Position numbers and translations under genes: made by a program. From positions 1 through 60,587 of the forward strand of contig JAOPZS010000125.1 of the NCBI GenBank assembly GCA_025963965.1: DNA of 60,587 nucleotides, in the 5' to 3' direction. Position 1 is the stretch's first letter. Each line of letters starts with the position of its first letter. Shown piece after piece: positions 1 to 60,587 of this stretch. This stretch comes from Solirubrobacterales bacterium (GTDB lineage: Bacteria > Actinomycetota > Thermoleophilia > Solirubrobacterales > Solirubrobacteraceae). The notes under the pieces were generated by a model, which saw only the letters and a program-made list of their open reading frames with translations, was not told the origin of the DNA and ran no database searches.

Positions 1-2292
1 GGCGTTCTCGCGGAAGCGCGCGCCGAACAGCGCCGAGCCGCCGAGCTCGGCGACGACGGCCGCTTCGACCTCGTCGGGATCGATCATCAGGAGCTCGGCG
101 GCGGAGGGCAGCGACTCGGCGTCGTCGGCGTCGAGGTCGGGCAGGTGCATGATCAGCCCGTCGTCGGTCCAGATCGGGTCGGCGTCGAGCCCGAAGCGCT
201 CGTGCAGGCGCGCCGAGAGGGCGAGCCCCCAGGCGGCGTGCACGCGCCCGCCGAACGGCGAGAGCAGGCACAGGCGCCAGTCGCCGATCTCGTCACGGAA
301 GCGCTCGAGGACGAGCGTGCGCTCGCTGGGCAGCACGCGCGTGGCGTCCTGCTGTTCGATCAGGTAGGCGAGCAGATTCTGCGCGGCACGACGATCGAGG
401 TCGTGCTCGCGCTGCAACGTCTCGGCGTCCTGTTCGACGGCCCAGCGCGAGAACGCGCCGATCGCCGCGCCCAGCTCCTTGGGCCGCCCGACCGAGTCGC
501 CCTTCCAGAACGGGACCGCGCCGGGTGCGCCGGGCGCGGGCGTGACGATCACGCGGTCGCGGGTGATCTCCTCGATCCGCCAGGTCGAGGCGCCGAGCAG
601 GAAGACCTGGCCGGGGCGCGCCTCATAGACCATCTCCTCGTCGAGCTCCCCCACACGCCGCCCGTCTGGGAGCGTCACGGCGTACAGACCGCGGTCGGGG
701 ATCGTGCCGGCGTTTGCGATCGCCAGCTGCCGTGATCCCTTGCGCGCTCTGATCACGCCGGCCAGCCGGTCCCAGACGATCCGCGCACGCAGCTCCCCGA
801 ACTCCTTCGACGGGTAGCGGCCGTCGAGCATGTCGAGCACGTTCTCGAGCAGCTCGCGCGAGAGCTCGGCGTAGGAATGGGTGCGCTTGACGAGCGCGTG
901 CAGCTCGTCGACCTCGATCCCGTCGGGGTCTGCCGAGACGGCGATCGCGACGATCTGCTGGGCGAGCACGTCGAGCGCGTTCTTCGGCACGACGGTCGGC
1001 TCGATGGCGCCTTCGTGCATGCGCTTCACGACGACGGCGCACTCGAGCAGGTCGCCGCGGAACTTGGGGAAGATCCGCCCGCGGCTGACCTCCCCGACGC
1101 CGTGACCGGCGCGGCCGATCCGCTGCAGGCCGCGGGCGACCGACTTGGGCGACTCGATCTGCAGGACGAGGTCGACGGCGCCCATGTCGATGCCGAGCTC
1201 GAGCGAGGAGGTCGCGACCAGGCACGGGAGGCCTCCCGACTTGAGCAGCTCCTCGACCTTCGTGCGCTCCTCGCGCGCGAGCGAGCCGTGGTGGGCGCGG
1301 GCCAGCTCCGGCACGCTCACGCCCTCGGGCAGGTTGCCGTCGGCGTCCTCGAGCTCCTTGGCAGCGAGCTCGTTGAGGCGCAGCGCGATGCGCTCGGCCG
1401 AGCGGCGGTTGTTGACGAACACGATCGTCGAGGTGTGCTCGCGCACGAGCCGCAGCACCTCGGGGTAGATCGCCGGCCAGATCGAGGCGCGTGTGGCCTC
1501 GCTGCCCTGAACCGGATCCAGCGGGTCGACCGGATCGCCGCTCGCGTCGGCGGCGCCGCCGGGCTCGGTCATCGACTCGACGGGAACCTCGATGCGCAGA
1601 TCGAGCTCCTTGCGCGACCCTGTATCGAGGAGCGTCACCTCGCGACCGGGGCCGACGAGGAAGCGGCCGATCTCGGCGAGCGGGTTTTGGGTGGCGCTCA
1701 GGCCGATCCGCTGGAAAGCGGCGTCGTCGGGCCCGATCTCCGGGTTGTTCGCGTGGACGAGCGCCTCGAGACGCTCGAGCGTCAAGGCCAGGTGCGAGCC
1801 GCGCTTCGAGCCGGCGACGGCGTGGATCTCATCGACGATCACCGTGTCGACGCCCGTCAGCATCTCGCGTGCCTGAGAGGTCAGGATCAGGTACAGCGAC
1901 TCGGGCGTCGTGACGAGGATGTCGGGCGGGTTGCGGACCATCGCAGCTCGCTCCTTCTGAGGCGTGTCGCCGGTACGGATCGCGACCGAGATGTGCTCCG
2001 CGCCGATGCCGCGAATGGGAGTGCGGAGGTTGCGCTCGATGTCGTAGGCGAGCGCCTTCAGGGGGCTCACGTACAGGACCCGGGTACCGCGGCCCGTCGC
2101 GGCGGTGTCGCTGAGGCGGTTCAGTGCCCAGAGAAAGGCAGCGAGCGTCTTTCCTGATCCCGTCGGCGCCGACACGAGGACGTGGCGACCGGCCGCGATC
2201 TGCGGCCACGCCTGCTCCTGGGCGGGGGTCGCCGCCCCGAATGCGCTGCGAAGCCACGTCTCTGTTGAGCTCGTGAAGTACTCATGGTCCAC
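1..2292 (-). CDS. lhr: Lhr-family ATP-dependent helicase, 3' end cut by window edge
   Basis: Superfamily 2 DNA/RNA helicase of the Lhr (large helicase-related) family, acting on nucleic acids in the cytoplasm, probably in repair. I chose the GTG at 2292 because translation from it gives the expected N-terminus: a Q-motif region (TPAQEQAWPQI, about residues 22-32), Walker A SAPTGSGKT (41-49) and a DEIH Walker B near residue 150. Further on come motif VI (QRIGRAGH) and the Lhr-typical SRGRIFPKFRGDLLE and PFGGRVHAAWGLAL. About 764 residues are visible. Full Lhr proteins are about 1,500 residues, and Lhr-core forms are shorter, so the C-terminal part is missing at base 1. The gene is nearly all GAG for Glu, like the housekeeping genes here. 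It lies downstream of the exported-protein cluster, separated by a hairpin. Confidence 0.93.
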   Translation of the reverse strand, partial: MDHEYFTSSTETWLRSAFGAATPAQEQAWPQIAAGRHVLVSAPTGSGKTLAAFLWALNRLSDTAATGRGTRVLYVSPLKALAYDIERNLRTPIRGIGAEHISVAIRTGDTPQKERAAMVRNPPDILVTTPESLYLILTSQAREMLTGVDTVIVDEIHAVAGSKRGSHLALTLERLEALVHANNPEIGPDDAAFQRIGLSATQNPLAEIGRFLVGPGREVTLLDTGSRKELDLRIEVPVESMTEPGGAADASGDPVDPLDPVQGSEATRASIWPAIYPEVLRLVREHTSTIVFVNNRRSAERIALRLNELAAKELEDADGNLPEGVSVPELARAHHGSLAREERTKVEELLKSGGLPCLVATSSLELGIDMGAVDLVLQIESPKSVARGLQRIGRAGHGVGEVSRGRIFPKFRGDLLECAVVVKRMHEGAIEPTVVPKNALDVLAQQIVAIAVSADPDGIEVDELHALVKRTHSYAELSRELLENVLDMLDGRYPSKEFGELRARIVWDRLAGVIRARKGSRQLAIANAGTIPDRGLYAVTLPDGRRVGELDEEMVYEARPGQVFLLGASTWRIEEITRDRVIVTPAPGAPGAVPFWKGDSVGRPKELGAAIGAFSRWAVEQDAETLQREHDLDRRAAQNLLAYLIEQQDATRVLPSERTLVLERFRDEIGDWRLCLLSPFGGRVHAAWGLALSARLHERFGLDADPIWTDDGLIMHLPDLDADDAESLPSAAELLMIDPDEVEAAVVAELGGSALFGARFRENA

Positions 2293-2373
2293 GCATTCAG
2301 GCTACCGCGGGGTCACCCGATCCCGCGGTAGCCCGAGCCGTGGTGGGCGTGCCCTTCTCTATCACGAGCGAGG

Positions 2374-2408
2374 TCGGGCCCGGGCGGCATCTCGCTGCCC
2401 GGGCCCGA
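2374..2408. terminator. Strong hairpin, likely terminator
   Basis: A perfect 12-bp inverted repeat: tcgggcccgggc at 2374-2385, an 11-nt loop, and gcccgggcccga at 2397-2408. It lies between the end of the secreted-protein gene (2448) and the start of lhr (2292). No clear U-run follows on the minus strand, so termination is inferred from position and stem strength. Confidence 0.65.
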
Positions 2409-2447
2409 ACCTCAGACGCCGGTCGGCCAAGGGCCCGACCGGCTCCG

Positions 2448-3332
2448 CTACTCGTGTTCTCTGACCACTTCTGCGCCGGCCTGCTTCAGCGTCCCGCCCA
2501 GAATCGCCGTGTTGTGACCGGCTTGCGCGGGGACGCCGAGCGTCGCGTTGACGGCCGGGTCGACCAGGAAGGAGAGGATCCCGCCGCACCCGCTTGCTCC
2601 CGGAGCAGCGAACGCGTTGTCTACCAGCGAGTTGTCGGCGATCGTCAGGATCGTGCCTTCTTCGTTGGATTCGATTGTTCCCCGGTTGCCTTTGATCGGT
2701 TTGTTGGGCAACGGTGGAGAGGTCGTTCCGGTGGTGAGATTCAGGGTCAGCGGCTGGCTGTCGGACCCGATGTAACACGAGCTCCCGAGGAATGCGTTTT
2801 CAAGGTGCACCTTGACGGGCAACGTGAGCGCCACGCCCGTCGACTGGAGCAGGTTCTTCTCATTGATCCCGATCGAGCTCGCGGGGACAGCCAGTTCGGT
2901 CGTGGCGGTGACCCCGGTCACGCCCTTGTCGATGAATTCGTTGAGAATCACCTGAAGGAATGGCGGCAGGAATTCCGGCGCTACCACCCCCAACAGCCCC
3001 CCGGGGACGGTCTGTGGCGCTTTGGAGAGGGTGTTGCCATCGGCCGCCCCCACGAACGTCTCTCCCCCCGTTTCCCGGTCTTCGATCACGCCGCCTTGCA
3101 GGGTGATCGTGTTTGTGATCGGCACGGTCTTCTTGCCCACGACGAATTCGCCGCTTTCCGTCTTCGCGAGGAGACACGCCGTGATTTCACTGTTACTCAG
3201 CGGACAGTCCGAGAAGATCGCGAATTCGCCTTTCGGCGTCGCCAGTGCCGGCGAGGCCACGCCGAGCGCGACCGCCAGGCTGCACAGACAAAGCAGGACC
3301 GACGCCCGCGATCTCGTGTAGCGCTTCACCAT
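2448..3332 (-). CDS. Exported protein of unknown function
   Basis: 294 residues, not recognised as a named family. A classical signal peptide is visible: basic MVKRYTRSR, a hydrophobic core LLCLCSLAVALGVASPALA, and AxA-type cleavage near residue 31. The mature part is beta-rich in appearance, with few charges and repeated T/G/V segments. It has four or five cysteines that could form disulfides (DCPL, ACLL, SSCYIG, SGCGG). A GGGAG-type ribosome site lies just before the ATG. It is the last gene of the exported-protein cluster on this strand, 100 bp after the 1,135-residue protein, and is followed by a 12-bp-stem hairpin. Glu is mostly GAA, as in its exported neighbours. A cell-surface or extracellular role is inferred only from the signal peptide. 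Confidence 0.8.
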   Translation of the reverse strand: MVKRYTRSRASVLLCLCSLAVALGVASPALATPKGEFAIFSDCPLSNSEITACLLAKTESGEFVVGKKTVPITNTITLQGGVIEDRETGGETFVGAADGNTLSKAPQTVPGGLLGVVAPEFLPPFLQVILNEFIDKGVTGVTATTELAVPASSIGINEKNLLQSTGVALTLPVKVHLENAFLGSSCYIGSDSQPLTLNLTTGTTSPPLPNKPIKGNRGTIESNEEGTILTIADNSLVDNAFAAPGASGCGGILSFLVDPAVNATLGVPAQAGHNTAILGGTLKQAGAEVVREHE

Positions 3333-3432
3333 TTGCTCCCACTTTCTCTAGCCGGTACTTGTGCGTCACCACAACGCTAATAAGGCCCCAGTGTGGTCGC
3401 AAGGCATGTTTCCGACCCGCGGGCGCCCGCTC

Positions 3433-6400
3433 TCAGCGATGCCGGGCTTTACGTTGCCGGACCTTTTGGTGACGGGCTCTGTGTCGATGAGAAGGCTTCG
3501 CCGGCCGCTTGCAGCCGGGTACCGCGATGTTCGTCGTTTGGCGCACCGTGGCTCCGTTCTGCCCGGTGATCGCCGTCGGCATCAGGAGCTTCTGCCCACA
3601 CAGGTCGCCGCTCAGCCGACTGGGGATGAAGGCGCCGAGGGCCGAGAATGGACCCGACGGGAGCGTCAGCATGAAACTCGAGACCGGTGCATCGGGCAGG
3701 GTCCTGAACGTACTGCTCGTCACGCCTTTCGTGATCTGGGTGGCGCCTCGCAAGACGATCTTGACCCCTTCTCCCTGCAGCACGATCACGAGATCGGGGA
3801 ATGCTGCGCCGCCGTGCGAGACGAGAATCGCGGGGCCTTCCAAGATCGCGCTCAGGATCGGTGTCTGCGCGCGGGCGTGACCCACCACCGACGCGGAGGG
3901 GCATGAAGCTGGGTTGGAGTCGAAGACCGCCTCCGTGCAGGCCTTTTGGAGCGTCGAGAGCCGCGACGGAAGCTGGCGGGGTAGGTCCACCTTGACTTTT
4001 TCGATGTTCGCCTGGCCAGGCGAAGCGGTCACCGCGACTTCGAAGGCCACGCCATTCGGGCGACTGGCGCGCCTGCTGACCGTAGCCGTCAGCTTGGGAG
4101 CGAAGTGCAGCGCTTTGCATCCCGTGACGGCGAAGGGGCTCGAGAGATGGGCTACGGCACCGCCGGGGCTCGTCGCCCTGACGGCGACCGATGTCGGGCT
4201 GCAGTTCGTGGGCGTTTGAATGAAGCCGGGCCGATCGACGTCGAGGTGTACCTCTTTCAATCGGACCGGCACGCCATCTCGCAGCTGCGGCAGTGGATCA
4301 CTCACTACCGTGATCGCCGCGGTTATCGGATCGATCTGGATCGCCGCACGAACGACCACGTTGCCAAGGTTGAATGGTCCCGCCACCGCCGGCACGACGA
4401 TCGACAGGCCGAACGGTGCGCCCTTGTAGGGGCCGGTCAGGTAGGCGCGGCCCCCCAGCACGAGCGGTTCGCTCCCGGCGCCCGCCGCGACCGTCACGTG
4501 CCCGATTTCGCTCTCCCGGGTGCAGGAGCCGGCGTCGGCCGGCCCCGCCGCGCATTGCTTGACGGCTGCCACGTCACCGAGCAGGCCCCGTGGCGTTGTC
4601 GTCGAGATCGTGGAGACGGTCTGTTCGGCGTCGCTTCGGCCGAGGGTGAAGGCGAAGGAGGACTGAGACCCGGCGGCCGAGGACTGTGTGCCGGCGTTCA
4701 GCGACAATGCGAACGGGTTGATGGGCGGGCACGGCGCGCCGAAGGCTGTTTGCGTGATCGCGAAGGTGCTATCGGGCTGGGCCGGCGGAACCCCGGGGGC
4801 TGACCACGACGTGAGGTTGCCGAGGGTGGTGAAGGCACCGCAGGTTTCGGGCGTGGCGAGCGGTGCTTTCGGCCCTTCGCGCAGCCGAACCCTGACGTGG
4901 CTGACGGGGAACTGCGGGTTGTCTGCGAACGTGACGGTGATCTGTCCGGTCGCGGGATCGGCGTGCACTTCGCCTTCGAGCTTCACGACGACACCGAACC
5001 GCCGTGAGACCGCTTCGAGATAGACGCCGTAGAGTTCGCCGTTGACGGCGCTCGCTTCGGTGCAGGGAGGCTGGCCGCTACCGCCGCAGCGCGGCTGGGT
5101 CAAGTAGAGCGCTCCGGACAGCGGCGCGGCTTCACCTGGCCCATCGGGGAGCAGTGGCGTGAAGACTTCGACCGTTCCCACCTGCGAGCTTCCGGGACAC
5201 CGACCGGGAGTCATGCTCGGGAGGCCATCGGGTCCGATCGCTTCGCCGAGGCCTGGTTCGTGCATCGAGCGGCTCTGTGACTGGTTGAAGCCTCCCGGCC
5301 CCGTGCTCGGACACCCGGTCAACCCCACGGCCGCAGGAGGCGCGATCGCCACGCCCGCCGGCAGCTTGATGGTCGCGCCTCGAAGCGGAGGCTCAGGCAG
5401 TTCGGTGCTCGCCAGGTGTTGCGGGAAGACGAGGTCGAAGACGAATCCGGAGGGCGCGTCGGCGGATCCGCCGCTGCCTACTGGAGAGACCGAAAGACTC
5501 GGATCGAAGGAGAGCCTTTCGCAGCCGGTGATCGCCGGATAGACGACCGTACTGCGCGCGATCCACTTCGACGGCGCTTCCCATGAGTCCGTTTCCGCGC
5601 GCGACTGGAGAGGCGCCGCACTGCACTCGGCCGGATTCGTGAGAAATGCCGCTCCGGGTTCCCCTTCGTTGACCGCCTTCGGATCGCCGAAGAAGCTCAC
5701 CGTGGCCCCTGTGACGCCAAGAGCCGTGTAGATGCCGGGGATCGCAACGCGCAGCCTGTAGCCGCTCGCAGTGTTGACGACGCTGGCGTACATGTAGATC
5801 ACGTGATTGGCCACCGTGAAGGCGAACTCTGCGGGGAAGCCGGCTTCGGGTTCCACGTTGTAGATCGCCGACGCCGCTTCGCCTTCTTTTCCGCCGAACT
5901 GTTCTGAGAGATACGTATTTCCTTCCAGCTGGACCGCGATGTTGCCGACGCGGCTGGCGACTGGGCAGCTGGTTCTGCTCAGCAGCCGTTCCGGGCAGCG
6001 CGGGGTCGCCTGCGGATTCCCGACGAGTCCGAGGGGAAGTTCGACGACGAGATCGCGTGCGTTTTCCACGACCCTGTCCGGGGACACCCGTGCTACCACC
6101 GTTTCCTCGAGTTCCTGAGTGCTGAACGTGTTCGTGAATCCCATCTGGACCGTGAGCTCCGACGGGTGCCCGCCGGCCTGGGTTTCCAGCGCGCCGGTGC
6201 TCGCAAGCGGGGAAAACGCGAAGCCGCTGAAGTCGAAGCTGGGCGACGTTCCGACGGTGACGGGGGTGGCGTCCTGGGTGGTCTCCGTTGACGCGGCGCC
6301 CCCGCCTTGGACAGTGACAGTGCTTTCGGCGAGCGCCGGGCCACTCGCGGGCATCGAGAGCGCGATCAGCAACGGTGCCGCGTATTGCAGCCGATGAACC

Positions 6401-6840
6401 GGTTCGCTGTAGGTGCAGGTGATGAGCGTCCGGGGTCCGCCCCCGGTCGCGACGGTTTCTTCGCCGCAAAGCCATTCTCCGAGGTTTTCGCCTTCCTTCG
6501 ATGTGATCGATTTGGCGCTTACCCCGACGGGGAGCAGGTCCGTCATGGTGATGTTGCCGGAGCTGGTTTCCTCGCCGACGTTGCGGACCAGGAGTTGATA
6601 GCGGTCGCACGCTTCTCCACGGCACGGCTCCGAGTAGGAAAACGGGTACGGATCGGCGAGGACGCTGGCCTTCCACGCCACGCTGGGCGCGGCGGCGTCT
6701 GCCGGCTGAACACGTCCGGCGCATACGAGCGCCAGGAACATCCCGCCGATCACGCACGCACGTCGCGCGAGACGGTGGGATCGCGACGGGGCGGCCGATC
6801 GATGTGACGTGATCGATCCGGGCTCAGCGGTGGTGCGCAT
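3433..6840 (-). CDS. Large exported repeat-rich surface protein
   Basis: About 1,135 residues from the ATG at 6840, chosen because a signal peptide follows it (MRTTAEPGS... then LARRACVIGGMFLALVCAG and ADAAAP). A longer in-frame extension would lie inside the upstream gene. A GGGAAAGG-type ribosome site precedes this ATG. The mature protein has a first domain resembling DUF11/invasin-like beta-sandwiches (YQLLVRNVGEETSSGNITMTDLLPVGV). Several repeats follow with recurring Cys-containing turns (CPxxSxVG, LTGPYKGAPFGL, VTGCKALHFAPKL). It ends in a very basic tail (SHRHRARHQKVRQRKARHR). It overlaps the upstream beta-propeller gene by 17 bp, so the two are probably co-transcribed. Function is unknown. 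The family resembles large surface proteins expanded in Thermoleophilia, which is my recollection and not a search result. Confidence 0.8.
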   Translation of the reverse strand: MRTTAEPGSITSHRSAAPSRSHRLARRACVIGGMFLALVCAGRVQPADAAAPSVAWKASVLADPYPFSYSEPCRGEACDRYQLLVRNVGEETSSGNITMTDLLPVGVSAKSITSKEGENLGEWLCGEETVATGGGPRTLITCTYSEPVHRLQYAAPLLIALSMPASGPALAESTVTVQGGGAASTETTQDATPVTVGTSPSFDFSGFAFSPLASTGALETQAGGHPSELTVQMGFTNTFSTQELEETVVARVSPDRVVENARDLVVELPLGLVGNPQATPRCPERLLSRTSCPVASRVGNIAVQLEGNTYLSEQFGGKEGEAASAIYNVEPEAGFPAEFAFTVANHVIYMYASVVNTASGYRLRVAIPGIYTALGVTGATVSFFGDPKAVNEGEPGAAFLTNPAECSAAPLQSRAETDSWEAPSKWIARSTVVYPAITGCERLSFDPSLSVSPVGSGGSADAPSGFVFDLVFPQHLASTELPEPPLRGATIKLPAGVAIAPPAAVGLTGCPSTGPGGFNQSQSRSMHEPGLGEAIGPDGLPSMTPGRCPGSSQVGTVEVFTPLLPDGPGEAAPLSGALYLTQPRCGGSGQPPCTEASAVNGELYGVYLEAVSRRFGVVVKLEGEVHADPATGQITVTFADNPQFPVSHVRVRLREGPKAPLATPETCGAFTTLGNLTSWSAPGVPPAQPDSTFAITQTAFGAPCPPINPFALSLNAGTQSSAAGSQSSFAFTLGRSDAEQTVSTISTTTPRGLLGDVAAVKQCAAGPADAGSCTRESEIGHVTVAAGAGSEPLVLGGRAYLTGPYKGAPFGLSIVVPAVAGPFNLGNVVVRAAIQIDPITAAITVVSDPLPQLRDGVPVRLKEVHLDVDRPGFIQTPTNCSPTSVAVRATSPGGAVAHLSSPFAVTGCKALHFAPKLTATVSRRASRPNGVAFEVAVTASPGQANIEKVKVDLPRQLPSRLSTLQKACTEAVFDSNPASCPSASVVGHARAQTPILSAILEGPAILVSHGGAAFPDLVIVLQGEGVKIVLRGATQITKGVTSSTFRTLPDAPVSSFMLTLPSGPFSALGAFIPSRLSGDLCGQKLLMPTAITGQNGATVRQTTNIAVPGCKRPAKPSHRHRARHQKVRQRKARHR

Positions 6841-8983
6841 CGTGTTTTGCCTTTCCCTTCGGCTTGAACCGCGCACGTGCGCTCCGCTCGCATTTCCTCC
6901 TACGATTGCCGGGGTGGAGCTTTCGGCACTTCGCCAGCGCCCGCCCGAGAGGACTCGATGCCGCCGGCTTCTTGCCGGTCGCGTTCGCCGGTGGGAGCGG
7001 CGTGAGGTTGTCGCCCGGCGTAGCAACGATGCTGGCGGGCGTGCCGAACCGCGGTGACGCGCTGGGGGTTCCCGAGCAACCGGTGGGGAGCGCACAGGGC
7101 CCCGGTTCGTCCAGCGCCAACGAGCCGCCGCCGATACGGGCGTCGTAGATGTCGAATTCGGTGTTCGTGTCACTGCGGGTGAGTTGCTCGGCTGACCTGA
7201 AGAACACGTTCCTGCCCGCGCCGTCGATTCCGTAGAGGTTGCCCACGCCCAGCGGCATCGCTTTGTGAGGCCCGGTAAGAGCGGTGTCGTACTCCTCTAT
7301 CTCCCCTTCCGATTCGAAGACGACGTATCGCCCATCGTCCGACAGCGCGCGTTCGGTGGTGTGGCTGGTCGGCTGCCCGTTTGTGAAAGCCTGGCGCGGC
7401 AGTTCTCCCCCGCCTTCGGGCGAGATCTTCTTGAGCTCTTCGGTCGCGGCGTCGTACAGGTCCACGCCGCCGCGACTGTCGAACGCCAACATCGCTCCGT
7501 TTGGCGTGGCCTGGGCCGGGCGGCTGTCCAGTTCCCTCCAGATTTCTTCATCTTCGGGCCCCAGCGCTGCGACGAACCTCAGCTTGCCGGCCGGGTTCGC
7601 GGCGTCGCGCTCGTACATGTAGAGGTTGTCGCCCGCCGCTTCCGGCGTTTGGCCTTCGGCGTTGGCCCCCGTGAGCACGGCGCCTGCGACGAAGTAGACA
7701 TGCGTCCCGTCCTCTGACACCCGCACGACACCGCGCACTTCGGGCGCTTGCGCTCCGGTCGCGAGAGGCGTCACCCGTTCGGCACGTTTCCCCGAGAGGT
7801 TGTACTCGTAGAGGTTGTTGCCCACGTGGCCCGGAAGCAGTTCCTGCGTCGTCGTGAAGAACACCTGTCGCCCGTTTTCGGATGCGCCTTGAAACTCGGC
7901 GGGAGCAAGCGCGGTCGACGGGGTCGACGTCGCTGTCTGGCACAGGGCGCATGCGTTCGCATCGGGCTCCGAGATGGGCAGCGTCTCGCCATCGGCCAGG
8001 CGTGCGTACAGTTCGTTTGCTTCCGGTCCCTTCGGGCTCCCTGCCGGGGCGCAGGGCACGCTGTTGAGCGTTTCATGCAGAGCCGTGAAGTAGACAGTCC
8101 CACCGTCCCGTGACACCGCGTTGTACATGTCCTGTCCCGGCCCGCCGAGTACGGTGCCGCAAACCGAGATCTGCTTGCCGTCTTCGCCCACCCCGACAAG
8201 TCCCGGCCGCGTCTGGTTTCGCCCGCGGTACTCGTAGAGTGACTCTGTGAAGCCCAAGCCCTCGTCTCCCGGCCAGAGCAGCCGTTCACTGTTCGACCCT
8301 TCGTTTTCGACGCCCGGGCTGTACGTCAGCAGGACATGCGAGAGGTCACCGGAGGCGCCGCTGTAGGCGACGAAGACCGAGCTGAGGATTTCGACGCTCG
8401 GGCCGGCGGGTTCTCCGCCGCCGCGGGCCGCACCGACCGCTGGCCCGATGCGAGCGAACGAGCTGTCGGGTTCGCGTACATAGAGGTCACCTTCGGCGGC
8501 CGACTGATCCGGTCTGCGCAGCGCCCAGAGTCCGGCCGTGAGATCGGCGCTGGGTCCCTCGAACCGCAGGGCCGGATAAAGCGCCGGGCTCGGATCGAGC
8601 GGTGTTGTGGCCCAGCCCGCCGGCGTCCTGTGAAGCGCGTAGACGGCCCCCTCGAGGACGTTCCCCGGGTCACTTTCCGTGTTCGCGAAGGCACCCGGGC
8701 TGGCGACGACCAGCCGTTCCCCGTCATCTGCGACGCCGCCGAGCTGCTTGATGAAGTTGCCCTCTTTGAAGGGAGGCGAGACCATCTCGTAAGCACGGCA
8801 GTCGGGGATCGCGACTTCCTGCTGAAGACGGACGGCTTCGTTCGGGCATTCCGCGGCCATGGAGACGGACGCCTGCAGCGTCGCCCCTAACACCCATGCC
8901 GTGAAAAGCCCAAGCCCAAGCAGGGCGCATCGGCGGGCCGCGTGGCGCCGCCTCCTCTCCTCGGTGAACACGCGATGGACCAT
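6824..8983 (-). CDS. Exported beta-propeller-like (PD40/TolB-type) protein
   Basis: 719 residues from the ATG at 8983; a TTG at 9007 would add eight residues. After a signal sequence (CALLGLGLFTAWVLGATLQ) comes CPNEAVRLQQEVAIPDCRAYEMVSPP, a signature I associate with Solirubrobacterales surface proteins. Repeated blade-like motifs follow: VSRDGGTVYFTA, ASENGRQVFFTT, VSEDGTHVYFVAG, LSDDGRYVVFES and GAGRNVFFRSAEQL. These match the DG-x-x-V-x-F/Y pattern of PD40/WD40-like propeller blades. The C-terminus is a basic tail with paired cysteines (ALAKCRKLH...RRKCERSARARF). The gene overlaps the next large exported gene by 17 bp. A surface or periplasmic-side binding role is inferred; no catalytic site is visible. 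Confidence 0.82.
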   Translation of the reverse strand: MVHRVFTEERRRRHAARRCALLGLGLFTAWVLGATLQASVSMAAECPNEAVRLQQEVAIPDCRAYEMVSPPFKEGNFIKQLGGVADDGERLVVASPGAFANTESDPGNVLEGAVYALHRTPAGWATTPLDPSPALYPALRFEGPSADLTAGLWALRRPDQSAAEGDLYVREPDSSFARIGPAVGAARGGGEPAGPSVEILSSVFVAYSGASGDLSHVLLTYSPGVENEGSNSERLLWPGDEGLGFTESLYEYRGRNQTRPGLVGVGEDGKQISVCGTVLGGPGQDMYNAVSRDGGTVYFTALHETLNSVPCAPAGSPKGPEANELYARLADGETLPISEPDANACALCQTATSTPSTALAPAEFQGASENGRQVFFTTTQELLPGHVGNNLYEYNLSGKRAERVTPLATGAQAPEVRGVVRVSEDGTHVYFVAGAVLTGANAEGQTPEAAGDNLYMYERDAANPAGKLRFVAALGPEDEEIWRELDSRPAQATPNGAMLAFDSRGGVDLYDAATEELKKISPEGGGELPRQAFTNGQPTSHTTERALSDDGRYVVFESEGEIEEYDTALTGPHKAMPLGVGNLYGIDGAGRNVFFRSAEQLTRSDTNTEFDIYDARIGGGSLALDEPGPCALPTGCSGTPSASPRFGTPASIVATPGDNLTPLPPANATGKKPAASSPLGRALAKCRKLHPGNRRRKCERSARARFKPKGKAKHDAHHR

Positions 8984-9095
8984 AGGAACCGGCCAGCCAG
9001 CCGGCAAGGCGTGTTTCTCATTCAGAGACGAGAGGGCGCGACAACCGCGCGAGTGCGTTGCCTTACGTGCGGCTCGGAAGCATCGACGCCGACGC

Positions 9096-9127
9096 CGATG
9101 AGCCGGGGCTCGGCCCCCGGCTCATCG
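9096..9127. terminator. Strong hairpin between exported-protein genes
   Basis: A perfect 13-bp stem, cgatgagccgggg (9096-9108) paired with ccccggctcatcg (9115-9127), around a 6-nt loop. It sits 26 bp past the stop of the 225-residue exported gene and before the beta-propeller gene on the minus strand, so it probably ends or attenuates the first transcript. No U-run is visible. Confidence 0.65.
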
Positions 9128-9152
9128 TCGCTTTGCTACGACGCTCTCGCTG

Positions 9153-9830
9153 CTAGACCGCGGCCAGCGTCGTGCCTTCTCCCGCTTTGAGTTTCGTTCT
9201 TGCGGTACCGGTCAGTTTGGCCGCAGAGCCGAACGCGACCAGGGTGTTGCCTTTGAGTTCAGGGTTCGGAAAGACGCCTTCAACTTCATTTCCGACGTTT
9301 TTGACTTCCGCTGCCACCGTCCCCGTGACCGCGTTGACTTTCCCGACTTTTGCGCAAAGTCCACCGGCTTCGGTTTCGACTTCGAGCACTGCGAATTTTT
9401 TCGTGGTCGCGTTCGGTTTGTATTCGTCTGCAAGCACTTTGGCTTTGGACGATGTTTCACGTTCGAGGAGTTTTGTCGTCAGCGCGCCTTCGGTTTCGAC
9501 CGTACCGTTGGCTTTACCGGGTGAGTGGACGACGCATTTGTTGGCTGCCGGTTCATTGGTTGTACAGCCTGTGAACGAGAGCGCGTTGGAGCTGTCCGCC
9601 CCGAGCGCTTCCACTTTTCCCGTTCCGCTGACGTTGGTACACGTGACCGCGAAGCCGACCGTGGCGTTTTCGAGTTTGAACGTGCCGCCGGTGCCTTCGA
9701 CGTTCTGCCCGGACGCTTCCAGGCCTTCTACGTGCCACCGAAAACTGAAGGCACTTGCCGCATTTGCCACCACAGCACCCACGGCAAACGCCGCGAGCAC
9801 TGTCGACACCATCAATTTGAGTGTGCGCAT
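9153..9830 (-). CDS. Exported 225-residue protein of unknown function
   Basis: Begins MRTLKLMVSTVLAAFAVGAVVANAASAFS, a good signal peptide with a cleavage site around ANAASA. The mature region is rich in T, G, V and K, with cysteine-containing strands (VTCTNVSGTGKVE, FTGCTTNE, NKCVVHSPG, GGLCAKVGK). It looks like a small all-beta secreted protein with disulfides. An AAAGG element lies about 12 nt before the ATG. It is the first gene of the exported-protein cluster read on the minus strand, with a 13-bp-stem hairpin after it. Glu is mainly GAA, unlike the cytoplasmic genes around it. I do not recognise a function. Proteins of this general look are common in Solirubrobacterales (family knowledge, not searched). 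Confidence 0.8.
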   Translation of the reverse strand: MRTLKLMVSTVLAAFAVGAVVANAASAFSFRWHVEGLEASGQNVEGTGGTFKLENATVGFAVTCTNVSGTGKVEALGADSSNALSFTGCTTNEPAANKCVVHSPGKANGTVETEGALTTKLLERETSSKAKVLADEYKPNATTKKFAVLEVETEAGGLCAKVGKVNAVTGTVAAEVKNVGNEVEGVFPNPELKGNTLVAFGSAAKLTGTARTKLKAGEGTTLAAV

Positions 9831-10132
9831 TGTGTCTAGAACCTTTCTCGTCGGCCCTCTCTCGTACCCGACGACTGGGTGATCGGACTAGGGTTTGTGG
9901 ACGCGCCTCACGCTGCTCTGCGCAGCCAGACGCAGCGTCCGCGCCGTACCCTCGCGTGACTCCGGCGGCTCGGTCAACCAAGGCGCGAGAACGGCGGAGG
10001 CCATGTTCCGCTGCGGTGTCCGACGTGTCGTGCGTCTTCGCCGCTAACGGCCAGTAATCGGATAGTCGACGATCGCAGCGGTAATTGGAGACACTGCGCG
10101 AGTTCTGTGGGCGCGGGCCCGGGCCTGCCCGA
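9831..10132. other. Intergenic region, no gene seen
   Basis: About 300 bp between the end of the rml operon and the start of the exported-protein cluster, both on the minus strand. It must hold the promoter of the 225-residue exported gene. I see no convincing -35/-10 pair. A GC-rich partly palindromic stretch at about 10109-10130, just past rmlB, may act as its terminator. Confidence 0.4.
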
Positions 10133-11146
10133 TTAAGGGGCCTGCCCCAGCGCTTGCCCGTACTGGCGGGCGTAGTACTCCCGGTACTCCCCCGAGCGGA
10201 TCGGCTGCCACCACGATGGGTTGTCCCGGTACCAGGCGACGGTGTCGGCAAGCCCCTCCTCAAAGCGACACCTCGGCTCCCACCCGAGCGCGCGGACCTT
10301 CTCCGAGGAAAGCGAGTACCGCCGGTCATGCCCAGGCCGATCGGCGACGTGCTCCATCTGGGACTCGCTGGCGCCGGTCAGCTCGATGATCCGCCGCACG
10401 ACGGTGATGTTGGCCTCCTCGTCGGGGCCGCCCGCGTTGTACACCTCCCCCGGCTCTCCGTGTTCGAGCACGTGCCCGATCGCCCGCGAGAAGTCACTCG
10501 CGTGGATCCAGTTGCGGACCTGCATGCCGTCGCCGTAGACGGGCAGGGGATCGCCGTGCATGGCGTTGAGGACCATCAGCGGGATCAGCTTCTCCGGGTA
10601 TTGGTAGGGGCCGTAGTTGTTCGAGCCCCGGATGATCGTGACGGGAAGGCCGTAGGTGTGAAAGTAGCTCTGCGCCAGCAGGTCGGCTGCGGCCTTCGTC
10701 GCCGAGTACGGCGAGGACGGCGCCAGCGGGCTGTCCTCGGTGAACGTCCCGACCTCGATCGAACCGTAGACCTCGTCGGTGGACACCTGCACGTAGCGCA
10801 GCGCGCGCTCGCGCGCGGCCTCGAGCAGCACGTAGGTGCCGAGCGCGTGTGTCCTGACGAACGCGTCGGGCGCGGCGATCGAACGGTCGACGTGCGTCTC
10901 GGCCGCAAAGTTGACGATCGCCTCGGGGGCGCCCAGCTCGATCGCTTCGGCGACTGCTCGCGGATCCTCGATCGCCCCCTTCAGGAACCGCAGGCGCTCG
11001 TCGCCGGCGAGCTCGGAAAGGTTCTCCTCGCGCCCGGCATACGTCAGCTTGTCGAGCACCGTGACCTCGTCGCCGTGCTCGCGGACGCGCTGGCGCACGA
11101 ACGTCGAGCCGATGAACCCTGCGCCGCCGCAGACGAGCAGCCTCAT
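10133..11146 (-). CDS. rmlB: dTDP-glucose 4,6-dehydratase
   Basis: Dehydrates dTDP-glucose to dTDP-4-keto-6-deoxyglucose in the dTDP-L-rhamnose pathway (cytoplasm, NAD-dependent extended SDR). 337 residues, the usual size. The Rossmann motif GGAGFIGS is at residues 7-14. NFAAETHVDRSI and VSTDEVYGS, which carries the catalytic Thr-Asp-Glu triad region, follow, then the YSATKAAADLL Tyr-x3-Lys pair and RGSNNYGPYQYPEKLIPLM. The ATG at 11146 overlaps the rmlD stop as ATGA, so translation is probably coupled. It is the last gene of the rmlA-rmlD-rmlB operon. The product likely feeds rhamnosylation of the envelope. Confidence 0.95.
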   Translation of the reverse strand: MRLLVCGGAGFIGSTFVRQRVREHGDEVTVLDKLTYAGREENLSELAGDERLRFLKGAIEDPRAVAEAIELGAPEAIVNFAAETHVDRSIAAPDAFVRTHALGTYVLLEAARERALRYVQVSTDEVYGSIEVGTFTEDSPLAPSSPYSATKAAADLLAQSYFHTYGLPVTIIRGSNNYGPYQYPEKLIPLMVLNAMHGDPLPVYGDGMQVRNWIHASDFSRAIGHVLEHGEPGEVYNAGGPDEEANITVVRRIIELTGASESQMEHVADRPGHDRRYSLSSEKVRALGWEPRCRFEEGLADTVAWYRDNPSWWQPIRSGEYREYYARQYGQALGQAP

Positions 11147-12024
11147 CGCCTGATCATCCCAGCCCGCGCCGCGAGGTAGCCCGCCAGCCCGTCCTGCCAC
11201 GGCGGGAGCGCCAGCACGTCGTCGCGCTCGGACTCGAGCGCCGACCACGCTGGACGCTGCGCCGGGCGAACGGAGTGCTCGCTGGTCGTCGGCTCGACCC
11301 GGCAGTCGACCTCGGCCTGGCGGAAGATCTCCTCGGCAAAGCCGTGCCAGGAGACATGGCCGCCGCCCGTCAGGTGCACGAGTCCGGTCACGCCCCGCTC
11401 GAGCAGGCCGAGGATCGCCGGCGCGAGGTGCCCGGACCAGGTGGGCGAGCCGATCTGGTCGGTGACGACCCGCACGACCTCGCCCTCCTCGGCCAGCCGC
11501 AGCATCGTCGCCGCGAAGTTGGGGCCACCGAGACCGTAGAGCCACGCTGTGCGAACGACGGTGTGTGACCGCGAGGCTGCGAGCACCTGCCGCTCACCTT
11601 CGAGCTTCGTCTTTCCGTACATCGAGCGCGGGTTCGTGGCGTCGGACTCCAGATAGGGCCGCGGGGCGCCGTCGGCGGCGCGCGGGGCCGTTCCGTCGAA
11701 GACGTAGTCGGTCGAGAAGTGCAGCAGCGCCAGCCCGTCGGCGGCCGCCGCGCGGGCCAGCACGCCGGCGCCCTCGGCGTTAACGGCGCGGGCCGCCTCG
11801 GCATTGCTCTCGGCCCCGTCGACGTCGGCCCAGGCGGCGCAGTTGACGATCCCGTCGAGCGGCCCCTGCTCGCGCAGCCGTTCGAGCAGCGCCGCGACGG
11901 CCGCCGCGTCGGTGATGTCCAGCTCGGGGAGGTCGACCGGCACGATCTCGTGCCCGGCGCGGGCGCCTGCCCGCTGGACGTCGTGACCGAGCATCCCCGC
12001 CGCGCCTGTGAGGAGCAGCCTCAA
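11143..12024 (-). CDS. rmlD: dTDP-4-dehydrorhamnose reductase
   Basis: Reduces dTDP-4-keto-L-rhamnose to dTDP-L-rhamnose, the last pathway step. 293 residues, normal for RmlD. Visible signatures: GAAGMLGHDV for cofactor binding (about 7-16), NCAAWADVDGAE (near 60-71), FSTDYVFDG (near 105) with the STDYVF family motif, and YGKTKLEGE with the catalytic Tyr-x3-Lys. Later come RTAWLYG and VTDQIGSPTWSGHLA. The ATG is at 12024 and both ends overlap neighbours by 4 bp (ATGA with rmlA upstream and rmlB downstream), marking one translationally coupled operon. The epimerase RmlC that should act between RmlB and RmlD is not in this window. Confidence 0.94.
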   Translation of the reverse strand: MRLLLTGAAGMLGHDVQRAGARAGHEIVPVDLPELDITDAAAVAALLERLREQGPLDGIVNCAAWADVDGAESNAEAARAVNAEGAGVLARAAAADGLALLHFSTDYVFDGTAPRAADGAPRPYLESDATNPRSMYGKTKLEGERQVLAASRSHTVVRTAWLYGLGGPNFAATMLRLAEEGEVVRVVTDQIGSPTWSGHLAPAILGLLERGVTGLVHLTGGGHVSWHGFAEEIFRQAEVDCRVEPTTSEHSVRPAQRPAWSALESERDDVLALPPWQDGLAGYLAARAGMIRR

Positions 12025-13112
12025 AGGATCGAGATGTCGGAGTTGTCCCCCACCATGAAGCGGTACGCGCGCGGTTGGCGCTCACCGCGCCGCACCGTCA
12101 CGTTGCGGCCGAGCAGCGAGGACTCCATGCGCCCGTCGAGGTCGCAGACCTCGCAGCCGGCCAGCAGGATCGAGTGCTCGACCTCGGCAGCGATGATCGT
12201 GCAGCCATCGCCGATCGCTGTGTACGGGCCGATGTAGCAGTCCTTCAACACGGCACCGGCGCCGATCACCGCCGGTCCGCGGACGCGTGTGCGCTCCAGC
12301 CGAGCTCCCGCCTCGATCACGACCCGCCCGTCGACCTGCGAGTCGATCAGCTCGCCGTCGATGCGTTCGACCAGGTTGTCGAGGATCAACCGATTGGCCT
12401 CGAGCATGTCCTCGAGGCGGCCCGTGTCCTTCCACCAGCCCCGCACGATGTGCGGCTCGACGCGCAGCCCGCTGTCGACGAGGTGCTGGATCGCGTCGGT
12501 GATCTCCAGCTCTCCCCGCGCCGACGGGGCGATCGCACGAGCCGCGTCGTGTACCCCGGCCGTGAACATGTAGACGCCGACGAGCGCCAGGTCGGTCGCC
12601 GGCTCGGTTGGCTTCTCGATCAGCCTGCGCACGCGGCCCGTCTGCCCCGTGGCAGCCTGCTCGAGCTCCGCGACGCCGTAGTTCTCGGGATCGGGCACGG
12701 GCGTGAGCAGGATCAGCGCGTCCGGTTCGTGCTCACGGAACGCCGCGACCAGCTCCGAGATGCCCCCCTGCAGGAGGTTGTCGCCGAGGTACATGACGAA
12801 TGGGCTCGAATCGAGGAACGCCTCGGCCGTCAGCACCGCATGCGCCAGGCCGAGCGGCTCGTCCTGCACGACGTAGGTGATCCGCAGGCCGAACCGCGAG
12901 CCGTCGCCGGCGGCCGCTTCGATCTCGCCGCCGGTCTCCGGCGCGATGATGATCCCGACCTCCTCGATCCCGGCCTCGGCCATCGCCTCGATGCCGTAGA
13001 ACAGCACGGGCTTGTTGGCGACCGGGACCAGCTGCTTGGCGCTCGTGTGGGTAATCGGACGGAGGCGTGTGCCCTTGCCCCCCGAGAGGATCAGACCCTT
13101 CAGCGGCTGCAT
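12021..13112 (-). CDS. rmlA: Glucose-1-phosphate thymidylyltransferase (long form)
   Basis: Makes dTDP-glucose from dTTP and glucose-1-phosphate, the first step to dTDP-rhamnose. The nucleotidyltransferase signature LSGGKGTRLRPITHT is at the N-terminus, followed by AKQLVPVANKPVLFYG and MYLGDNLLQGG with the metal-binding Asp. The C-terminal third has hexapeptide-like left-handed beta-helix repeats (VIEAGARLERTRVRGPAVIGAGAV), as in the long RmlA/GlmU-like form of about 360 residues. I prefer the ATG at 13112, which has AGGG about 9 nt upstream. A GTG at 13124 would add four residues. A 31-nt hairpin (13146-13176) lies in the leader. It overlaps rmlD by 4 bp. Confidence 0.93.
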   Translation of the reverse strand: MQPLKGLILSGGKGTRLRPITHTSAKQLVPVANKPVLFYGIEAMAEAGIEEVGIIIAPETGGEIEAAAGDGSRFGLRITYVVQDEPLGLAHAVLTAEAFLDSSPFVMYLGDNLLQGGISELVAAFREHEPDALILLTPVPDPENYGVAELEQAATGQTGRVRRLIEKPTEPATDLALVGVYMFTAGVHDAARAIAPSARGELEITDAIQHLVDSGLRVEPHIVRGWWKDTGRLEDMLEANRLILDNLVERIDGELIDSQVDGRVVIEAGARLERTRVRGPAVIGAGAVLKDCYIGPYTAIGDGCTIIAAEVEHSILLAGCEVCDLDGRMESSLLGRNVTVRRGERQPRAYRFMVGDNSDISIL

Positions 13113-13145
13113 CGTCGCCGACACCCTAGCGGTAGGGCCGGGGGC

Positions 13146-13176
13146 GGCCCGATCAGGCGGTTCGCCTCATCGGGCC
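13146..13176. promoter_or_regulatory. Hairpin in the rmlA leader
   Basis: An interrupted inverted repeat: ggcccgat / atcgggcc (8 bp), one C-C mismatch, then aggcg / cgcct (5 bp) closing a 3-nt loop. It lies 21-51 nt upstream of the GTG and 34-64 nt upstream of the ATG of rmlA on its coding strand. It may be a leader structure that affects translation or elongation. The function is inferred from position only. Confidence 0.5.
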
Positions 13177-13298
13177 GGATCGAGAACTTGAATCTCGAGC
13201 CTCTTTAACCCGATCAGCCGATATTTCCAACTATGATCGTTGTCCCGACCCCGCCCGAGACGTAGGGTCTGTGCACGTCAACAGTGGAGGGTCCCTAG

Positions 13299-14156
13299 AT
13301 GCCGAGAACCAAAGCCGCGACCAAGTCGAGCGACCAGGAGCCAGCATGGTCGATCCCGAGCCTGCGCGAACCGCGCTACTCGCAGTCGCTCGAGCGCGGC
13401 TTGGCGATCCTCGGCTGCTTCACGCCGGCCCGCCCGGTGCTGGGCATCGCCGACATCGCCGACGAGCTGGGCATGAGCCGCTCGACGACGCACCGTTACG
13501 TGATCACGCTGGTCGCGCTCGGCTACCTCGAGCAGGGCGCCTCGCGAAAGTACCGCCTCGGGCTGCGGGTCACCGACCTCGGCATGTCGGCGCTCAACTC
13601 GACTGGTTTGCGCGAGCACGCGCGCCCGTATCTGGAGGAGCTGCGCCAGCGCACCTCGTACACGACCAGCCTCGGCGTGCTCGACGGCAGCGAGGTCCTC
13701 TACGTCGACCGGGCACGCAGCTTCCGGCGCGGGCAGAGCCAGATCGACCTCGGCCTGCAGCCGGGCTCGCGGGTGCCGGCCTACTGCACGGCGATGGGCA
13801 AGCTGCTGCTCGCCTACCTGCCCGACAGCCAGCAGCGCGATGTGCTTGGCGAGATCAAGCCGAGCAAACGCGGGCCGCACACGATCAGCTCCAAGAAGGG
13901 GCTGCGAGCGGAGCTCGAGAAGGTCCGCGACGCCGGCTTCGCCGTCGACGACGAAGAGCTCGCGGCGGGCCTGTACGCGATCGCAGCGCCGGTCCGAAAC
14001 GAGGGGCGTGACGTCGTCGCCGCCGTCAACCTGGCGGCGCACAGCTCGATGATCGCGCTGGGGGAGCTCATCGACGCGCTCGGCCCGCACCTCGTCTCGA
14101 CCGCCGACAGGATCTCGGCGCGCCTCGGCTACCGGCGCGACGACGAGCGCAAGTAA
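13299..14156 (+). CDS. IclR-family transcriptional regulator
   Basis: 285 residues. The N-terminal winged helix-turn-helix (about 30-90) reads SLERGLAILGCFTPARPVLGIADIADELGMSRSTTHRYVITL. The C-terminal IclR effector-binding (GAF-like) domain follows, with SRVPAYCTAMGKLLLAYLP and FAVDDEELAAGLYAIAAPV, typical of the PcaR/PobR-type branch. GGAGGG a few bases before the ATG is a good ribosome site, and TATGAT at 13232-13237 is a plausible -10 element. Transcription diverges from rmlA. IclR proteins usually control aromatic or small-carbon catabolic genes. No such operon is adjacent, so the target is not evident. Confidence 0.93.
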   Translation: MPRTKAATKSSDQEPAWSIPSLREPRYSQSLERGLAILGCFTPARPVLGIADIADELGMSRSTTHRYVITLVALGYLEQGASRKYRLGLRVTDLGMSALNSTGLREHARPYLEELRQRTSYTTSLGVLDGSEVLYVDRARSFRRGQSQIDLGLQPGSRVPAYCTAMGKLLLAYLPDSQQRDVLGEIKPSKRGPHTISSKKGLRAELEKVRDAGFAVDDEELAAGLYAIAAPVRNEGRDVVAAVNLAAHSSMIALGELIDALGPHLVSTADRISARLGYRRDDERK

Positions 14157-14173
14157 CAAATAGCCTTGCGGCC

Positions 14174-14578
14174 GTGCGCCGCCTGCTCGCCCTGACCTGC
14201 CTGTCGATGTGCCCGCTCGCCGTGACGGCGTGCGGCACGACGACCTCGACGGCGGGCTTCAAGGGCGCCGAACACAACGTCGCGCAGACGATCGCGAACC
14301 TGCAGGCGGACATCACCGCGGGCGAACAGAAGAAGGTCTGCGCGAACGACCTGGCCGCCGCCGTCGTGAGGAGCCTCGGCGGGACGAAAGGCTGCGAAAC
14401 GACGATCAAGGCCCAGATCGGCGAGATCGACAGCACCGAACTGAAGGTCGAATCGGTCAAGGTCAACGGCGAAAAGGCGACCGCGATCGTCAAGAGCGTC
14501 TACAAGGGCAAGAAACGCCTGCAGACGGTGTCGTTCGTCAAGGAAGGCGGCAAGTGGAAGGTCGTCTCCCTGCCCTGA
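14174..14578 (+). CDS. Small lipoprotein of unknown function
   Basis: 134 residues from a GTG at 14174. The N-terminus is a lipoprotein signal: MRRLLALTCLSMCPLAVTAC with a lipobox (AVTAC, Cys20) followed by GTT. The mature domain is about 110 residues and ends VKVNGEKATAIVKSVYKGKKRLQTVSFVKEGGKWKV. That alternating strand pattern resembles small NTF2/DUF4878-like lipoproteins (similarity by eye). It is probably anchored to the outer face of the membrane. It starts 17 bp after the IclR gene, so it may share its transcript. Glu is mostly GAA, as in other exported proteins of the window. Confidence 0.75.
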   Translation: MRRLLALTCLSMCPLAVTACGTTTSTAGFKGAEHNVAQTIANLQADITAGEQKKVCANDLAAAVVRSLGGTKGCETTIKAQIGEIDSTELKVESVKVNGEKATAIVKSVYKGKKRLQTVSFVKEGGKWKVVSLP

Positions 14579-14609
14579 GGCCGATGGCCCGCGAGGTGCC
14601 TGCCGCGGC

Positions 14610-15113
14610 TCAGTAGACGCCGGCGAGCTTGCGGTGGTCCCACGTCGCGCGGCGTCGCTCGACGAACTCGAGCGCGACGCGCTTGGACGCCTGACGCTCC
14701 ACCATCTCGCTGACCTCCGGCGGGAGGCTCGTGACCGGCGGCGCACCGCGCGGCGCCGCGTAGCGAGCGAAGATCTCACGCCCCACCGCCCTGACGACGT
14801 CCAGCTCGCCGTGGATGAGGACGTCGCACTCGAGCATCACTCCTCGCAGCTCCTCGTAGCTCTCGCCCGCCTCGACCTGCAGCGTCGCGCGCGGCTCGCG
14901 CTCGAGGTTGCGGACCTTCTGTGAGACGCCGTAGGTCCACGCCCACAGGCGCGGCGCGGGATCGGCGGGGCCGCTCGCGCGCAGCACGTACCAGAGCGGC
15001 ATCAGGTGCGGCCAGCCTCTCGGTCCGAGCGTCGCGCACGTGACGGTCCGCTCCCCGGCCAGGAACGCCGCCGCTTCCTCCTCGCTCATCCTGATCTGCT
15101 CGCGTCTGCTCAC
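14610..15113 (-). CDS. Pyridoxamine 5'-phosphate oxidase-like flavin/F420-binding protein
   Basis: 167 residues from a GTG at 15113, chosen because GAAAGGA sits 6-7 nt upstream; a longer reading to 15203 has no such site and would reach into the divergent promoter region. The split-barrel fold is suggested by MSEEEAAAFLAGERTVTCATLGPRGWPHLMPLWYVL, a typical PPOX-fold start, and by KVRNLEREPRATLQVEAGESYEELRGVMLECDV. In actinobacteria such proteins are often F420H2-dependent reductases or flavin/heme-binding proteins; the cofactor cannot be fixed from sequence. It is divergent from the HxlR-type regulator at 15206, which might control it. Confidence 0.82.
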   Translation of the reverse strand: MSRREQIRMSEEEAAAFLAGERTVTCATLGPRGWPHLMPLWYVLRASGPADPAPRLWAWTYGVSQKVRNLEREPRATLQVEAGESYEELRGVMLECDVLIHGELDVVRAVGREIFARYAAPRGAPPVTSLPPEVSEMVERQASKRVALEFVERRRATWDHRKLAGVY

Positions 15114-15205
15114 TCGCGGTCCTTTCGCCGGCGTTCCCCGCGAAGCATTATCACCGGCGCGGGATGTGACGCGGCCCTCCCATCGCGCCGCGGCAGAGCG
15201 CATCT

Positions 15206-16039
15206 ATGAGTGTTGGAGACAATCCGTGCAGAATCCTTGAAAGTCGAACATCTGGAACTACCCTGTTCGTCGTGGATAGACCGGTCGAGCGTCGGAGGAA
15301 CGAGCGGCGCGCGCAGAGCGTCAGGCCGCTGCCCTCGCACCGCCAGTGGACACCGCTCGGCCGGAGCCTGTCGGTCGTGGGCGACAACTGGACGCTCGCG
15401 ATCCTCGCGGAGCTGGCCGGTGGTCAGACCAGGCTCTCGGTGCTGCGCGAACGGCTCTCCGGGGTCAGCGCCAGCGTCCTTGACAGGTATCTGCAGAGGA
15501 TGCGGGAATCGGGGCTCGTGACCCGCGAGCGCTTCCGCGAGATGCCCCCGCGGGTCGAATTCACGCTGACGCAGGCCGGGCGGGAGCTTCTGCCAATCGG
15601 CGCGGCGCTCAGCACGTGGGGCCTTCGCTGGTCGTGGTCTGAGCCCAGGGAGGGCGAGATCCTCGACCCCGGCGCCCTGCTGCGAGCGCTCCCCGCTCTG
15701 CTGGACGGGCCGCTGAAGGCACCCGACGGAGCCGTCGAGCTGATCCTCGACGAGCGCGGCGGCCGGCGCCGGCACATCGCGGAGATCGTCGATGGTGACG
15801 TGCGGATGTGGATCGGCGGGGACGACGCGCGGATCGCTCCTGAGATCACCGCGACGGTCACCGGCGACTGGCGCGCCTGGGCCGCTGCCCTCGGCCCGGC
15901 CGGCGAGCTCTCCGACCTGACCTTCTCGGGCCGGCGAAGCCAGGCGCGGCATCTGCTCGCGGCGGTCGTGCGACCGAGCGCCGCGCATGACGGGGAGACC
16001 GCCCTCGGCCACCTTCCGCGCAGGGCTGAGGGCGCCTAG
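15206..16039 (+). CDS. HxlR-family regulator with C-terminal SCP2-like domain
   Basis: 277 residues. A winged helix of the HxlR type covers about 50-140: WTPLGRSLSVVGDNWTLAILAELAGG, then LSGVSASVLDRYLQRMRESGLVTRERF and FTLTQAGRELLPI. The remaining 130 residues (ELILDERGGRRRHIAEIVDGDVRMWIGG...ATVTGDWRAWAAAL) look like a sterol-carrier (SCP2) domain, a known partner of HxlR domains and probably a small-molecule sensor. The start is less certain: the ATG at 15206 leaves a long unstructured N-terminus, and a GTG near 15271 is possible. It ends with a 4-bp convergent overlap with the PafBC gene and is divergent from the PPOX gene. Confidence 0.85.
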   Translation: MSVGDNPCRILESRTSGTTLFVVDRPVERRRNERRAQSVRPLPSHRQWTPLGRSLSVVGDNWTLAILAELAGGQTRLSVLRERLSGVSASVLDRYLQRMRESGLVTRERFREMPPRVEFTLTQAGRELLPIGAALSTWGLRWSWSEPREGEILDPGALLRALPALLDGPLKAPDGAVELILDERGGRRRHIAEIVDGDVRMWIGGDDARIAPEITATVTGDWRAWAAALGPAGELSDLTFSGRRSQARHLLAAVVRPSAAHDGETALGHLPRRAEGA

Positions 16040-18183
16040 ACCTGGACGCCCGCGGGCCAGGCGGTGGGCTCGTGCAGCCGGACTGCCGCGGCGAGAACCG
16101 CCTCACGTGCGTCCTCGGGCTCCAGCACGGCTGCGTCGCCGGCTTCTCTCAGGATCTCGCGGACCAGCCAGTCGACGCCGGCGAAGCTCAGCTCGACGAT
16201 GACCGAGCCGTCGGTGCGTTCCTCGACCACCCGGCGCGCCTCGCGCGCCCAGCGTGCGCGCTCGGGTCCGACCCAGACGCGGGCGCTGCGAGAAGCCTCC
16301 ACCTCGCCGGTCCGCAGCCAGCCGTCGACCTCGGCGGCCGGGTCGACCTCGGGGCGGGGCTGGAAGCGCTCGTCGCTGACTCGTGCGCTCTTGATGCGGT
16401 CCAGGCGAAAATGGCGCACGCCGTCGCGGTCGGGGTCGAAGCTCGCGACGTACCAGCCCTCGCGGCCGTTCGTCAGTGCGTAAGGCTCGACCTTGCGCAC
16501 CGAGATCTCGTCCTCGTTCTCCTTGAAGTACTCGAGTTCGATCAGCAGGCGGCCGGTGATCGCCTTGGAGATCGTGCGAGCCACGTCCGAGTCGTCTCCC
16601 GCCGGCGGGGCCACCTGCAGGCCCTGCTCCATCGGGTCCTCGCCGAGCGCCGCGACGATCTTCTCGCGGGCCGACGCAAGCGAGCCCTCGGGGATGTGCT
16701 CGCCGATCAGGTCGATCGCGGCCACCAGCGCCTTGGCCTCGACGGGCAGCAGCCGGGCGGGGCGGTCGAAGTTGTCGCTGTAGGGCTCCGGGTCGACTTC
16801 GATCTCGCCGGTCTCCTCCTTGAACTCGGCATACAGGACGTAGGAGCCGCCACCGAAGTTCACGACGTTCAGCACGTTGACGTCCTCGCGCAGCTCCTCG
16901 TCGCTGATCTGCAGGCGCTCGCAGATCTCGGCGATCACGACGCGCTCGCCACGACGGCCCGCATCGATCAGGATCGTCGCGAGCGTCACGAGGCGGGCAA
17001 AGCGCTCAGGGCGGATCGCCGTGTCGGCACGACCGTCCTCGCCGTCGGCGCCCTTGCGCGAGGAGCGTCTCGGAGAGTCCTCGGCCGACTCGGGACGCGC
17101 GCGGCGACGGCGCGCCGGGGGAGGCTCCTCCTCGTGGCGCTCCCGCAGCAGCTCGAGCCGGCGGCACAGCTCGGCCGAGAGCTCTGGAGGCCCCAGCAGG
17201 CGCGCGTTCACCCCGAGTCCGAGAACCCACGAGACGAGGCTGCGTGGGCTCGAGTAGCTCGTCAGGAACAGGCGGTCGCCCATCTCGACGGGCGTGCCTG
17301 GGTCGATCGCGTCGTCCTCGTCGAGCTCGGCCGGGTCTATGACCTGCCCGTAGCGCCCGAAGTGCCTTTCGATCTGCCAGGCGATCCGCTCGGAGACGAG
17401 GATGCGCGCGACGCCCTGCTCCTCGCCGAGCTGCCAGTCGGCACGGTTGGCGTAGGCGCGCGGGTCGAAGTCCTCGGGCCGGTGGAAGTCGTGCTCTGCC
17501 TTGGTGGCGTAGGAGACCTTGCCGCGCATCCGCGACAGGCGGAAGACGCGGATCGCCTTGCGCTCGTGCGAGTTGCCGAGCAGGTAGAACTGCCCGCCCT
17601 GGAACAGCAGGTGGTAGGGGTCGACCTTGCGTGTCGAGACCTCGTCGCGGCCCATTGTGTAGTACTCGAAGACGATCGTCTTGTTGCGAAAGATCGCCGT
17701 CTCGACCTTCGCCAGGCGGGCCGACAGGTCGTGGCCGCCGGCGGACGCCGTGATCCCGAGCGCGACCGAGCGCTGCTCGGGTGCTCGCAAAGGGCTCGGG
17801 CGCCCCCAGGTGATCTGCTGCAGAGCCAGGCGCAGCGGCTCGGCATAGGCGAATTCGCCGTCGAGCAGGCTCAGCGCCGTCTGCAGCGCCGCCAGCTCCT
17901 TGTCGGTGAAGGCGATCGGCGGCAGATGGAAGTTCTCCGGGCGCAGCGAGTAGTTCTCCTGCTCGGCCGCCCCGTCGGCGGGACGCTCGACTGTCAGCTG
18001 GATCCGCAGCGACTCGAGCTCGGAGCGATCGGCATAGAAGCGCCGTGCGAAGGCGTCCTCGTTCATGCCGCTGTAGCCCTCGACGTCTCGCCGGATCTCC
18101 AGTGCCGTGACGGGCCGGCGCTCGGCCATCAGGTAGGAGATCAGCGAGAGCTGGCGGATCAGCTTCTCGGTGTCCTTTGCCAT
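16036..18183 (-). CDS. pafBC: Fused PafB-PafC WYL-domain regulator
   Basis: 715 residues, twice the size of one WYL protein. Each half has a winged helix plus a WYL domain. The first half starts KLIRQLSLISYLMAERRPVTALEIRRDV, with its WYL core at IVFEYYTMGRDEVSTRKVDPYHLLFQGGQFYLLG. A charged linker (PPPARRRRARPESAEDSPRRSSRKG) leads to a second half whose core is LIELEYFKENEDEISVRKVEPYALTNGREGWYVAS. This matches PafBC, the activator of the RecA-independent DNA-damage response in actinobacteria. It is two adjacent genes in mycobacteria and naturally fused in some species. The gene sits alone between convergent and co-directional neighbours, with no proteasome genes nearby. Confidence 0.9.
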   Translation of the reverse strand: MAKDTEKLIRQLSLISYLMAERRPVTALEIRRDVEGYSGMNEDAFARRFYADRSELESLRIQLTVERPADGAAEQENYSLRPENFHLPPIAFTDKELAALQTALSLLDGEFAYAEPLRLALQQITWGRPSPLRAPEQRSVALGITASAGGHDLSARLAKVETAIFRNKTIVFEYYTMGRDEVSTRKVDPYHLLFQGGQFYLLGNSHERKAIRVFRLSRMRGKVSYATKAEHDFHRPEDFDPRAYANRADWQLGEEQGVARILVSERIAWQIERHFGRYGQVIDPAELDEDDAIDPGTPVEMGDRLFLTSYSSPRSLVSWVLGLGVNARLLGPPELSAELCRRLELLRERHEEEPPPARRRRARPESAEDSPRRSSRKGADGEDGRADTAIRPERFARLVTLATILIDAGRRGERVVIAEICERLQISDEELREDVNVLNVVNFGGGSYVLYAEFKEETGEIEVDPEPYSDNFDRPARLLPVEAKALVAAIDLIGEHIPEGSLASAREKIVAALGEDPMEQGLQVAPPAGDDSDVARTISKAITGRLLIELEYFKENEDEISVRKVEPYALTNGREGWYVASFDPDRDGVRHFRLDRIKSARVSDERFQPRPEVDPAAEVDGWLRTGEVEASRSARVWVGPERARWAREARRVVEERTDGSVIVELSFAGVDWLVREILREAGDAAVLEPEDAREAVLAAAVRLHEPTAWPAGVQV

Positions 18184-18258
18184 CGGCCCCCAAAGATAGA
18201 AGCCGGGGGCGAGAGGCGAGCGGCGAGCGCACTGCCTCCCCCCGCTATTTGCGGCGTT

Positions 18259-19269
18259 TCAGGCTGCTTCGCGCTCGATCGCGGGAGCCTGTGCCGGCTC
18301 AGCCGCGCCGGGAGGGCGCTCCAGGAAGAACGCGCCGGAGCCGATCGCCCGGTCGAACGAGGACCAGCGCCTACCGGGCGCCAGCTCCTTCTCGAGACGG
18401 TCGAAGCTGCCGAGGCGGCCGCCGAGGTTGTCGACCATGTGCACGAGCGTCGCCTCGCGGGTGCACGGCACGACCGGGCTGCCGTGCTCGAGCGAGCCGT
18501 GGTGGGAGAGGATGATGTGACCGACCGCCTGCGCCAGCTCTGAGGGAAAGCCGTCGATCTCCTCGATCGTGCGGCGGACCATGTAGTAGCCGAGCGCGAT
18601 CTCGCCATGCAGTCGCCCGTCGTCGCTGAGGTCGAAGACCTGATCCCGCCCGCCCTCGGCGGCGTAGGCCTCCAGCTTGCCGATGTCGTGCAGCAGCGCA
18701 CCGGTGACGGCGACCTCACGGTCGATCCCCCCGAATGTCGCGCTGATCGCGCTGACGGCCTGGGCGACGCCGAGACAGTGCTCGAGCAGGCCGTGGCGGT
18801 ACGCCTGGTGGTAGTGCTTGGCGGCAGGCGCCTCCCGGTAGCGCGCCCAGCCGTCGGAGCCCTCGCCGAGCAGGCGGTCGAGCAGTGCGCGCAGGTGCGG
18901 CTGCTGGATCGTCGCCACCAGCTCCCTCACCTCGGCTTCCATCTGGCCGACGGACCGCGTCGGGCCGTCGCTGAGGTCAGCCTCGGCGTAGCTGCCCGGC
19001 GCCGCCGGCGCGAGTCCGCGAAGGTTGATCTGTGGGCCGAAGCGCGGGTGCACGACGTAGCGGCCCATCACCGTCACCACAGCGCCGGCCGGGGCCAGGG
19101 CGGCGAGCTCCTCGAGCTCCTCCCAGACCATGCAGGGCACCGCGCCCGTGCGGTCGCCGAGCATCAGCCGCAGGTACTCCCCGCCGTCGCGACGGCGGCG
19201 CAGCTCGGCCTCCTTGACGAGCATCGCCTGCTCGACCTCGGCGCCGTCGGTGAGCTCGTTGAGCAGCAC
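18259..19269 (-). CDS. yhaM: YhaM-like 3'-5' exoribonuclease (OB fold + HD domain)
   Basis: 336 residues, close to YhaM (about 315). An N-terminal OB-fold nucleic-acid-binding domain (EYLRLMLGDRTGAVPCMVWEE; VVTVMGRYVVHPRFGPQINL) is followed by an HD phosphohydrolase domain. The metal ligands are visible: HGLLEHCLGVAQ, ALLHDIGKLEAY and HHGSLEHGSP. It ends EATLVHMVDNLGGRLGSFDR, also typical of the family. YhaM/CBF1 enzymes remove short 3' ends from RNA in the cytoplasm. It is read in the same direction as pafBC (75 bp upstream of it) and divergent from the GH114-like gene. The start ATG at 19269 fits the family N-terminus. Confidence 0.88.
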   Translation of the reverse strand: MLLNELTDGAEVEQAMLVKEAELRRRRDGGEYLRLMLGDRTGAVPCMVWEELEELAALAPAGAVVTVMGRYVVHPRFGPQINLRGLAPAAPGSYAEADLSDGPTRSVGQMEAEVRELVATIQQPHLRALLDRLLGEGSDGWARYREAPAAKHYHQAYRHGLLEHCLGVAQAVSAISATFGGIDREVAVTGALLHDIGKLEAYAAEGGRDQVFDLSDDGRLHGEIALGYYMVRRTIEEIDGFPSELAQAVGHIILSHHGSLEHGSPVVPCTREATLVHMVDNLGGRLGSFDRLEKELAPGRRWSSFDRAIGSGAFFLERPPGAAEPAQAPAIEREAA

Positions 19270-19321
19270 GAATCTGAAGTTAGAGACGGGTGCGGACGGC
19301 GCGGCGCCTTACGATGCGGCC

Positions 19322-20104
19322 GTGAAGTCCGTGACGCTCGCCACGCGGTCGGTGCTCGCATTCGCGACCCTGCTCGCGCTCTGGGCCGCGCCGGCCGGCG
19401 CGTACTGGACGCCTCCGGCGAAGCCGACGTTCTACTGGCAGCTGCAGGGCCGGCTCGACACCACCGTGCCGGCGGCCGTGTACGACGTCGACGGCTTCGA
19501 AACGAGCGCCACCGAAGTCGCTGCGCTGCACGCACAGGCCAAACGTGTCGTCTGCTACGTCGACGTCGGCACCGCCGAGAGCTTCCGGCCGGACTACAAG
19601 CAGTTCCCGAAGTCCGTGCTGGGGAAGTCCAACGGCTGGCCCGGCGAGAGATGGCTCGACATCCGCCGGCTGTCGGTGCTCGAGCCGATCATGACGGCGC
19701 GCTTTCAGATGTGTCGCGACAAGGGCTTCGACGCGATCGAGCCGGACAACATCGAAGCGTTCTCCAACCGCAGCGGCTTCCCGATCACGCCTGCCGCGCA
19801 GCTCGCCTTCGACGAGTGGGTCGCGCAGCAGTCACACGCGCTGGGACTGGCCGTGCTGCAGAAGAACGACGGCGAGCAGTCCGTCCAGCAGCAGCCCTAC
19901 TTCGACGGCGCGCTGACCGAGCAGTGCAACCAGTACGGCGAGTGCGCCGAGTTCGAGCCCTACCTGGCCGCCGGCAAGCCCGTGATCGACGCCGAGTACC
20001 GGCTCACAGACGCCAAGTTCTGCGCGGCCGACAATGCCCTCGGAATCGTCGGCGCCCGCTTCAACCTGGCATTGAACGGCAAGCGCTTCGAACCGTGCGG
20101 GTAG
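19322..20104 (+). CDS. Exported GH114-like glycosidase (endo-alpha-1,4-polygalactosaminidase family)
   Basis: 260 residues from a GTG at 19322, chosen because it is directly followed by a signal peptide (VKSVTLATRSVLAFATLLALWAAPAGAYW). The mature part shows the GH114 TIM-barrel signatures: FYWQLQG, VYDVDGFET, KRVVCYVDVGTAES, RWLDIR and GFDAIEPDNIEAF. The two Asp-containing motifs (YVDVG and IEPDNIE) are where the catalytic residues of the family are expected. These enzymes attack galactosamine-containing polysaccharides outside the cell; the real substrate here is unknown. It is divergent from the YhaM-like gene. Glu is mostly GAA, as in other exported proteins here. Confidence 0.85.
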   Translation: MKSVTLATRSVLAFATLLALWAAPAGAYWTPPAKPTFYWQLQGRLDTTVPAAVYDVDGFETSATEVAALHAQAKRVVCYVDVGTAESFRPDYKQFPKSVLGKSNGWPGERWLDIRRLSVLEPIMTARFQMCRDKGFDAIEPDNIEAFSNRSGFPITPAAQLAFDEWVAQQSHALGLAVLQKNDGEQSVQQQPYFDGALTEQCNQYGECAEFEPYLAAGKPVIDAEYRLTDAKFCAADNALGIVGARFNLALNGKRFEPCG

Positions 20105-20118
20105 TCGCTGCGCGGTGT

Positions 20119-20142
20119 GCAGCGGAGCGGCTGCGCCGCTGC
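20119..20142. terminator. Possible terminator between convergent genes
   Basis: A 7-bp stem gcagcgg / ccgctgc with a 10-nt loop, 15 bp past the GH114-like stop and between two convergent genes. No U-run; weak evidence. Confidence 0.35.
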
Positions 20143-20189
20143 TCGGACTGCCGGCGCACTGCCCGCAAGGAGGGGCGTCGACCGACTGC

Positions 20190-20612
20190 TCAGCGTCGCT
20201 GCTCAGCGTCGGCCGAGGCCTCCCAGAAGTCGTCGATCTTCGTAGCGTCGGGGCGTCCGAGCTGAGGTGAGACGGCCCACATCTCGACGGGCTCGTCGCT
20301 CTCGTTGCGATGCGACCGGGCCGTCCCTGCGGCGACCCGCACGGCGGACGGGGCCGTCACCGTCCGGACGTCATCGCCGAAGCGCATCGTCAGCGTGCCG
20401 CGGCTGAGCAGGTAGAGCTCCTCGATCTGCTCGTGGAAGTGGCCCGTGCCCTGCTCGAAGTCCGAGTGCGGCGGGACGCGGAGCAGGGTTACGGCGAGCT
20501 GCTCACAGCCGAGCTGCTCGGTGAGGGCGCGGAACTCGCCAGGCACCTCCGAGCCCTCATAGGGGTTCTCGACCTCGTCCGGGTCGACGATCGCGTAGCG
20601 CTCGGGCGTCAT
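20190..20612 (-). CDS. Cupin-domain protein
   Basis: 140 residues. A single small cupin barrel is visible: GTGHFHEQIEELYLLSRGTLTMRFGD carries the first cupin motif (H-x-H with a downstream Glu), and VRVAAGTARSHRNES carries the second (His). It is therefore likely to bind a divalent metal. Cupins this small can be isomerases, dioxygenases or ligand-binding proteins, and nothing here separates these. It lies 29 bp downstream of the 2-hydroxyacid dehydrogenase on the same strand and may be co-transcribed with it, which would fit a small-acid catabolic role (inference). Confidence 0.8.
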   Translation of the reverse strand: MTPERYAIVDPDEVENPYEGSEVPGEFRALTEQLGCEQLAVTLLRVPPHSDFEQGTGHFHEQIEELYLLSRGTLTMRFGDDVRTVTAPSAVRVAAGTARSHRNESDEPVEMWAVSPQLGRPDATKIDDFWEASADAEQRR

Positions 20613-20641
20613 GCACCCCCTCTACCCGCCGAGCCGAGCGC

Positions 20642-21529
20642 TCACCCCGATGCCGCGAGGAAGGCGGCGACGCGCTCGGCAGCCAGCGCCAGCATCGCGC
20701 GGCGTGTGCGGTCGGTCGCCGAGCCGATGTGCGGCAGCAGGATGGCTCGCGGCGCCGCCAGCAGCTCCCGTCCGACATGCGGCTCATCGGCGTAGACGTC
20801 GAGCCCTGCCGCGAGCAGCTCGCCGCGCTCGAGCGCCCGCGCCAGCGCAGCTTCGTCGAGGACCGCCCCGCGCGCCGTGTTGACGAGCACCCCCTGCGGC
20901 CCGATCAGCCCGATCCGCCGCGCGTCGATCAGGCCGCGCGTGGCCGCCGTCAGCGGCACGTGCAGGCTGACGATGTCGCTCTCGGCGAGCATCGCGTCGA
21001 GGTTCGCTCGCCAGCCTCGCTCGTCGGTCGGGTTGCGTGTGTGATGGAGCACGTTCATCGCGAACCCGGCGGCACGGCGGGCGACCGCCCGGCCGATCCT
21101 CCCGTAGCCGACGAGTCCGAGGGTCGCCCCGTGGACGTCGCGACCGAGCGTGTCGGCGAAGCCCCAACCGTGCCAGGCCCCGCCGCGCAGACCGGCCTCG
21201 GCTTCGCCGGTCAGCCGCGACGCGGAGATGATCAGCCCGAACGCGAGATCGGCGGTCGTCTCGACCAGCGCCTCGCCGGCGCTCAGCACGGCGATGCCTC
21301 GTGCAGCTGCCGCGGCGAGGTCGATCGCGTCGGTTCCCGCGCCGGCGACAGCGATCACCCGCAGCCGTGACATCCGCGTGAGCTCGTCCTCGCCCACCGC
21401 CACCATCGGCGGGCAGATCAGGGCCTCGGCGCCGGCGTCCGATCCTGGCGCCCCGCCGAGCAGGTCGTGCCCGGCCAGCGCGGTGAGGCTGTCCTCGAGC
21501 AGCGGCGTTGAGATCAGGACCCGGGCCAC
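20642..21529 (-). CDS. D-isomer-specific 2-hydroxyacid dehydrogenase
   Basis: 295 residues. The NAD(P)-binding Rossmann motif reads GATLGLVGYGRIGRAVARRAAGF in the middle, flanked by the substrate domain. Family signatures include VSLHVPLTAATRGLIDARRI, LVNTARGAVLDEAALARAL (catalytic Arg region) and LLPHIGSATDRTRRAM (catalytic His, with Glu upstream at DVYADEP). It reversibly reduces 2-keto acids such as glyoxylate, hydroxypyruvate or phenylpyruvate; the exact substrate cannot be read. It lies 10 bp after the AspRS gene and 29 bp before the cupin, so transcription is probably continuous. At 295 residues it is slightly short for the family (about 310-330), with a trimmed N-terminal substrate domain. 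Confidence 0.88.
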   Translation of the reverse strand: MARVLISTPLLEDSLTALAGHDLLGGAPGSDAGAEALICPPMVAVGEDELTRMSRLRVIAVAGAGTDAIDLAAAAARGIAVLSAGEALVETTADLAFGLIISASRLTGEAEAGLRGGAWHGWGFADTLGRDVHGATLGLVGYGRIGRAVARRAAGFAMNVLHHTRNPTDERGWRANLDAMLAESDIVSLHVPLTAATRGLIDARRIGLIGPQGVLVNTARGAVLDEAALARALERGELLAAGLDVYADEPHVGRELLAAPRAILLPHIGSATDRTRRAMLALAAERVAAFLAASG

Positions 21530-21539
21530 CGCCCGGCGC

Positions 21540-22847
21540 TCAGGGCGTCAGGCGGTGCGGCCCGCGGTACAGGAACGTGACCTCGCGGACGTTCTCCTGC
21601 GCCAGCATCATCATCAGCAGGCGCGTCAGCCCGAAGCCGAAGCCGCCGTGCGGGGGCGCGCCGTAGCGGAAGAAGTCCAGGTAGTACTGGATCGAGTCGA
21701 CCTCGACGCCGCGTTCCGAGGCCTGTGCCACGAGCCGCTCGTAGCGATGCTCGCGCTGCGCGCCGGTCGTCAGCTCGATGCCCCGCCACAGCAGGTCGAA
21801 GCTCTTCGTCAGAGCCGGGTCGTCCTCGTGGCGCATGTGGTAGAAGGCGCGCACCGCCGCCGGATAGTCGGTGACGAAGCAGAACTCGTGGCCGTGGCGC
21901 TCGGCGATCAGCGCCGACAGTGCCCGCTCGCTCGGCGGGTCGAGGTCGTGCCCGGCGTCGGGGACGTCGTGTCCCGCCGCACTCAGCATCTCCTTCGCCT
22001 CTGCGAGTGTCACGCGCGGGAACGGCACCGTCGGCACGATCACCTCGGTGCCGAACGTCTCGCGGATCGCCTCGCCGTGGCTCTCGGCGACCGCCCCGAG
22101 GACGTGCGCCAACCAGCGCTCCTCGACGGCCATCACATCCTCGTGGGAGTCGATCCACGACAGCTCCATGTCGACGCTCGTGAACTCGGTGTCGTGACGG
22201 GAGGTGAACGACGGGTTGGCTCTGAACACCGGCCCGATCTCGAAGACCTTGCCGAAGCCGGCCGACATCGCCATCTGCTTGTAGAACTGAGGCGACTGCG
22301 CGAGGTAGGCGTCGCGGTCGAAGTAGTCGACGTGGAACAGCTCGGCGCCGGACTCGCTCGCCGAGCCCATCAGCTTCGGCGAGTGCAGCTCGATGAAGCC
22401 CTCGGCGCGCCAGAACTCGCGCATCGCCTGCTCGATCCGCGTCTGCACCTCGAAGATCAGCCGCCGGTCAGGGCGGCGCAGATCCAGGTAGCGCCAGTCC
22501 ATGCGCTTGTCCAGCGCGGAGTCCTCTGCGATCGGCAGCTCCGGCTCCGCGAGTGAGTCGACGAGCAGCGAGTCGATCTTCAACTCGAGCCCGCCGAGCT
22601 TGACGCGCTCGTCGCCGACGACCGTGCCGGTCAGGGTGACGGCCGACTCTGCCGTCAGCGCCGAGATCGCCTCGTTCAGCTCGCTCGGCTGCTCGTCCTT
22701 GCCCAGCACCGCCTGAGCCATGCCCGTCTCGTCGCGCACGATCACGAACTGCACGCGCTTCTGGTCGCGCAGCGCGTTCACCCAGCCGCGCACCGTCACC
22801 TGCTCGCCGAGCTTCCCGGGCAGCTCCTCGATCAACGTCCTCAGCAT
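21540..22847 (-). CDS. aspS: Aspartyl-tRNA synthetase, archaeal type
   Basis: 435 residues from an ATG at 22847; longer readings run into the valS tail. The N-terminal OB-fold anticodon domain (GEQVTVRGWVNALRDQKRVQFVIVRD) leads to a class II core. Visible are motif 1 region RIEQAMREFWRAEGFIELHSPKL, SPQFYKQMAMSAGFGKVFEIGPVFRAN with motif 2 Arg, FTSVDMELSW, and motif 3 GFGFGLTRLLMMML. The short form without the bacterial insertion is the archaeal/AspRS2 type. In bacteria such enzymes are often non-discriminating and charge tRNA-Asn with Asp, relying on GatCAB. The residue after GWV is Asn rather than the Trp of discriminating archaeal enzymes, which weakly supports this. Confidence 0.92.
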   Translation of the reverse strand: MLRTLIEELPGKLGEQVTVRGWVNALRDQKRVQFVIVRDETGMAQAVLGKDEQPSELNEAISALTAESAVTLTGTVVGDERVKLGGLELKIDSLLVDSLAEPELPIAEDSALDKRMDWRYLDLRRPDRRLIFEVQTRIEQAMREFWRAEGFIELHSPKLMGSASESGAELFHVDYFDRDAYLAQSPQFYKQMAMSAGFGKVFEIGPVFRANPSFTSRHDTEFTSVDMELSWIDSHEDVMAVEERWLAHVLGAVAESHGEAIRETFGTEVIVPTVPFPRVTLAEAKEMLSAAGHDVPDAGHDLDPPSERALSALIAERHGHEFCFVTDYPAAVRAFYHMRHEDDPALTKSFDLLWRGIELTTGAQREHRYERLVAQASERGVEVDSIQYYLDFFRYGAPPHGGFGFGLTRLLMMMLAQENVREVTFLYRGPHRLTP

Positions 22848-22893
22848 GTATCGCACCCTAGCGAGCGGTGCCGCAACGATCGCGCCAGGCGGG

Positions 22894-25476
22894 TCAGCCC
22901 TGCTCGCCGAGCTCGACCTCGACCGACGGCTCCTCGGCATGCTCGGTCTCCAGGCGCTCGATCGAGCCCGCCTGGCGCAGATCGCCGGCGCCGAGGGCCA
23001 GCGCCTGCAGGCGCTCCTGGGTGTCGCGCACGAGCAACCGCGCGACAGGCGCACGCATCGGTCGCTGCGCCTGGGACTTGGCCTTGCGCACCTCCGCGAG
23101 CACCTCGGCGGTGACCTCCAGCGCCAGCTCCTCGAGCTCGCTCTGCCCCCCCACCACCGCTGCGGCCCTCAGCTCGGCGGCGAGCGGCCAGGCGGCGCGA
23201 TGGACGGACCCCTGCTGCCACCAGGACCACACCTCCTCGCTGACGAACGGGAGGAACGGCGCGAGCAGCCGCTGGAACACGGACAGCGAGATCCGCAGCG
23301 CACGGCTGACCGGTCCGTAGATCTCGGGCGCGGCATCGTAGCGGCGGCCCTTTACGAGCTCGAGGTAGTTGTCGCAGTACCACCAGAAGACCTCCTCGGT
23401 CCGCTGCAGCGCCCGCGCGTAGTCGTAGTCCTCGAAGCTCTCCTCGGCGTCCGCGACGAGCGTCGCGAGCCGCCCGATCATCGCGCGGTCGAGCGGATGC
23501 GCCAGCTCCTCCGCCTGCGGCGGCAGGTCGGCGAGCGCGAACTTCGACGCGTTCAGGAGCTTCACGGCGAGCTTGCGGCCAACCTTCATCTGCTTGGAGT
23601 CGAAGGCCGTGTCCGTGCCGGGACGCCCGCTGGCGGCCCAGTAGCGGACGGCGTCGGCGCCGTGCTCCTCGAGCAGGTGCATCGGCGTCACGACGTTGCC
23701 CTTGGACTTCGACATCTTCTTGCGGTCCGGATCGAGGACCCAGCCGGAGATCGCCGCGTTGGCCCAGGGCAGCTCGCCCTCGTCGAGCTGCGAGCGCAGC
23801 ACGGTCGTGAACAGCCAGGTGCGGATGATGTCGTGCGCCTGCGGGCGCACGTCCATCGGGAAGACCTTCTCGAACAGCGCCTGGTCCTCCCCCGCCTGGC
23901 CGGCGATCTGCGGCGTCAGCGAGGAGGTCGCCCACGTGTCCATGACGTCGGGGTCGGCGGTGAAGCCGCCCGGCTGCCCGCGCTGCTCGGGGGCGTATCC
24001 GTCGGGCACGTCCGTCGATGGGTCGACCGGCAGCTCATCGGCGGCCGCGCCGATCGGGTTCGCGTAGATCGCGTTGCCCTCGGCGTCGAGCGGATACCAG
24101 ATCGGGAACGGCACCCCGAAGAAGCGCTGGCGGCTGACGCACCAGTCGCCGGTCAGCCCGTTCACCCAGTCTTCGTAGCGAGCCCGCATGTAGGGCGGGT
24201 GCCAGCGCAGCTTGCGCCCTGCCTCGATCAGCTCCTGCTTGTGCTCGATCGTGCGGATGAACCACTGTCGGCTCGTGATGATCTCGATCGGCCGGTCGCC
24301 CTTCTCGTAGAACTTCACGGCGCGGTTGACCGGCTGCGGCTCGCCGAGCAGATCCCCGGACTCCTCCAGCAGCTCGACGATTCGCCGGCGCGCCTGGTTG
24401 ATCGAGCGCCCGGACAGCTCTCCGTAGCTGGCGCGGGCCCGCTCGAGATCGGCCGACTCCCACCCCGGCGAGCCCCACGGCACCTCCGCGAGGCGCCCGT
24501 CGGGGGCGAGCACCGGGCGCACCGGGAGACTCAGCTCGCGCCACCAGGTCACGTCGGTCAGATCGCCGAACGTGCAGACCATCACCAATCCCGTTCCCTT
24601 GTCGCGCTCGACCAGCGGGTGACTGAGAACGGGCACCGTCGTGCCGAACAGCGGCGTCAGCGCCTCGCCGCCGACGAGCGCGGCATGGCGCTCGTCGTCG
24701 GGGTGCGCGAGCAGCGCCACACAGGCGGGGATCAGCTCCGGGCGCGTGGTCTCGATCACCGCGTCGCCGCCGCCCTTGGCGGAGAATCGCACCTGGTGCA
24801 TCGCCCCCGGGCGCTCGCGGTCCTCGAGCTCGGCCTGCGCCACCGCTGTCTGGAAGTCGACGTCCCACAGCGTCGGCGCCTCGAGCTGGTAGGCGGCGCC
24901 GCGCGCCAGCAGGCCGAGGAACGAGCGCTGCGAGATGCGCTGGGCGCGCGGCCCGATCGTCGTGTAGGTCAACGTCCAGTCGACCGACAGCCCCAGCGTG
25001 CGCCACAGCGCTTCGAAGGCCCGCTCGTCGCTCTCCGTCAGCCGCAGGCACAGCTCGACGAAGTTCGGGCGCGAGATCGCGACAGGCTCCTTCTCCGAGG
25101 GCTCGGCCGGGGGCTCGAATGTCGGGTCGTAGGGAACGGATGGGTCGCAGCGCACTCCAAAGTGGTTCTGCACGCGCCGCTCGGTCGGCAGCCCGTTGTC
25201 GTCCCAGCCCATCGGATAGAAGACCTCGCGGCCCTGCATGCGGTGGTAGCGCGCCACGGCGTCGGTATGCGTGTAGGAGAAGACGTGCCCGACGTGAAGC
25301 GACCCGCTGACCGTCGGCGGTGGCGTGTCGATCGAGAACACGCGCTCCCGGGGGGCGGAGCGGTCGAACGAGTAGGTCCCGTCTCTGTCCCAGACGGCAC
25401 TCCACTTGCTCTCGAGGCCCTCGAGCGTCGGACGTTCGGGCACCCGCATCGGCTGCGCTGGGCTCAGGGAGGCCAT
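22894..25476 (-). CDS. valS: Valyl-tRNA synthetase
   Basis: 860 residues, full length for the actinobacterial type. Class I signatures: the HIGH-type PPTVSGSLHVGHVFSYTHTD (about residues 52-71) and KMSKSKGNVV. The editing (CP1) domain shows VIETTRPELIPACVALLAHP and TLFGTT-like strands (ALTPLFGTTVPV), where misactivated threonine is hydrolysed. GDWCVSRQRFFGVPFPIW and a C-terminal anticodon-binding domain follow (RTEEVFWWYCDNYLELVKGR). Housekeeping, cytoplasmic. It is divergent from the cytochrome oxidase operon across a 257-bp region and lies 46 bp upstream of aspS on the same strand, probably one transcript. Confidence 0.95.
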   Translation of the reverse strand: MASLSPAQPMRVPERPTLEGLESKWSAVWDRDGTYSFDRSAPRERVFSIDTPPPTVSGSLHVGHVFSYTHTDAVARYHRMQGREVFYPMGWDDNGLPTERRVQNHFGVRCDPSVPYDPTFEPPAEPSEKEPVAISRPNFVELCLRLTESDERAFEALWRTLGLSVDWTLTYTTIGPRAQRISQRSFLGLLARGAAYQLEAPTLWDVDFQTAVAQAELEDRERPGAMHQVRFSAKGGGDAVIETTRPELIPACVALLAHPDDERHAALVGGEALTPLFGTTVPVLSHPLVERDKGTGLVMVCTFGDLTDVTWWRELSLPVRPVLAPDGRLAEVPWGSPGWESADLERARASYGELSGRSINQARRRIVELLEESGDLLGEPQPVNRAVKFYEKGDRPIEIITSRQWFIRTIEHKQELIEAGRKLRWHPPYMRARYEDWVNGLTGDWCVSRQRFFGVPFPIWYPLDAEGNAIYANPIGAAADELPVDPSTDVPDGYAPEQRGQPGGFTADPDVMDTWATSSLTPQIAGQAGEDQALFEKVFPMDVRPQAHDIIRTWLFTTVLRSQLDEGELPWANAAISGWVLDPDRKKMSKSKGNVVTPMHLLEEHGADAVRYWAASGRPGTDTAFDSKQMKVGRKLAVKLLNASKFALADLPPQAEELAHPLDRAMIGRLATLVADAEESFEDYDYARALQRTEEVFWWYCDNYLELVKGRRYDAAPEIYGPVSRALRISLSVFQRLLAPFLPFVSEEVWSWWQQGSVHRAAWPLAAELRAAAVVGGQSELEELALEVTAEVLAEVRKAKSQAQRPMRAPVARLLVRDTQERLQALALGAGDLRQAGSIERLETEHAEEPSVEVELGEQG

Positions 25477-25648
25477 CGTCTGATCGTATCCGCCGCGCTC
25501 TCGCCGGCGGCGGCCCCGGCGCCTCGCCCGGCACGGCGCCCGTCCTAAAGAGCCGAACGCCCGTCCGGCACAGACCGCACCGCCCGACCCGGCGGACGCG
25601 CCCGTCCGGACGGCCCGGACTCCGAAACCAAAAAATCCTTCCCGAAAG

Positions 25649-25676
25649 TTGCAAATGAGCCATTCGCGGATATAGG
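25649..25676 (+). promoter_or_regulatory. Likely sigma70-type promoter of the cytochrome oxidase operon
   Basis: TTGCAA (25649-25654) and TATAGG (25671-25676) are separated by 16 bp, in a locally AT-rich stretch that stands out in this GC-rich window. The start of the oxidase operon follows about 60 bp downstream. Confidence 0.55.
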
Positions 25677-25713
25677 ATCGACGCGTCTGGGAGACACGAT
25701 CCGGGAGGGGTCG

Positions 25714-25737
25714 ATGGGCACGGGGACAACGGAGTGA
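25714..25737 (+). CDS. Seven-codon leader ORF overlapping the cupredoxin start
   Basis: ATG GGC ACG GGG ACA ACG GAG TGA encodes MGTGTTE. A GGGAGGGG ribosome site lies 3-4 nt before the ATG, and the TGA overlaps the GTG start (25734) of the next gene. The cupredoxin GTG has no comparable site of its own at the right distance, so translation may be coupled through this leader. Alternatively the GGGAGGGG simply serves the GTG at a long spacing. Confidence 0.35.
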   Translation: MGTGTTE

Positions 25738-26417
25738 GCGTCACGGGGCGAAAGCTGACGGGCGTCATCGCGGCAGTCGTGGTGCTCGGCGTGCTGATCG
25801 GGCTCTACGTGTCGAGCTGGGCGACGGTGCTGCCGGCGACTATCCCGGGGACCGCCGGCACGGCCACCGCGGCGGCGCCGACGACGAACCTGACGCTGCA
25901 GACCGACGCCGCGGTGGGGCCACAGGAGAGCCCTGCCCGCCCCGATTGGGTCTCCTACCTGGTCAAGCAGAAGGGGCGGTGGTTGCGCAGCACGATCTAC
26001 AGAGTGCCCGCCAACTCGCTCGTGCACGTCACGCTGTACCAGTTCGACGGCGACTCGGGCCTTCGCAACGCGTTTCTCTCGCAGGTCCAGGGCACGGTCG
26101 GGGCAACGATGAACGTCGACGGCAAGGCGATCAACCACATCGATCCCGAAGAAGCCTCACATACGTTCGTGGTGCCTCAGCTCGGCGTGTTCGTGCCGCT
26201 CCCGGGCGTGCCCGAAGAAGCCAAGAACCAGTGCGAATTCGGCCCGTGCGACCCGGCGACGATGGCCCACCGCACGATCGAATTCACATTCCGCACCGGC
26301 AAGAAGGGTCGCTATCGGTGGCAGTGCTTCGTGCCCTGCGCCGCCGGCACGTACTTCGGCTTCGGCGGCCCGATGCAGACGATGGGCTACATGGACGGCT
26401 TCATCGATGTCGTCTAG
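25734..26417 (+). CDS. Membrane-anchored COX II-like cupredoxin with an incomplete CuA site
   Basis: 227 residues: one N-terminal membrane helix (GVIAAVVVLGVLIGLYVSS, about 9-27), an exported linker, then a cupredoxin domain. It parallels the COX II encoded next: SHTFVVPQLGV matches IHSFWAYQLGV, and CFVPC matches CAELC. The CuA pattern C-x3-C-x3-H-x2-M is broken: the Cys pair is present, but AAGTYFGFGGPM follows, with no His at the expected place and three Met (GPM, QTM, GYM) further on. A second Cys pair (QCEFGPC) is inserted. It is the first gene of the oxidase operon, overlapping COX II by 11 bp. It may be an electron donor, a copper-delivery protein or an accessory subunit. Confidence 0.75.
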   Translation: MSVTGRKLTGVIAAVVVLGVLIGLYVSSWATVLPATIPGTAGTATAAAPTTNLTLQTDAAVGPQESPARPDWVSYLVKQKGRWLRSTIYRVPANSLVHVTLYQFDGDSGLRNAFLSQVQGTVGATMNVDGKAINHIDPEEASHTFVVPQLGVFVPLPGVPEEAKNQCEFGPCDPATMAHRTIEFTFRTGKKGRYRWQCFVPCAAGTYFGFGGPMQTMGYMDGFIDVV

Positions 26418-27273
26418 CGGCGCCTCCGCCGGAGCGCCGCCGGTCGGCGAACCCAACCACCTGCGCCGCTTCCTGACGATCTGGATCGTGGCCACGCTGA
26501 TCGCGCTGCCGCTCGTGATCTTCGTGCTCGGGCCGGAACTGCCGCCGGGGCACGGCTCCGAGCAGGCGACCGGCCACGTGACCGACAACACCGTGCTGCT
26601 GGCGATGGGCACGCCGGTGCTGCTGCTCGTCACGATCTACCTGCTGTATGCCGTGTTCGCGTTCCGCCAGCCCCGCGGCGGCGTGCTCGAAGGCCCCGCC
26701 GTGCGCGGGCACCAGGGGCTGCAGACGGCGTGGATCGTGATCACCTCCACGCTCGTGCTGTCGCTCGCCGCTTATGCCACCGTGCGGTTGCTGGGGGACG
26801 AGGGCGCCGGCTCGGGCAGCGGCCCGACGCCGCTGACGGTGCCGCCGGGCAAGAAGCTGCCGGTGCAGGTGATCGCGCAGCAGTGGGCCTTCACGTACCG
26901 CTATCCGACCTACGGCGGCGTCGAGACGACCCACCTCGAGCTGCCGGTCGACCAGATGGTCGAACTGCACGTCACCTCGCTCGACGTGATCCACTCGTTC
27001 TGGGCCTACCAGCTGGGCGTCAAGGCCGACGCGAATCCCGGTGTGGACAACGTCGCGTTCGTCGAGCCCACGAAGATCCAGACCTTCGAAGTGCATTGCG
27101 CGGAGCTGTGCGGCATCTGGCACGGCGGCATGTTCGACCACGGCCACGTCGTCAGCGCGGCCGACTTCGAAACCTGGATCCATCAGCAGCAGGTCACCTT
27201 CGCGCCCGCGACAAAGGCGCTGCCGAAGTACTCCAAGACCTATCTCCCCGAACCGACGAGGCGCGGCGAATGA
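26407..27273 (+). CDS. ctaC: Cytochrome c oxidase subunit II
   Basis: 288 residues. It takes electrons from the donor through the binuclear CuA centre and passes them to subunit I. Membrane segments: FLTIWIVATLIALPLVIFVLG near 22-42, TPVLLLVTIYLLYAVFAF near 68-85, and TAWIVITSTLVLSLAAYATV near 107-126. The first is extra to the usual two. The CuA domain is complete: IHSFWAYQLGVKADANPG, then CAELCGIWHGGM with C-x3-C-x3-H-x2-M. The aromatic patch QQWAFTYRYP is also present. No cytochrome c domain is fused. The ATG at 26407 overlaps the cupredoxin stop by 11 bp, and the stop overlaps the COX I start as ATGA. Confidence 0.94.
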   Translation: MSSSGASAGAPPVGEPNHLRRFLTIWIVATLIALPLVIFVLGPELPPGHGSEQATGHVTDNTVLLAMGTPVLLLVTIYLLYAVFAFRQPRGGVLEGPAVRGHQGLQTAWIVITSTLVLSLAAYATVRLLGDEGAGSGSGPTPLTVPPGKKLPVQVIAQQWAFTYRYPTYGGVETTHLELPVDQMVELHVTSLDVIHSFWAYQLGVKADANPGVDNVAFVEPTKIQTFEVHCAELCGIWHGGMFDHGHVVSAADFETWIHQQQVTFAPATKALPKYSKTYLPEPTRRGE

Positions 27274-29168
27274 GCACGACGACAGTCAGCACCACCCCTA
27301 AAAGCGCGCGACCGCTATGGCGGCGGCTGATCGGCTTCAACCTGCTGAGCGCCGTGATCCTGGGCATCGGCGGCTACTACCTGGGGTGGTGGATCGGCCA
27401 CCTCGTCAGCGAAGGCAAAAGCTTCGAATACACCGGCGCCACCAACGAAAACGACGCAGCCCTGCTGCTCGCGTACTTCGGCGGGGTGATCGGCTTTTTG
27501 ATCGGGCTCGGCTTCGCCAACTACCCCGTCTCGCGGATGCTCGGCCGCCCCGCGTCGCTGCGCGAGAAGGAGGAAGAGGGGATCGGCCGCTACTTCGGCC
27601 TGTGCACGGACCACAAGGTCGTCGGCATCCAGTACCTCTGCGGCATCGGCCTGTTCTTCTTCGTCGGCGGCCTCAACGCGATGCTGATCCGCACGGAGCT
27701 GCTGCAGAGCAATCCGACCTTCGTCGGTCCCAACCAGTACCTGTCGCTGGTCGGCGAGCACGGCACGATGATGATGGGGATGATGACCTCAGGGATCCTG
27801 GGGCCGTTCGCGAACTACTTCGTGCCGATCATGATCGGCGCCCGGCGGATGGCGTTCCCGCGGATCGAGGCGCTCACGTTCTGGCTGCTCATGGCGGCCG
27901 GCTTCATCCTCACCTCGACGATCTTCTTCGGCGGCTTCCCGACGGGCTGGACCGGCTACGAGCCGCTCAACGACCAGGCGGTGATGGGGATGGATTCCTA
28001 CATCTGCTTCTTCGCGCTTGTCGGCCTTTCGATGGCCCTGCTGGGGTTGAACATGCTGGCGACGATCATCACGATGCGCGCGCCCGGGCTGAGCTGGTCG
28101 CGCCTGCCGATCTTCGTGTGGTCGGTGTTCGCCACCTCCGTGCTGATGGTGCTGGCGGCGCCGATGCTCGTCGCGACGTTGCTGATGGCGGCACTCGACC
28201 GCACGATCGGCACCTCGTTCTTCATTCCAGGCGGGGGTGGCAGCTCGTATCTGTTCCAGAACCTGTTCTGGTTCTTCGGGCACCCCGAGGTGTACATCCT
28301 CGCGCTGCCCGCCTTCGGGATCGTCCTCGAGCTGCTGCCGGTCTTCACGCGCAAGCCGCTGTGGGGCTATCGCCTCGCCGTCTCGGGGATGCTCGGCGTC
28401 AGCCTGCTGAGCTTCTTCGTCTGGCAGCACCACCTCTTCGTCAGCGGCATCAACGCCGACCTGCGCCCGTTCTACATGCTCTCGACGGAGATCATCTCGG
28501 TGCCTACCGGCTTCATCTTCCTGTGCGTGATGGGCACGCTGTGGAAGGCGCGGACCTCCTTCTCGGTGCCGATGCTGTTCTGCCTGGGCTGGGCGTTCAA
28601 CTTCCTGATCGGCGGGCTCTCGGGAGTGTTCCTGTCGGATACGCCGAGCGACACCGACACGCACGGGAGCTTCTTCGTGATGGCCCACTTCCACTACACA
28701 ATCATGGGCGGGCTGATCTTCACGTTCTTCGCCGCGATCTACTACTGGGTCCCGAAGATGGTCGGCCTGAACTTCAACGAGAAACTCGCCAAGACACATT
28801 TCTGGCTGATGTTCGTGTCGTTCAACTCGACGTTCCTGCCGCTGTTCGTGCTCGGCATGGAGGGCATGCCGCGGCGCGTCAGCTTCTACGAACCGAAGTT
28901 CCATGCGCTGAACGTGTGGGTGTCGGTGTCGGCGTTCGTGCTCGGCTTCTCGATGCTGATCTTCCTGTTCAACACCGTCTACTCGCTGATCTTCGTCCGC
29001 GAGCGGGCGGCGCAGAACCCGTGGCGGTCGAAGTCGCTGGAGTGGCAGGTGCCGACACCGGTGCCGGTCAACAACTTCGAGCAGATCCCGGTGTTCGACG
29101 CCGACCCCTATGACTACGGCACGCCCCTGGCGGTCGGCCCCGCGCAACCGGCCGGGGCGGGGGGCTGA
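27270..29168 (+). CDS. ctaD: Cytochrome c oxidase subunit I with N-terminal membrane extension
   Basis: 632 residues. Catalytic heme-copper subunit: reduces O2 to water and pumps protons. Signatures: the low-spin heme His in LVGEHGTMMMGMM, FWFFGHPEVYILALPAFGI with the CuB His and the Glu of A1-type enzymes plus the cross-linked Tyr, WQHHLFVSG with the two CuB His, and MAHFHYTIMGG for the heme ligands. The usual core begins near GRYFGLCTDHKVVGIQYL (about residue 108). Before it lie about 105 extra residues with two predicted helices (FNLLSAVILGIGGYYLGWW; YFGGVIGFLIGLGF), which may be a fused small subunit. The start ATG is in a 4-bp overlap with COX II. A short periplasmic-like loop region and a long C-terminal tail are also present. 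Confidence 0.95.
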   Translation: MSTTTVSTTPKSARPLWRRLIGFNLLSAVILGIGGYYLGWWIGHLVSEGKSFEYTGATNENDAALLLAYFGGVIGFLIGLGFANYPVSRMLGRPASLREKEEEGIGRYFGLCTDHKVVGIQYLCGIGLFFFVGGLNAMLIRTELLQSNPTFVGPNQYLSLVGEHGTMMMGMMTSGILGPFANYFVPIMIGARRMAFPRIEALTFWLLMAAGFILTSTIFFGGFPTGWTGYEPLNDQAVMGMDSYICFFALVGLSMALLGLNMLATIITMRAPGLSWSRLPIFVWSVFATSVLMVLAAPMLVATLLMAALDRTIGTSFFIPGGGGSSYLFQNLFWFFGHPEVYILALPAFGIVLELLPVFTRKPLWGYRLAVSGMLGVSLLSFFVWQHHLFVSGINADLRPFYMLSTEIISVPTGFIFLCVMGTLWKARTSFSVPMLFCLGWAFNFLIGGLSGVFLSDTPSDTDTHGSFFVMAHFHYTIMGGLIFTFFAAIYYWVPKMVGLNFNEKLAKTHFWLMFVSFNSTFLPLFVLGMEGMPRRVSFYEPKFHALNVWVSVSAFVLGFSMLIFLFNTVYSLIFVRERAAQNPWRSKSLEWQVPTPVPVNNFEQIPVFDADPYDYGTPLAVGPAQPAGAGG

Positions 29169-29171
29169 GCG

Positions 29172-29837
29172 ATGGCTCTGCCACACGAAGAGCGACCGCT
29201 CGGCGTGCAGATCCCGCGCGTGCCCCCTGGCACGAAGATCCCACCGGAGCCTCCCGACGTCGGCGCGCGCGCGCTGTCGGTCGCGGCGCGTCTGCTGGCC
29301 GGGGCGACGACCTTCTTCTTCCTCGCCTTCGTGTTCGCCTACTTCTACCTGCGCTCGCTGAACGTCGAACACATGTGGCGCCCCGCCCACGTCAAGCCGA
29401 GTGCCGGGCTCGGTGTCGCGTTCATCGCGTGCGTCGCTCTCAGCGCCGTGCTGGCGGCGCTCGCCGGGCGCGGCATGAAGACCCGCACTCCCGGCTGGAT
29501 CCGCCCGGCGTGGGGCGCCGTGCTGCTCGGGCTCGCCGCGATCGCGCTGCAATGCGTCGAGTACACCGTGCAGAAATTCGGCCCGACCGACGGGGCCTTC
29601 GCAAGCGTCTTCTGCACTTGGACGGTCTTCTACCTGATCGCGGTGCTGGCCACGATGTACTGGCTCGAGACGCAGGTGGCGAGCGAGATGCGCGCCTCGC
29701 GCGAACCTGCCGGCGAGGACGGCGACATCAAGGACCCCGACCGGCTGATCGCTCCTGCGCTCGACGCTGCGGTCTTCTACTGGAGCTACCTCGCGGGGAT
29801 CGGCGTGATCACCTACGTGATCCTCTACCTGCTGTAG
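29172..29837 (+). CDS. ctaE: Cytochrome c oxidase subunit III
   Basis: 221 residues, a heme-copper oxidase subunit III-type protein with about five membrane helices (ATTFFFLAFVFAYFYLRSLN; GLGVAFIACVALSAVLAAL; AWGAVLLGLAAIALQCVEY; SVFCTWTVFYLIAVLATMYWLE; AAVFYWSYLAGIGVITYVILYLL). The last helix with VFYWSYLAGIG resembles the conserved HF/YWHxVD region of COX III. It supports stability and proton uptake of subunit I. It starts 3 bp after COX I, and its TAG shares one base with the GTG of the next gene (TAGTG), so the operon is tightly packed. It is shorter and more divergent than mitochondrial COX III but fits the actinobacterial form. Confidence 0.85.
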   Translation: MALPHEERPLGVQIPRVPPGTKIPPEPPDVGARALSVAARLLAGATTFFFLAFVFAYFYLRSLNVEHMWRPAHVKPSAGLGVAFIACVALSAVLAALAGRGMKTRTPGWIRPAWGAVLLGLAAIALQCVEYTVQKFGPTDGAFASVFCTWTVFYLIAVLATMYWLETQVASEMRASREPAGEDGDIKDPDRLIAPALDAAVFYWSYLAGIGVITYVILYLL

Positions 29838-30739
29838 TGCTCGGCGCGGCCCCAGCAACGCCGGGGTTCTGGGACTGGTCGCCGGACCCGCCCCTGGCGC
29901 TGCTGGTCGCGCTCGCCGCGCTCTACCGGATCGGCGGCAGACGCACGTTCACCCCGGCGCGGACCGCCCCATCACAGCGCCGGCGCAGCGCCGCCTTCTA
30001 CGCGGCGCTGCTCGTGCTCGCGATCGCCCTGGCCTCGCCGCTGGACAAGCTGAGCGAGGAGCTGTTCTGGGCGCACATGGTCCAGCACGTGCTGCTGATG
30101 CTCGTCGCGGCGCCACTGCTCGTGGTCGGCAGACCGTGGATCAGGCTGTGGCGCTCGCTTCCGTTGAGTGCACGGCGCCGGCTCGCGAGCACGTTCCTGC
30201 ACGGCCGGCGCGCAGCGGTGCTGCGCGCGATCTCCCGGACCCTTGGCTCGCCGGCGGCCGGTCTCGCGCTGTTCTCCGCGGTGCTGCTCGCGTGGCACGT
30301 GCCGGCGCTGTTCGACGCGACGCTCTCCTCCGGGGCGCTGCACGCGCTCGAGCACACGCTGTTCTTCGCGACGGCGGTGCTGCTGTTCAAGCAGGTGATC
30401 GACTCGGCGCCGCTGCGGGCGAGGATGAACGACACGCAGCGACTCCTCTACGTCGTCGCCGCGATGACCGTCAGCTGGGTCCTGGCCGTCGTCCTGGCGC
30501 TCGCCCCGAGCCCGCTCTACCCGCACTACGCCCAGCTCGCCTCCCGCCCCGGTGGCATCTCGGCACTGGCCGATCAGCAGCTGGCGGCAGGCGTGATGTG
30601 GGTACCCGGGTCGATCACGTTCATGATCATCATCTTCGTATACGTCCACCGCTGGCTGGCCCCGCAGGCGCCGGGTCCGACCAGCAGCCGCCCTCCGGCC
30701 GGGCCCGGCGGGAGGGAACTAGGAGGAGCGAATGCCTAG
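29837..30739 (+). CDS. ctaG: CtaG-type cytochrome c oxidase assembly protein
   Basis: 300 residues from the GTG at 29837, sharing one base with the COX III stop. A multi-helix membrane protein of the Caa3_CtaG family: the family motif region LSEELFWAHMVQHVLLMLVAAPLLVVGRP carries conserved His in HMVQH. AWHVPALFDATL, HALEHTLFFATAVLLFKQVI and ADQQLAAGVMWVPGSITFMI are also typical. These proteins are needed to build the oxidase, probably at the copper-insertion step. It ends 8 bp inside the following small gene. The position at the end of the oxidase operon agrees with the function. Confidence 0.9.
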   Translation: MLGAAPATPGFWDWSPDPPLALLVALAALYRIGGRRTFTPARTAPSQRRRSAAFYAALLVLAIALASPLDKLSEELFWAHMVQHVLLMLVAAPLLVVGRPWIRLWRSLPLSARRRLASTFLHGRRAAVLRAISRTLGSPAAGLALFSAVLLAWHVPALFDATLSSGALHALEHTLFFATAVLLFKQVIDSAPLRARMNDTQRLLYVVAAMTVSWVLAVVLALAPSPLYPHYAQLASRPGGISALADQQLAAGVMWVPGSITFMIIIFVYVHRWLAPQAPGPTSSRPPAGPGGRELGGANA

Positions 30740-30869
30740 CCTCTTGATCACGATCGCGTCCAGCTTCCTGACCGGCTCGATCCTCTCGCTGGCCCTGCCG
30801 CTGGGCGTGCTGATCGCCGTGGCGGTCTGGTACGTCGTGCTGTGGCGCCGCGGCACCGGCGAACGCTGA
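30732..30869 (+). CDS. 45-residue single-helix membrane peptide in the oxidase operon
   Basis: Translates to MPSLLITIASSFLTGSILSL..., 45 residues ending VVLWRRGTGER. It has one long hydrophobic segment (about 16-38) and a basic C-terminus, so N-out/C-in is likely. The ribosome site AGGAGGAG is nearly perfect and lies 3-4 nt before the ATG; it is one of the best in the window. The ATG lies inside the last codons of ctaG (8-bp overlap), indicating translational coupling. I do not recognise a family. By position and size it could be a small oxidase subunit (CcoQ/CtaF-like in concept) or an assembly peptide. Confidence 0.75.
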   Translation: MPSLLITIASSFLTGSILSLALPLGVLIAVAVWYVVLWRRGTGER

Positions 30870-30903
30870 GCAGGTGCCGGACGCGGCGACGCGCCGGCCG
30901 GGA

Positions 30904-31215
30904 CTACTCGGGCACCTCGCCCCGTCTCGCGATCCGCTCCACCTCGGTGGCCGACAGCAGACGGAGCAGGTTGCCGTCCATGTCTCGCAGCTCGATCTGA
31001 AGCGAGCAGCCGTCGGCGCTCAGCGCGAACACGAGCTGGCATCCGATCTCGCGCAGGCGCGCATTGGTCTCATCCGCCCGCGCCATCTCCTCAAGGACCG
31101 TCGCCGGGGGTCCCGACTCAGTGAGGTCGATCGAGGGACCGCGCCCGCTTTCTGCCGCGCCTGCCTGCGGGCGAACCTCCGCCGGGCTGATCGCATCGAC
31201 CTGCTTCTGGAACAT
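30904..31215 (-). CDS. FlaG-like small protein
   Basis: 103 residues from the ATG at 31215, which has GAGAGG about 10 nt upstream; longer readings extend through an apparently non-coding region. After a disordered N-terminus (DAISPAEVRPQAGAAESGRG), the last 60 residues read ARADETNARLREIGCQLVFALSAD, then LQIELRDMDGNLLRLLSATEVERIA. This is the FlaG domain pattern: a helix with N-x2-L, two strands, D-x2-G-x-LLR, then a P/S-x-E helix. FlaG is linked to flagellar filament length and cap function, but no other flagellar gene is in the window. It is convergent with the oxidase operon. The assignment rests on pattern by eye. Confidence 0.55.
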   Translation of the reverse strand: MFQKQVDAISPAEVRPQAGAAESGRGPSIDLTESGPPATVLEEMARADETNARLREIGCQLVFALSADGCSLQIELRDMDGNLLRLLSATEVERIARRGEVPE

Positions 31216-31615
31216 GGGACCGCACCTCTCACGTCGCTCTCTGCGCCCCCCTCGGCGCCCGAGACGTGAATGGGTTCTACCCGCGCCCGAGGGGATGTAT
31301 GCGAGGTACGCGTGCTTCACCCTCGTCATGCGGGTGAAAACGAGCGCCGTCGGCGACCTCCCGCCGCGAGCGCATCCGAGGCTCCCGGCGAGGAGACCGA
31401 CGAAGACTCCGAGGGCCGCCGATCGCGCCGTCCGCGGGGTTGCTTTTTGGATCCGGCGCCGAGTAGACTGCGTCGGCGCCGAGGACATCACGGCGCCTGC
31501 GGCAAGAGCGCCTCGCGGGCGAGGCGGAGTGGGCTCAGCATGGAGGTCGTGTAGGAGAGCCCAGTCACCTCCCGGATCGCCTAACCGTGGTCCATCGAAG
31601 GAGGAGGGTTCGAGG
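31216..31615. other. Long divergent intergenic region with a structured leader
   Basis: 400 bp without a convincing gene, between the FlaG-like gene (minus) and the beta-helix gene (plus). It holds a candidate promoter for the plus strand at 31440-31469 and then about 145 nt of leader. The leader has a 7-bp hairpin (cgcctcg/cgaggcg, about 31509-31525) and a longer-range gggctc/gagccc pairing (about 31532-31562). Confidence 0.45.
31440..31469 (+). promoter_or_regulatory. Candidate promoter of the beta-helix protein gene
   Basis: TTGCTT (31440-31445) and TAGACT (31464-31469) with an 18-bp spacer, about 150 bp upstream of the ATG at 31616. Confidence 0.45.
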
Positions 31616-33169
31616 ATGCCGTTCAGAGGTACTGCCATGCCCCATGGCGGGGGAGCCCGATACGCGATCGGCGCGCTGCTCGCCGTCGTCGCGTTCTTCG
31701 CGCTCGCCGCGGGGGCGCTGGCGAAGACGCCGCACGTCAACATCGTCAGTCAGTCCGGTCCGCCGCCGGGACCGACCCCGATCAACACGAGTTACTACCC
31801 GACCATCCAGGCGGCCGTCAACGCGACGCGCCGCAACTACGGCGACTGGGTTCTGATCGAACCTGGCGTGTACCACGAAGAAGTCCTGGTCACGGGCGCG
31901 CACAGCGACATCTACATCCGCGGCATGAACCGCAACAGCGTGATCCTCGACGGAAAACACGAACCCAAGCCGGGCGGCAGCAACGGGATCGTGGTTGAAC
32001 AGGCCAACAACGTGTGGATCGAAAACCTCACCGCTCGCAACTTCGACCGCGCCAATGAAAAAGGCGAAGGGGACCCCGAAGGCGGCGGCGGCAACGAGAT
32101 CTGGTGGACAGGCCAGAAGGAAGGCGAAACCGACGAACAGGCCGGGCAGAACAAGTCGCACGGCTGGTGGGGCAGCTACCTGACCGCCTACGACGACGGG
32201 CTCAACGGCGGCTATGGGATCTTCGCCCAGCACAACCACGAAGGATCCTGGGAAAACATCTACGCCTCCGGTTTCAACGACTCGGGGATCTACATCGGCG
32301 CCTGCTGGGAATGCAAGGCGCGCGTCTCCAAAGCGACGATGGAGTACAACGCGGTCGGCTACTCGGGTTCCAACTCGGGCGGTAGCCTGGTGATCGAAAA
32401 ATCGGTCTTCCGGCAGAACTCGGCCGGGATCGTCCCGAACGGCGAAAACCCCGGCGACGGGCCGCCGCCGCAGAACGGCAAGTGCAACGCGCACAGGCCG
32501 CACTCTCCGTACGTGAAATTCGCGACGACGAACATCGCGCGATGCACGGTCTTCAAGGAAAACCTCGTGACCGAAAACAACAACCTCGAAGTGCCGGCCA
32601 ACCACTCGACCGAAAAGGCGCCATGGGGCGTCGGCGTCGAGCTTCCCGGTGACGCCGCGGACCTCGTCGAAAACAACGTGATCACGAAGAACGCCAACAA
32701 CGGCGTGCTCGGGTTCGAGTACCCGAACCCCTACCCGCCGCAGGAAGGCTGCACGCAGGAACTGGAAGAAAAAGGCCTGTGCACCCGCACGATCTACTTC
32801 CAGCTGACGGGTAACAAGATCGCCAACAACACGTTCGAAGAAAACGGTACGAGTGGGAAGGAATTCGCCAGCGACATCACGTTGCAGGGCGGCGTCTATC
32901 CCTACCACCAGCACACCTCGAACAACAACTGCGTGACCGGCAACACGCTGACCGGGGCGACGTTCCCGGCGAACATCGAAGGCACGTGGGGCTGCCAGAA
33001 CAACACGACGCCGCCGCCGAACAACGGTCTGGCTGCGATCGGCTACCTGGTGATCCTCTCCGAAGAATCGGCCCTGTTGAGGAAACCGGTCGGACAACCC
33101 GTGCCGCCCCCGCAGGAAACGATGCCGGAACCATGCAAAGGCGTTCCGAGCAACCCGCTCTGCCCCTAG
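31616..33169 (+). CDS. Exported right-handed parallel beta-helix protein
   Basis: 517 residues from the ATG at 31616, preceded by GGAGGAGGG about 8 nt upstream. A signal peptide is visible (YAIGALLAVVAFFALAAGALAKTP). The mature protein shows the pectate-lyase-like/NosD pattern: TIQAAVNATRRNYGDWVLIEPGVYHEEVLV, IYIRGMNRNSVILDG, VWIENLTARNFDR, GSWENIYASGFNDSGIYIG, VIEKSVFRQNSAGIV, LVENNVITKNANNGVLG and GNKIANNTFEENG. The repeated N-x-N/V-x2-N steps are beta-helix coils. It may bind or cleave polysaccharides; no catalytic set is clear. Glu is almost always GAA, in sharp contrast to the flanking murD. It is followed by a 12-bp-stem hairpin. Confidence 0.88.
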   Translation: MPFRGTAMPHGGGARYAIGALLAVVAFFALAAGALAKTPHVNIVSQSGPPPGPTPINTSYYPTIQAAVNATRRNYGDWVLIEPGVYHEEVLVTGAHSDIYIRGMNRNSVILDGKHEPKPGGSNGIVVEQANNVWIENLTARNFDRANEKGEGDPEGGGGNEIWWTGQKEGETDEQAGQNKSHGWWGSYLTAYDDGLNGGYGIFAQHNHEGSWENIYASGFNDSGIYIGACWECKARVSKATMEYNAVGYSGSNSGGSLVIEKSVFRQNSAGIVPNGENPGDGPPPQNGKCNAHRPHSPYVKFATTNIARCTVFKENLVTENNNLEVPANHSTEKAPWGVGVELPGDAADLVENNVITKNANNGVLGFEYPNPYPPQEGCTQELEEKGLCTRTIYFQLTGNKIANNTFEENGTSGKEFASDITLQGGVYPYHQHTSNNNCVTGNTLTGATFPANIEGTWGCQNNTTPPPNNGLAAIGYLVILSEESALLRKPVGQPVPPPQETMPEPCKGVPSNPLCP

Positions 33170-33192
33170 CGGTCTGAGCATCTGAGCAACCA

Positions 33193-33227
33193 GCCGGCGT
33201 CGCCGCCCACCAGGTGGCGACGCCGGC
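33193..33227. terminator. Strong hairpin between convergent genes
   Basis: A perfect 12-bp stem gccggcgtcgcc (33193-33204) / ggcgacgccggc (33216-33227) with an 11-nt loop. It lies between the beta-helix gene (plus) and murD2 (minus), which suits a bidirectional terminator. Confidence 0.65.
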
Positions 33228-33286
33228 CCTGCTCGTCAGCCCCGCGCACCAGGGTGGCGGCGCCCGCCCTGCCCGTCAGCCCCGGG
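33208..33286. repeat. Imperfect 39/40-bp tandem duplication
   Basis: 33208-33246 and 33247-33286 match at most positions, with one extra G in the second copy. The second copy contains the last codons and stop of murD2. The first repeats the same stop context just downstream of the gene. Confidence 0.6.
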
Positions 33287-34619
33287 GGGCGCGGGCCAGC
33301 GCGGCAAAACGCTCGCCGCGCTCCTCGAAATCGCGGAAGCGGTCATAGCTCGGCGCCGCGGGCGAGAGCAGCACCACCGCGCCGGGCACGGCGAGCTCGC
33401 GCGCGATCGCGACGGCGTCGGCGAGATCCTCGGCGATCAGCGCGCGTGCCGCCGGCAGCCCGGCACGCCGCGCCGCGTCGAGCAGACGCGGCCCGGTGCT
33501 CGGCATCGCCACCAGCGCGGCCCCGCGCCGCGCCAGCTCGGCACCGAGCGCGGTGTAGTCCTGACCGCGGTCCTGACCGCCGCCGAGCAATACGAGCGGC
33601 CGGCCCGGGAAGCTCGCGAGCGCCGCCAGCGCCGACTCGGGCGTGGTCGAGATCGAGTCATCGACCCACGTCAGCCCGCCGCTCTCGGCGACCGTTGCCA
33701 GGCGATGCGCGAGCGGCTGGAAGCCGGCCAGCGCGGCTTGCAGCGGGGCGGGTGTGACGCCCGCCGCTTCAAGCGCAGTCAGCGCCGCGCACAGGTTCAG
33801 CGCGTTGTGCTCGCCCGGCAGCCCGAGCTCTCCCGCGGCCAGGCGCATCTCCCCAGCGCAAGTCACGGCCCCGTCGACCACGTCCCAGCCGGAGGGCTCG
33901 CCGAACAGCAGGCGCTCGGCCGCGGTCGGTGCCGCCGCCAGCTCGGGCTGGCGCGCCGGGAGGACGGCGCGCTCGACGGCCGGGAGCTCGAGGATCCGCA
34001 GCTTCTCGCTCCGATAGACCTGCTCGGAGCCGTGCCAGTCGGTGTGCTCTGCGTAGAGGTTCGTGATCGTCGCGACATCCGGCCCGACGGCGAGGTCTGC
34101 CACGTGATAGCTCGAGAGCTCGACGATCGCCAGCGTCTCTGGGTCCGCGTCGAGCAGCTCCAGCGCCGGACGGCCGATGTTGCCGGCCAGCTCGACACGC
34201 TCTCCGCCGGCACGGGCGATGTGGTGGGCGAGCGCAGCGGTCGTGCTCTTGCCCTTGGTGCCCGTCACGCCCAGCACGCGCCGCCCGCCGCGCTCGGCGA
34301 GCCACAGCGACGTGGCCGTCGTCACGGGCACGCCCGCGTGCCTCAGCGCAGCCAGCTCGGGACGGTGGATCGAGACGCCGGGGGAGCGCACGACGACGTC
34401 ACAGCCCGACAGCGCCGCGAGCGCCTCTCCGCTGGAGAGCACCTGCGGCGGCGGCGAGCCAAGCGCCTCGGGCACCCCGTCGGGGGGCGGCTCATCGAAG
34501 GCGGCGGCGACGATCCGCGCCCCCGGCAGGCGCTTGGCCAGCTGCGCGGCGAATGACGAGATCTCGCGCCCGGCGCCCCAGACGCCCACGCGGGCCCCTT
34601 CAAGCTCTGAGAAGCGCAC
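33276..34619 (-). CDS. murD2: MurD2: UDP-MurNAc-L-alanyl-L-glutamate ligase
   Basis: 447 residues of the Mur ligase family. The ATP loop is GVTGTKGKSTTAALAHHI (near 116-133). Later signatures are VELSSYHVADLA, ITNLYAEHTDWHGS, LPGEHNALNLCAALTALEAAG and WVDDSISTTPESALAAL. Standard MurD adds D-glutamate to UDP-MurNAc-L-Ala. Because this gene overlaps murL by 20 bp, it is best read as MurD2, which adds L-glutamate that MurL then epimerises (the Xanthomonas oryzae pathway). WHGSEQVYRSEKLRIL also differs from canonical MurD, though family assignment by eye is limited. It acts in the cytoplasm. The stop lies in a short tandem duplication. Confidence 0.85.
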   Translation of the reverse strand: MRFSELEGARVGVWGAGREISSFAAQLAKRLPGARIVAAAFDEPPPDGVPEALGSPPPQVLSSGEALAALSGCDVVVRSPGVSIHRPELAALRHAGVPVTTATSLWLAERGGRRVLGVTGTKGKSTTAALAHHIARAGGERVELAGNIGRPALELLDADPETLAIVELSSYHVADLAVGPDVATITNLYAEHTDWHGSEQVYRSEKLRILELPAVERAVLPARQPELAAAPTAAERLLFGEPSGWDVVDGAVTCAGEMRLAAGELGLPGEHNALNLCAALTALEAAGVTPAPLQAALAGFQPLAHRLATVAESGGLTWVDDSISTTPESALAALASFPGRPLVLLGGGQDRGQDYTALGAELARRGAALVAMPSTGPRLLDAARRAGLPAARALIAEDLADAVAIARELAVPGAVVLLSPAAPSYDRFRDFEERGERFAALARAPRG

Positions 34620-35994
34620 CGACCCCGTCCAGCAGCGCCGCGGGCACGTCGTGTTCGGGCGAGAGCGCCAGCACGGCCTGCGGGTCCCCCTCGGGCGGCG
34701 GGTGCAGCGGCAACACCTCCGCTGCGAGGCGGCGCACCACGGCGTGCTCGCGCCAGCGCGGGTCTGCGGCGAGCAACCGCATCGCGGCGAGGCTCTCCTG
34801 CTCCTCGCCCACGCACTCGAACGGCTTGTGCCCGCCGCTGGCCGCGAGCAGCGCGAAGCCCTCGTACTGGCGCTCCTCCTCGAGCAGATCCGTGCCGAAG
34901 ATCCGGCGCAGATGCCCGGGGTCGCTGAACGGCGCCAGCGCCAGGAACACGAAGCGGCACTTCGGGCAGTCGCGGCACCACGAGGAGGCCCGCAGAGCCG
35001 GATCGATCCGGAAGATCGCGTTGCAGCTCGTGAAGGCGGCGTGGTAGCGCTCGAGCCGAGCGAAGGCGCGCGCGATCGCCAGCTCGGAGGCGGGGCGCAG
35101 GATCGAGAACTGCGTGACGGGGGCGCCGAGCTCGGCGGCGGCCGAACTGAGCAGCCGCTCCGCGGCGAGGCTCTTGCTGAACTGGTGGTTGACCTCGACC
35201 CCGTCCCAGCTCACATTGCCGGCGGAGGCGGAGCGCTCGTTGGCGAGCGCCACAGCATCGAACCCGTGCAGAGCCGCCGTCAGCATCGCCACGCAGGCGA
35301 CGATTGCCGTGACCGGCACGTGGCCGTTGATCGCGCCCGCCGCATTCAGCTCGAACAGCAGCGGGTCGAGCTCGCGCGTGGCGATCAGGCGGGGCAGCCC
35401 GGCGATGCTCGCGGTGCGTGCGATCGGCGCGGCGTCGCCGATCGAGAACAGCGCCTGCTCCACGCCGGCGGCCCGCACGGCCTCGATCGCCACGACCGAG
35501 TCCTTGCCGCCGCCGACTGGAACGAGCACGCGCACCGGGTCGCCGAGCTGGCTCTTCGCCGGCCCGCCGGCGCCTGGGCGGCCGCCGGGCGCCGCGTCCT
35601 CGCGCGGAAACCGCGGGCGCGGGAGCGCCTCGAGCCGGTTGACGTAGGCGAGCTCGGCGAGTCCCTCCGAATAGAGCGCCTCCAGCAATGTCGCCGCTGC
35701 CGGCCCGGGCATGCCGGACTCGCAGCTGATCGTGGGCGGCAGCGCCGCCTTGAAGTAGCTGACCCCCGCCACCCAGTGCAGCAGGGAGAGCAGCCCCTCG
35801 GCCGACGCGCGCCGCTGCTCGTCGAGGCGCGCCGGCATCGGCAGCACGATGCGCTCGGTGAACTCGAGGCCGTCGTCGAGGGCGTAGCGCAGCGTGACCT
35901 CGCCGCCCTCGTCGAGCTCACGTCCGAGGAAGCGGAAGCTCGTGAAGGCAGCGGGATCGAACACCGCCGGTGGCTGCTGGGCTCCCGTTGGCAT
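34600..35994 (-). CDS. murL: MurL: UDP-MurNAc-L-alanyl-L-glutamate epimerase
   Basis: 464 residues, the expected size of MurL. It converts the terminal L-Glu of UDP-MurNAc-L-Ala-L-Glu to D-Glu in an ATP-dependent reaction, replacing glutamate racemase. An adenylating PP-loop-like motif VRVLVPVGGGKDSVVAIEAVRA is at about 155-176. NGHVPVTAIVACVAMLTAAL and VALANERSASAGNV follow. The Cys-rich signature SSWCRDCPKCRFVFLALAPF is near 335-354. The N-terminal domain (ITYRYAL-like strands, VTLRYALDDGLEFTERIVLP) also fits. It overlaps murD2 by 20 bp, indicating coupled expression. The ATG at 35994 is the only sensible start; 37 bp separate it from the acyl-CoA dehydrogenase stop. Confidence 0.88.
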   Translation of the reverse strand: MPTGAQQPPAVFDPAAFTSFRFLGRELDEGGEVTLRYALDDGLEFTERIVLPMPARLDEQRRASAEGLLSLLHWVAGVSYFKAALPPTISCESGMPGPAAATLLEALYSEGLAELAYVNRLEALPRPRFPREDAAPGGRPGAGGPAKSQLGDPVRVLVPVGGGKDSVVAIEAVRAAGVEQALFSIGDAAPIARTASIAGLPRLIATRELDPLLFELNAAGAINGHVPVTAIVACVAMLTAALHGFDAVALANERSASAGNVSWDGVEVNHQFSKSLAAERLLSSAAAELGAPVTQFSILRPASELAIARAFARLERYHAAFTSCNAIFRIDPALRASSWCRDCPKCRFVFLALAPFSDPGHLRRIFGTDLLEEERQYEGFALLAASGGHKPFECVGEEQESLAAMRLLAADPRWREHAVVRRLAAEVLPLHPPPEGDPQAVLALSPEHDVPAALLDGVGALLRA

Positions 35995-36031
35995 TTCCTC
36001 AGCCTAGAAGCGCCCCCGACGGAGCGGCGCG

Positions 36032-37333
36032 CTAGTCGTTGGCCGTGACCGTCTCGAGCAGCTCGGCAAAGCGCTCGCGTGCCTGCGCGCGGCGCGTCGG
36101 CAGATGCTCGGTGGGCACGCCGTCGGCAGGCGCCTCATAGCCGGCGAGGATGTGCCGGGCGACCGATTGGCGGTGCACCTCGTCCGGTCCGTCGTAGATT
36201 CGGGCGGCCCTCGCGAAGCGGTACATCTGCTCGAGGGGCAGGTCCGTCGAGTAGCCGAGCGAGCCGTGAAGCTGCAGCGAGCGGTCGACGACGTCGTGCA
36301 GGACCTTCGCGCCGAAGAACTTGATCAGCGCGACCTGGGTGCGGGCCGCGCTCGCACCCTGGGTGTCCATCGTCCACGCGGCGTGAAGGGTCATCAGCCG
36401 CGCCGCCTGCATCTCGGCGGCGCTGTCGGCGATCCAGTTCTGGACTGTCTGCTTCTGCGCCAGCAGCGAGCCGTGGGCGTGCCGGTAGGTGGCGCGCTCG
36501 CACATCATGTCGAAGGCGCGCCGCGCCACGCCGAGCCAGCGCATGCAGTGGTGGATGCGGCCCGGCACGAGCCGGTGCTGGGCCAGGATGAACCCCTCGC
36601 CCTCGCCGCCGAGCAGCGCCTCGGCCGGGACGCGGACGCTCTCGTAGGCGATTTCGGCGTGCCCGCCGTAGGCGCCGAACTGCTCGTTGGGATGCTCCAT
36701 CGTCGGCACGTCGCGCAGGATCTCGACGCCCGGCGCGTCGGTCGGAACGATGAACATCGAGGCGCGCTGGGAGGCGCGCGCCTCCGGGTTGGTGACGGCC
36801 ATCACGATCAGGAAGTCGGCGATCGAGGCGTTCGAGGAGAACCACTTGCGACCCTGGATGACCCAGTCCTCGCCGTCGCGCTCGGCCCGCGTGGCCAGCT
36901 GCGTTGGGTCCGAGCCGGGGGTGTGCGGCTCGGTCATGCTGAAGGCGCTGCGCAGATCGCCCGCCAGCAGAGGGTGCAGCCAGCGGTCCTTCTGCTCATC
37001 GCTGCCCGCCATCGCGAGCAGCTCGGAGTTGCCAGAGTCGGGCGCCGCGTTGCCGAACGCAAGCGGCGCGATCGGCGACGTGCCGAGGATCTCGTGCATC
37101 AGGCCGAGGCGCACCTGACCCATCCCCTGCCCGCCGAGCTCCGGCGGCAGGTGCGCCGCCCACAGGCCGCGCTCCCGGACCCGCTCCTGGACCGGCGCCA
37201 GCGCTCTCATCAGGCCCTCGAGGCCGAGCTCGGGCCAGATCGCCTCGAGCGGCCAGATCTCCTCGCGGACGAGCTCTGCCATCCAGTCGAGCTGCTCTTG
37301 GAACTCCGGCTCGGTCTGAAAGTCCCAGCTCAT
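36032..37333 (-). CDS. Acyl-CoA dehydrogenase
   Basis: 433 residues from the ATG at 37333, chosen because AAAGGA lies about 8 nt upstream and the family N-terminus (MSWDFQTEPEFQEQLDWMAELVREEIWPLE) begins there. FAD-dependent alpha,beta-dehydrogenation of an acyl-CoA. Signatures are SAFSMTEPHTPGSDPTQLATRAE (FAD-binding strand), WVIQGRKWFSSNASIADF and VPGRIHHCMRWLGVARRAFDMM. LQLHGSLGYSTDLPLEQMYRFARAARIYDGPDEVHRQSVAR is the C-terminal region that includes the family's catalytic-base area. It belongs to the long-chain/ACAD10-11-like branch by look; the substrate is unknown. It diverges from the VOC operon at 37446 over a 112-bp gap. Confidence 0.92.
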   Translation of the reverse strand: MSWDFQTEPEFQEQLDWMAELVREEIWPLEAIWPELGLEGLMRALAPVQERVRERGLWAAHLPPELGGQGMGQVRLGLMHEILGTSPIAPLAFGNAAPDSGNSELLAMAGSDEQKDRWLHPLLAGDLRSAFSMTEPHTPGSDPTQLATRAERDGEDWVIQGRKWFSSNASIADFLIVMAVTNPEARASQRASMFIVPTDAPGVEILRDVPTMEHPNEQFGAYGGHAEIAYESVRVPAEALLGGEGEGFILAQHRLVPGRIHHCMRWLGVARRAFDMMCERATYRHAHGSLLAQKQTVQNWIADSAAEMQAARLMTLHAAWTMDTQGASAARTQVALIKFFGAKVLHDVVDRSLQLHGSLGYSTDLPLEQMYRFARAARIYDGPDEVHRQSVARHILAGYEAPADGVPTEHLPTRRAQARERFAELLETVTAND

Positions 37334-37445
37334 CAGTCGCGTCCTTTCCTGTGTCGGGCAGCGCGGACCTGCATGCAGGAGCCTACGTGCTATCAACCAA
37401 GGGCGCTCAGCCTGTGAAGATCGACATGAACGGGAGGCTCAGGGG

Positions 37446-37841
37446 ATGAACGGCGACGCACAGATCGTTGGCGGTGTGGACTTCGTCGCGGTCTCGACGA
37501 AGGACCTCGAGGCGGCGGCGAGCTTCTATGCCGACACGCTCGGCCTGCGCCGCTCGGTGTACGTGCCCGAGCGCGGCTACTCGGAGTTCGAGACAGGCAA
37601 CCTGACGCTCAGCGTCATCGACGGGGAGAAAATGGGTATCGGCCACAACGTCAACCGCAACGCGATCGCGCTGCGCGTCGACGATGTCGCCTCCTCGAGG
37701 GCGGCGCTCGAAGCGGGTGGGGTCAGCTTCTCCGGCGAGACGCTCGACACCGGTGTCTGCCACATGGCGTTCTTCGCAGACCCGGACGGCAACGCGCTGA
37801 TGCTCCACCACCGTTACGCGCCACGGGCCACGGAAGACTGA
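37446..37841 (+). CDS. VOC (glyoxalase/bleomycin-resistance fold) protein
   Basis: 131 residues. Two beta-alpha-beta-beta-beta modules of the vicinal-oxygen-chelate fold: GVDFVAVSTKDLEAAASFYADTLGL...GNLTLSVID, and NAIALRVDDVASSRAALEAGGVSF...ICHMAFFADPDGNALMLHHRY-like (here GVCHMAFFADPDGNALMLHHRY). Metal ligands of the fold could be His/Glu in these strands, but the reaction is not evident. It is the first gene of a five-gene plus-strand operon; the next starts 2 bp after its stop. A second VOC protein in the window (43079-43456) is clearly paralogous, sharing YADTLGL, GNLTL and LHHRYA. Confidence 0.88.
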   Translation: MNGDAQIVGGVDFVAVSTKDLEAAASFYADTLGLRRSVYVPERGYSEFETGNLTLSVIDGEKMGIGHNVNRNAIALRVDDVASSRAALEAGGVSFSGETLDTGVCHMAFFADPDGNALMLHHRYAPRATED

Positions 37842-37843
37842 CC

Positions 37844-38677
37844 GTGACGAGCCGTCGGGCGCTGGAGAGCACTCTGCTCCCCGGCACCCGTGCGCTGCTC
37901 GACTACCACGCCCGCGAGCTGCCTCAGCGCGACGACCTGTGCGGCGCGTTCTGCGGCGCTCTGGCCTTGAACGCCGCCGGGATCGCAAGCGCCGGCGAGG
38001 AGCCGACCGACCAGGACGAGGTCGCGCGCGCCGCGGGGAGCATCGTCTCGGCAGCGCGCGATCCGGGCACGCTCCCCGGCGGCGAAGGCGGACGACGGGA
38101 CTACCGGCTGGCACCGCCGATGGTCGATGACGCCGAGGTCTCGGGCACGACCGCCGCCGGCGTGGCGCGCGCCATCGAGGAGCTCGGCGGGGGAGCCGTG
38201 CAGGCGATCCCCTACAGCGGACCATGGACGGCGCAGACACTCGATGGGATGTTCGATGCCGCTGCCGGGGCGAGCGGACCGATCACGCTGATCGCGAACC
38301 TCGCCACGCACCACCTGTGGGGCGCGCACCCGGCGCCGTCGCAGCTGCTCGCCTATCTCTATGACGGGATTCTCGACGGACCACCGCCCGACTGGGAGGT
38401 CGGGCACTTCTCCTGCGTGGTGGCGCGCACCGACGGGCCGGGCGGTCGCCTCTACGCGGTCGCGGACACGTACCCGGCGCTCGGCGACCGCGGCGTGCAC
38501 CTGCAGCCGCGCGAGCGGCTGGCGGCCGCGATCGCGCGTGTCGACAAGCCATCCGGGGGAGTGCTCGCGGTCGCGACGAGCGCCGACGCGGCGGCGCTGC
38601 GCGAGCGGGCCGCCGCACTCGAGCTGGTGGAGGGACTCTGGGACAACGGAACGCTGACCGCGCGGGCGCCGGCGTGA
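37844..38677 (+). CDS. Papain-like fold protein of unknown function (DUF6885-like)
   Basis: 277 residues from a GTG 2 bp after the VOC stop. I recognise no experimentally described function. A Cys-His-Asp arrangement typical of papain-like folds can be traced: RDDLCGAFCGALALNAAG (Cys33 or Cys37), DWEVGHFSCVVA (His188), RLYAVADTYPALG (Asp208). This follows the C39/BtrH-like order, with GH-F before a strand and then a D-x-Y/P turn. It could be a peptidase, an amidase or an acyltransferase. It overlaps the GS-like gene by 4 bp (GTGA). The neighbours (a GS-like ligase and an M20 amidohydrolase) suggest amide or gamma-glutamyl chemistry (inference). Confidence 0.65.
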   Translation: MTSRRALESTLLPGTRALLDYHARELPQRDDLCGAFCGALALNAAGIASAGEEPTDQDEVARAAGSIVSAARDPGTLPGGEGGRRDYRLAPPMVDDAEVSGTTAAGVARAIEELGGGAVQAIPYSGPWTAQTLDGMFDAAAGASGPITLIANLATHHLWGAHPAPSQLLAYLYDGILDGPPPDWEVGHFSCVVARTDGPGGRLYAVADTYPALGDRGVHLQPRERLAAAIARVDKPSGGVLAVATSADAAALRERAAALELVEGLWDNGTLTARAPA

Positions 38678-39987
38678 GCGCCGCGGAGCTCGTCGCGCTC
38701 GTGGCCTGCGATCTCACCGCGATCGTCCGCGGTCGGGCGGTCTTCGTCTCCGAGCTTCAGGAGCACCTCGACGCGGGCATCGGCTGGGTGCCGGCCAACC
38801 TGGCGCTGACGCCGCTCGGCCCGCTCGCCGAGCCGAACCCGTTCGGGTCGACCGGCGACCTGCGCCTGATGCCCGACCCCGACACGCACCTGCGGGTCGG
38901 CGCCGAGCCGGCCGGCAGCGCGCTCGAGCTGGTGCTGTGCGACATCGTCGACACGGACGGGGCGCCCTGGGAGTGCTGCCCGCGCACGTTCCTGAAGCGA
39001 GCGCTGGCCGAGCTGTCAGAGCGCGCCGGGGCAACGGTCACGGCGAGCTTCGAGCATGAGTTCCAGCTGCTGCGCCCGGAACGCCCGCATCTGCCCTTCT
39101 CGCTGGCGGCGCTGCGCTCGGCCGAGCCGTTCGCGACGACGCTGATGAGCGCGCTGGTCGAGGCGGGCGTCGAGCCGGAACTCTTCTTCGCCGAGTTCGC
39201 GAGCCACCAGTTCGAGATCCCGGTCGCCCCGGCCGGCGGCCTGGAGGCGGCCGACAGGGCGGTGGTGCTGCGGGAGGTGGTCCGCGAGATCGCGCGTCGC
39301 GCCGGTCTGCGGGCTTCGTTCGTGCCATTGCTGGATCCGGCCGAGGCGGGCAACGGCGTGCACATCCACATCAGCTTGACCGACGCCGACGGCCGAGCAT
39401 TGCTCCACGACCCGGAGCAGCCCGCGGCGCTCAGCAGGCTCGGAGGCAGCTTCGCGGCCGGCGTGCTCGCCCACGCCGGCGCGCTGACGGCGCTGTGCGC
39501 GCCGAGCCCGGTATCGGCCGAGCGCCTGAGCCCGCACCACTGGAGCGCGGGAGCGCTCTGCCTGGGCGATCGCAACCGCGAAGCGCTGCTGCGGATACCG
39601 CCGCTGCTCGGCACCGCCCGGAGCGAGCACTCCAGACAGATGCGTCTCGAGTTCCGCGGCGCCGACGCCTGCGCGAATCCCTACCTGGCGCTCGGCGCGA
39701 TCCTCTGCGCGGGGCTGGAGGGAATCGAGGGCGGCCTGCCGTCGCCGCCGGTGCTCGACCGGGACCCGGCGACGCTTGCCCCGGAGGAGGCCGAGCGCTT
39801 CGGGGTTGGAGCCCTGCCGGGATCACTCGAGGAGGCGCTGGCGGCGCTCGAGGCGGACGAGCCCGCATGCCGGTGGCTCGGCCCGCAGCTGCACGAGGCG
39901 TACTCGAGCCTGAAGCGGGCGGAGCTGGCGGCGACGGCAGGACTGCGGCTTCAGGAGAGCTGCGCGCGCTATGCCGAGGTCTACTGA
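38674..39987 (+). CDS. Glutamine synthetase-like ligase
   Basis: 437 residues, GTG start in a 4-bp overlap. GS fold signatures: ASFEHEFQLL (metal-binding Glu127/Glu129), FASHQFEIPVAPAGGLEAAD corresponding to the GS GQxE region, AGNGVHIHISLTD (GS G-x-G-x-H-x-H), LSPHHWSAGALCLGDRNREALLRIP, and RLEFRGADACANPYLALGAIL with the Arg that binds glutamate phosphate. It is shorter and more divergent than GlnA. It belongs with GlnA3/PuuA-type enzymes that join glutamate to amines rather than ammonia (family knowledge; substrate inferred). It is between a papain-like protein and an M20 amidohydrolase; the latter overlaps its end by 17 bp. Confidence 0.85.
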   Translation: MSAAELVALVACDLTAIVRGRAVFVSELQEHLDAGIGWVPANLALTPLGPLAEPNPFGSTGDLRLMPDPDTHLRVGAEPAGSALELVLCDIVDTDGAPWECCPRTFLKRALAELSERAGATVTASFEHEFQLLRPERPHLPFSLAALRSAEPFATTLMSALVEAGVEPELFFAEFASHQFEIPVAPAGGLEAADRAVVLREVVREIARRAGLRASFVPLLDPAEAGNGVHIHISLTDADGRALLHDPEQPAALSRLGGSFAAGVLAHAGALTALCAPSPVSAERLSPHHWSAGALCLGDRNREALLRIPPLLGTARSEHSRQMRLEFRGADACANPYLALGAILCAGLEGIEGGLPSPPVLDRDPATLAPEEAERFGVGALPGSLEEALAALEADEPACRWLGPQLHEAYSSLKRAELAATAGLRLQESCARYAEVY

Positions 39988-41182
39988 GGAGACGCTCGCG
40001 GCGCTGCTCGCGGCGCTGGACGGAACGCTCGAGGATGCAGTTGCATTGCGGCGGCGACTGCACGAAGCGCCAGAGCTCGCGCACGAGGAGAGCGCCACCT
40101 CCGCGGCGATCGCCGCCGCGCTGCCGGTCCCCGCCGAACCCGTCGCGGGGACCGGCCTGCTCGCGCTCGTCGGACCGGCCGACGGCTCGGCGCCCGTCGC
40201 GGTGCGCGCGGAGCTGGACGGGCTGCCGGTGCGCGAGGAGACGGGGGCGCCGTTCAGCGCCCGTGGCGCGACGATGCACGCGTGCGGGCACGATGTGCAC
40301 ATGGCAGCGCTCGTCGCGCTGCTCGCGGCGGCTGCCGCGATCGCGGAGGACCTGCCGGCGCCCCTGCTGGCGATCTTCCAACCGAGCGAGGAGGCCTACC
40401 CGTCGGGCGCCCGCCTGATCGCCGAGCAGGCACTGGGGCGCCTCGCGCCGCGGGCGGTGGTCGCGGCGCACGTGCATCCTGAACTGCCGTGGGGATCGGT
40501 CGCGATCGACGCGGGCGCGGTCAACGCCTCGTGTGACGCGATCGAGATCGAGATCACCGGCGAGGCGACCCACGGCGCCTACCCGCACCGGGGCCGCGAT
40601 CCGGTGCTGGCGCTGAGCGAGGCGGTGGTTGCGCTGCACGCGGCGGTGGGCCGGCGCATCGACCCGCTGTGGCCGGCGACGCTGACGATCGGCACGCTCG
40701 AGGCGGGAAGCGCCGAGAACGTGATCGGAGCGGCTGCGCGCGCCCGCGGGGCGCTGCGCGCCCACCGCGAGCAGGACCGCGCGCTGCTGCGCGAGCTCAG
40801 CCGGGAGGTCGTCGCCGGCGTCGCCGCCGCGAACGGCTGCCGCGGCGAGGTGCGTCTGACGGCTGGAGAGCCGGCGCTGCACAACGACGAGGCGATCGTC
40901 GCACGAGCGCGCGCGCTGCTCGCCGGCGCGGGGCTGCGGCTCGCGCCGCCGTGGCGCTCGGCCGGATCGGATGACTTCTCGTTCTTCGGCGAGCAGGCGC
41001 CGCTGGCGATGGGGTTCGTCGGCCTCGACGGCTCACCGGGCTTCGTGTCGCGCCCCCTTCACCATCCGGAGCTGCTGCCCCCCGACGAGGCGGTCGGGGC
41101 GGTGGCAAGGGCCCAGGCGGTCCTGTACCTCGCCGCGGCGCAGTCGAAGGGCCCCGAGGTCGATGGGGATGCAGCCTCGTGA
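39971..41182 (+). CDS. M20-family amidohydrolase (hippurate hydrolase-like)
   Basis: 403 residues, overlapping the GS-like gene by 17 bp. A metal-dependent hydrolase of N-acyl amino acids. Ligand motifs of M20D enzymes are visible: MHACGHDVHMAALVALL (Cys and His), FQPSEEAYPSGARLI (Glu pair), AAHVHPELPWGSV (His) and PLHHPELLPPDEAVGAVARA near the C-terminus (His). The dimerisation/lid domain starts at ATHGAYPHRGRDPVLALSEAVVALHAAVGRRIDPLWPATLTIG. It is probably cytoplasmic. With the GS-like ligase it may form a make-and-remove pair for an amide (inference). It shares a GTGA overlap with the TetR gene. Confidence 0.9.
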   Translation: MPRSTEETLAALLAALDGTLEDAVALRRRLHEAPELAHEESATSAAIAAALPVPAEPVAGTGLLALVGPADGSAPVAVRAELDGLPVREETGAPFSARGATMHACGHDVHMAALVALLAAAAAIAEDLPAPLLAIFQPSEEAYPSGARLIAEQALGRLAPRAVVAAHVHPELPWGSVAIDAGAVNASCDAIEIEITGEATHGAYPHRGRDPVLALSEAVVALHAAVGRRIDPLWPATLTIGTLEAGSAENVIGAAARARGALRAHREQDRALLRELSREVVAGVAAANGCRGEVRLTAGEPALHNDEAIVARARALLAGAGLRLAPPWRSAGSDDFSFFGEQAPLAMGFVGLDGSPGFVSRPLHHPELLPPDEAVGAVARAQAVLYLAAAQSKGPEVDGDAAS

Positions 41183-41886
41183 CACGGCGCGAACCCGTCC
41201 AGAAACGCAGCCGCGAGCGGGTCGCGGCGATCCTCAAGGCCGCCCAGGAGCAGCTCGCCGCCGGCGGCGTGGAGGCGCTCACGACACGCTCGCTGGCGAG
41301 CTACTCGGGCATCCCGGTCGCGACGATCTACCGCTACTTCGAGGACCGCGACGCGATCATCGCCGCCTACCTCGAGCGCGAGCTCGAATCGATCGACCAC
41401 GCCGTCGAGGAGGCGCTGCGCGGGATCGAGCGGGTCACGTTCAGGTCGATGATGCACGCGGTCGCGCACGCCCACCTTCGCCATCACCAGGCTCACCCGG
41501 AGGGCGTCGGTGTTTGGTTCGGCACGCGCCTGAACGCCGCCGTCCACGACAGCGTCCGCCAACTCGACGCGCGGATGGCATCCGCCCTGCACGGCGCGAC
41601 GCGGGGCGCCGGCTTCATCGAGCGGGGCCCGCACTTCGGCGCCGGGCTGATCGTGCGCCTGTGGGACCGCACCTTCGAGCACATCTTCCGGATCGAGCGC
41701 AGCCCGGCCGAGCAGCAGGCGATCGTCGACGAGGTCGTGGACATGATCGCGACCTACATGGAGCGCTACGCGACTCCGGCGGGGCTCGACGGCATCTCAA
41801 GCGACGACTTCCTGAAGGTGCTGCGACGCACCGGCAGCCCGCCCGGCTCGCGCGCACAACGCCCGCCGCCAGATCCGCCCCGGTAA
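41179..41886 (+). CDS. TetR-family transcriptional regulator
   Basis: 235 residues from a GTG overlapping the M20 stop by 4 bp. N-terminal helix-turn-helix: RVAAILKAAQEQLAAGGVEALTTRSLASYSGIPVATIYRYFEDRDAIIAAYLERELE, a textbook TetR domain (about 10-65). The C-terminal ligand domain is generic, with a disordered tail (SPPGSRAQRPPPDPPR). As the last gene of the operon it is likely to control this operon (inference from coupling). Confidence 0.92.
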   Translation: MTRREPVQKRSRERVAAILKAAQEQLAAGGVEALTTRSLASYSGIPVATIYRYFEDRDAIIAAYLERELESIDHAVEEALRGIERVTFRSMMHAVAHAHLRHHQAHPEGVGVWFGTRLNAAVHDSVRQLDARMASALHGATRGAGFIERGPHFGAGLIVRLWDRTFEHIFRIERSPAEQQAIVDEVVDMIATYMERYATPAGLDGISSDDFLKVLRRTGSPPGSRAQRPPPDPPR

Positions 41887-41940
41887 ATGCCCCGGCACCG
41901 ACCGGTGATCTTTCTGCGCCTCCGCCGCGGGCGCCGGTCG

Positions 41941-42336
41941 CTACTCCGTGAGCCCGACCGCCTCGAGCGCGTCTGCCCGGTCGCTGTAGGTCTGAAACCG
42001 CGTGATCAGTCCGTCGCGCAGATCGGCAACCCAGGCTCCTCTGGCATCGATCCCTGCGCCGCTGCCCCTTCCGCGACCCCGAATGTGGCCGAACGCGATG
42101 ACCCGGCTGCCGAGGTCACGGATCTCCTCGACCTCCCATCTGAGCGCCTCCCAGCTCTCGTCGACTGCCGTGCAGTACTGCGAGGCTGCATCCGGTCCAC
42201 AGAATGTCGTTCCGTCGATCACGGCGCGCACCGGCACGATCTCAGCGTTCTCGTCGAGCAGCGCATCGAAGCCCGCGCGATCCCGGCTGTTAAACGCCTG
42301 AAGCGCCGTTCGCATGAGCTCTACGTTCGAGTCCAT
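41941..42336 (-). CDS. SnoaL/NTF2-like protein
   Basis: 131 residues from the ATG at 42336 (MDSNVELMRTALQAFNSRDRAGFDALLDENAEIVPV). The SnoaL-like NTF2 fold is clear: N-terminal helices with FNSRDRAGFDALL, then strands with DPDA-type turn CGPDAASQYCTAVDESW, RVIAFGHIRGRGRGSG and LITRFQTYSDRADALEAVGL at the end. The fold serves as isomerase, cyclase or binding protein; no specific function can be given. It is convergent with the TetR gene and divergent from the truncated HhH-GPD gene, 30 bp away, close to the left edge of the mosaic locus. Confidence 0.85.
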   Translation of the reverse strand: MDSNVELMRTALQAFNSRDRAGFDALLDENAEIVPVRAVIDGTTFCGPDAASQYCTAVDESWEALRWEVEEIRDLGSRVIAFGHIRGRGRGSGAGIDARGAWVADLRDGLITRFQTYSDRADALEAVGLTE

Positions 42337-42366
42337 AGCCCAAGTACTCCGAGGTAGGATCGCACC

Positions 42367-42522
42367 ATGCCGAAGCGCCTCTGCTTCACCAGCTGCGATG
42401 AGGCCAACGAGCTGATCGGGAAGGATCCGATGGCGTTGCTGATCGGCTTCGCGCTGGACCAGCATCGCTGGGTTCCTGTCCGGAGCCGAGCCGCTCCTCG
42501 CGTCGTCCAAGGACTGCGTTGA
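42367..42522 (+). pseudogene. 5' part of a disrupted HhH-GPD-type gene
   Basis: Codons 1-32 (MPKRLCFTSCDEANELIGKD...LDQ) align without gap to the intact paralogue at 43565. From the next codon (42463) the sequence is unrelated and stops at TGA 42522. The 3' part of what appears to be the same gene resumes in phase at 46068. The upstream flank (TAGGATCG.ACCATG) also resembles that of the intact copy (TAGGATCCGCCCGTG). Joining 42464 to 46070 gives 182 codons of continuous protein, the same length as the paralogue. I read this as the left half of a gene split by an inserted segment of about 3.6 kb. Confidence 0.8.
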
Positions 42523-42526
42523 GCCT

Positions 42527-43033
42527 ATGGCGCGCGATCGAGCGCTGCGCCGCGTCGATCCGTATGAGCCTCGAGGTCGGCTGTATCTCGCGGCAGCCCG
42601 CCTGTCAGCGACGAGAGCAGGCGCTTGGTTCTCCGTCAAGATCGCATGGAAGCTCGACCCGTGGCTGCTGCGGATCACGAATGGGCGACTCAGCACCGCG
42701 GGACCGCTCGCCGCGGCGCTGCTCGAGTCGCGCGGCGCACGGACAGGGCAACCGCGTAGGAACGCCACGCTGTACTTCCACGACGGTGACCGGGTTACGA
42801 TCGTCGCGTCCAAGCGCGGATGGGCAACCCACCCCGCCTGGTACTACAACCTCCGCAAGCATCCTGAGGTCGTCTACGGCGGGCTTCCGTTCCGCGCCGA
42901 GATCGTCGAGGACGAGGCCGAACGTGAACGACTGTGGGGGCTCGCCGACCGCGTGTTCCCGCCCTACGCCGACTACCGCGATCAGGCTGAGAGGGCCGGG
43001 CGGGTGATCCCGATCTTTCAGCTGATCGAGTAG
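42527..43033 (+). CDS. Deazaflavin (F420)-dependent nitroreductase-family protein
   Basis: 168 residues. Pattern of the DDN/F420H2-dependent quinone reductase family: LRITNGRLSTAGPLAAALLESRGARTGQPRRNATLYFHDGD, then VTIVASKRGWATHPAWYYNLRKHPEVVY, and VFPPYADYRDQAERAGRVIPIFQL. The R-G-A-R-T-G-x-x-R and HPxWYxNLxxxP signatures define this split-barrel family. It would use F420H2 to reduce quinones or related compounds; the natural substrate is unknown. The ATG lies 5 bp past the stop of the truncated HhH-GPD ORF, so it may now be read from that gene's promoter. It lies inside the putative island. Confidence 0.9.
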   Translation: MARDRALRRVDPYEPRGRLYLAAARLSATRAGAWFSVKIAWKLDPWLLRITNGRLSTAGPLAAALLESRGARTGQPRRNATLYFHDGDRVTIVASKRGWATHPAWYYNLRKHPEVVYGGLPFRAEIVEDEAERERLWGLADRVFPPYADYRDQAERAGRVIPIFQLIE

Positions 43034-43078
43034 AACCCCAGGAGATCGTTTGGCGCAGGAGCGGGGCTGAGCCGTCAG

Positions 43079-43456
43079 TCAGGCGTATCGATGATGCAGG
43101 ATCAGCGGGTTCCCATCCGGGTCGCTGAAAATCGCCTGGTGGCAGACCCCTGAGTCGAAGGACATGTGGAAGATCACGCCACGGGCTTCGAGCGCGGCCT
43201 GCGAGGCGGCCACGTCGGCGACTTGGAGAGCGATCGGCGCGCTGTTCGGGCGCGCCTCGCCCTGGCCGAACCCGCTCGGGTCCATCACGGCGAGCGTCAG
43301 GTTGCCGGCCTGAAACTCGGTCGCGGGACGCTCACCCCAGCGCTTGCCCCGCTCCAGCCCGAGCGTGTCAGCGTAGAAGCGGACGGCACGGTCGTGGTCG
43401 CTGGTGGGGATGCAGACGAAGTCGACGCCGGTGACGGTCGTCTCGGTGGTGCTCAA
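43079..43456 (-). CDS. VOC-fold protein (TTG start)
   Basis: 125 residues starting at a TTG at 43456, chosen because AAAGGAG lies 5-6 nt upstream and the reading LSTTETTVTGVDFVCIP matches the family N-terminus; no ATG is available nearby. VOC modules: GVDFVCIPTSDHDRAVRFYADTLGLERG, GNLTLAVMD, IALQVADVAASQAALEARGVIF and FSDPDGNPLILHHRYA. It is a close paralogue of the VOC protein at 37446, sharing length, order and C-terminus. The reaction is unknown. It is convergent with the F420-type gene and divergent from the intact HhH-GPD gene, inside the putative island. Confidence 0.85.
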   Translation of the reverse strand: MSTTETTVTGVDFVCIPTSDHDRAVRFYADTLGLERGKRWGERPATEFQAGNLTLAVMDPSGFGQGEARPNSAPIALQVADVAASQAALEARGVIFHMSFDSGVCHQAIFSDPDGNPLILHHRYA

Positions 43457-43564
43457 CTCAGCTCCTTTGCTCGTGGATGACACCGTCGCCGGGACGGCTC
43501 GAGCCTCCACGATCGCAGGTGCTGCGAGTCGCGGCAGCACTCGGCCTGCAGATAGGATCCGCCC

Positions 43565-44113
43565 GTGCCCGATCGCCTCTACTTCACGAACTCCGAAGAG
43601 GCGAACGAGCTGATCGCGAAGGACCCGATGGCGCTGTTGATCGGGTTCGCACTGGACCAGCAGGTCTCGGTGCCCAAGGCCTTCAGCGGTCCGCTGGCGA
43701 TCAGGGAGCGCCTCGGCACGCTCGACCCGGCGCAGCTCGCAGCCGCCGACCTCGATTCCGTGTTCCGGGAGAAACCCGCAATCCACCGGTTCCCCGGAAA
43801 AATGGCCGAACGGGTCCAGGAGCTCTCGGCACACGTGCGCGACGAATACGACGGTGACGCGGCGCAGGTCTGGACCCGAGCGAAGAACGGAGCCGAGTTG
43901 CGCGAGAGCATCGAAGCGCTTCCCGGGTTCGGCGAGATGAAGGTGAAGTCTCTCGGCGCGGTGCTCGCCAAGCGCTTCAAGGTGGCGAAGGCGAAGAGCC
44001 TCGTCCCGCCGCACCCGACGCTTGGCGACGTGGACTCCCCGCAGGCGCTGCTCGACTACCAGGCCGCGAAGCGGGCGCACAAGGCGGAGTGGAAGAAGAT
44101 GAAGGCCGCCTAG
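43565..44113 (+). CDS. HhH-GPD-type base-excision-repair-like protein (intact copy)
   Basis: 182 residues from a GTG at 43565, family of uncharacterised HhH-GPD proteins (TIGR03252-like by recollection). The first helices carry DPMALLIGFALDQQVSVPKAFSGPLAIRERLG. The helix-hairpin-helix is at ALPGFGEMKVKSLGAVLAKRF (about 119-139; LPGFG is the hairpin). PHPTLGDVDSPQALLDYQ follows. The catalytic Asp expected in active GPD glycosylases is a candidate at DVDS but not certain. It is the only intact copy among several here: a split copy flanks the island and another 3' fragment lies at 45657. A small hairpin (44121-44139) follows. It is likely cytoplasmic and DNA-binding. Confidence 0.88.
   Translation: MPDRLYFTNSEEANELIAKDPMALLIGFALDQQVSVPKAFSGPLAIRERLGTLDPAQLAAADLDSVFREKPAIHRFPGKMAERVQELSAHVRDEYDGDAAQVWTRAKNGAELRESIEALPGFGEMKVKSLGAVLAKRFKVAKAKSLVPPHPTLGDVDSPQALLDYQAAKRAHKAEWKKMKAA
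44078..44105 (+). repeat. 28-bp direct repeat, left copy (inside HhH-GPD 3' end)
   Basis: Identical over 28 bp to 45657-45684, same orientation. Encodes HKAEWKKMK near the end of the intact HhH-GPD gene. Confidence 0.85.
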
Positions 44114-44120
44114 ATCACGC

Positions 44121-44139
44121 CTGCGAGGGCAACTCGCAG
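44121..44139. terminator. Small hairpin after the intact HhH-GPD gene
   Basis: ctgcga / tcgcag, 6-bp stem, 7-nt loop, 7 bp after the stop. Weak: no U-run. Confidence 0.35.
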
Positions 44140-44144
44140 CGGGG

Positions 44145-45620
44145 TTGCGGTTTCTGGACCACGTGGGGAGGCGTTCGCTAAAAGCAGCCGGATCTCTAAG
44201 CGTTGCATACGTGCTGTGCCTCACGGCTGTCGTCGTGACGGCTGTTTCGGTCATCCCGCCGGCGGCCGACAGCGAGACCCCGTCGACAGCTGCAGCGTCA
44301 GTGTCCTCCCAGGCTCTACCGGCAATCCCGGAGGCGCTGCGGGCAGGGCGGGAACAGATTCCCGAAGCTGTGCACGTCGATCCTGCGGGCGGGGGATGGT
44401 TCGCGTTCTCCGAACGGGGCACGAACCGGCTGCTACGGGTCTTCGAAGCAGGCGGCGCCGAGGACGTCGCGCTGCCGCCCCGCTTTCGGACGGCCTACAA
44501 CCTCGAACTGATCCCGCTACGGCGGGGGTGGGACCTTCTGGTCGGGCGCCTGATGCCCGCAGAGGCTCGGCGGGAACGGGACCGATGCGGCGAAGGCTGG
44601 CCCGAACCGGCCGGCTTCAGATGCGGAGCGTTGATCGTCTCGCAGCTGACCCCGACAGGCAGGTGGACGCCGGTCCAGGCGCTTCCCGACCTGGGGACCG
44701 ATGAAGCGCAAGTCGCCAGGCCAGTCGTGACCGGGTCCAAGGTAGAGCTCGTCTGGTGGCAGGAGGAGGACGGGCCGTTCAGGATCTCGCTCGCACGGCG
44801 CGGGGGTCGTTTCTCGAGACCCCGCAAGGTCCAGCGCCTGCCCGAGAGCCACCACGACAAGACAGAAGAAGCAACCGTGGTGAGCTTCGACGGACGCCTG
44901 TGGGTGCGCGGCAAATACGTGGTCGTGCCGGGCCGAGAGCATTTCGACGTGCTCCGTGCGATCCGGCCAAACGGCCGCCTCGAGCCGCCCATCGTGATAC
45001 GCCACCCCGGCCGCCTCAACATCATCTGGGGCGCCGACATCGGCGAATGGTTCGAGTCCTCGAAGCACACAGAAACGTTGCTCGTCGAACTGCCCTCCTC
45101 GGAAGGCGAACTGCGAACCTTCGCGGTGCGCCGGCGAGCCGCGAACAGTGGCAGCTACACGCGCCCACGCCTCATCGCCAAGCAGATCGCGTTCCCGCTG
45201 CTCGGACTCGAAAGCTACGCCCAGGCGCCTGACCACCGGCTTCTCGTGCTGCTCGAACGCGAGGTCCACCACCAGACGGTGCTGAGCGGTGTCGAAGTGT
45301 CGCCGGACGGCGCGGTCGGTGCGGTCCGCTACATCGAGACGATCCCGCCGAGGTCGGAACTGGAAAGTCCGAGCTACGGCTGGGCGGGGGCGATCGCCAG
45401 TGGGGGAGGCACGCTCGTGCCCACAACGTCCACCATCCCGGGGGACCCGATCCGGCTGCACCCAGCCGGGGAGGCGTGCCCCAGGTTCGGGCCGCCGCAG
45501 GCGCTGGCACCAGGCACCCTGCTCGGCATCTTCGCCGGTCGCGCCGGCGTGTTCCACGTCCTCTGGGGCAACACGCTCGGACAGCTCCAGCTCACGACTG
45601 CTCGAGTGGGCTGCGGCTAG
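44145..45620 (+). CDS. Membrane-anchored or exported protein of unknown function
   Basis: 491 residues from a TTG at 44145; the GTG at 44163 is an alternative, and neither has a clear ribosome site. The N-terminus has a signal or anchor segment (AYVLCLTAVVVTAVSVIPPA, about 21-40). The rest is soluble-looking with repeated strands that could be propeller-like: GGWFAFSERGTNRLLRVFEAGG, GSKVELVWWQEEDGPFRISLARR, TVVSFDGRLWVRGKYVVVPG and AGVFHVLWGNTLGQLQL. I do not recognise the family. Glu is frequently GAA, as in other exported proteins here. The gene is bracketed by a 28-bp identical direct repeat (44078-44105 and 45657-45684) derived from the HhH-GPD 3' end. Confidence 0.7.
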   Translation: MRFLDHVGRRSLKAAGSLSVAYVLCLTAVVVTAVSVIPPAADSETPSTAAASVSSQALPAIPEALRAGREQIPEAVHVDPAGGGWFAFSERGTNRLLRVFEAGGAEDVALPPRFRTAYNLELIPLRRGWDLLVGRLMPAEARRERDRCGEGWPEPAGFRCGALIVSQLTPTGRWTPVQALPDLGTDEAQVARPVVTGSKVELVWWQEEDGPFRISLARRGGRFSRPRKVQRLPESHHDKTEEATVVSFDGRLWVRGKYVVVPGREHFDVLRAIRPNGRLEPPIVIRHPGRLNIIWGADIGEWFESSKHTETLLVELPSSEGELRTFAVRRRAANSGSYTRPRLIAKQIAFPLLGLESYAQAPDHRLLVLLEREVHHQTVLSGVEVSPDGAVGAVRYIETIPPRSELESPSYGWAGAIASGGGTLVPTTSTIPGDPIRLHPAGEACPRFGPPQALAPGTLLGIFAGRAGVFHVLWGNTLGQLQLTTARVGCG

Positions 45621-45656
45621 ACACGCCACATGTCGCTCCCCGCACCGCTGCTGGAC

Positions 45657-45689
45657 CACAAGGCGGAGTGGAAGAAGATGAAGGTCTAG
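45657..45689 (+). pseudogene. 3' fragment of another HhH-GPD copy
   Basis: Reads HKAEWKKMKV-stop. 45657-45684 is identical to 44078-44105 in the intact gene, after which the two diverge (V-stop here, AA-stop there). Nothing upstream of 45657 matches the gene. It marks the far side of the exported-protein gene, so that gene sits between two copies of the same short sequence. Confidence 0.7.
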
Positions 45690-45889
45690 TTAGCGCAGAG
45701 GGAGCCCCGTCCGTGGAGCTCCCTCGTCGCCACCCGCGTCTACTTCTGAACGGTGACGTTCGACCGCCATTCGCCAGGACCGCCACCCACGTCCAAGGCG
45801 ATGTGCCAATGGGGCACGCGTAAAGACGCGAAGCCTGCCGTCTCCCTCCTCGACCTCAATGATCGCCCCGAGCCTCGGAGGCATGGGAA
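45690..45889. other. Degenerate stretch, no gene supported
   Basis: About 200 bp between the HhH-GPD tail fragment and the recombinase relic. Open frames on both strands lack recognisable motifs or ribosome sites. Confidence 0.4.
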
Positions 45890-46000
45890 TCAGGCCTTGG
45901 CCCAGCGGCGGATGTCCGCCTCCTGGATCGCCGGGCTCATGTACGACTCGCCCTCGCGACCCATTACCCTCGACACCCTGATGTACGCGTCCATCTTCAT
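45890..46000 (-). pseudogene. N-terminal relic of a serine recombinase/integrase
   Basis: 36 residues, MKMDAYIRVSRVMGREG then SYMSPAIQEADIRRWAKA, then a TGA at 45890-45892. YIRVS is the catalytic-serine motif of resolvase/serine-integrase N-terminal domains; S-P-x-x-Q-x-x-x-I-x-x-W-A is also typical of large phage-type serine integrases. AAGGAG lies 6 nt before the ATG, so this is the true 5' end. No continuation is seen in any frame downstream, so at least several hundred codons are gone. It points into the island and lies 69 bp from the right junction, the position expected of an integrase gene next to its att site. Confidence 0.75.
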
Positions 46001-46067
46001 TGCTGGCTCCTTGGTTGGCTCCCAGAGTCCTTGTACCGACTTTGGGGGTGCATTTGAGACGCAGCAA

Positions 46068-46520
46068 CAGGTCACGGTGCAGACGGCGTTTTCGGGTCCC
46101 CTTGCGATCTCAGAACGCGTCGGCACGCTCGACGCGGCCAAGCTCGCGGCGAGCGACCTCGATGCGGTGTTTCGGGAGAAACCCGCCGTGCACCGCTTCC
46201 CCGGAAAAATGGCCGAACGCGTCCATCAGCTCGTGGTGCACGTGCGCGACGAGTACGCCGGCGACGCGGGCAGGGTGTGGGGCGATGCGAAGAACGGCGA
46301 GCAGCTGCGCGCCAACCTCAGCGGCCTGCCGGGTTTCGGCGAGATGAAGGTCAAGTCTCTCGGCGCGGTGCTGGCCAAGCGCTACAAGCTGGCCAAGGCC
46401 AAAAGCCTCGTGCCGCCGCATCCGACCCTCGGCGACGTCGACTCCCCGCAGGCGCTGCTCGACTATCAGGCCGCAAAGCGACAGCACAAGGCCGAGTGGT
46501 CGCGGATGAAGGCACGCTAG
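46068..46520 (+). pseudogene. 3' part of the disrupted HhH-GPD-type gene
   Basis: 150 codons starting QVTVQTAFSGPLAISERVG, aligning without gap to residues 33-182 of the intact paralogue, including LPGFGEMKVKSLGAVLAKRY and PHPTLGDVDSPQALLDYQ. The open frame extends upstream to about 45753, but that part has no similarity to the family, and no ribosome site is seen. The missing first 32 codons are at 42367-42462. If translated, the fragment would keep the HhH motif but lack the first helices. The frame is intact, which suggests recent splitting. Confidence 0.8.
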
Positions 46521-46634
46521 ACATCCCATCGGGAGGCGCGCCCAGCGGGCGCCGGGGACGCCTGCGCGAGGTTGCCGAGCGGATAGCGTGTGCCGCCGAT
46601 GACCCCTCAGCCGCGACGATGAAAGCCTAGAGCG

Positions 46635-47792
46635 CTGTCCTCCAGGCGCCCAGGCCTGGCGGCCTCGTTTGGCATCTTCGTCACCGCGCTGCTCGCGTTC
46701 CTCGCGATCGGGGCGGCGCTGCCGACGCTGCCGACGTATGTGCGCGGCCCCCTCGGCTCAGGCGATCTCGCGGTCGGGATCGTCGTCGGTGCGTTCGCGG
46801 TGACGTCGGTCTTCTGCCGCCCGTTCGCCGGGCGGCAGTCCGATCGGCGGGGCCGGCGGGTGGTGCTGATCGCCGGCGCGCTGGCGATGACGGCCGGGGG
46901 CCTGCTGTACCTCGTGTCGGACAACGTCGCGACGCTGATCGCCGCCAGGTTGGTGGTCGGCGCAGGCGAGGGAACGGTCTACACAGCGGGCGCGACCTGG
47001 GCCGTTGACCTCGCACCGGAGGACCGCCGGGGACTCGCCCTCGGGCTGTTCGGGCTGGCCGTCTGGGGCGGCCTGTCGCTGGGGCCGCTGGCTGGCGAGC
47101 TGCTGCGCTCCCAGGCCGGCTATGACGCGGTGTGGATCCTGACGGCCGCGCTTCCGGCGGCGGGCGCGCTGATCGCGCTGCGCCTGCCGGAGCCGCGGGT
47201 TCCGGCGCTGCCGCCCGCGGGCGAGCGCGCCGCGTTCCTGCCCCGGGCTGCGCACCGCCCGGGCGTGGCGCTGGCGCTGGCGAACATCGGCTACGCAGCG
47301 CTGGCCGGCTTCGTGGTGCTGGCGCTGAAGGCACGCGGCATCGAGGGCGGGGCCACCGTCTTCACCGCCTTCGCCGTGGCGGTGTTCGCCAGCCGGCTGG
47401 TGCTCAGCCGCGTCCCCGACCGCGCCGGCGCGCGGCGAACCGCGACGGCCGCCGGGCTGCTCGAGGCGCTGGGATTGACCGTGATCGCGGCGGCCGCCTC
47501 GTTGACGGTCGCCCTGATCGGTGCGCTGATCGTCGGGGTGGGCTTCTCGATGCTGTTCCCGTCTCTCGCGCTGATGGTCGTCGGCGACGTGGACGACGAT
47601 CGCCGGGGCTCGGCGATGGGAGCGTTCACGGCGTTCTTCGACATCGGCGTCGGGCTCGGCGGTCCGATCGCCGGGGCCACGGCCGCGCTTGCCGGCTACC
47701 CGGCCGTCTTCTATCTGGCGGCGGTCGCAGCGCTCGGAACCGCCGTGCTGGCCGCATCGCCGGAACGCGCCGCGGCGCCTGTGCACGACTAG
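46635..47792 (+). CDS. MFS transporter (non-standard or damaged start)
   Basis: About 385 residues with the 12-helix MFS pattern: loop 2-3 motif GRQSDRRGRRVVLIAGAL, then ARLVVGAGEGTVYTAGATWAVDLAPEDRRGLALGLFGL, and a second half with GVGFSMLFPSLALMVVGDVDDDRRGSAMGAFTAFFDIGVGLGGPIAG. It resembles drug/sugar efflux MFS proteins. The first ordinary start codon is the GTG at 46740, yet the first helix (LAASFGIFVTALLAFLAIGAALP) is encoded before it. An in-frame TGA lies at 46620, and between them no ATG, GTG or TTG exists. A CTG at 46635 would give LSSRRPGLAASF, a normal MFS start. Either CTG is used or the 5' end is damaged. It lies just right of the island. Confidence 0.75.
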   Translation: MSSRRPGLAASFGIFVTALLAFLAIGAALPTLPTYVRGPLGSGDLAVGIVVGAFAVTSVFCRPFAGRQSDRRGRRVVLIAGALAMTAGGLLYLVSDNVATLIAARLVVGAGEGTVYTAGATWAVDLAPEDRRGLALGLFGLAVWGGLSLGPLAGELLRSQAGYDAVWILTAALPAAGALIALRLPEPRVPALPPAGERAAFLPRAAHRPGVALALANIGYAALAGFVVLALKARGIEGGATVFTAFAVAVFASRLVLSRVPDRAGARRTATAAGLLEALGLTVIAAAASLTVALIGALIVGVGFSMLFPSLALMVVGDVDDDRRGSAMGAFTAFFDIGVGLGGPIAGATAALAGYPAVFYLAAVAALGTAVLAASPERAAAPVHD

Positions 47793-48700
47793 GCGACCGG
47801 GGGCGGCGAGCCGTGCACCGTCGCCGCGAGCTCCGCGTCCCATTCGCAGACGACGCACGCGTGCCGGAAGACGGTGCGGGCGAACTCGACAGCTGTGCGG
47901 TGCGGGTCTGGGCTCGCCAGCACGTCATCCCAGTCGAGCACGAACTCGCCGAGGGTCCCCTCCCAGCGTCCCGGCGCCGGCGAGAGCTCGGCAAAGCCCT
48001 CGGCGGCGGGATGCGCGTAGGCGTAGAAGGCTGCGCGCTCGTAGCGCGTGTCGCCGGGCCACCAACCGACGGCGACCTCCTGCGCATCCATCGCGTTGCG
48101 CATGATGAAGTCTCGCGACGGCGGCTCGGCTCGACGGCCCGAGAACAGGTTGACGGCCAGGTCGAATGAGCCCCACCACGCGTTCACGGGGGTCGAGCGC
48201 CCGCGGAAAGGGGCTCGGAAATCGGCCAGCACGAGCGCCGCCCGGCCGGCTGCGTCGAAGTAGCGGCCGACCTGGGCAGGGTCGTAGACGGTGTGCTGCT
48301 CGTCCTCGTCGAGTGGCACGGTCCAGGCGACCTCCTGCGGCTTCGGGTCGATCTGGAACGTTCCGGCCATCTCGCGCGCCGCGTCGAGCACGCTTCTCGT
48401 GATCGCACCCACCGAGGCGTTCAGCAGGCTGAAGCGCGCGCTGCGCCCGTCGCTGTGCTCGAGCACGGCCTCGTGCACGTGTAGGTCCAGCAGCGCGCTG
48501 AACGCACCCGAGCCATCGGGCGCCGGCAGTGGCAGCGTCTCCCAGCCACGCGTCGTCAGGCGCAAGGCGGCGTGCTGCAGCTGTGGCTCAGGCGGGGCCA
48601 GGGCGACGGCCAGCTTGCCGAGCAGCTGCGTGTGCGCGTGCAGCGTGTCGCACGTCTCACGCCACTCCCCGTAGGACAGGCTCGGCCAGTGTGCCGGCAT
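47789..48700 (-). CDS. DUF5996 family protein
   Basis: 303 residues. Family pattern: WPSLSYGEWRETCDTLHAHTQLLGKLAVALAPPEPQLQHAALRLTTRGWETLPL at the N-terminus, then FRAPFRGRSTPVNAWWGSFDLAVNLFSGRRAEPP and SRDFIMRNAMDAQEVAVGWWPGD, and AFYAYAHPAAEGFAE near the end. DUF5996 proteins are cytoplasmic and of unknown function. Its stop overlaps the MFS stop by 4 bp on the opposite strand. No operon partner is evident. Confidence 0.88.
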   Translation of the reverse strand: MPAHWPSLSYGEWRETCDTLHAHTQLLGKLAVALAPPEPQLQHAALRLTTRGWETLPLPAPDGSGAFSALLDLHVHEAVLEHSDGRSARFSLLNASVGAITRSVLDAAREMAGTFQIDPKPQEVAWTVPLDEDEQHTVYDPAQVGRYFDAAGRAALVLADFRAPFRGRSTPVNAWWGSFDLAVNLFSGRRAEPPSRDFIMRNAMDAQEVAVGWWPGDTRYERAAFYAYAHPAAEGFAELSPAPGRWEGTLGEFVLDWDDVLASPDPHRTAVEFARTVFRHACVVCEWDAELAATVHGSPPPVA

Positions 48701-48760
48701 CTGTCCAGCCTAACGGCTGCCCCGTCACGGCCGGCATGGCGCCGGCGCGCGGTCGGCGCC

Positions 48761-49420
48761 TCAGAACAGGCTTTTGATGCCGCCGACGGCGGCGTTGCCG
48801 AGGAAGATCTCGAGAGCGACCCCGGCGAGGGCGACGAGCACGGCGACGATCACGACGAGGACGTCCTCGAGCAGCACGCCGAGCGACAGCAGGACGACGC
48901 CGAGCGACGGCAGCGTGTCGAGTCCCGTGAAGGGCGGCGCGAGGAACGCCGCGAGCGAGCCGCCGACGACGAGCAGGCCGAAGACCACATTGCTGAGGCG
49001 GTGGTTGAACAGGAAGCGCAAGCGCGGCTTGGAGATCCTCTCGAGGCGGCGGATCATCTTCATCAACCCTGAGAGGAAGCGCTGCTGGCGCGGCCCCGCC
49101 AGCTCGATCGCGCGCCAGCGTTTCGGCAGCCAGATCCGCCGCGCCCCGGCGATCAGCTGCACCGCCAGCAGCACCGCGATCGCCTCGAAGACGTGGGTGG
49201 CGCCGCCGGTCGGCAAGGGAAGCGCGGGGACGCCGAGCAGCAGCACGAACAGAAGCGCGAAGCTCTTCTCGCCGAACAGCTCGATCAGGCTGTCGAGCGT
49301 CTTCGGCCCGTCCCCGGAGAGCCACCGCTCGAGCTCGTCGCTGACCTTCTCCGGGCGTCCGTCCGGCGCCGCGGCGACCGGCGCTGCGCTACCGGAGGGC
49401 GGCTGAGGGGTAGTCCCCAT
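48761..49420 (-). CDS. ExoD-like exopolysaccharide-synthesis membrane protein
   Basis: 219 residues from the ATG at 49420; longer readings extend into the divergent gene's promoter. ExoD family pattern: TLDSLIELFGEKSFALLFVLLLGVPALPLPTGG at the N-terminus, QLIAGARRIWLPKRWRAIEL, then a basic segment and two hydrophobic stretches (NVVFGLLVVGGSLAAFLAPP; SLGVVLLSLGVLLEDVLVVIVAVLVALAGV). It is an integral membrane protein. ExoD was first linked to exopolysaccharide and alkaline tolerance in rhizobia; the molecular role is unclear. It is divergent from the DUF1028 gene. Confidence 0.88.
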   Translation of the reverse strand: MGTTPQPPSGSAAPVAAAPDGRPEKVSDELERWLSGDGPKTLDSLIELFGEKSFALLFVLLLGVPALPLPTGGATHVFEAIAVLLAVQLIAGARRIWLPKRWRAIELAGPRQQRFLSGLMKMIRRLERISKPRLRFLFNHRLSNVVFGLLVVGGSLAAFLAPPFTGLDTLPSLGVVLLSLGVLLEDVLVVIVAVLVALAGVALEIFLGNAAVGGIKSLF

Positions 49421-49464
49421 GCGCACATCACGATACCCGCGAGTGCTCCTGCGATGATCCGGCG

Positions 49465-50352
49465 ATGCGCCGTGGGACGTACTCGATCGTCGCCCGCGAC
49501 CCGGGCAGCGGCGAGCTGGGGGTCGCGGTGCAGTCGCACTGGTTCTCTGTCGGGGGCGTGGTCGCGTGGGGCCGTCCGGGGGTCGGCGCGGTCGCCACGC
49601 AGTCGGTGGCCGAGGTGGCTCACGGTCCGAACGCGCTCGAGCACCTGCAGGACGGCCTCGACGCGGAGGCAGCGATCGCCGCGGTGCTCGCGAGCGACGA
49701 GCAGGCGCGCTACCGCCAGCTCGGCGTCGTCGACGCCGTCGGTCGGGCGGCGGCGCACACCGGAGAGGGCTGCATCCCCTACGCCGGCCACGTGATCGGC
49801 GACGGGTTCGCCTGCCAGGCCAACATGATGGGGCCCGAGACGGTGCCGGGCGCGATGGCGGCGGCATACCGAGAGCACCCGGGCGATCTCGCTGCACGCA
49901 TGATGGCTGCGCTGCTCGCGGCGGAGGCGGAGGGCGGTGACGTGCGCGGCAGGCAATCCGCCGCGTTGCTGGTTGTGCCCGCCGACGGTGAGCCGTGGCG
50001 CGCGCGCATCGACATCCGCGTCGAGGATCACGCCGACCCGCTCGGCGAGCTCGAGCGGCTGCTACGCCTGGCGCGGGCCTACGAGATGGCGGGTGAGGCC
50101 GACGAGCTGGCGGCCGAGGGTGAGCACGGTCGCGCCACGGAGCTGTACATGCGCGCGGCCGGACTGGCGCCGGAGGCCGACGAGCTGACGTTCTGGGCGG
50201 GCCTCGGCGTTGCCGAGCAGGACCTCGATGGCGGGGTCGAGCTCGTGCGCCGCGCAGCGGCTGTCAAGCCGTCGTGGCTGACGCTGCTCGAGCGGCTGCC
50301 CGACGAGCTCGCGCCGACGGCGCGAGCCGTTCGCGCGAGCCTTGCGGAGTGA
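49465..50352 (+). CDS. DUF1028 family Ntn-hydrolase-like protein
   Basis: 295 residues. N-terminal DUF1028 domain: TYSIVARDPGSGELGVAVQSHWFSVGGVVAWGRPGVGAVATQS, RQLGVVDAVGRAAAHTGEGCIPYAGHVIGDGFACQANMM, and a typical DPLGELERLLRLARAYEM junction. The last 90 residues form a helical TPR/peptidoglycan-binding-like domain often attached to DUF1028 (ERATELYMRAAGLAPEADELTFWAGLGVA-like). No biochemical function is established; the fold is thought to be Ntn-hydrolase-like with autoprocessing uncertain here. It is convergent with the glycosyltransferase gene, 1 bp apart. Confidence 0.9.
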   Translation: MRRGTYSIVARDPGSGELGVAVQSHWFSVGGVVAWGRPGVGAVATQSVAEVAHGPNALEHLQDGLDAEAAIAAVLASDEQARYRQLGVVDAVGRAAAHTGEGCIPYAGHVIGDGFACQANMMGPETVPGAMAAAYREHPGDLAARMMAALLAAEAEGGDVRGRQSAALLVVPADGEPWRARIDIRVEDHADPLGELERLLRLARAYEMAGEADELAAEGEHGRATELYMRAAGLAPEADELTFWAGLGVAEQDLDGGVELVRRAAAVKPSWLTLLERLPDELAPTARAVRASLAE

Positions 50353-50353
50353 C

Positions 50354-51454
50354 TCAGGCCGCGGCCTGAAGTCGCCTGGGCAGCGCCTGCTCGAGCATGC
50401 TCGGCAGCACCACGCGGAAATGAAACACGCGCTCGGCGATTGCGCGCGCAGCGGCGGCGTGGCGGGGCAGATCGCCCTGGATACGCTCGACGGCCGCGGC
50501 GGCCCCCTCCAGGTCGCTGACGGCGATCAGCCCGGCGCCTGTCGGTAGCCAGCTGTCGAGGTCGGGATCGACGGCGATCACAGGTCGCCCGGCAGCGAGG
50601 TGACAGGCGTCCGGGCCGGTGAACCAGACGCCCTGGGCCGCATCGGCACCGGCGCGAGCGCTGAGCAGCGCCTGCGAGCCGAGCATCGCGCCGCGGTGGC
50701 TCGACAGCGAGCCGTCGGCCTCGTCGGGCTCGCGGATCATCCAGCCGGCCCGCCTCAGCTCGGCGCCAAGCTGAGCGTGAGCCGCGGGAAGCGCCATCCA
50801 GGGACGCGCCGAGATGCGGCCGGGCAGCGCCAGCAGCTGCTCGGGCGATAGCCCGCATGCGCGCCCGTCGCCGGGCCCCGGAGGCGCTCCCGCGGCGTCG
50901 GCCCAGACCCGCAGCGGAAGCTCCGCGCGGCTGGGCGGCCCGTACCAGAGGCGCGGCACGACGGGCGGGATCGTCGGCTGCCAGTCCGCGTCCAGGAGCG
51001 CGGCCGGCTCGCGGCGGTACGAGAAGTACAGATCGTGCTCGAGCTGGCGGGGGGCCGCCGCGAGGACGCCGGTTCCCGAGTCGACGTCGATCAGCACGCG
51101 ACGTCGCGGCAGCGAGCGCTCTTCCAGCCAGCCGTGACCGCCAAGGTCGAGCAGCAGGTCGGCTTTGCTGAGACGGCGCCGCAGCTGCGGCCACACCATG
51201 CCGCCGACGAGGCCGGCGTCGGGATCGACCCATACGACGGGCACGTCGACGCGGCACCGGCGCAGCAGGTCCCGCAGCAGCACGAGCCCGGCGCTGGGCA
51301 CGAGCGACCCCCCCGGCTCTCCGGCGCCCCGGTCCTCGAGGTAGATGACCTGGTGGCCGAGCTTGCGAAGCCCGATCAGATAATGCAGGTGGGTCGCGAG
51401 GTTTGTGCCGCGGGGCCGCCGCAGGACGTCTCCGGAGACGACGATCGAGGCCAT
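50354..51454 (-). CDS. GT-B-type glycosyltransferase-like protein
   Basis: 366 residues. The N-terminal half has a Rossmann-like start typical of GT-B/CgeB-type transferases (IVVSGDVLRRPRGTNLATHLHYLIGLRKLGHQVIYLED). Further on are LLLDLGGHGWLEERSLPRRRVLIDVD and a C-terminal nucleotide-sugar region WFTGPDACHLAAGRPVIAVDPDLDSWLPTGAGLIAVSDLEGAAAAVE. The G-P-D-x-C-H-x-A-A-G-R-P-V sequence resembles the donor-binding loop of GT4/GT1. It is probably cytoplasmic, and the acceptor is unknown. It lies between two other envelope-linked genes, with a 111-bp gap from the aminotransferase stop. Confidence 0.78.
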   Translation of the reverse strand: MASIVVSGDVLRRPRGTNLATHLHYLIGLRKLGHQVIYLEDRGAGEPGGSLVPSAGLVLLRDLLRRCRVDVPVVWVDPDAGLVGGMVWPQLRRRLSKADLLLDLGGHGWLEERSLPRRRVLIDVDSGTGVLAAAPRQLEHDLYFSYRREPAALLDADWQPTIPPVVPRLWYGPPSRAELPLRVWADAAGAPPGPGDGRACGLSPEQLLALPGRISARPWMALPAAHAQLGAELRRAGWMIREPDEADGSLSSHRGAMLGSQALLSARAGADAAQGVWFTGPDACHLAAGRPVIAVDPDLDSWLPTGAGLIAVSDLEGAAAAVERIQGDLPRHAAAARAIAERVFHFRVVLPSMLEQALPRRLQAAA

Positions 51455-51565
51455 GTCCGATGAAACGCGAACCGACCGAAAAGGTTGGGGGGACGCAACT
51501 GGGGTGCAGCCCGAGTTTGCAAGGGCCGCGCTCCGCGAACCGCCGCGGGCCGGGAGCTCAGGCGG

Positions 51566-52951
51566 CTATGCCGTGAGCTCTGCGGCCATCTCGTCGAAGA
51601 CCTGCACGTAGGCATCGATTGCCTCGTCGGTGTGGCTGACCGACAGGGTCCACTCCTCCTCGCGGCCCGGGGTCATGAAGATCCCGCGGTTCATGTTGAA
51701 CAACCAGGCGAGTTCGGTCACCTCGACGTCCTGGTTGGCCTTGAAGGTCTCGTAGTCGACGACCTTCGTGGGAGAGAACGTGACGCAGCCCTTGGCGCCG
51801 ATGCCGACGGCGTAGCCGGAGAGGCCGTAGCGCTCGATCACCGCTTCGCAGCCGGCCACGATCCGGTCGTTGAGGGCGTCCATGTGCCGGTAGGCCTCGG
51901 GGGTCATGACCTCCGAGAGGCTCGCCCGCGCGGCGGCCATCGCCAACGGGTTGCCGTTGTAGGTCCCTACCTGGTAGACGGTTCCGTCCTCGACGACCCG
52001 CATCACCTCCTCGGTGCCGCCGACGGCCGCGGCCGGCAGCCCGCCGCCGAGCGTCTTGGCGAGCGTGACCATGTCGGGTCTCACGCCGAAGCGCTCGGTG
52101 GCGCCGCCGGCGGCGATCGCGAGCCCGGTCTTGACCTCGTCGAAGATCAGCACGATGCCGTGGCGGGCGGTGATCTCGCGTACCTCCTGCAGGTAGCCCT
52201 CCTCGGGCAGCACGACGCCGAGGTTCATCATCGCCGCCTCCATGATCACGCAGGCGGGCTTGCGATCTTCCTTCTCGAGGCGTTCGATGCGCCGCTCCAT
52301 CGCGCCGGCGTCGTTGAACGGGACCGGCACGGTCAGGTCCGAGACGGCTTTCGGGATGCCGCCGCCGTAGGGCAGCGAGGCGTAGTTCTCGCGGTCGCCG
52401 ATGCGGTCGTACTCGACGCCGATCGAGACCATCACGGCATCGTGATGGCCGTGGTAGGAGCCGAAGATCTTGACGATCGTCTCGCGTCCGGTCAGCCCGC
52501 GGGCGATGCGGATCGCGTCCATTGTCGCCTCCGAGCCGGAGTTCAGAAAGCGCCAGCGTTCGAGTCCCCAGCGGCGCTGGAGCTCCTCGGCGACGAGCAC
52601 TCCGTCCTCGGTGGTGGCGGCGAAATGCGTGCCCTCTGCGACCCGATCGCGCACGGCGCGGACGATCGCCGGGTGCGCGTGGCCCTGGACCATCGAGCCG
52701 AAGCCGTTGTGGAAGTCCCACATGCGATTCCCGTCCACGTCGTAGACGACGGGGCCCTCGCCCCTCGTCAGGTAGATCGGCCACGGGTCGCGGGCCTGAT
52801 AGCTCGAGGCCACGCCTCCGCTGAGCGACTTGCGGGCGCGCTCGTACATCTTGGCGCTGCCCTGCGTGCGCTCGTCCAGGCGCGCGGCTTCGCGCTCGAT
52901 CAGTGTGCGCACGCGCTCGCGGTCGAGCTTCGCTGTCGTCTCCGGGGCCAT
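51566..52951 (-). CDS. Class III aminotransferase, glutamate-1-semialdehyde aminomutase-like
   Basis: 461 residues, PLP-dependent. Signatures: MYERARKSLSGGVASSYQARDPWPIYLTRGEGP (HemL-like start), NSGSEATMDAIRIARGLTGRETIVKI (phosphate-binding), GSYHGHHDA, LIFDEVKTGL (Asp that pairs with the PLP nitrogen) and TLAKTLGGGLPAAAVGG (Schiff-base Lys). It resembles HemL, but the extended N-terminus (about 30 residues longer), DEVKTGL in place of DEVxTGFR and the solitary position, with no other heme gene, leave open a different omega-amino substrate. It lies 47 bp after the GT2 gene on the same strand, so they may be co-transcribed. Confidence 0.88.
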   Translation of the reverse strand: MAPETTAKLDRERVRTLIEREAARLDERTQGSAKMYERARKSLSGGVASSYQARDPWPIYLTRGEGPVVYDVDGNRMWDFHNGFGSMVQGHAHPAIVRAVRDRVAEGTHFAATTEDGVLVAEELQRRWGLERWRFLNSGSEATMDAIRIARGLTGRETIVKIFGSYHGHHDAVMVSIGVEYDRIGDRENYASLPYGGGIPKAVSDLTVPVPFNDAGAMERRIERLEKEDRKPACVIMEAAMMNLGVVLPEEGYLQEVREITARHGIVLIFDEVKTGLAIAAGGATERFGVRPDMVTLAKTLGGGLPAAAVGGTEEVMRVVEDGTVYQVGTYNGNPLAMAAARASLSEVMTPEAYRHMDALNDRIVAGCEAVIERYGLSGYAVGIGAKGCVTFSPTKVVDYETFKANQDVEVTELAWLFNMNRGIFMTPGREEEWTLSVSHTDEAIDAYVQVFDEMAAELTA

Positions 52952-52998
52952 CTCGTCCTCCTTCGCTTACGGATCGCGGCATGCCGCTGCTTCGTAGG

Positions 52999-53865
52999 TT
53001 AGGGGCAGGAACGAGTGCGCACAGTCGCCGCGGTGGACAACGCGCCGGGGCTCGCTGCTCCCGGCCGTAGTCGCCGGTTGGCGCGCCGCAGCCGCCTGAC
53101 ACCGCGCAGATCCTCGAGCGCCGTTCGAGCGATCGCCACACGCGAGTCCGGGTCGTCTCTCCAGCGCACGGGCACCTCGTGGATCGAGAGCTTGCTGCGC
53201 TGCGCGAGATACAGGAGCTCGGTGTCGAAGAACCAGCCGTCGTCCTGCACCTGCGCCAGCAGCGGCCCGAGCACCTCGCGCCGGGCGGCCTTGAAGCCGC
53301 ACTGCGCATCGGAGAAGCTCACGTCTAGCAGCACGCGCAGGAGGATGTTGTACGAGCGTGAGATCAGCTCGCGCTTGACGCCGCGTGCGACCTCGGCGCC
53401 GGGCGCCAGGCGCGTGCCGATCGCGACATCGGCATGGCCGGCGAGCAGCGGGCCGAGCAGGGCAGGCAGCGCCGTGAGGTCGGTCGAGAGGTCGACGTCC
53501 ATATAGGCCACGACGTCCGCCTCGCTGTGCAGCCAGCTCTGGCGAAGCGCGCCACCGCGGCCCTTGCGGGCGAGGTGCAGGACGCGCACCTCCTCGAGCT
53601 CGCCGGCCAGGGCACGCGCACGGGCGAGCGTGTCGTCGGTGCTCGCGTTGTCGGCGATGGTGATCTGGAAGGGGACGCCAAGGCGCTCACGCATGAAGCG
53701 GTGGAGCGTCTGAACGCTGCCGGCGAGGACGTGCTCCTCGTTGTAGACGGGCAGCACGATCTCGACAAGGGGCGAGGCGGGCGCAGCACGGGCCTCGCTT
53801 GGCATCGGCGAGGCGGGGGCGGTGGGGTCCGGCCAGCGCATGAGATCGGTGCTGGACATGGACAC
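52999..53865 (-). CDS. Family 2 glycosyltransferase (dolichyl/polyprenyl-phosphate type)
   Basis: 288 residues. GT-A fold of the DPM1/ALG5-like type: VEIVLPVYNEEHVLAGSVQTL, ITIADNASTDDTLARARALAG, VRVLHLARKGRGGALRQSWLHSEADVVAYMDVDLSTDLTALP with the DxD-like metal site (MDVDLS), and SFSDAQCGFKAARREVL. It would transfer a sugar from a nucleotide donor, probably to a polyprenyl phosphate at the membrane face, for cell-envelope glycans. No membrane helix is visible. It is on the same strand as the aminotransferase downstream. Confidence 0.9.
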   Translation of the reverse strand: MSMSSTDLMRWPDPTAPASPMPSEARAAPASPLVEIVLPVYNEEHVLAGSVQTLHRFMRERLGVPFQITIADNASTDDTLARARALAGELEEVRVLHLARKGRGGALRQSWLHSEADVVAYMDVDLSTDLTALPALLGPLLAGHADVAIGTRLAPGAEVARGVKRELISRSYNILLRVLLDVSFSDAQCGFKAARREVLGPLLAQVQDDGWFFDTELLYLAQRSKLSIHEVPVRWRDDPDSRVAIARTALEDLRGVRRLRRANRRLRPGAASPGALSTAATVRTRSCP

Positions 53866-53915
53866 AGCTTGGCCGCAACGACTGTGGGGCGGATAACGCG
53901 CGGCTGAGAGTTACC

Positions 53916-54776
53916 TTAAGCCGGCAGGCCCGCGAGGAGCCTCGCGAAGATCCCTCGCAGCGTCTGCTTGCCGTATGCGTGCGAGCCGTCATGCATGCTC
54001 AGAACGGCGATCGAGACGCGCGCACAGCCGCGCTCGAGCAGCGCCACCTGGTTGTCGATCAGGCCTGTGCCCGAGCCCCAACCGCCCTTGAAGTACAGGC
54101 GCCAGCCGCGGGGTGCGAGACGGCCGACGCCCCACCGCTGAGACGGCACGACGCTCGCGAGCAGGCGCATCGCGTAGGCGCGATGGCGCGGTGCGACGTA
54201 GCTGTCGATGTGCAGGAAGAACCGTGTCTGGTCGCGCGCCGTGATCTGCGACTCGCCCCAGATCGGCTCGACGGGCGCGAAGCTGCCCATGCCGGCGCGG
54301 GCGGCCGTTGCGCGCAGCCCGGCGGAGCCGACGATCGTGTCGACCGTGTTCGCGGCGGCGTCGTCGGATCGGGTGATCATCGGCGTGAGCAGTGCCCGCT
54401 CGCGCGCGCTCAGCGGCCGCTTCGCGACATTCGGACGGTCCAGGTAGGAGACCAGCAGCATCGCCTTCAGCACGCTGGCAGACCACTCGCGGTGGTCGGG
54501 ACGGTAGCCGGCGAAGAATCCGGCGTAGCGGACGGCGAACGCGATGTCGCCACGGCGTCCGCGCGCGTAGGCGCCGGCGGCGCGAAGGTGCGGCCGCCAC
54601 AGCGATGCGAGCGGCCGATGGCTCCCGGGAACCACGCAGTCGGCCCCGCGCGCGGCGCCGGCGGCGGCGGGCGTGGCGCCTGCGAGCACGAGCAACGTGG
54701 CGAGCAGCGCCGCGCCGGGGCGCCTCGCGTAGCTGCGAGCCCGTTTGCTCCCCACTGCGACGTCGACTGGACTCAC
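53916..54776 (-). CDS. Exported beta-lactamase-fold serine hydrolase (class A-like)
   Basis: 286 residues from the GTG at 54776; a GTG at 54755 would also leave the signal segment PGAALLATLLVLAGATPAAA. Motifs of the penicillin-recognising fold: S-V-L-K at about 101-104 (SxxK), SDDAAA near 137 (SDN-like, but with Asp), and KGGWGSGTG near 233 (KTG-like, K-G-G). These align with class A beta-lactamase/D,D-peptidase-type enzymes, but the altered motifs make beta-lactamase activity uncertain. An exported or surface serine hydrolase acting on peptidoglycan is inferred. tRNA-Phe begins 18 bp upstream of the start. Confidence 0.8.
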   Translation of the reverse strand: MSPVDVAVGSKRARSYARRPGAALLATLLVLAGATPAAAGAARGADCVVPGSHRPLASLWRPHLRAAGAYARGRRGDIAFAVRYAGFFAGYRPDHREWSASVLKAMLLVSYLDRPNVAKRPLSARERALLTPMITRSDDAAANTVDTIVGSAGLRATAARAGMGSFAPVEPIWGESQITARDQTRFFLHIDSYVAPRHRAYAMRLLASVVPSQRWGVGRLAPRGWRLYFKGGWGSGTGLIDNQVALLERGCARVSIAVLSMHDGSHAYGKQTLRGIFARLLAGLPA

Positions 54777-54793
54777 GCGGCGATGTTCGGAGA

Positions 54794-54866
54794 TGGCGAG
54801 ACCCGGACTCGAACCGGGGACACCACGATTTTCAGTCGTGTGCTCTACCAACTGAGCTATCTCGCC
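54794..54866 (-). tRNA. tRNA-Phe (GAA)
   Basis: 73 nt on the minus strand. Acceptor stem GGCGAGA pairs with TCTCGCC, discriminator A, no encoded CCA. D-loop AGCTCAGTTGGTAGAGC, anticodon arm CACGA-CTGAAAA-TCGTG giving anticodon GAA, T-arm CCCCGGTTCGAGTCCGGG. All arms pair well. Confidence 0.97.
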
Positions 54867-54936
54867 GCTGTTCGAGCGGCTCACGATGCTACCGAGTCGC
54901 CGTTCGCGCGGGCCGTGTCCGGTGCTCCGCACGAGC

Positions 54937-55929
54937 TCACGAGCCTGCTCGTTCCCACGCTTCCAGGTAGGGCAGCGGGTCGATCGGGCGCCCTCCCTTC
55001 GCCTGCCAGCCGCCGACCCACATCTCGAGGTGCAGGTGCGGAGCGGTGGCGTCGCCGGTACGCCCGGCCCTGCAGACCTGCTGGCCGGCAGCGACGGCCT
55101 GCCCGGCCGCCACGGAGAACGAGCCGGCTTCGCAGTGGGCGAAGAAGAAGTCGAAGCCGATCAGCGTGCGCTCGACCACGTAGTAGCCGGCGCCCCCTGA
55201 CTGGTTGGCCGTCGATTCGATCGTGCCGGCCAGCGGCGCGACGTCGGGCGTGCCTTCGGCCGTGAGCACGTCCTGGCCCTGATGCACGTGACCTGTGCGC
55301 GGGGCGCCGAAGCGGTTGTCTGGGCCGCCGAAGTTGTGGGACCCGCGGACGGGGAAGACGGCGCCGTCGGCGACCGTCTGAGCGGGGGTCGGAACCCCGG
55401 CTTCGGGCGCTGGGAGCGGTGGCGCGGGAGTCACCGGGGTGGCGGCGTCCTTGACGGTCAGCGTCGTGAAGCCGGAGATCCGCGCGTTGCGCAGGATGTT
55501 CCCGTTGTGGTGATCGTGCGCGCTGACTGTGACCCCGTAGGTGCCGGCGGCCAGTCGCGCGCCCGACGGCCACACGACGGCGAGGCGGTGAGAGGCGTGG
55601 ACCCAGCCCATCGTCGCCGTCACGACCGGCCGGCGGGTGTGCAGGTCGATGATCAGCACCCGCAGGTAGACGGTTGCGACGTGGCTCTCGACAAGCGCGA
55701 GCGTGATGCGTGGCGGCCGGCCTGCGGTCGAGGTCGAAGGGACGTGCAGCTCGCTCAGGGACGGCCTTACGACGCTGGCGGGCAAGCCGAACTGGCTGCC
55801 GCCGGCTTGCGGCGTCGCAGGAGCGGCGACCCCTCCGGGTTCATTCGCCAGCGCGTGGGCACCGGCGGCGTTCAGCAGCATGACCGCGCTCGACAGGGCT
55901 CCGAGCCCCGCGCGGCGGAGCGTTCTCAT
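54937..55929 (-). CDS. Exported M23-family metallopeptidase
   Basis: 330 residues with a signal peptide (LGALSSAVMLLNAAGAHALA). A middle region with Ig-like strands (TVYLRVLIIDLHTRRPVVTATMGWVHASHRLAVVWPSGARLAAGTYGVTVSAHD) resembles a FlgD-like or wall-binding Ig domain. The C-terminal M23 lysostaphin-type domain has the Zn motif GHVHQGQDVLTAEGTPDVAPLAGTI (H-x3-D) and the HLHLEMW (H-x-H) motif. It probably cleaves peptidoglycan peptides during growth or division, in the cell wall. It is encoded between tRNA-Phe and the epimerase gene, on the same strand. Confidence 0.9.
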   Translation of the reverse strand: MRTLRRAGLGALSSAVMLLNAAGAHALANEPGGVAAPATPQAGGSQFGLPASVVRPSLSELHVPSTSTAGRPPRITLALVESHVATVYLRVLIIDLHTRRPVVTATMGWVHASHRLAVVWPSGARLAAGTYGVTVSAHDHHNGNILRNARISGFTTLTVKDAATPVTPAPPLPAPEAGVPTPAQTVADGAVFPVRGSHNFGGPDNRFGAPRTGHVHQGQDVLTAEGTPDVAPLAGTIESTANQSGGAGYYVVERTLIGFDFFFAHCEAGSFSVAAGQAVAAGQQVCRAGRTGDATAPHLHLEMWVGGWQAKGGRPIDPLPYLEAWERAGS

Positions 55930-56004
55930 ACGTTTTTCTCGGCCCGCCCACCGGAGCAGGCAAGGGCTGGGGGGCGAATTGCAGGCCCACCCGAGAGGCG
56001 ATGC

Positions 56005-56934
56005 CTAGCTGTCTTTGAATTCCTCGGTCAGCGCGCGGTAGGTGAGCACCAGGCCCTCCTCGATCGGCACCTGCGGGCGCCACCCGAGCTCAGCCTCGGC
56101 CCGGCTGATGTCGAGGCAGCTGTGCTGAAGCTCGCCCGGACGCAGGTCGGCGAGCTGCGGCTCGAGCTCGATCCCGGCGGCCGCGCAGAGGCCCTTCCAG
56201 ATTCCCATCACGTCGGTCTCGACGCCGGTGGCGATGTTGTAGACGCCGCTCCTGCCGGAGGCGGTCCGCAGTGCCGAGACCACGTCGCTGACGTAGATGT
56301 AGTCACGGGTCGGCTGGCCATGGCCGTAGAGCGTCGGCGTGCGGCCTTCGTTGAGATGGCCGGTGAAGATCGCGACGACGCCGGCCTCGCCGTGAGGGCT
56401 CTGGCGGGGTCCGTAGACGTTGCCGAGGCGGCAGACGGCGTGCGGGATGCTCGAGGAGAGCGACCAGGTGCGGACGTAGGCCTCGGCCGCCCACTTCGAA
56501 GCGCCGTACGGGGATAGCGGCGCCGGGATGCGGTCCTCGGGGGTCGGCCTCGGTGCCTCGTCGCCATACAGGGCGCCGCCGGTCGAGGTGAACACCACCG
56601 GCGCGCCGGCCCTACCCGCCAGCTCGAGCACGTTGAGCGTCCCGCGCACGTTCACGTCGCAGTCGCGCCCGGGGTCGGCTACGGACGCGACGACGCTGGC
56701 CTGGGCGGCGAGGTGATAGATCGCCTGCGGCGCGACATCGTCGAAGACCTTCTGCAGCGCCGGCAGGTCGACGATGTCGACGGTGCGAAGCTCAGCGGCC
56801 GCCGGAACGCGCTCTTCCGAGCCCGAGGAGAGGTCGTCGACGACGGTCACGGCGTAGCCGTCGGAGAGCAGAGAGTCGACGACGTGCGAGCCGATGAAGC
56901 CGGCGCCGCCGGTCACAATCGCGCGATCGGTCAC
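56005..56934 (-). CDS. NAD-dependent nucleotide-sugar epimerase/dehydratase (GalE-like)
   Basis: 309 residues from a GTG at 56934. Extended SDR: GGAGFIGSHVVDSLL at the start (GxxGxxG), then VDIVDLPALQKVFDDVAPQAIYHLAAQASV, VFTSTGGALYGD, SPYGASKWAAEAYVRTW (Tyr-x3-Lys), RLGNVYGPRQSPHGEAGVVAIFTGHL and YIYVSDVVSAL. It resembles UDP-glucose 4-epimerases; TSTGGALYGD carries the Ser/Thr and YGASK the catalytic Tyr. The product probably feeds an envelope glycan. It starts 10 bp after the HD-GYP gene, same strand, so co-transcription is likely. Confidence 0.9.
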   Translation of the reverse strand: MTDRAIVTGGAGFIGSHVVDSLLSDGYAVTVVDDLSSGSEERVPAAAELRTVDIVDLPALQKVFDDVAPQAIYHLAAQASVVASVADPGRDCDVNVRGTLNVLELAGRAGAPVVFTSTGGALYGDEAPRPTPEDRIPAPLSPYGASKWAAEAYVRTWSLSSSIPHAVCRLGNVYGPRQSPHGEAGVVAIFTGHLNEGRTPTLYGHGQPTRDYIYVSDVVSALRTASGRSGVYNIATGVETDVMGIWKGLCAAAGIELEPQLADLRPGELQHSCLDISRAEAELGWRPQVPIEEGLVLTYRALTEEFKDS

Positions 56935-56944
56935 GATCGCGAGA

Positions 56945-58510
56945 CTACACGGAGGCGGCGGACGCGGTTCCGGCGAGCAGGTCTTCCACGGCCGGCACCG
57001 ACTCGTCGATCCGCTCGAGCACGCGCATGCCGGTTCGCTCGCGCGGGAGGCTGCCGCCGACCGCCGGTCCGCCAAGCACGATCGGGATCTCCGGGTGGCT
57101 CGTGCGCAGCTCGCGCAGGGCGAGCTCGAAGGCGTCGCCGTCGCCGGGCACGGTCGCGCCGAGCACGACCAGGTCGGGCGCGCGGCTCTCGACCATCGCG
57201 AGGAGGCGCTCGCCGGAGAGGTCGGTGTCGAAGACCGTCTCGTAGCCGGCAGCGGCGAGCTGGTCGTGGACCATCTGTAGGCCCAGCGTGTGCTCGTCAC
57301 CCTGGACGGCGGCCAGCAGGACACGCTCACGGGTGGGCTCGGTTCCGCCGGTCATGTAGCGGTAGAGCGTCGCGAGCACGCGGCGCACGATCGTCGAGGC
57401 GCGGTGCTCGGTCTCAGCGGCCAGTTCGCCGGAGTCGGAGAGGACGTCCAGACGGCGCAGGGCGGGCCCGATCACCTCGGCGTGCAGCGTCGTCGGCGAG
57501 ATCCCGTCCTCGATCGCTGTGGCGATCGCGCCCTCGGCGGTCTCGGCGTCGCCGCGTTCGAGCGCGGTCGCGAACGTCTCGAGCGTCGTCTCGACGAGCT
57601 CCGTCGGGTCGCGGCGCAGCTCCTCGCGGGCGTCGGGGCCGGTGCGGCCGAGCACTTCCATGAAGGCGTCGAGCAGGACCGGGTCGAAATGACGGCCGCG
57701 CTGTTCGAGCATCATCTGGATCGCCTCGTCGACAGAGAAGGCCTTGCGATAGACGCGGTCGCTGGTCAGAGCATCGAACACGTCGGCGACGGCGACGATG
57801 CGGCCCTCGATCGGGATCGCCTCCCCCTTCAGGCCGCGTGGGTAGCCGGAGCCGTCCCACTTCTCCTGGTGGCTGAGGGCGATCGTGGCGGCCATGTCGA
57901 GGATCGAGGAGGAGGAGCCCCGGACCAGCCGGTGGCCCTCCTCGGCGTGCGTCTCGACGATCGCCCGCTCCTCGGGCGTCAGCGGCCCGGGCTTCAGCAG
58001 GATCGCGTCCGGGATCGCCACCTTGCCGACGTCGTGCAGCGGCGCCGAGTGGCGCAGCCGCTCGCAGAACTCCGAGTCCATCCCGATGTGCTCGGCCAGC
58101 AGCACCGAGAAGCGTCCGATCCGCTCGATGTGCGCGCCGGTGTCCTCGTCCCGGAACTCGACGGCCATCGACAGGCGCTGCACGGTCTCGGCCTGCGCGA
58201 TCTCGAGCTCGGAGAGTGCGCGTTTCAACTCGCTGGTGCGGCTCTCGATCTCGTCCTCGAGGGCGCCCAGTCTCTTTTCGCCGAGGCGCCAGCCGATCGC
58301 CAGTGTCGCGCCGGCGAGCACGGCGATGCACCCGGCCACGACCGCGGACGCTCCGCTGAGTGCGACGCCGACGGCGGCCGCGACAGCGAGCAGGCCCCAT
58401 GCGAGCACGCCGCCACGCAGGAGGCCCTTCGGCCCGCCGGCCGGTGTGCCCCCGGCGGCGGGGGGACGCCCGTTGCTCACGTTGCGCCGGTGCTGCTCAG
58501 AGCTGTCCAT
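56945..58510 (-). CDS. HD-GYP domain protein with membrane anchor and cobalamin-binding C-terminus
   Basis: 521 residues from the ATG at 58510 (GGGAGGGG seven nt upstream). Two hydrophobic segments at about 31-75 anchor the protein, followed by a coiled-coil linker (about 79-112). The HD-GYP domain covers about 113-295: HSAPLHDVGKVAIPDAILLKPGPLTPEE with H159-D160, then HQEKWDGSGYPRGLKGEAIPIEGRIVAVADVFDAL (GYP present). This family hydrolyses cyclic di-GMP. The rest is a B12 cap domain (E368-H369) and a Rossmann-like B12 domain with DEHTLG (405-410), matching D-x-H-x2-G. It suggests a cobalamin-responsive or light-responsive phosphodiesterase (inference). The cap lacks the Trp of CarH-type light sensors at the expected site. 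Confidence 0.85.
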   Translation of the reverse strand: MDSSEQHRRNVSNGRPPAAGGTPAGGPKGLLRGGVLAWGLLAVAAAVGVALSGASAVVAGCIAVLAGATLAIGWRLGEKRLGALEDEIESRTSELKRALSELEIAQAETVQRLSMAVEFRDEDTGAHIERIGRFSVLLAEHIGMDSEFCERLRHSAPLHDVGKVAIPDAILLKPGPLTPEERAIVETHAEEGHRLVRGSSSSILDMAATIALSHQEKWDGSGYPRGLKGEAIPIEGRIVAVADVFDALTSDRVYRKAFSVDEAIQMMLEQRGRHFDPVLLDAFMEVLGRTGPDAREELRRDPTELVETTLETFATALERGDAETAEGAIATAIEDGISPTTLHAEVIGPALRRLDVLSDSGELAAETEHRASTIVRRVLATLYRYMTGGTEPTRERVLLAAVQGDEHTLGLQMVHDQLAAAGYETVFDTDLSGERLLAMVESRAPDLVVLGATVPGDGDAFELALRELRTSHPEIPIVLGGPAVGGSLPRERTGMRVLERIDESVPAVEDLLAGTASAASV

Positions 58511-58729
58511 CGAACCGCCCCTCCCGCCCGGGGGCACTGCCCCGGGCATGCTCGGAGCGGCCCCCTGGAGCCGCTGAAGAAGACTGTGCTGCATGACTCC
58601 ATGCACCGAGAGCTCTCGCATCCTTGACCGGTCCCAGGTTCGCGCCGCGTGTCGATGACCGACTCGACCGTGCCGCGCGCGCCCTTGATCCAGGCTCAGC
58701 ACTAATAGACATACAGACGAATCGGCTGA

Positions 58730-59440
58730 TCAGCCGGCTTTCTGTAGCTTGCCGATGTCGATTGCGCCGGCGGGGGCGCTCAGCGAGACGGGTTGGTTCC
58801 AGCGATCGAGCACGACCTTGCCACTTTCCTTGCCCGACTTGGCTATCTCCAGAGGGTACGGGGTGCCGGTCGTGGCCACGTACAGGATGCCCCCCTTGGT
58901 CGTGTCCTTGAGCGCGATCGCCTTCTGGCCTTCGATCGTCGCCGTCGGTCCCTTGGCGAGCTTGCCGTGGTTTGCAAGCGCGGTGTCGATCAGCTTGCTG
59001 AGGTTGGTCAGGTCGGCCAGCGACGCAAGTTCACCGCTGTTCGCCGGAGCCTTCAGCCATTTGCCCTGCAGGAGCTGCGCCGCGGCCGCGCCGCCGACGT
59101 GCGTGTAGAACGCGGCGCTGCCGTTGATGTACACGGCGCCGCGTACCTGGATCAGCTTGATCGTGAAGCCTTCCTGGGAGATCGTGCCCTTGCCGCCCTT
59201 GCCGGCGAGCAGTTCCATGTTGAGCGAGATCGGCTTGCCGCTGCTGGTGATCGTGCCGTTGATGTGGACCGAGGCGGCCTTCGAGGCGGCCGCTTTGGCC
59301 GCTTCGAGGATCTGCGACGGCGATTTGGACTGGAGGCCGTTCCCCGAGGACGAAGAGGAGGAGCCACACCCGCCGAGGATCAGGCCGACGGCGAGGACGG
59401 CGAGGGCTGCCGCGAGAACGGGGCGTCGTAGGTAGCGCAT
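58730..59440 (-). CDS. LppX/LprAFG-like lipoprotein
   Basis: 236 residues. Signal with lipobox LILGGC (Cys25) followed by a Ser/Gly-rich linker. The mature domain pattern fits LppX/LprG lipoproteins, which carry lipids across the periplasmic-like space: SPSQILEAAKAAASKAASVHINGTITSSGKPISLNMEL, then GTISQEGFTIKLIQVRGAVYINGSAAFY, and WLKAPANSGELASLADLTNLSKLID, ending with IEGQKAIALKDTTKGGILYVATTGTPYPLEIAK. Anchored outside the membrane. A palindrome (cggctgatcagccg, 58723-58736) spans the stop codon and may help terminate transcription. Confidence 0.85.
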   Translation of the reverse strand: MRYLRRPVLAAALAVLAVGLILGGCGSSSSSSGNGLQSKSPSQILEAAKAAASKAASVHINGTITSSGKPISLNMELLAGKGGKGTISQEGFTIKLIQVRGAVYINGSAAFYTHVGGAAAAQLLQGKWLKAPANSGELASLADLTNLSKLIDTALANHGKLAKGPTATIEGQKAIALKDTTKGGILYVATTGTPYPLEIAKSGKESGKVVLDRWNQPVSLSAPAGAIDIGKLQKAG

Positions 59441-59547
59441 CGGGCAACTGTATCCAGCGGCTCAGTCGCCGATGGACGGCACAGCACTGGCCCGCCCGTG
59501 AACCATTAGCTTGCAGCTATGAGCTCCGGTCCCCGCCCCGCACACAG

Positions 59548-60432
59548 ATGAGCGCCACCGAACGCGTGGAGGTCACGGCGTCCGACGGGCGGCGCTTGGA
59601 TGTCGAGGTCTCCGGACCGCCGGGCGGCGGGACGGTCCTGTTTCACCTCGGCACTCCCGGCGCCGGAATCGTGTACCCGGCGCTCGTCGAGCTGGGCGCC
59701 GAGCGGGGAGTTCGCCACGTCGCGTACTCGCGCCCGGGCTACGGGCGCTCGTCGCGGCGTGCCGGGCGCACGGTCGCCGACTGCGTGGCCGATGTCGAGG
59801 CGATCACGGATGAGCTCGGCGTCGAGCGATTTCACACGGTCGGCTGGTCCGGCGGCGGTCCCCACGCGCTGGCATGCGCGGCACTGCTCGCGGAGAGGAC
59901 GATCGCCTGCGCGACGATCGCGAGCGTCGCCCCGTTTCGGGCGGCCGGGCTCGACTTCCTCGAGGGGATGGGCGAGGAGAACCACGTCGAGTTCGGCGCG
60001 GCCGTGGCCGGCGAGGAGGCGCTCGAGGCGTATCTGCGCGGCGAGCGCGAGGGGATTCTGGCAGCCGGTGCCGAGGAGGTCCATGCGTCGCTTGGCGAGC
60101 TGCTCTCGCCAGTCGACAGCGATGCCGCCACGGGCGAGTTCGCCGAGTACCTCGCGGCGCTGTTCCACGGCGCGCTCGAAACCGACATCTGGGGCTGGTT
60201 CGACGATGACATCGCGTTCGTGGCCGACTGGGGCTTCGCGCTCGAGGAGATCGCCGTTCCCGTGGCGGTCTGGCAGGGCTCGGAGGATCGCTTCGTGCCG
60301 TTCGCCCACGGGCAATGGCTGGCGCAACGGATCCCCGCGGCTGAGGCCCGGCTGCTCGACGGCGAGGGGCACCTGTCGATACTCCTCGGAGCCTACGGCC
60401 GGCTGCTCGACGAGCTGCTCGCGCACTCCTAG
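59548..60432 (+). CDS. Alpha/beta-fold hydrolase
   Basis: 294 residues. Catalytic triad positions are visible: the nucleophile elbow TVGWSGGGPHALACAALL (G-x-S-x-G, Ser about 99), the acid region VAVWQGSEDRFVPF (Asp), and the His region LLDGEGHLSIL. An oxyanion hole loop (FHLGTPGAGIVYPALVELG) lies near the N-terminus, with YSRPGYGRSSRRAGRTVAD. It is a generic epoxide-hydrolase/esterase-like hydrolase; the substrate is unknown. Divergent from the LppX-like gene; convergent with the partial aldehyde dehydrogenase. Confidence 0.92.
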   Translation: MSATERVEVTASDGRRLDVEVSGPPGGGTVLFHLGTPGAGIVYPALVELGAERGVRHVAYSRPGYGRSSRRAGRTVADCVADVEAITDELGVERFHTVGWSGGGPHALACAALLAERTIACATIASVAPFRAAGLDFLEGMGEENHVEFGAAVAGEEALEAYLRGEREGILAAGAEEVHASLGELLSPVDSDAATGEFAEYLAALFHGALETDIWGWFDDDIAFVADWGFALEEIAVPVAVWQGSEDRFVPFAHGQWLAQRIPAAEARLLDGEGHLSILLGAYGRLLDELLAHS

Positions 60433-60463
60433 GAGCGGCGGGGGATCGTGAAGGCCTCTCCCC

Positions 60464-60587
60464 CTACAAACTGATCGCCACGTACTTCGTCTCGAGGTAC
60501 TCCTCGATCCCCTCGAAGCCGCCCTCGCGCCCGAAGCCCGAGTGCTTGACGCCGCCGAACGGTGCGGCGGGGTTCGAGACGACGCCC
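60464..60587 (-). CDS. C-terminal end of an aldehyde dehydrogenase, 5' part outside window
   Basis: About 40 residues: [23 protein letters not shown], then [17 protein letters not shown]-stop. [15 protein letters not shown] is the well-known C-terminal motif of NAD(P)-dependent aldehyde dehydrogenases; the Y-L-E-T-K-Y ending resembles succinate-semialdehyde dehydrogenases (GabD-like). Stop TAG is at 60464-60466. The rest lies beyond base 60587. Confidence 0.85.

Follow-up and report, generated by a model that had tools for sequence, protein, structure and literature searches.

The split TIGR03252 gene and its surroundings

The window, the whole 60,587-nucleotide stretch of DNA from an uncultured Solirubrobacterales bacterium analysed here, carries two fragments of a TIGR03252 gene separated by an insert that holds an intact second copy (the spare). 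TIGR03252 is defined as an HhH-GPD-type base excision DNA repair protein and is classed as a hypothetical equivalog. The features of the locus are as follows.

39971..41182, + strand: amidohydrolase-type gene (label from sequence reading only), the genus-conserved left flank (AmidoHyd)
41179..41886, + strand: TetR-type regulator gene (label from sequence reading only)
41941..42333, − strand: SnoaL-like gene immediately before the 5′ fragment (PF12680, E 7e-13)
42367..42464, + strand: 5′ fragment of the broken TIGR03252 gene (codons 1-32 plus CA), preceded by its own TAGGATCGC-type stretch
42440..42490, no strand: putative attL; the gene-derived bases run out at 42464 with GACCAGCA
42527..43033, + strand: deazaflavin/F420-type oxidoreductase gene (TIGR00026, PF04075)
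43079..43459, − strand: VOC (glyoxalase-like) gene, start not fixed (PF00903, E 2.1e-12)
43565..44113, + strand: intact TIGR03252 copy (spare), 182 residues
44145..45620, + strand: gene for a 491-residue protein, predicted from sequence only to be exported (label of the preliminary description)
45650..45689, + strand: TIGR03252 3′ tail, 28 bp of it the same as the tail of the spare
45779..46003, − strand: decayed remnant of a large serine recombinase gene, covering roughly its 50 N-terminal residues and carrying one stop and one insertion
46040..46095, no strand: putative attR; the gene restarts at CAGGTC (46068)
46068..46520, + strand: 3′ fragment of the broken TIGR03252 gene (150 codons), at the ancestral position ahead of the MFS gene
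46740..47792, + strand: MFS transporter gene (PF07690), the genus-conserved right flank

Joining 42367-42464 to 46070-46520 gave 182 residues without a stop. The match to the gene stops on GACCAGCA at the left end and begins again with CAGGTC at the right, an overlap of exactly 2 bp (CA). The rejoined gene is identical to the intact copy at 143 of 182 residues; the 5′ piece matches it at 82 of 98 nt and the 3′ piece at 359 of 451 nt (stop codon included), so that the broken copy and the spare differ by about 20% in DNA. The profile search showed that both the 5′ piece (E 0.0002, 21 bits) and the 3′ piece (E 5.7e-29, 101.1 bits) match TIGR03252 below its curated cut-off of 136.5 bits, as expected of pieces, and that the intact copy scores above it (146.6 bits). 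As regards a possible DNA glycosylase activity, the Pfam profile PF00730 gave only 18.5 bits, below the cut-off of 26.2. When the intact copy was used as the query against its own genome at E up to 0.001, three places were found, namely the intact copy itself and the two fragments. The preliminary description had taken 42367-42462 and 46068-46520 to be the halves of one 182-codon HhH-GPD-type gene, and its coordinates and arithmetic hold. These identities gave no sign that the halves derive from different paralogues, although 98 nt are too few for a separate tree of the 5′ piece. The most likely cause of the split is a mobile element.

As for the other genes, Pfam and NCBIfam gave no match (E up to 0.01) for the 491-residue protein, and among 146 family genomes it was matched only in its own genome and in G018 (32-33%). 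The VOC protein is 81% identical in amino acids to a protein of G003 (C256), which lies there at another place. The TetR-type and SnoaL-like genes had no match in the loci searched, and the MFS gene probably starts further upstream than 46740. Beyond the exported-protein gene, positions 45657-45684 are an exact 28-bp repeat of the 3′ end of the spare (44078-44105). A third intact TIGR03252 copy was considered here and rejected, as only the tail (45650-45689) is present. Sequence comparison suggests that this tail may be a duplicate of that of the spare or of another copy, the latter because the tail in G016 is 93% identical to it over 30 bp.

Empty sites and distribution of the family

TIGR03252 was found in 14 of the 23 other genomes of the same genus, some of which are incomplete. 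Related genomes had been proposed as the place to look for an empty site, and five of these 14 (G002, G003, G004, G020 and G022) indeed have a continuous gene between the amidohydrolase-type and MFS genes. The split itself was not seen in a second genome of the genus, as all 14 show the gene at one place. In G012 the MFS gene is present and the HhH gene gave no match. By eye, a stretch similar to the TAGGATCGC-type stretch is also seen upstream of the gene in G020.

Across the class, at least 169 of 399 genomes have a TIGR03252 match. Among the matches listed, 15 class genomes have two, weak or partial matches, and none of them has the arrangement of the window; what they have are contig-edge pieces, split frames, internal deletions, distant homologues and second full copies (G451). 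Separate small features were also noted, including a deletion starting right after residue 31 in G225, a deletion after residue 37 in G435, two abutting pieces in G050 and a piece at a contig edge in G024.

In the phylum search, TIGR03252 was matched in 140 of 396 genomes and in none of 14 control genomes; these phylum counts are lower bounds because the search missed the window's own 5′ piece. Two or more places were found in 27 genomes, of which 19 were re-examined, the extra places of the other eight being read from the search output. This check revealed 5′ pieces that end near the site of the break in G789 and G742. In addition, 105 loci, each 4 kb or longer, were scanned for extra pieces, including 78 of the 79 loci of one set, two copies of the window and G789, which was already known to be positive. 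The result showed that, outside the window, G789 and Mycobacterium sp. ACS4331 alone among the 105 loci have a 5′ piece that stops at the break.

Recombinase relic, recurrent breakpoint and known systems

The recombinase relic starts some 70 bp in from the right junction and runs from 46003 to about 45779. It had no Pfam match at E up to 0.01, and was matched in 16 of 146 family genomes, its own included; its best match outside itself lies in the same genome (62%, E 1.2e-10). All three matched relatives that were scanned contain Resolvase, Recombinase and Zn-ribbon domains and are thus large serine recombinases. The relic reported near the right end of the insert is therefore real.

The break directly follows GAY-CAG-CA, within the codons for the conserved DQQ residues, and the same cut is present in two unrelated actinobacterial loci. 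In G789 the 5′ fragment ends in CTCGACCAGCA and is identical at 95 of 101 nt to an intact copy 3.5 kb further on; in ACS4331 the fragment ends in CTCGATCAGCA and is identical at 94 of 95 nt to an intact copy 0.9 kb further on. No recombinase relic was seen in the G789 locus, and that of ACS4331 is weak (E 0.027).

A second kind of arrangement was found in L232/L233 (one contig, IMGVR_UViG_2627853864_000002), L234 (IMGVR_UViG_3300044809_000018) and G742, where the TIGR03252 gene begins with a 5′ part of its own, passes through a short linker and resumes at QQ, all in frame. Both viral contigs carry a phage capsid gene, and L233 also has a PF07508 (Recombinase) protein that runs off the contig edge. 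They resemble the window in the site of rejoining but differ from it in having one reading frame (L234 runs off the contig end), whereas the window has a whole second gene inside and keeps both old halves. An origin of the spare like that in L232, by rejoining of the host 3′ part at one end, was rejected for the window because that 3′ part still occupies the ancestral position ahead of the MFS gene and because the spare ends in a 3′ part of its own. In viral contigs, no TIGR03252 relative was found with four of six queries (window, Streptomyces, G789 and Gordonia), and relatives were found with the other two. In phages, none was found with the window or the mycobacterial protein query, nor with 166 bp of L232. 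The plasmid search gave five distant records, one of which was inspected and is without annotation. Taken together, we tentatively suggest, at somewhat below even confidence, that the DQQ codons are a recurrent serine-recombinase attachment site across Actinomycetota, from Mycobacterium to Solirubrobacteraceae, and that the damage has repeatedly been coupled to a substitute: a spare 5′ part that is rejoined in frame at one end or, in the window, a whole second gene. If this is true, actinobacteria for which genetic tools are lacking would have natural integration sites on offer.

The preliminary description knew of no such target for large serine recombinases, a statement overtaken by the literature. 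The mycobacteriophage Bxz2 has a serine integrase whose attB lies within Msmeg_5156, a putative DNA glycosylase gene (PMC9262239), and its common core is 4 bp (5 259 344-5 259 347; PMC2884959); the type of target is therefore not new. Msmeg_5156 is paired with Rv1156, and we infer that it is a TIGR03252 member. The likeness to the window lies in the serine integrase, a target inside a putative DNA glycosylase gene and the tiny common core; Bxz2 differs in being a phage of mycobacteria, and the available portions of these reports do not mention a spare copy. The literature search returned no report joining HhH-GPD to a serine integrase and attB, or to an integrase and an integration site.

Genomic islands that enter a gene and give its function back have been described (PMC12884075), as have tyrosine-integrase islands at tRNA and tmRNA genes, where the island sequence rebuilds the target (PMC4383910), and dusA islands, whose target is likewise the 5′ part of a protein gene (PMC4482086). 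According to the accessible parts of these papers, the window shares integration into a gene with all of them and a proposed restoration of function with those of PMC12884075 and PMC4383910, but it has a complete protein gene copy in its interior where the islands of PMC4383910 rebuild the target. The Wolbachia prophage WO with sr1WO is likewise a large serine recombinase element that splits a protein gene, that of magnesium chelatase, which is intact in a relative (PMC9203015). It differs from the window in being a prophage rather than a gutted relic, and a spare gene is not mentioned in the part of the report available.

Origin of the split and of the spare copy

The locus is probably best explained by a serine-recombinase element that split the TIGR03252 gene at CA and has since been mostly lost, the spare in its interior taking over the function. 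The large serine recombinase of the element would have crossed over at CA in the DQQ codons (32/33) of the HhH-GPD gene, so that attL now follows the 5′ piece and attR precedes the 3′ piece. The element would later have lost most of its length, and its recombinase gene all but about 50 codons, locking the insertion in. The intact second gene comes with an upstream region of its own and with its old partner, the F420-type gene, and would take over the function. The relic is presumably what is left of the recombinase that made this insertion; the spare is likely to be expressed, and may be kept because it replaces the broken gene. Neither an intact element nor an excised junction was found at the site or in the genomes searched, and a search of viral contigs for the predicted 20-bp element-end junction gave no hit. 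The spares suggest that loss of this unstudied repair-like gene can be costly, although the family is patchily spread, which argues against any strong need for them; the possible cost makes the function of TIGR03252 a testable question.

The preliminary description had proposed a recombinase-driven island that simply brought the F420-type, VOC, spare and exported-protein genes. Insertion by a recombinase is supported by the CA overlap, the relic, the empty sites and the shared breakpoint in two other actinobacterial loci, but delivery of the cargo in one simple step was not supported. The F420-type gene lies directly before the HhH gene in G002 and G003 and is therefore not random cargo; in G018 a partial F420-type piece lies about 1 kb upstream of the HhH gene. 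Judged by this gene order, the two are an old gene pair in the genus. The spare, the broken copy and the G020 gene form one clade (99/96 for protein, 100/99 for DNA). Because of the old pair and this grouping, a foreign-island origin for all of the cargo was dropped. The F420-type gene beside the spare is chromosomal gene order and not typical element cargo, which counts against the element-borne spare, and this part of the insert resembles a piece of chromosome from a close relative.

The same observations favour a variant, compatible with the insertion step above, in which the F420-VOC-spare block is not cargo: the element split the gene first, and F420-HhH DNA of a relative then recombined into the dead element, restoring function. 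The block ends in the TIGR03252 tail (45650-45689) and lies where all but the recombinase start is missing, which also fits this sequence of events. Against it, two further junctions without long homology would be needed, and no relative in an intermediate state was present among the genomes searched. We consider this late entry of the spare a serious possibility, falling a little short of an even chance.

It is unlikely that a transposon or an illegitimate duplication made the split, the shared CA having arisen by target duplication or by chance as microhomology. Duplication of 2 bp is known for some transposons, and the joined element ends form a short imperfect inverted repeat, with seven of nine positions around CA complementary (P 0.004, post hoc). 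The element-end dyad counts for the serine-recombinase explanation as well, but it fades with length (8 of 20, P 0.20), and the joined gene site has no dyad around CA (1 of 9), points that weigh against that explanation. No transposase match was obtained among the named proteins of the insert in the TIGR/NCBIfam and Pfam scans, and the N-terminus of a serine recombinase lies about 70 bp from the end. Furthermore, the exact breakpoint is common to two other loci, which is not as expected of an element without site preference. An assembly artefact, in which contigs of different strains were joined at similar HhH copies, is very improbable. In its favour, the insertion is known from one metagenome assembly (147 contigs, completeness 89.68). 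Against it, about 20% of the DNA positions differ between the copies, the breaks agree to the base and come with the 2-bp overlap and the recombinase relic, and the flanks are syntenic on both sides.

The broken gene and the empty site in relatives

The preliminary description had reported an HhH-GPD gene in two fragments, and this proved real: when positions 42367-42464 are placed directly before 46070-46520, one reading frame runs through 182 residues without a stop. The left fragment matches the gene up to GACCAGCA and the right fragment restarts at CAGGTC, so that the bases common to both at the break are exactly two, CA. The 5′ fragment, the 3′ fragment and the intact copy (43565-44113) all belong to TIGR03252; the intact copy, located between the halves of the broken gene, equals the joined broken copy at 143 of 182 residues. 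Within the genome to which the window belongs as contig C111 (147 contigs in all, with a completeness of 89.68), a search for HhH homologues reported no fourth place, and a 40-bp tail of a further HhH copy lies at 45650-45689. The best reading of this arrangement, and in our judgement a fairly probable one, is a serine-recombinase insertion into the TIGR03252 gene at its DQQ codons (32/33). On this reading the intact copy might make up for the function lost, and it may have arrived with the element or entered afterwards from a relative.

The gene order in the genus is C39-like, glutamine-synthetase-like, AmidoHyd (39971-41182 in the window), (F420-type oxidoreductase), HhH, MFS (46740-47792) and then the gene at 47789-48700, the labels C39-like, glutamine-synthetase-like and AmidoHyd being assigned by reading sequences. 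The empty site anticipated in relatives was found in G002, G003, G004, G020 and G022 as an unbroken HhH gene with AmidoHyd on one side and MFS on the other; G014 and G023 have AmidoHyd and a continuous HhH gene, with no MFS match within the stretch seen. An HhH homologue was present in 38 of the 101 genomes searched (the window's own counted), including 14 of 23 other same-genus genomes, at a single place in each; no AmidoHyd match was seen beside the HhH gene in the remaining seven of these 14. In the window, the right fragment (46068-46520) is still in place ahead of MFS, and the TetR- and SnoaL-type genes preceding the left fragment had no match in the relatives' loci. The split gene with an intact copy inside was found in one genome only, a point against the insertion reading. 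In the same-genus genomes G003 and G002, the HhH gene has the same sequence as on contigs that carry the labels Solirubrobacterales and Solirubrobacteraceae. The spread of the family is patchy, with matches in 140 of 396 genomes of the phylum and in none of 14 control genomes, and in G012 the MFS gene occurs without an HhH match; some relatives can therefore do without the HhH gene. Upstream of HhH, the interval varies in the genus, with a Lys/Glu-rich opposite-strand gene in G020 (L164 4988-5587), a repeat-rich stretch in G018 (L173) and the F420-type gene in G002 and G003.

Content of the insert and the recombinase relic

The F420-type gene (42527-43033) and HhH form an old pair in the genus, since they are adjacent in G002 and G003 (F420 immediately upstream) and a partial F420 piece lies about 1 kb upstream in G018. 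The nearest relative seen of the VOC gene is elsewhere in G003 (81% aa), and the 491-residue protein has relatives in G018 only, distant ones (32-33%), among 146 family genomes. The gene for this protein lies between 28-bp exact direct repeats that are tails of the HhH gene (the intact copy's 3′ end; 44078-45684 with both repeats), and resembles a second, separate insertion at that end. The G+C content of 41750-46750 is about 64-70% per 500 bp versus about 70-78% in the flanks, which is not a mark of the insert alone because both broken-gene halves and the SnoaL gene are included.

In the protein tree, the joined broken copy, the intact copy and G020 formed one clade (99/96). The DNA trees made the two window copies sisters (98/95; 3′ part alone 98/91) with G020 next (100/99), unlike the protein tree, which paired the broken copy with G020 (95/73). 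The two copies differ at 27, 26 and 55 first, second and third codon positions, respectively, a third-position excess that would fit genes under constraint through most of their history. This excess, together with the absence of stops and frameshifts from the broken copy, suggests a split that is recent compared with the age of the divergence between the two copies.

A serine-recombinase relic had also been described near the right end of the insert:

46003 to about 45779, minus strand: start of a large serine recombinase, at the right end of the insert

This identification was upheld by relatives of the relic, as all three scanned carry Resolvase, Recombinase and Zn-ribbon domains. The relic has one stop and one insertion and is missing beyond about 50 residues. 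A 36-aa stretch of it had matches in 16 of the 146 family genomes, the window's genome counted; apart from the relic itself, the best one was in that same genome (62%, E 1.2e-10). Scanned alone against Pfam, the relic matched nothing at E ≤ 0.01; a profile from 19 relatives matched it at E 1.5e-15, a value that is not independent because these relatives were found using the relic. The window's genome carries an apparently intact large serine recombinase (L197, contig C106), 62% identical to the relic N-terminus. Several observations speak against the insertion reading. Around CA, the gene-side site has no dyad (1/9 positions); the element side has 7/9, noticed post hoc and reached by a fraction of 0.0043 of 20,000 random joins, and the signal weakens when 20 positions are compared (fraction 0.20). 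The genomes searched contained no intact element, and the predicted element junction matched no viral contig.

Precedent and recurrence of the site

The preliminary description knew of no such target; a precedent for the target type is published. The serine integrase of phage Bxz2 has its attB within Msmeg_5156 (PMC2884959; PMC9262239), a putative DNA glycosylase gene (PMC9262239) paired with Rv1156 under DNA repair (PMC3625197), and the core is 4 bp long (PMC2884959). Two further papers state that many islands give back the function of the gene entered (PMC12884075) and that serine-recombinase prophages sit in a chelatase gene (PMC9203015). The literature search found no paper in which HhH-GPD occurs alongside a serine integrase and attB, or alongside an integrase and an integration site. 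The new part is possibly the recurrence of the DQQ site and the ways in which the gene is given back.

G789 (locus L225 7475-11541), which belongs to the phylum but to another class, has a TIGR03252 5′ piece (95/101 nt identical) that ends CTCGACCAGCA, with an intact copy 3.5 kb on and ParD-like and zeta-toxin-like genes between. In Mycobacterium sp. ACS4331 (L091 5113-6579), a 5′ piece ending CTCGATCAGCA is identical at 94/95 nt to an intact copy 0.9 kb downstream; the 60 bases upstream do not match (21/60), and a weak recombinase-like stretch (E 0.027) lies between the two. In one IMG/VR viral contig (L232/L233), a second (L234) and G742, TIGR03252's own 5′ part is followed by a short linker and an in-frame restart at QQ:

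L232 7995-8663: rejoined TIGR03252 gene, DQQ region repeated in frame
L234 7969-8268: rejoined TIGR03252 gene, DQQ region repeated in frame
L231 (G742) 7600-8277: rejoined TIGR03252 gene, DQQ region repeated in frame

L233 carries a phage capsid gene and a Recombinase-domain protein continuing past the contig edge, and L234 a phage capsid gene. A further IMG/VR contig with a capsid gene (L235) has about 50 N-terminal TIGR03252 residues at its end, without a linker. We read the rejoined genes as putative prophage junctions that would give the gene back. An Ala/Pro-rich gene lies downstream in ACS4331, and its end part also downstream in L232; it resembles what we take to be the neighbour of Rv1156, from which we infer that Msmeg_5156 is a TIGR03252 member.

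ACS4331 alone had a 5′ piece at this breakpoint among 78 TIGR03252 contig loci of at least 4 kb, and in the phylum such pieces occurred in G789 and G742; these counts are lower bounds because the phylum search missed the window's own 5′ piece. A decayed TIGR03252 5′ piece lies at 1473-1402 of L230 (G742, C46), on another contig than that genome's rejoined gene, and the TIGR03252 gene of G225:C344 has an internal deletion starting directly past residue 31.
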